From positions 1 to 13,038 of the forward strand of contig CACYDQ010000492.1 of the NCBI GenBank assembly GCA_902773215.1: DNA of 13,038 nucleotides, in the 5' to 3' direction. A program made the translations under genes and the position numbers. Below are positions 1 through 13,038 of the stretch, one piece after another. This DNA is from an uncultured Spirochaetaceae bacterium. Its GTDB lineage: Bacteria > Spirochaetota > Spirochaetia > Treponematales > Treponemataceae. The notes beneath the pieces were generated by a model. That model had not been told where the DNA came from, searched no databases, and worked only from the letters and a program-made list of their open reading frames with translations. Every line of letters starts with the position of its first letter. The first letter of the stretch is position 1.

Positions 1-1
1 A

Positions 2-145
2 TCGGAGGAGCTGGGGGTCAGCCCCGAGGCCCTGCGCCGGGCGGACGGGGGCTGCGTGTCCATCCCCATGACCGGGCTCAAGGCTTCGCTCAACGTCGGC
101 GTTGCCTTCGGCATCCTGATGCAGGCCTGGACCGGCGGGAGATAA
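2..145 (+). CDS. SpoU/TrmH-family RNA 2'-O-methyltransferase, C-terminal end (partial)
   Basis: Only the last 47 codons are in the window; the 5' part lies off the left edge. The readable tail contains V-S-I-P-M-T-G-L-K-A-S-L-N-V-G-V-A-F-G-I-L, which matches the SPOUT methyltransferase motif 3 (IPM.G...SLNV..A..I) that forms the trefoil knot and binds S-adenosylmethionine. Family members methylate the ribose 2'-OH of rRNA or tRNA in the cytoplasm. The substrate cannot be told from this fragment (TrmH, RlmB and other members share the motif). The stop codon lies inside the left arm of a long hairpin (126-179), so transcription probably ends right behind the gene. The assignment to the superfamily is secure; the exact member is not. 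Confidence 0.8.
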   Translation, partial: SEELGVSPEALRRADGGCVSIPMTGLKASLNVGVAFGILMQAWTGGR

Positions 146-179
146 AAGCGGCTTCGGTAAGCCTCCCTGCCGGTCCAGG
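126..179. terminator. Hairpin between convergent genes, probable bidirectional terminator
   Basis: The 11 bases at 126-136 pair perfectly with 169-179, and 137-141 pair with 163-167 around one bulged base. The loop contains a further small stem (GGCTT-CGGT-AAGCC). It sits between two convergent stop codons (145 on plus, 189 on minus) and overlaps the first. No clean T-tract follows on either strand, so a terminator role is inferred from stem strength and position. Confidence 0.5.
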
Positions 180-188
180 TCATTTGGA

Positions 189-956
189 CTACTGGTTCAC
201 GGCCTCAGGCAGGGCTTCGGCACCGGCTTCGCTGGCAAGCTCCTTCTCGTAGCGCTTCTCGCAGAACTTGCAGATCGTTCCCTTGCCCGCGTCAATCGCC
301 TCCTGCGCGGTCCCAGTCGTCAGCGTCTCGGAGCGGTCAAGCGCCTGGCAGTCCTCGTAAAGGTGGAACTTCTTGCCGTGCTCGGTCCAGTACACGCCGG
401 TTCCCGCGTTGGCCTCGGCGACGGCCTCCTGTGACAGGGGGTTCCAGTCGTAGCTGGCAAGGCCGCACACCAGCATGAGGACGGCGGCGACGGCGGTTCC
501 GACGGCCTTGGTCTTCTTGTCGGCCTTCTCGTCCTTGAGCAGGATGATGATGAAGGGGATGAAGGCGACCGCGCTGACCAGTACGCCCATGTTGTTCCAC
601 AGCCAGAACTTGAGCGCGTTCTTCTGGGAAGCGGGATCGATGTGGTTGGCTTTCTTCCACAGGGTGGAACCGATGATGACACAGACAGCGTCTACGACCA
701 GCGCGGCGATGGCCTTGTACAGCGGGTCAATCTGGGGAAGGACGAGCAGCTTCTCCAGGAACAGGGCAATGGCGAGCACCTCGAACACGACCGCGACGAG
801 CCACAGGATGACGGCCCCGACGCGGAGGCCCGTGGCGTTTCCCGTCTGCTGGACGGCACCGGGCTTCCCTGCGGGCCTCGTGCCCGGCTTGACGGCCTCT
901 CCGGTGGAGGCCGACACAATCTTATGCTCCTTCTTGGGCTTCTTCTCTTCTGCCAT
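189..956 (-). CDS. Membrane protein with four predicted TM segments and a C-terminal His/Cys domain
   Basis: A 255-residue protein whose function I do not recognise. Residues 1-42 are charged and Lys/Pro-rich (cytoplasmic-looking). Hydrophobic segments fall near 43-67, 79-100, 117-140 and 151-169. After the last one comes a hydrophilic domain with H198-x4-C203 and, 26 residues later, C229-K-F-C232. Small domains of the type 'K-x-Y/F-H-x-x-x-C ... C-x-x-C' are often fused to membrane or secreted proteins and are thought to bind metal; that role is inference here. The start is supported by a GAGGAG ribosome site 7 nt upstream. A promoter candidate lies about 75 bp upstream (1032-1060), and the leader contains a short hairpin (CCCGGA/TCCGGG). 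It converges with the methyltransferase gene. It may take part in envelope stress or metal handling, but nothing in the sequence shows this. Confidence 0.8.
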   Translation of the reverse strand: MAEEKKPKKEHKIVSASTGEAVKPGTRPAGKPGAVQQTGNATGLRVGAVILWLVAVVFEVLAIALFLEKLLVLPQIDPLYKAIAALVVDAVCVIIGSTLWKKANHIDPASQKNALKFWLWNNMGVLVSAVAFIPFIIILLKDEKADKKTKAVGTAVAAVLMLVCGLASYDWNPLSQEAVAEANAGTGVYWTEHGKKFHLYEDCQALDRSETLTTGTAQEAIDAGKGTICKFCEKRYEKELASEAGAEALPEAVNQ

Positions 957-1031
957 AATTCAACTCCTCTATTCGATGAATTTCGATATTCAGCCCCCGG
1001 ACAAAGCCTCCGGGATGCGTTATGGGTGAAA

Positions 1032-1060
1032 AGTATACACAATCCCGAGGATTTCCACAA
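1032..1060 (-). promoter_or_regulatory. Candidate sigma-70 promoter of the membrane-protein gene
   Basis: On the minus strand TTGTGG (1055-1060) and TATACT (1032-1037) are separated by 17 bp, about 75 bp before the start codon at 956. The -10 box is good and the -35 box is weak (three consensus bases). Confidence 0.4.
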
Positions 1061-1149
1061 GACGGCGGCGGCGGACGGACCGGGCGCATTACGAAGCATG
1101 GCGGACCGGCCTGCTACCGTTTCCGCCCCCGCACAGAAGCTCCGGCCAT

Positions 1150-1182
1150 AAAAAAGGCGGCACGCCCCGGGGGAAGGCCGCC
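1150..1182 (-). terminator. Rho-independent terminator of the lipoprotein gene
   Basis: Read on the minus strand: GGCGGC, a C/G-rich loop region with an inner CCCC/GGGG, then GCCGCC followed directly by TTTTTT (1155-1150). It lies about 70 bp after the lipoprotein stop codon. The stem is also one copy of the dispersed palindromic repeat found at 3776 and 4396. Confidence 0.7.
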
Positions 1183-1197
1183 TGATGCCCGAATGGT

Positions 1198-1234
1198 GGG
1201 GCAGTCTCAAAAGCAACCGGCTTTTTGAAACTGC
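1198..1234. repeat. Inverted repeat (stem-loop) upstream of the terminator
   Basis: GGGGCAGT-CTCAAAA-GC and GCTTTTTGA-AACTGCCCC face each other around a loop of about five bases with one bulge. It lies between the lipoprotein stop codon (1250) and the T-tract terminator. In the minus transcript it would form a second hairpin that could protect the 3' end. Confidence 0.5.
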
Positions 1235-1249
1235 CCCTGCTGCTTTTCT

Positions 1250-2359
1250 CTATTCGTAGTAGACTTCTACACTACCTAACGATAAAGCACCCTCTGATCT
1301 CAGAATTATTGAGTCCGAATTGATATTTGTTATTGTTGCAGTGCCTCCGCTGATAGCTATTGTGCCTTTATCCGTTCTCAGCTTATTTATATCATTCCAG
1401 CTTTGTGTAACTTCAACACGCGTAATTCTTTCTCCCATCGGAGTTGTAATCGTAGCAATTTTGCCGGAGCCGCTGTGTAGATAAATGCCATCGCCCTGAA
1501 CATCCGTAGCAGTCAGCTTGGCATGGGTTTCTGTGTATTCACAGGTTCCCGCGGTCAGCCTAAAAGATACACTACCCGGAACTATTGTAACAACCGTAAG
1601 CTCGTAGCTTGCGGTATTTGTCGCATAAGTGTAGTTCGCGCTGTCCGCCACGGTTGCGGTGATGGAGGCGGTTCCTGCGGCGACGATTGTAACTTCACCC
1701 GTGCCGGCATCCACTGTCGCAACCGCAGTATTTGACGAGGCATAGCTGACGGTGCCGTCGCCTGTGTTTGTAAGCGCGTTGGTAAAGGCACTGGCACTCG
1801 TCGCCTTTGTGACGGAGCTTGTCGCATAGCTTATCGTCGCAGCCGGTAACGATACCGTGAGCGTGTAGCTTGCGGTGTTTGTCGCGTAGGTGCAGGTTGC
1901 GCTGTCCGCCGCGGTCGCGGTTATGGTGGTCGATCCTGCGGCGACGATTGTGACTTCGCCTGTGCCGGCATCCACTGTCGCAACCGCAGTATCTGACGAG
2001 GTGTAGCTGACGCTGCCGTCGCCTGTTTTTGTAAGCGCGTTGGTAAAGGCACTGTCTGTCGTCGTCTTGCTGACGGTGCTTGTCGCATAGCTTATCGCCC
2101 CAGCCGTCGGTGGCGTTGGAGTGGGTGACGGCGTGGGTGTGGGTGTCGGCGTGGGTGTGGGTGTCGGGGTAGGCGTGGGCGTCGGTGTGGGTGTGGGTGT
2201 CGGTGTGGGGGTACTGCCGGAAGTGCTGCCGGTGAGCGGCGCGTTCTCTGATTTTTCGCCCCTGTACCAGTCCTCGTTCCAGTAGTCGCAGGACGCGACC
2301 ATCATGACCGACGCGGCAATGGCGCATGCCGCCGCCAGCCGTAAGAGAGTTTTCTTCAT
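1250..2359 (-). CDS. Lipoprotein with Thr-Pro linker and two Ig-like (Big_2-type) repeats
   Basis: A 369-residue envelope lipoprotein. Residues 1-23 form a signal peptide (MKK, hydrophobic core) ending in V-A-S-C24, a relaxed lipobox typical of spirochaetes; C24 would be lipidated. Residues 50-83 are an almost pure Thr-Pro repeat, a stiff linker lifting the rest from the membrane. Two near-identical domains follow (about 88-169 and 175-256, period 87 residues), each with the A-V-A-T-V-D-x-G-T-G-E-V-T-I-V-A-A-G pattern of bacterial Ig-like group 2 domains. A C-terminal region of about 105 residues, predicted beta-rich, is not recognised. An AAGGAG ribosome site 9 nt upstream supports the start, and TATAAT at 2393-2398 (minus) is a good -10 box. 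Ig-like lipoproteins are usually surface adhesins or polymer binders; the ligand here is unknown. It is a single gene unit with its own terminator. Confidence 0.85.
   Translation of the reverse strand: MKKTLLRLAAACAIAASVMMVASCDYWNEDWYRGEKSENAPLTGSTSGSTPTPTPTPTPTPTPTPTPTPTPTPTPTPSPTPTPPTAGAISYATSTVSKTTTDSAFTNALTKTGDGSVSYTSSDTAVATVDAGTGEVTIVAAGSTTITATAADSATCTYATNTASYTLTVSLPAATISYATSSVTKATSASAFTNALTNTGDGTVSYASSNTAVATVDAGTGEVTIVAAGTASITATVADSANYTYATNTASYELTVVTIVPGSVSFRLTAGTCEYTETHAKLTATDVQGDGIYLHSGSGKIATITTPMGERITRVEVTQSWNDINKLRTDKGTIAISGGTATITNINSDSIILRSEGALSLGSVEVYYE
1592..2098 (-). repeat. Two 261-bp direct repeats inside the lipoprotein gene
   Basis: The Ig-like domain is encoded twice with high nucleotide identity (for example the stretch starting at 1681 recurs at 1942, exactly 261 bp away). 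High DNA identity suggests recent duplication or ongoing gene conversion; unequal recombination would add or remove whole domains in frame. Confidence 0.8.
2108..2212 (-). repeat. Thr-Pro coding microsatellite
   Basis: Roughly 17 hexamer units encoding Thr-Pro, mostly GT-GGG/GT-CGG on the plus strand. The unit length keeps the frame, so slippage would change linker length rather than switch the gene off. Confidence 0.8.
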
Positions 2360-2420
2360 TCTTCTGCTCCTTGATACTTGTATTTCTGGACTATTATATT
2401 TCTTATCCCCGGAAAAACGG

Positions 2421-2465
2421 CCGCGATGCGCCCGACTGAGCCGACCGCATCGCGGATTTTCTCAC
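2421..2465. terminator. Strong GC-rich hairpin terminator
   Basis: CCGCGATGCG (2421-2430) and CGCATCGCGG (2446-2455) form a perfect 10-bp stem with a 15-nt loop. On the minus strand it is followed by CCGTTTTTCC; on the plus strand by ATTTTCTC. It most plausibly ends leftward transcription from the promoter at 2616-2644 or from the decayed Rpn gene. It also lies just upstream of the lipoprotein -10 box. Confidence 0.65.
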
Positions 2466-2495
2466 GGAGGAAATAGACATGTATAGGATAGTTAC

Positions 2496-2576
2496 TTAGG
2501 ACAGAGTTATGGCTGTATGGAGCTGTATGGAGCTGTATGGAGCTGTATGGAGCTGTATGGAAGAAACTTCCTTCAT
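2496..2576 (-). CDS. Possible 26-residue peptide encoded across a 10-bp tandem repeat
   Basis: After the strong promoter at 2616-2644 the first ATG (2576) opens 26 codons (MKEVSSIQLHTAPYSS..., ending T-L-S). Because 10-bp repeats are read in triplets, the peptide shows a 10-residue period (SSIQLHTAPY, then SSIQLHTA). A purine stretch GAGAGG lies about 13 nt upstream, a poor ribosome site. It may be a leader peptide, an sRNA with no translation, or chance. No family recognised. Confidence 0.2.
   Translation of the reverse strand: MKEVSSIQLHTAPYSSIQLHTAITLS
2511..2560. repeat. Five tandem copies of a 10-bp unit
   Basis: GGCTGTATGG followed by four exact copies of AGCTGTATGG. The 10-bp period is one helical turn, so every copy faces the same side of the DNA. 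It lies between a consensus-like promoter and a strong terminator. Confidence 0.95.
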
Positions 2577-2615
2577 TTTTTCTTCGGTTCCTCTCAGTCC
2601 TAATATTCTATTATC

Positions 2616-2644
2616 ATAATACCATGTTATGCCCCTCCTGTCAA
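2616..2644 (-). promoter_or_regulatory. Near-consensus sigma-70 promoter pointing left
   Basis: Minus strand TTGACA (2639-2644), 17-bp spacer, TATTAT (2616-2621). Transcription would start near 2609 and run through the 10-bp repeats to the hairpin at 2421-2455, giving an RNA of about 190 nt. Immediately upstream (2646-2660) lies a 15-bp string identical to part of the Rpn gene at 3169-3183, perhaps an Rpn scrap. Confidence 0.6.
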
Positions 2645-2756
2645 GTATGAATATGATGTTAAGCAGGGCGGAGGCGCGGGCGGTTCCATGCCGCCCGCAC
2701 ACTCAGGCAAGTACCGTGTCAGGAACGGAGGTTTCTGACTGCCTGGCAAGAAATGC

Positions 2757-3713
2757 CTACAGCTTCTCTATTTCAGCAACGGACAAACCCGTTATCTGCG
2801 AGACCTGGGATACAGGCAGCCCCATCGCAAGGGCCCTGCGGGCAGATTCCTTGAAGCCCTCATCACGTCCCACCTTGCGCCCCTTTTCCATACCCTCGTC
2901 AAGGCCTTCTCTCCGGGCAGCCCGTAAGGCCTGAGATGCGGTCGCGCTCATGGAGCTCCAGATGATACTGGGTCAGCCACAAGTCGCGGTCCGCGCTGAT
3001 TGATGACAGTGATTTCTGTGCCTGCATAAGTCCCTCCTTCTTGCTTGTCAACACATCTATGATGCCCTTCTTCTCTGGATTGTCAGCGTCTTTCAAGAAA
3101 ATGGCCCAGTTCTCAAGGTCCGTGTTGGTCTCAAGGCTCCCTTCCAGTTTCACGGCCTCGGGAAGCTCTATGAATATGATGTTGAGCGAGTTTGAAAGCT
3201 CCCGACCGTCCTTTGTCCTCATCGCATATCGGCTCACGGGCGTCTTCTTCACTTTGCGGTTGCGGGTTTCGACACGTTTTTGGAGACGTATTCAAAGTCA
3301 AGGACACTTATCTGGTAGACGGTCGGAGCCTTCTCCCAGCCGTCCCCTTTTTTCAGGTAAGTCGTCTCAAGACGGGCAACCTGGTACTCGGCCCGCTTGC
3401 CGTAGTCGTACTGCTAGTTGAATGCCTGCATTTCTATGTCCGCCGATAAACCGTCGTCAAACTCGCAGGAGATGTCATAACTGACATTCCTCTGTCCGAT
3501 AAAGCCGATGGGAGCATCGTTGTTGCGAATCTCAAAATGCGTAATCTTCCGCTCGGTCGCGGCTTCCAGAAAGGACTGCAGCGCGCCCTTCGACTCCGGC
3601 GTGTCCTGCGTGAACAGGGCCTTGAATGTGGAGTCGATGCGCGGGTTTAGCAGTGCGCCCGTCCCGGCCTGGGAAGCGTATTCCTCTTCGTTCCTGTACT
3701 CTGCCTGTGCCAT
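2757..3713 (-). pseudogene. Rpn-family recombination-promoting nuclease / putative transposase, degraded
   Basis: Reassembling the frames gives about 318 residues, normal for the PD-(D/E)XK family known as Rpn or T_den_put_tspse. Part one (3713-3414, 99 aa) begins MAQAEYRNEE and has the N-P-R-I-D-S-T-F-K opening and a D80 ... E94-M-Q96 active-site pattern (E-x-Q instead of E-x-K). An in-frame TAG at 3414-3416 then interrupts it, and the same frame continues with QYDYGKRAEYQVARL. A doubled GT at about 3272-3275 shifts the frame, giving PVSRYAMRTKDGREL and LNIIFIELPEAV down to RISGL. A one-base insertion near 2925 shifts it back, giving the Arg/Gly-rich coil and a short helix-turn-helix-like tail (MGLPVSQVSQITGLS) to 2757. 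Three lesions make it a pseudogene unless sequencing errors are involved. The start codon lies 6 nt after TATACT with no ribosome site. Confidence 0.85.
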
Positions 3714-3719
3714 GCCGAC

Positions 3720-3748
3720 AGTATACCACGGATTCAGGCTTTCAACAA
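3720..3748 (-). promoter_or_regulatory. Promoter of the degraded Rpn gene (leaderless type)
   Basis: Minus strand TTGTTG (3743-3748), 17-bp spacer, TATACT (3720-3725), then six bases and ATG (3713). Transcription would start at or next to the start codon. Confidence 0.5.
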
Positions 3749-3775
3749 TGGCCCGACGTAGCGGAACCTACGGAC

Positions 3776-3826
3776 AGGCGGCCCGCCCCGGGGGAAGGCC
3801 ACCCGATGGCGAGTGCGGGGCACGGC
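3776..3826. repeat. Dispersed palindromic repeat, copy 2
   Basis: Positions 3776-3808 match 1155-1187 at about 30 of 33 bases (AGGCGGC-CGCCCCGGGGG-AAGGCC core). Positions 3794-3825 match 4396-4427 at about 29 of 32. It is a REP-like intergenic element seen three times in the window, always outside intact genes. Confidence 0.75.
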
Positions 3827-3931
3827 GGATACCGCTCAGGCACGGCGGCCCGCCGTCAGGTGATGCCCGCGCCACAGGCGGACACTGCACGCACAAAAGC
3901 GTACAGCACCTCCGCCCCAAGCCGAACCGAT

Positions 3932-3987
3932 TATCCCCGAAAAAGTGTATAAAATCCATCAAAGTATCCCCGAAAAAATGTAAAAAA
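3932..3987 (+). repeat. Pair of 23-bp direct repeats 33 bp apart
   Basis: TATCCCCGAAAAA-(G/A)-TGTA-(T/A)-AAAA occurs at 3932 and 3965, about 21 of 23 positions identical. The spacing is close to three helical turns, and the pair lies just before a good ribosome site and ATG (4005). It could be a protein-binding pair or the end of a mobile element. Confidence 0.6.
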
Positions 3988-4004
3988 CCACAAGGGAGGC
4001 CGCT

Positions 4005-4341
4005 ATGGACAGGGACATCATCGCAAGGCTGGCAGAATGAGATAGGCGAATTGGACAGGCTCACCATCATAGAGCTTGCGGACGAGGTCACACGGGCTTT
4101 GGCCTCGAAGTATTCTAACGTCATGCAGGGGGTGGACAACATCATGAGAGGACCTATCATCGAGACGAAGGCGAAGAAGGCCTGGAACGCCGGGATGCAG
4201 AAAGGCATGCAGCAGGGGATTTTCTCCGCGTATAATGACCTGATAAAGTCGGGCCTGCTCTCCATGAAGGACGCGGCCGCAAAGCTGGGGATGAGCGAGG
4301 CGGACCTTTCCAAGCAGTTCGCGTCCTTTTCCCTGAAGTAA
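4005..4341 (+). pseudogene. Frameshifted Rpn-like C-terminal fragment
   Basis: A good ribosome site (AGGGAGG, 5 nt) precedes ATG 4005, but that frame (MDRDIIARLAE) stops at 4038. The next frame over continues as NEIGELDRLTIIELADEV and runs to 4341, so one base has probably been gained or lost around 4030-4045. The tail has a Gly/Lys coil (KAWNAGMQKGMQQG) followed by a short segment, MKDAAAKLGMSEADLSKQF, with the same layout as the C-terminus of the Rpn proteins at 2757 and 7591 (coil, then A-x-x-MG-x-S-x-x-x-A/V-x-x-LG-x-S-x-x-E/D). The nuclease domain is absent. It is most likely a remnant; a short functional protein starting at a later codon cannot be excluded. Confidence 0.5.
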
Positions 4342-4395
4342 TCCCCATCTCTCACCCGGCGGACACCACACAGGTAAAGCCCTCCCCACTGGAGA

Positions 4396-4427
4396 GAAGG
4401 CCGCCTGATGGCGAGTGCAGGGCACGG
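4396..4427. repeat. Dispersed palindromic repeat, copy 3 (partial)
   Basis: GAAGGCCGCCTGATGG and the following CGAGTGCAGGGCACGG match copy 2 at about 29 of 32 bases. It lies between the Rpn-like fragment and the rhomboid promoter. A 12-bp scrap of the same core (CGGGGGAAGGCC) also lies at 5124-5135. Confidence 0.65.
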
Positions 4428-4438
4428 CCCGCACAGCC

Positions 4439-4468
4439 TTGAAACTGTGCCCCCAGATGGCTTATAAT
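4439..4468 (+). promoter_or_regulatory. Promoter of the rhomboid gene (leaderless type)
   Basis: TTGAAA (4439-4444), 18-bp spacer, TATAAT (4463-4468), seven bases, then ATG (4476). No Shine-Dalgarno sequence fits between, so the mRNA probably starts at the ATG. Confidence 0.65.
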
Positions 4469-4475
4469 CCCCCGT

Positions 4476-5114
4476 ATGCCAGCGAATTTCATCAGGCGGC
4501 CGTTCCGCTACAGCTTTTCCAATGCGACCTTCATGCTCATCGCCGTCAACGCGGCGGTCTTCCTGCTGACGAGCCTCTCGCCCCGGCTGAGGACCTGGCT
4601 CTCCATGAACGTCGTCATGGTCGTCCATTACCGCTGCTTCTGGCAGCCGGTGACCTATATGTTCACCCATGCGGGCGTGCGGCACCTCTTCTTCAACATG
4701 CTGGCCCTCTTCTTCTTCGGCCTGCCGGTGGAGAAGACGGTCGGCAGCAAAGAATTCCTCCTGCTCTATTTTTTCTGCGGCATCATGGACGGGCTCATCT
4801 CGCTCGCCTTCTACTACCTCGTGGGCGGATACGGGGTATTCCTATTGGGGGCTTCCGGGGCGGTGTACTCCCTGCTCCTCGCCTACGCGGTCATCTTTCC
4901 CCGGAGCCGTATATTCGTCTTCGGCCTCATACCCCTCCCCGCTCCCGTCATGGTCGCACTCTACGCCGCCATCGAATTCCTGAGCCAGTTCTCGGCGGAC
5001 GGGACCGCCCACTTCACCCACCTGACCGGCTTTGCCCTCGCATGGCTCTACCTCCGCGTCCGCATGGGCCTTAAGCCCGTCAAAATATGGAAGGACGCCT
5101 GGCGGGGCTTCTGA
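4476..5114 (+). CDS. Rhomboid-family intramembrane serine protease
   Basis: A 212-residue polytopic membrane protein. Diagnostic rhomboid features are in the right order: H70-L-F-F-N74 (the HxxxN motif of TM2 that helps form the oxyanion hole), G125-A-S127-G128 with nucleophile S127 in TM4, and H179-F-T-H182-L-T-G in the last TM, where H182 should be the catalytic base. Rhomboids cleave transmembrane segments of other membrane proteins inside the bilayer using this Ser-His dyad. The minimal six-TM form, without extra soluble domains, fits the length. The start at 4476 lies 7 nt behind TATAAT, with no ribosome site, so translation is probably leaderless. The next gene has its own promoter, so the two are not an obvious operon. 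The substrate is unknown; the surface lipoprotein and membrane protein nearby are not shown to be targets. Confidence 0.9.
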   Translation: MPANFIRRPFRYSFSNATFMLIAVNAAVFLLTSLSPRLRTWLSMNVVMVVHYRCFWQPVTYMFTHAGVRHLFFNMLALFFFGLPVEKTVGSKEFLLLYFFCGIMDGLISLAFYYLVGGYGVFLLGASGAVYSLLLAYAVIFPRSRIFVFGLIPLPAPVMVALYAAIEFLSQFSADGTAHFTHLTGFALAWLYLRVRMGLKPVKIWKDAWRGF

Positions 5115-5147
5115 CCGCTTTCACGGGGGAAGGCCGGACGGGGAGTC

Positions 5148-5176
5148 TTACCAAAAGTCCCGGATTGTGCTATACT
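5148..5176 (+). promoter_or_regulatory. Promoter of the HipA-like kinase gene (leaderless type)
   Basis: TTACCA (5148-5153), 17-bp spacer, TATACT (5171-5176), six bases, ATG (5183). This decides the start: the longer frame from 5087 would put the promoter inside the gene and overlap the rhomboid 3' end. Confidence 0.6.
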
Positions 5177-5182
5177 ACCCGT

Positions 5183-6316
5183 ATGGAACGGCTGACCTAC
5201 ACGCTCATGAACCGCGAGACTCCCCTCTGCGACTTCATCATCGAAGGCGAGGGCGAGCTGGAACTGTGCAAAATCACGAGGGAACACCGGAAGCTGCCTT
5301 TCTGGTGCGCGGACATCGATTCGTGGAACGCGAACAGGAGCGCGGCCAAGCACCGGGAGCACGTGAACAGAATCCTCGAGATGTGCGGGGGCAAGACAAA
5401 GAGCGGCTTCATCGCGCTGACCCACTGCCTCTCGCTGACCGACACGCTCTGGGTGAAGAGCGACCGCGAGGACGTGAGCTGGGCGCAGGTCAACCTCTAC
5501 GAGAATAACTTTGACGAGGTTATTTCCAAATTATCTTTCGACGGCAACGGGCTTTTCGGCATCCAGATGTCCACGACTTCCCCCGAGCTGACGACGGACG
5601 GGGCATACGACAAGTGCTGGCTGAACGAAAAGGACGGAATCCACCTGATAAAGACCGGGAGCGAGGGGGGCAGGAACACGGGCCTTGAGCCTTACGGGGA
5701 AGTCCTCGCGAGCCAGGTCTTCGAGCGGATCTGCGATTCGGTCACGTACACGCTCAGGAAGTACGATGGCAGGGTTGTCTCGGACTGCAAGCTCTTTACC
5801 TCGCAGGAATTCGGATACCGCCCGATTGCGCTGTTCTACAAGGATAAGCTGACCCTCCCAAGGCTGATTGAAATCTACCGGGAGGCGGGCTGCGAGGACG
5901 CGTTCCGCCGCATGGTCGTCGCCGACTGCATCACGCTCAACTGCGACCGGCACTTCGGCAACTTCGGCTTCCTCGTCAACAACGAGAGCTTTGAGCGGGG
6001 CCTGCTGAACCCCTGCTTTGACTTCAACATGGCCTTCGTCCCCTTCGCTGAGGAAGGATTCGACTTCGGTAATCCTGAACTGGACTTTGACGGATACCTT
6101 TCGCAGCGCGGCCCCGTCATCGGCAGCGACTACGTTGCCCCCGCCCGCGCCATCCTCACGCCGGAAATACGGAAGTGCGTCGAGGAAATCCGCGAGATAG
6201 CGCTCACCGTCCCCTGCGACCAGAAGTTCACGGAGAAGCGGCTCGCGCAGATGAACATGATAAAGAACGTCCAGTGCGAGCGCATTCTGGGCTTCGATGC
6301 CCGCTGGGAGTTTTAA
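5183..6316 (+). CDS. Stand-alone HipA-like Ser/Thr kinase
   Basis: A 377-residue protein with the HipA kinase signature. H154-L-I-K157-T-G carries the ATP-binding lysine, Y171-G-E-V-L-A-S-Q fits the helix with the conserved Glu, N253-C-D255-R-H-F-G-N260 is the catalytic loop (Asp base, metal-binding Asn), and C278-F-D280-F-N is the metal-binding Asp. The N-terminal MERLTYTLMNRE-x-L-C-D-F fits the first strands of this family. HipA proteins phosphorylate protein targets (glutamyl-tRNA synthetase for E. coli HipA) and act as toxins when not held by HipB. No HipB-like DNA-binding antitoxin gene lies on either side here, so a toxin role is unproven; eukaryote-like solo kinases such as CtkA are an alternative. 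The start is set by the leaderless promoter at 5148-5176. A hairpin terminator follows. Its last 15 codons and downstream region reappear, diverged, at 7634-7785 in front of cas9. Confidence 0.85.
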   Translation: MERLTYTLMNRETPLCDFIIEGEGELELCKITREHRKLPFWCADIDSWNANRSAAKHREHVNRILEMCGGKTKSGFIALTHCLSLTDTLWVKSDREDVSWAQVNLYENNFDEVISKLSFDGNGLFGIQMSTTSPELTTDGAYDKCWLNEKDGIHLIKTGSEGGRNTGLEPYGEVLASQVFERICDSVTYTLRKYDGRVVSDCKLFTSQEFGYRPIALFYKDKLTLPRLIEIYREAGCEDAFRRMVVADCITLNCDRHFGNFGFLVNNESFERGLLNPCFDFNMAFVPFAEEGFDFGNPELDFDGYLSQRGPVIGSDYVAPARAILTPEIRKCVEEIREIALTVPCDQKFTEKRLAQMNMIKNVQCERILGFDARWEF

Positions 6317-6325
6317 GGAACAAAA

Positions 6326-6350
6326 GGAGGGCCTCAGCTCTCTTTTCTCA
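6326..6350 (+). terminator. Terminator of the hipA-like gene
   Basis: GGAGGGC-CTCA-GCTCTCT (two G-U pairs) followed by TTTTC, ten bases behind the stop codon. The duplicate at 7687 has the same hairpin with full Watson-Crick pairing. Confidence 0.6.
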
Positions 6351-6359
6351 TGTGAACCA

Positions 6360-6409
6360 TTTATATTCCGGAGGAATATAAACGCATTTTTCGGAGCCGG
6401 ACAGCTCCG
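6360..6409. repeat. Perfect 10-bp dyad and adjacent hairpin, copy 1
   Basis: TTTATATTCC-GGA-GGAATATAAA (6360-6382) is a perfect inverted repeat with a 3-nt centre. CGGAGC-CGGACA-GCTCCG (6392-6409) follows. Both recur in the copy at 7721-7769 with changed loops but preserved pairing. Confidence 0.7.
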
Positions 6410-6490
6410 TGTCAGCAGGTTGACGAATCAGAACGGAAGGTACGCTTTATATTATTTGCGTAGACGAACGGAAGACGGAGATGGAAATAG

Positions 6491-6607
6491 AAAACAAACA
6501 AGGCTTTTGACGATTACGGATTGCATTCGTTTTTAGAGAAAAGATTTTTAATCGCGAAGGATTCATACAATACACTAATTGTAAACGGAAATTCAAAAAG
6601 TGCGTGA
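6491..6607 (+). pseudogene. Possible C-terminal remnant of an unknown gene
   Basis: The frame KTNKAFDDYGLHSFLEKR continuing F-L-I-A-K-D-S-Y-N-T-L-I-V-N-G-N-S-K-S-A has a protein-like composition, but it follows a stop at 6488 and has no start codon or ribosome site. It lies in the AT-rich insert that separates the two parts of the duplicated module. No family recognised; it may be chance. Confidence 0.2.
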
Positions 6608-6831
6608 GGGGATAATTCCGAATTAATCTATTAATCAGCACATCCGCTATACTGCAATTTTACGTGTTTGTCAGATTTCGATTTCACTGGAACGAAAGAC
6701 ATCACCCGGGCGCATGAAAGAGTCAGCAAGGCTGTATATATGTCTGGGACAGGCGGCAAAGAAGAGCAAATCTTACTGCAAAAAGCTTTCCGACAAGCGG
6801 GGAAAGTCCTGTAGCAGGGCTGTTTTCATCT

Positions 6832-6898
6832 TGTAACTAGGCTAGTTACAGTTTGTAATCGGTCTTGTTCCGTTTCGTAACTGGGCTGGGAAATATTT
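6832..6898. repeat. Three 22-bp iterons, the first containing a 19-bp palindrome
   Basis: GTAA occurs at 6833, 6855 and 6877, exactly 22 bp apart, each followed by a similar block (CTAGGCTAG, TCGGTCTTG, CTGGGCTGG). The first unit is part of TGTAACTAG-G-CTAGTTACA (6832-6850), a perfect dyad. Two-turn spacing suggests an array for a DNA-binding protein. Confidence 0.55.
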
Positions 6899-6911
6899 CT
6901 CGGAGGGTATT

Positions 6912-6983
6912 CGTTGCAGGGAACACGCCCTGCAAACGGTATTAATTATAGCATGAATCCGTATGAAAATCAACCCTGCAACG
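6912..6983. repeat. Competing inverted repeats of CGTTGCAGGG
   Basis: CGTTGCAGGG (6912-6921) can pair with CCCTGCAAACG (6928-6938, one bulge, 6-nt loop) or perfectly with CCCTGCAACG (6974-6983). The two pairings exclude each other. The outer pair could also be short terminal inverted repeats of a 72-bp insertion. Confidence 0.6.
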
Positions 6984-7032
6984 TCGGGCGGTCATTGAAG
7001 TTCTAGATACTGTTCCGTTTGGGCTGGAACAC

Positions 7033-7061
7033 TGTACAACCCGGGCGGACTGTGCTACAAT
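7033..7061 (+). promoter_or_regulatory. Promoter of the deleted Rpn copy (leaderless type)
   Basis: TGTACA (7033-7038), 17-bp spacer, TACAAT (7056-7061), six bases, ATG (7068). No ribosome site. Confidence 0.5.
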
Positions 7062-7067
7062 AGGTTT

Positions 7068-7591
7068 ATGGAAGAAAAAGACTTCAAGAGCGAAGAGGAA
7101 TACGTCTCACAGGCCGGCACGGGCGCGCTACTCAATCCCCGCGTGTGAGCCGCTACGCCATGCGGACCAAGGACGGAAGGGAGCTTGCCAACGCGCTCAA
7201 CATCATCTTCGTAGAATTGCCAAAAGCCAAGGGGCTTGAGGACAGCCTTGAGACGAACACCGCTCTTGAGAACTGGGCGATATTCCTGAAGGATGCTGAC
7301 AATCCCAAGAAAGCGGATGTCATACGGAAACTTACGGACAAGGAGGCAGGGCTTATGAACGCACAGAAATCACTCTCGTCAATCAGCGCGAACCGCGACC
7401 TGTGGATAGCGCAGTACCATCAGGAGCTCCACGAGCGGGACCGCATATCGGGTCTTGAAGCTGCCCACAATAATGGAGTGAGGGACGGAAAGATACAATC
7501 GGCAAAGAATGCCCTCTCGATGGGCCTTTCTCCGGCACAAGTCTCCAAAATCACGGGGCTTTCCGAGGAGGAGATAAGAAAGCTCCAGTAA
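7068..7591 (+). pseudogene. Rpn-family nuclease/transposase, internal-deletion derivative
   Basis: ATG 7068 opens MEEKDFKSEEEYVSQAGTGA-LLNPRV and stops at 7146-7148. The adjacent frame (from 7145) gives VSRYAMRTKDGREL, the NIIFVELP motif, the NWAIFLKDADNP block, the HERDRISGL motif and the tail SMGLSPAQVSKITGLSEEE to 7591. Compared with the copy at 2757-3713, the segment from the NPR-I-D-S-T-F motif to just before VSRYAM is missing, about 125 residues including all the nuclease active-site residues. The joint (CCCCGC-GTGTGAGC) also carries an extra GT that breaks the frame. The C-terminal 147-residue piece could still be translated from GTG 7145, but without catalytic residues it cannot be a nuclease. 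It is a dead derivative next to the cas9 locus, still with promoter and start. Confidence 0.8.
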
Positions 7592-7641
7592 GGAGGCCGG
7601 ACTTATGAACGCACAGAAATCACTCTCGTCAATCAGTGCGA
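7590..7641 (+). repeat. Out-of-place 52-bp Rpn fragment
   Basis: AAGGAGGC-GG-CTTATGAACG through AATCAG-GCGA repeats 7340-7391 with about four differences, exactly 250 bp downstream. It then joins the hipA-like tail copy within a shared CAG-GCGA string, a microhomology joint. Confidence 0.8.
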
Positions 7642-7686
7642 GCGTATTCTGGGATTCTATGCCCGCCGGGAGTTTTAAAAACAAAA

Positions 7687-7710
7687 AGAGAGCCGTAGCT
7701 CTCTTTTCTC
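7687..7710 (+). terminator. Hairpin terminator ahead of cas9 (copy 2)
   Basis: AGAGAGC-CGTA-GCTCTCT, a perfect 7-bp stem, followed by TTTCTC. It would insulate cas9 from transcription coming from the Rpn remnant. Confidence 0.55.
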
Positions 7711-7720
7711 ATGTGAACTA

Positions 7721-7769
7721 TTTATATTCCAGAGGAATATAAAAGCATTTTGCGGAGCCGAAAGGCTCC
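7721..7769. repeat. Dyad and GAAA-tetraloop hairpin, copy 2
   Basis: TTTATATTCC-AGA-GGAATATAAA (7721-7743) and GGAGCC-GAAA-GGCTCC (7754-7769). The second is a classic GNRA tetraloop stem. Both differ from copy 1 only in ways that keep or improve pairing. Confidence 0.7.
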
Positions 7770-7775
7770 TTGTTA

Positions 7776-7808
7776 GCAGGTTGACAAGATAAATTAATCA
7801 GTACGTCC
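7776..7808 (+). repeat. Left inverted repeat flanking the cas9-cas1-cas2 module
   Basis: GCAGGTTGACAAGATAAATT continuing AATCAGT-ACGTCC. It matches the minus strand of 12640-12602 at 31 of 33 bases, except that the right copy has six extra bases (TATAAT) before ACGTCC. The bracketed segment is about 4.87 kb. Confidence 0.8.
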
Positions 7809-7907
7809 ACTATACTACATTCGCGCGTATTTGTCAAATTCCATCTTCACCATGACAAAAAATTCTCCTGGATGTGTGAGGACTGAACTCCGCCAAGCTG
7901 CTGAATC
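7809..7907. other. cas9 upstream region
   Basis: It starts with CTATACTAC and shares scattered homology with 6645-6700. I see no repeat array, no clear anti-repeat and no T-tract hairpin. A tracrRNA gene cannot be recognised here without the repeat sequence. Confidence 0.4.
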
Positions 7908-7936
7908 TGGAACACCATGTATAATCTTGTTATAAT
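7908..7936 (+). promoter_or_regulatory. cas9 promoter (leaderless type)
   Basis: TATAAT at 7931-7936 lies six bases before ATG 7943, with a weak TGGAAC at 7908-7913 (17-bp spacer). A second TATAAT lies at 7920-7925. No Shine-Dalgarno sequence is present. Confidence 0.5.
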
Positions 7937-7942
7937 AATGCT

Positions 7943-10900
7943 ATGAACTATCGTCTTGGTCTTGATTTGGGCACGAATTCCATCGGGTGGGCAGTGTATT
8001 CGCTGGACAGCGGGAATGAGCCGTGTGAGCTTGTCGATATGGGGGTCCGCATATTCTCGGACGGGCGCGACCCCAAGACAAAGGAACCCCTTGCGGTGGC
8101 ACGGAGAACTGCACGCGGCCAGCGCAAGCTGATTTACCGCCGGAAGCTCCGCAGGAGGGCGATGTTCCGCCTCTTGCAGTCGCAGGGCCTGTTCCCGGCG
8201 AGCAAGGACGAGGCGCGGAAGCTGAAGCTGCTGAACCCCTACCAGCTCCGCATCAAGGCACTTGATGAGAGACTTGAGCCGCCCGAGCTTGCCCGTGTTT
8301 TGTTCAACCTGTCGGTCAGGCGGGGATTCAAAAGCAACCGCAAGGACGGCACTGACAAAGATGAGCCTGCTGTCTCAAAGTCCGGGGAAAAGCTCTCCCA
8401 GGCCGATATGAGCAATGAGCTTTCGAAGACCGTCTCGGCATCCGGCTGCAGGACGCTCGGGGAATTCTTATGGAAGAACCAGGACAAGAACCATGGAATC
8501 CGCTTTGTCCCGGGGAGGATGCCGTACTATCCGCTCAGGCAGATGTACGTTGACGAATTCAACGCAATCCGCGCCGTGCAGGAGCCCTTCTACAAAACGC
8601 TGGACTGGGATGCGGTCTTTAAGGCGGTTTTCTTCCAGCGGCCGCTGAAGCCGCAGGAGCGTGGCAAATGCCAGTACATGGCGGACAAGGAGCGCACGTT
8701 CAAGGCCATGCCCTGCGCCCAGAGGCTCCGGATGCTTCAGGAAATCCGCAACATGGATTACCAAAATGAGCGCGGGCAGAAAATTCCTCTCTCGGAGGAC
8801 GACGAGAAGACGCTTATTTCCCTGCTGGACACGAAGGAAAAGGTTCCGTTCGACGCTTTCAGGAAAGCCCTGAAATTATCCCCAGCCTGCACATTCAACC
8901 TGGAATCCGAGAGCAGGACAAGCCTGAACGGAAACGTGACCGCCGTGAAGCTCCGCAGCAAAAATCGTTTCGGGGCTCTGTGGGATACGCTGCCGCTTGA
9001 GGAGCAGGATGCCGTCGTGGAAAAGCTCATCACTGCGGATGAGGACAGGGAAATCCTCGACATGCTCGCAAAATACCCCCTCAGCGACGAGCAGAAGGAG
9101 TCCGTCGTAAAGCTTCAGCTCCCGACCGGTACGACAATGCTCTGCAAGGAAGTCTCGGAACGGCTGGTTCACAAGATGGAGGAGCTGGGCTGCAACTATA
9201 CGACCGCCGTGCAGGTCCTCGGCTACAAATATGCTGACCAGAACGTGGAGAAATACGACCTGCTTCCCTATTACGGGAAGGTTCTCGTCGGCTCCACGAT
9301 GGGAGGCAACCCCTCGGAGCCTGAGGACAAGCCTGAGCGCAGGTACGGCAAAATCAGCAACCCGACGGTCCATGTCGCGCTCAACCAGACCCGCACGGTC
9401 GTCAACGCCCTCATAAAGGAATACGGGAAGCCAGCACAGGTTGCCGTGGAGCTCTCGCGCGACCTGAAGGCAAGCCGAGAGGCCAAGGACGCGATGGTCA
9501 GGAAGCAGAACGAGAACAAGAAGAGGAACGAAATACTGAACAAGAACATCCGCGAGGGCTACGGCATCTCCTATCCCAACCGCAATGACCGCCTGAAGTT
9601 CCGCCTGTGGGAGGAGCTCGGGGCCTCAGGTTTGCCCAGGCGGTGCCTGTACTGCGGCAAGACGATTTCCGGGGCAGAACTGTTTACGAAGAATATAGAA
9701 ATAGAGCACATCCTGCCCTACAGCCGGACGCTGCTGGACGCGGAGTCCAACCTGACCGTAGCGCACGCGAGCTGCAACGCATTCAAGAAGGAACGCTCGC
9801 CATACGAGGCCTTTGGCTCAAGCCCGTCCGGCTACAGTTGGGCAGGAATCCTTGAGCGGGCGAACCAGCTCAAGAACCCCGCCAAGCGCGGGAGGTTCGC
9901 AATCGATGCCATGGAAAGCTTTGATAAAAACAGCGGCTTCATCGCCCGCCAGCTGACGGACAACGCCTACCTTTCAAAGATGGCACTCAAGTATCTGCAC
10001 TGCGTGTGCGACAAAGTGTGGTCGGTGAACGGGGGCATGACCAAGCTGCTCCGCGACAAGTGGGAGATAGACTCCATCCTCAAGCGCAGGATTGACGACA
10101 AGGAGATTGCGCATTTTGAGCTGAAGGGAGAGCAGATTGGCGAGTACAAGAAGAACCGCTACGACCACCGCCATCACGCGCTGGACGCGTCCGTAATCGC
10201 GCTCATAGACCCTTCCCTGGTAAAGGAGATTTCGACGCTCAACGCTCGGTCGCAGAAAAACAGGATAGAGGTTCCCCCTATGGCCGTCCCGCGCATGGAG
10301 CTGCAGGAGAAGGTGCGGCACATCGTCGTGAGCTTCAAGCCCGACCACGGGGCAGAGGGCAAGCTTTCCAAGGAGACGCTCCTGGGGAAAATCAAGCGGG
10401 AGGAGGTCGTAGACATCGCCAAGCTTGAGGAGAAGGACATTCCCCTCATCAAGCATGAAAAAGTCCGCGCGGACTTCGAGCGGGAACTGGCAGGAACAAA
10501 GGACATCAAGCTTGTCCGCAAGGCACTCAAGGACATCTACCCGCAAGTGAAGCTCTACCGGGAGTATTTTGTCGCCCGGGGTCCCATAACGAGCCTTTCC
10601 GAGAAGAACATCGGTGACATCGTGGATGCCAAGATCCGTTCCCGCCTGCAAAGCTTCGCCAACTCCCACGAGGGCGGGAAGTTCGAGGATGTCATTCAGG
10701 CATTCAGCGAGGAGACGGGGATAAAGAAAGTCCGCTGCCTGAACCATGGGCAGAAGCCTATTGCCATTAATGGAAATGTTCCTCGTTATTATGAACCCGA
10801 AGACTATTTTGCCGCAATAATCTGGACGATTCCTTCAAAGAAAGCTGGGGCGAAGCCAACGTACGAAGCCCAGTATATCCGCAGGAATGAGGTTGACAGG

Positions 10901-11263
10901 AATGGTAAGCCGAAAGTCGAAGTAATCGAGGCGTGGAAGAAGACACATCATCCCGCAGCAAAGTCGTCATCATTTGTCTTGCATAAAGAAGACTACTTGG
11001 AATTCAGCGAAAATGGTGTTTGGTATAAATGCAGGATAGCAGAATTTTCTGCAACGAATAACAAGCTAGTTATAATGCCTATATATGCTGCAACAAAGGC
11101 AAAAGAATACTCAAATTGGCTTGTTGCCACTACGGACTCCATGTTAGAACCTTGTTGGAAAATGAAAAACGGGAAAAATCTCATTTCCGTCAACGTCCTC
11201 TTCGGTGAGAAGCAGGCCCGTTTCATCACGGTGAACCCGATAGGCAGGGTTTTCAGAAAATAA
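7943..11263 (+). CDS. cas9: CRISPR-associated endonuclease Cas9, type II-C
   Basis: 1106 residues, within the compact II-C size range. RuvC-I: LGLDLGTNSIGWAV with D8. Arg-rich bridge helix: about 51-80 (ARRTARGQRKLIYRRKLRRR). Recognition lobe: about 90-480. RuvC-II: V-A-V-E503-L-S-R-D-L. HNH: C568-L-Y-C571 zinc pair, E588-H589-I-L-P-Y-S with catalytic H589, then N603 and C611-N612. RuvC-III: D741-H-R-H-H745-A-L-D748-A. All residues for cutting both strands are present. Wedge and PAM-interacting regions follow, and the last ~150 codons are clearly AT-richer than the rest. Cas9 uses crRNA:tracrRNA to cut invading DNA next to a PAM. The GVRIFSDGRDP-K-x-x-LAVARR block resembles the alphaproteobacterial-type II-C group (from memory). 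It is first in the operon; cas1 follows after 35 bp. No array lies within the window. The start is set by the leaderless promoter. Confidence 0.97.
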   Translation: MNYRLGLDLGTNSIGWAVYSLDSGNEPCELVDMGVRIFSDGRDPKTKEPLAVARRTARGQRKLIYRRKLRRRAMFRLLQSQGLFPASKDEARKLKLLNPYQLRIKALDERLEPPELARVLFNLSVRRGFKSNRKDGTDKDEPAVSKSGEKLSQADMSNELSKTVSASGCRTLGEFLWKNQDKNHGIRFVPGRMPYYPLRQMYVDEFNAIRAVQEPFYKTLDWDAVFKAVFFQRPLKPQERGKCQYMADKERTFKAMPCAQRLRMLQEIRNMDYQNERGQKIPLSEDDEKTLISLLDTKEKVPFDAFRKALKLSPACTFNLESESRTSLNGNVTAVKLRSKNRFGALWDTLPLEEQDAVVEKLITADEDREILDMLAKYPLSDEQKESVVKLQLPTGTTMLCKEVSERLVHKMEELGCNYTTAVQVLGYKYADQNVEKYDLLPYYGKVLVGSTMGGNPSEPEDKPERRYGKISNPTVHVALNQTRTVVNALIKEYGKPAQVAVELSRDLKASREAKDAMVRKQNENKKRNEILNKNIREGYGISYPNRNDRLKFRLWEELGASGLPRRCLYCGKTISGAELFTKNIEIEHILPYSRTLLDAESNLTVAHASCNAFKKERSPYEAFGSSPSGYSWAGILERANQLKNPAKRGRFAIDAMESFDKNSGFIARQLTDNAYLSKMALKYLHCVCDKVWSVNGGMTKLLRDKWEIDSILKRRIDDKEIAHFELKGEQIGEYKKNRYDHRHHALDASVIALIDPSLVKEISTLNARSQKNRIEVPPMAVPRMELQEKVRHIVVSFKPDHGAEGKLSKETLLGKIKREEVVDIAKLEEKDIPLIKHEKVRADFERELAGTKDIKLVRKALKDIYPQVKLYREYFVARGPITSLSEKNIGDIVDAKIRSRLQSFANSHEGGKFEDVIQAFSEETGIKKVRCLNHGQKPIAINGNVPRYYEPEDYFAAIIWTIPSKKAGAKPTYEAQYIRRNEVDRNGKPKVEVIEAWKKTHHPAAKSSSFVLHKEDYLEFSENGVWYKCRIAEFSATNNKLVIMPIYAATKAKEYSNWLVATTDSMLEPCWKMKNGKNLISVNVLFGEKQARFITVNPIGRVFRK

Positions 11264-11269
11264 GCTTAT

Positions 11270-11312
11270 ACCCTGCCCCGCATACCGATAATAAAAGTAT
11301 GCTGAGCAGGGT
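11270..11312 (+). promoter_or_regulatory. 43-bp dyad over the cas1 start, containing a -10 box
   Basis: ACCCTGC-ccc-GCATAC (11270-11285), an 11-nt loop cgataataaaa, then GTATGC-tga-GCAGGGT (11297-11312): 13 perfect base pairs with a symmetric 3x3 internal loop. The cas1 ATG (11299-11301) is inside the right arm. GATAAT (11287-11292) in the loop lies six bases before ATG, and no good -35 box is seen. Confidence 0.6.
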
Positions 11313-12231
11313 TCTGGAGGTTCATGAGGAAAACCGCTATCTGTCTCTTAGCCGTGGCTTTGCCGTCATCCAGCAGGGGCAGGGGCAGGAGGAGCTGGGC
11401 AGGGTGCCGATTGACGACATCGGGGTGCTCTTGCTTTCGGCCCAGGGAGTCAGCGTCTCCAAGAACCTTCTGAACGCCATTTCCGAGAAAGGAGGCGTTA
11501 CGGTGCTGTGCGGAAAGAACTATGCCCCCCAGAGTATGGTCCTGCCCGTCTACAGCCATTACCTGTTCGCAAGGGTCATGAAAAGCCAAGTTGATGCCTC
11601 TGTTCCCTTCAGGAAGCGGGTCTGGCAGCAGATTGTCACAAAGAAAATCAGGAACCAGGCTCGAGCCCTACGGCTCTGCGGCAAGGAAGAAGAAGCCGTC
11701 CTCATCGACAAGATAGCGACGATGGTGAAGTCCGGCGACCCGGACAACAGGGAGGCATACGCCGCCAAGATGTACTGGAAGGCCCTGTTCGGCAAGGACT
11801 TTGCCCGCGACAGGAATCTGCCGGGCATCAATTCCTTTCTGAACTACGGATACGCGGTCATGCGGGCTTCCATGGCGCGGGCGGTATGTGCCAGCGGCCT
11901 GCTCCCGGCCCTCGGAATTCACCATGACAATTACCTGAACCAGTTCGCGCTTGCAGACGACCTCTTTGAGCTCTACCGCCCGATAGTGGATTGCATTGTC
12001 TTTGATATGTGCCCGAAAGACGGGGAGGAGCTGGGGCACGGGCAGAAAACAAAGCTTACGAACGCGTTATGGATAAAGCTGCATACTTCGCAGGGGGACT
12101 CCCCGGCCTTCCAGAGCATGCAGTATCTGACGGCTTCCTATGTCCACGCATTGGAAGATGGAAAAGCGGCCATTGATTTGCCTGAATGGGAGGGAAATGC
12201 GGATGGCGATGCCGGAGCTGAACAGGTATGA
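11299..12231 (+). CDS. cas1: CRISPR-associated integrase Cas1, type II
   Basis: 310 residues. The N-terminal beta domain (LSRVLEVHEENRYLSLSRGF, then I-D-D-I-G-V-L-L-L) is followed by the helical catalytic domain. The metal ligands are E152 (N-R-E-A-Y-A-A-K-M-Y-W), H209 (G-I-H-H-D-N) and E224 (L-A-D-D-L-F-E-L-Y-R-P-I-V-D), spaced as in S. pyogenes Cas1. With Cas2 it forms the integrase that captures protospacers and inserts them next to the leader. The C-terminal ~25 residues are acidic and poorly conserved. It starts 35 bp after cas9 with no ribosome site, inside a strong dyad, so expression may be controlled separately from cas9. It overlaps cas2 by 29 bp, so cas2 is probably translationally coupled. 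Confidence 0.95.
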   Translation: MLSRVLEVHEENRYLSLSRGFAVIQQGQGQEELGRVPIDDIGVLLLSAQGVSVSKNLLNAISEKGGVTVLCGKNYAPQSMVLPVYSHYLFARVMKSQVDASVPFRKRVWQQIVTKKIRNQARALRLCGKEEEAVLIDKIATMVKSGDPDNREAYAAKMYWKALFGKDFARDRNLPGINSFLNYGYAVMRASMARAVCASGLLPALGIHHDNYLNQFALADDLFELYRPIVDCIVFDMCPKDGEELGHGQKTKLTNALWIKLHTSQGDSPAFQSMQYLTASYVHALEDGKAAIDLPEWEGNADGDAGAEQV

Positions 12232-12538
12232 GCTTATGTGGATGCTGGTTTTGTTTGATTTGCCCGTCGTTGAGAAAACAGAGCGGAAAGCCGCGACGGA
12301 ATTCAGGAATTTCCTGCTGGACAACGGATTCTCCATGGTGCAGTACTCCATCTACACCAAGCTTTTCTCCGGCAAGGATGCCTGTGAGAAGTATTACAAG
12401 CTCATCGGCAGGAACTTGCCTTCCGAGGGGAAAGTCGATATCATAACGATAACGGACAAGCAGTATGAGAACATCATCAGTTACACGGCCGCAGAGAAAA
12501 CGCCCAAAAAACGGCAGGAACAGCTCCTTTTGTTCTGA
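12203..12538 (+). CDS. cas2: CRISPR-associated protein Cas2
   Basis: 111 residues from the chosen start. The ferredoxin-like fold begins L-M-W-M-L-V-L-F-D19-L-P-V with the conserved Asp. F-L-L-D-N-G-F-S-M-V-Q-Y-S-I-Y is the dimer strand, and G-K-V-D-I-I-T-I-T-D-K-Q-Y-E is the usual second half; the tail is Lys/Gln-rich. Cas2 dimers bridge two Cas1 dimers in the spacer-integration complex and are structural in this role. Three in-frame ATGs lie close together (12197, 12203, 12209). GGGAGGG (12188-12194) is best spaced (8 nt) from 12203, hence this start. It overlaps the cas1 3' end. It is the last gene of the operon; no csn2 or cas4 follows, which with the Cas9 size supports subtype II-C. Confidence 0.93.
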   Translation: MAMPELNRYELMWMLVLFDLPVVEKTERKAATEFRNFLLDNGFSMVQYSIYTKLFSGKDACEKYYKLIGRNLPSEGKVDIITITDKQYENIISYTAAEKTPKKRQEQLLLF

Positions 12539-12547
12539 TTTTTGCCC

Positions 12548-12613
12548 AAAAAATAATACGTCCTATGCACTTCAATCCCTTGTCTGGGAAAGAAATACAT
12601 CGGACGTATTATA
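12548..12613 (-). ncRNA. 61-bp hairpin with U-tract: structured minus-strand RNA or terminator
   Basis: Minus strand: ATAATACGTCC (12613-12603) pairs with GGACGTATTAT (12563-12553). Inside it ATGTATTTC pairs with GAAGTGCAT, using two G-U pairs, and TCCC pairs with GGGA around an AGACAA loop. TTTTTT follows at 12553-12548. On the plus strand the two wobble pairs become A-C mismatches and there is no T-tract, so the element appears built for the minus strand. It could end the gene at 12722-13038 or be a small RNA driven by the overlapping promoter. Confidence 0.6.
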
Positions 12614-12640
12614 ACTGATTAATTCATCCTGTCAACCTGC
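12602..12640 (-). repeat. Right inverted repeat flanking the cas9-cas1-cas2 module
   Basis: Minus-strand GCAGGTTGACAGGATGAATT continuing AATCAGT-TATAAT-ACGTCC. It equals the left copy at 7776-7808 apart from two substitutions and the six inserted bases. It lies 63 bp behind the cas2 stop codon and forms the first arm of the hairpin at 12553-12613. Confidence 0.8.
12608..12635 (-). promoter_or_regulatory. Consensus-like promoter pointing toward the cas2 3' end
   Basis: Minus strand TTGACA (12630-12635), 16-bp spacer, TATAAT (12608-12613). Both hexamers are perfect. Transcription would start near 12600 and meet the T-tract at 12548, an RNA of about 50 nt. The left inverted repeat lacks the -10 box. 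Confidence 0.55.
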
Positions 12641-12659
12641 CCTGCGGTCATTGGAGCCC

Positions 12660-12696
12660 GGCCCCTGTTTCCGCAATGAAACTCAGGACGGGGGCC
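12660..12696. repeat. Hairpin behind the right-edge gene
   Basis: GGCCCCTG-TTTC and GAAA-CTCAGG-GGGGCC pair imperfectly around CGCAAT, 25 bp after the stop codon of the minus gene. No T-tract; it may be a 3'-end stabiliser ahead of the U-tract hairpin at 12548. Confidence 0.4.
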
Positions 12697-12721
12697 ATTC
12701 ATGCTCCAGTGCGGGATGTTC

Positions 12722-13038
12722 TCAATCGGTCAGAGACTTCCCCACGACGGCAACGAGTTGTACGATTGTAAGGGCGCTCGTGAGGCCGGCGGTGTCTTTG
12801 TGGAGAAGTCCGTCTGAACCATCCGGCGAACCTGTGCCGGAGAATGCAAGGCGGATTTCGTCGCTTGATTTGTTGAAGCCTGCCGGAATCACCGCCTCAT
12901 AAATGACGGACGGCTGCCCGTTCACGCCGGAGTTTTTCTTTGTATAAAAATCATTGTAGTCAAAGCTCGTGTTGAACTCAGCCCGTATTACATACGCTCT
13001 GTCATCCAGCTCTGCATCAAAAATAACTCCGCCTTTCG
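12722..13038 (-). CDS. Unrecognised protein, C-terminal part (runs off the right edge)
   Basis: The last 105 codons of a gene entering from the right on the minus strand. The visible sequence starts KGGVIFDAELDDRAYVIRAE and includes FNTSFDYNDFYTKKNSG, then a segment ending T-I-V-Q-L-V-A-V-V-G-K-S-L-T-D. It is polar with alternating hydrophobic residues (beta-rich), no membrane segment and no motif I can place. It resembles secreted or lipoprotein domains in general composition only. The frame stays open to the edge, so a start at the GTG near 12925 is unlikely. It faces cas2, and the hairpins at 12660-12696 and 12548-12613 separate the two transcripts. It marks the end of the CRISPR locus on this side. 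Confidence 0.6.
   Translation of the reverse strand, partial: KGGVIFDAELDDRAYVIRAEFNTSFDYNDFYTKKNSGVNGQPSVIYEAVIPAGFNKSSDEIRLAFSGTGSPDGSDGLLHKDTAGLTSALTIVQLVAVVGKSLTD

Follow-up and report, generated by a model that had tools for sequence, protein, structure and literature searches.

The inverted repeat around cas9-cas1-cas2 in a Treponema-like spirochaete as tracrRNA anti-repeat and solitary CRISPR repeat

Introduction

In the window, a 13,038-nt stretch of DNA from an uncultured Treponema-like spirochaete, cas9, cas1 and cas2 (7943-12538) lie between the two arms of an inverted repeat, which raises the question of what such a pair of sequences represents at a CRISPR-Cas locus. The first-pass annotation had recorded a 33-base inverted match (7776-7808 and 12602-12640; 31/33 identical, with a 6-base gap) enclosing the cas operon, and both observations are borne out. 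It had also stated that type II loci are not known in such frames, and had offered two options: a unit of 4.9 kb that moves or inverts, or regulatory copies related to the leader or the tracrRNA.

In type II-C systems the CRISPR array is described as adjoining cas2 and running opposite to the cas operon (PMC3936727). A promoter is reported within each repeat in Campylobacter jejuni (PMC3656092), and promoters in repeats are described for II-C systems in general, together with spacer entry at the last repeat (PMC12080349).

The window, from a Treponema-like spirochaete, almost certainly contains a type II-C CRISPR-Cas locus, in which the matching pair would consist of the anti-repeat and the cas2-side repeat of an array shrunk to one. 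The evidence for this reading lies in the sequence, namely in repeat identity, the anti-repeat, promoter and terminator motifs, covariation and the arrays of relatives (Table 1). The left repeat would form the anti-repeat with which a divergently transcribed tracrRNA begins, and the right repeat would be the cas2-side CRISPR repeat, whose own sigma-70 promoter points at a leader hairpin and cas2. The two would match because the tracrRNA must base-pair with every crRNA repeat, and they would be inverted because transcription of both, from the two ends of the cas operon, runs against that of the operon, the anti-repeat being complementary to the repeat; the plus strand would read as repeat sense to the left of the operon and as repeat antisense to its right. 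As a tracrRNA anti-repeat and CRISPR repeats are near-copies by definition, the frame is not foreign to type II loci. Of the two options, that of regulatory copies pointed in the right direction, the right copy being a CRISPR repeat with a predicted promoter and the left copy a tracrRNA anti-repeat, and that of a moving or inverting unit finds no support.

Table 1. Features of the locus and its left flank (window coordinates)
Feature	Position	Strand	Evidence
Second, degenerate tracrRNA copy, body	6312..6424	-	duplicate D3; 87.6% over 153 nt to intact copy
Insertion (~205 nt) in anti-repeat of second copy	6425..6629	.	no similar stretch among fetched loci except own
Second tracrRNA copy, head and promoter region	6630..6687	-	duplicate D9, 74%
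hipA-like gene tail beside intact tracrRNA	7634..7678	+	duplicate D7; counterpart 6272-6316
Putative tracrRNA gene (anti-repeat, two hairpins, terminator)	7676..7802	-	18-locus alignment; MFE -39.2, z -5.48
Putative tracrRNA terminator hairpin	7683..7708	-	terminator scan; helix 4 of alignment structure
Anti-repeat (left copy)	7776..7802	-	pairs with lineage repeat 27/27, two G-U
Putative tracrRNA promoter TTGACA-17-TATAGT	7809..7837	-	11/12 consensus positions; TTGACA kept there in relatives
cas9 (1106 aa)	7943..11263	+	TIGR01865, E 2.8e-169; RuvC_III, HNH_4
cas1, type II	11299..12231	+	TIGR03639, E 3.1e-77
cas2 (domain part; listed ORF opens 12140)	12236..12538	+	TIGR01573, E 1.7e-18; PF09827
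U-run after leader hairpin	12548-12552	-	read as terminator of array transcripts
Leader hairpin	12553..12612	-	15 loci, 17 pairs, 11 changed on both sides; MFE -34.0, z -8.87
Putative repeat-internal promoter TTGACA-16-TATAAT	12608..12635	-	12/12 consensus positions; hexamers in relatives
Solitary CRISPR repeat (right copy)	12608..12643	-	36-mer match, 4 mismatches; first three bases altered

The inverted repeat and the class of the locus

Read directly, the left arm from 7776 is GCAGGTTGACAAGATAAATTAATCAGT-ACGTCC, and the right arm, on the minus strand from 12640, is GCAGGTTGACAGGATGAATTAATCAGT[TATAAT]ACGTCC; 25 of 27 bases are identical, followed by the 6-base gap and a match of 6/6. The repeat search returns the arms as 7776-7802 and 12614-12640 (27 nt, 93%). 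With up to three mismatches, the window contains this 27-mer twice, and no match is present in 200 dinucleotide shuffles. The same two occurrences are the only ones in the assembled genome (2.69 Mb). The final six matched bases look incidental, because ACGTCC is the leader start at the right arm and is absent from the left flank of relatives. The right feature is really 36 nt long (12643-12608).

The encoded Cas9 has RuvC and HNH domains, with motifs LGLDLGT at residue 5, VAVELSR at 500, EHILPYS at 588 and HHALDA at 744, and among solved structures the best matches by sequence are Cas9 chains, for example 9ar4 and 6kc8. It is accompanied by a type II Cas1, the only Cas1 found in the assembled genome, by Cas2 and by a tracrRNA with a complementary anti-repeat. 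The three cas genes are consecutive, and in the window's ORF list no further cas-sized ORF that could be csn2 or cas4 follows cas2, within a right flank of only 500 bases. The predicted array direction is opposite to that of the cas operon, with a putative promoter in the repeat. The window has a single repeat without any spacer; it is the genes and the tracrRNA that place the locus in II-C, with an array that is either missing or unassembled.

The dN/dS of cas9 is 0.094 and 0.099 over 881 and 870 of 1106 codons, the coverage being partial because the contigs of both close relatives end within cas9; these values are whole-branch averages, silent on the time after array loss. For cas1 and cas2, comparison with the relatives used is saturated and gives no value.

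The left copy: a predicted tracrRNA and its anti-repeat

Sequence comparison identifies the left copy as the anti-repeat of a predicted minus-strand tracrRNA, which from about 7802 would run through the anti-repeat and two successive hairpins to a terminator with its end at about 7676. An anti-repeat precedes cas9 in 18 of the 19 distinct relatives examined, the exception (L053) having only 425 bases before the cas9 match. The alignment takes 18 of 21 candidate rows; L045 (extra hairpin sequence), L054 (N-masked) and L059 (separate contig, longer hairpin) are left out, and L044 is not used as it is the same contig as L036. All cells are paired at the 27 pairs of the structure, of which nine are changed on both sides compared with 4.1 in shuffles. 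On four of five measures, none of 500 shuffles scores as high; the remaining measure, further pair types, is not above shuffles (245/500). An Rfam scan of the window at E 1 gives no match, so that the identification rests on the present alignment. The promoter and terminator scan of the region yields four promoter-like sites (1.9 expected) and three terminator-like sites (1.6 expected), and the case for those of the tracrRNA therefore rests on position and conservation.

Pairing between repeat and anti-repeat fits best within species: summed over 14 species, own-species combinations give 365 pairs, which none of 20000 permutations reaches, and the energies are likewise better than in permutations, relatedness being uncontrolled in both comparisons. 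L050 is an exception, in which the own anti-repeat pairs no better than those of other species. The window's solitary repeat pairs with the tracrRNA at -44.4, compared with -44.8 for the lineage form of the repeat, and the duplex would be processed by RNase III.

The notion that both copies are mere promoter duplicates, from leader or tracrRNA promoters, draws on the TTGACA-16-TATAAT of the right copy. The left copy lacks TATAAT, however, and the putative tracrRNA promoter lies outside it, at 7837-7809; in addition, what species conserve is complementarity. This makes promoter duplication highly improbable. Under the anti-repeat reading, the tracrRNA start appears to lie beyond the point at which the repeat has TATAAT.

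The duplicated module on the left

The duplicated hipA-like module of which the left copy is part had been taken to argue for spread of the short sequence. By sequence comparison, this module is a second, interrupted tracrRNA copy together with a hipA-like gene tail, which replaces that argument. The hipA-like match is under the Pfam cut-off (20.6 vs 30.5), and an Rpn-like ORF between the copies is under the NCBIfam cut-off (46.9 vs 52.1) and over that of Pfam.

In the relative G068, whose Cas9 is 93% identical, orthologues of the rhomboid and hipA genes are on one contig and cas9 is on another. The rhomboid-hipA site matches the window at 92% over 1.9 kb, and the match extends 39 bases past the stop codon of hipA, to 6355, taking in a hairpin that resembles the tracrRNA terminator. 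By eye, six other genomes whose full-length hipA orthologue is 83-85% identical have no such hairpin after the stop. We infer that the tracrRNA was formerly beside hipA in G068 too.

The right copy: a CRISPR repeat with a putative promoter

By sequence, the right copy is a CRISPR repeat of 36 nt. Relatives within the genus have arrays of this repeat (searched in the form GTTGCAGGTTGACNNGANAAATTAATCAGTTATAAT) that adjoin cas2 with a spacing of 65 to 67 bases, apart from one gap of 136 bases in the L046 array. Ten loci have both ends of the array on the contig, with counts of 7 to 35 repeats (L037, 26; L040, 33; L042, 35; L043, 24; L046, 29; L047, 9; L050, 24 plus one solitary; L052, 10; L053, 7; L055, 25), and the arrays of L041, L049 and L051 extend off the contig. 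The last repeat and the leader hairpin are beside cas2 in 13 of the 14 relatives with cas2 on the contig; the exception, L048, reads N. The single repeat of L048 is rejected as a second case of array loss, as the bases past it are N, and is not counted. In a pattern search of 146 genomes of the genus, 16 of the 17 that encode a close Cas9 have matches, compared with 4 of the remaining 129. Each of two exact repeat patterns gives no match in viral_contigs, a search that variants would escape.

The 6-base "insertion" TATAAT is, on sequence grounds, the predicted -10 box inside each repeat, at its 3' end. The repeat hexamers in relatives are TTGAC(A/C/T)-16-TATAAT, with TAAAAT in L051. A close relative, G075, is 89% identical over 242 bases spanning cas2, leader and repeat; its repeat, beside a truncated cas2, is the window's variant except at the start, where G075 and the rest of the family have GTT and the window has AGG.

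The leader hairpin

Directly past the cas2-side repeat, a hairpin common to 15 loci is found, the outer arm of which begins in the repeat. Its covariation exceeds all 500 shuffles on five of five measures. The hairpin can be read as a terminator that would stop the array promoters from running antisense into cas2; this role is inferred, as the simple terminator scan does not list it. RNA starting at the last repeat would be without the outer 11 pairs of the hairpin, and the part that is left folds at -17.6 (z -3.02). A narrow literature search turned up no description of II-C arrays that have a covarying hairpin at their leader end.

A single repeat where relatives have arrays

The contig keeps cas9, cas1, cas2, the tracrRNA and the leader hairpin, and has one repeat and no spacer, so that the array itself is deduced from relatives. 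The assembled genome (72% complete, 523 contigs) contains no second array or further repeat under a pattern allowing up to three mismatches. The single repeat may result from true collapse of the array or from an assembly effect.

The oldest repeats of relatives bear on this choice. Some are altered (L040, L050, L053) and others, by eye, are 5'-truncated remnants (L043, L046, L047, L052); in II-C arrays the oldest repeats are described as often mutated, mostly in the first 15 bases (PMC12080349). The AGG-altered 5' bases of the window's repeat resemble these oldest repeats, which suggests that the oldest repeat recombined with the newest. Such recombination would have reduced the array to one repeat.

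An array that was never lost is a minor but appreciable possibility, in which the assembler skipped a real array or joined the leader to an unrelated flank and the single repeat is an artefact. The genome is fragmented and incomplete, arrays of relatives often end contigs (L041, L049, L051) and the flank past 12643 has only 395 bases, all of which would fit. Yet the contig passes through the repeat, and leaving a consensus repeat would not produce AGG in place of GTT; relatives also have oldest repeats that are altered or 5'-truncated, the flank encodes a protein with relatives in 54 of 145 other genomes, and the absence of any other repeat from the assembled genome likewise speaks against it.

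If the array is gone, a further view may be considered, to which we give a small probability: that a II-C locus is kept without immune memory, with the leader as a start-site-dependent terminator and feedback from array state to the acquisition genes. Cas9 (dN/dS about 0.1), tracrRNA and leader would be retained, and the promoter of the single repeat would give only a short RNA into the leader hairpin; RNA escaping the hairpin would be antisense to cas2-cas1. Transcripts begun at repeats farther upstream would include the whole hairpin and terminate, and RNA from the last repeat would be without the outer 11 pairs next to the U-run because it starts inside the 5' arm of the hairpin. Only the promoter of the last repeat would read into cas2-cas1, a possible route of feedback.

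Mobility and rearrangement in the genus

The neighbours of the locus differ among most relatives, the right flanks of L041, L049, L051 and the window being too short to judge. Among 20 left flanks compared at E 1e-6, sharing is found only for L034/L035, L035/window, L046/L047 and the duplicate records L036/L044. In G063 (L040), cas1-cas2-array is inverted relative to cas9, with another gene between; one limit of this inversion falls in the short gap between cas9 and cas1 and the other past the array, and neither is at the tracrRNA. In G068, the rhomboid-hipA site without the locus carries a scar within the tracrRNA terminator region. Thus, the system moves and rearranges in the genus, without the 33-bp repeats as ends in the cases seen.

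Varying neighbours, the G063 inversion and the placing of the G068 rhomboid-hipA site on another contig than cas9 speak for the 33-bp inverted repeats as the ends of a 4.9-kb mobile or invertible module, but such a module is nonetheless scarcely credible: the right element is, in relatives, one of 7 to 35 array repeats and no end, the G063 inversion avoids the tracrRNA, and the G068 match stops in the tracrRNA terminator region and not at 7776. None of the rearrangements seen in relatives has breakpoints at the 33-bp repeats, and no clean empty site at the repeats was found among relatives. A transposon or invertible element ending at the inverted repeats was accordingly rejected, since up to 35 repeats continue past the right copy and the breakpoints are elsewhere.

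Relation to known systems

The II-C system of Neisseria meningitidis, with 36-nt repeats that contain inner promoters and a Cas9 of the short family, is similar to the present locus, but its repeat sequence is different and the array here is one repeat. The N. meningitidis system is named as similar in the account of C. jejuni (PMC3656092). That of C. jejuni likewise has cas9-cas1-cas2 only, a tracrRNA, a promoter per repeat with the -10 box at the repeat 3' end, and about one RNA per spacer (PMC3656092). The C. jejuni repeats end in an extended -10 (GGTAAAAT; PMC3656092), whereas in the Treponema-like family both hexamers lie in the repeat; unlike in C. jejuni, the tracrRNA here is upstream of cas9 and would run away from it.

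The II-C arrays with a mutated first ("extra") repeat described in PMC12080349 are alike in having an intact cas2 end and altered oldest repeats at the far end. The conserved flank and the intact repeats at the cas2 end in the present family agree with II-C spacer entry at the last repeat. The terminators described in that paper are upstream of the array, whereas here the covarying hairpin is found at the leader end, with its start in the last repeat.

Significance

What had looked like a frame consists of ordinary components of a known system, and possible array loss with intact genes is the one unusual point. A false lead, that of a bracketed, mobile Cas9 module, is thereby removed. The guide-RNA parts of the Treponema II-C family, namely repeat, putative tracrRNA, promoters and leader hairpin, are given with natural variants from about 18 species. 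Should the array truly have been lost, this would be a clean example of a CRISPR locus whose genes are intact but whose memory is gone.

Repeats and remnants of the cas locus in related genomes

The cas locus is rearranged or reduced in some relatives. At L040, where the cas1-cas2-array part is inverted relative to cas9, an unrelated ORF separates cas9 from the oldest repeat. At L056, only short matched ends of cas1 (271-310) and cas2 (54-100) are left, and despite this reduction the leader (the conserved hairpin region on the cas2 side) and the adjoining CRISPR repeat are intact. A complete-looking tracrRNA is present at L068 in a genome (99% complete) that has no match to the window's Cas9, and no cas match was found within the 3 kb examined around it.

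In the window itself, the two broken Rpn/PDDEXK-like copies are 75-83% alike, in pieces, and are accompanied by a 52-nt internal repeat at 7340/7590. Separately, the 10-base unit GCTGTATGGA occurs five times in tandem at 2512-2561.

Location of the features in the window and in loci of related genomes
Feature	Sequence	Coordinates	Strand or orientation	Remarks
cas1-cas2-array	L040 (G063)	9133-13403	inverted relative to cas9	
cas1 and cas2 remnants with leader and repeat	L056 (G075)	3020-3392		
Complete-looking tracrRNA	L068 (G145)	1501-1627		
Two broken Rpn/PDDEXK-like copies	Window	2757-3713 and 7061-7641	opposite orientations	
Solitary repeat	L050 (G107)	7218-7253	plus	808 bases outside array
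Solitary repeat	L064 (G080)	1495-1530	minus	TTGACC-16-TATATA
Solitary repeat	L067 (G105)	about 1495-1530	minus	TTGACC and TATAAT

At L050, an ORF of 166 aa, preceded by a ribosome-binding site, begins shortly after the solitary repeat. The genomes carrying the L064 and L067 solitary repeats have no match to the window's Cas9. No ORF of at least 60 aa begins directly after the repeat of L067; that of L064 lies immediately ahead of a 63-aa ORF and may act as a promoter.
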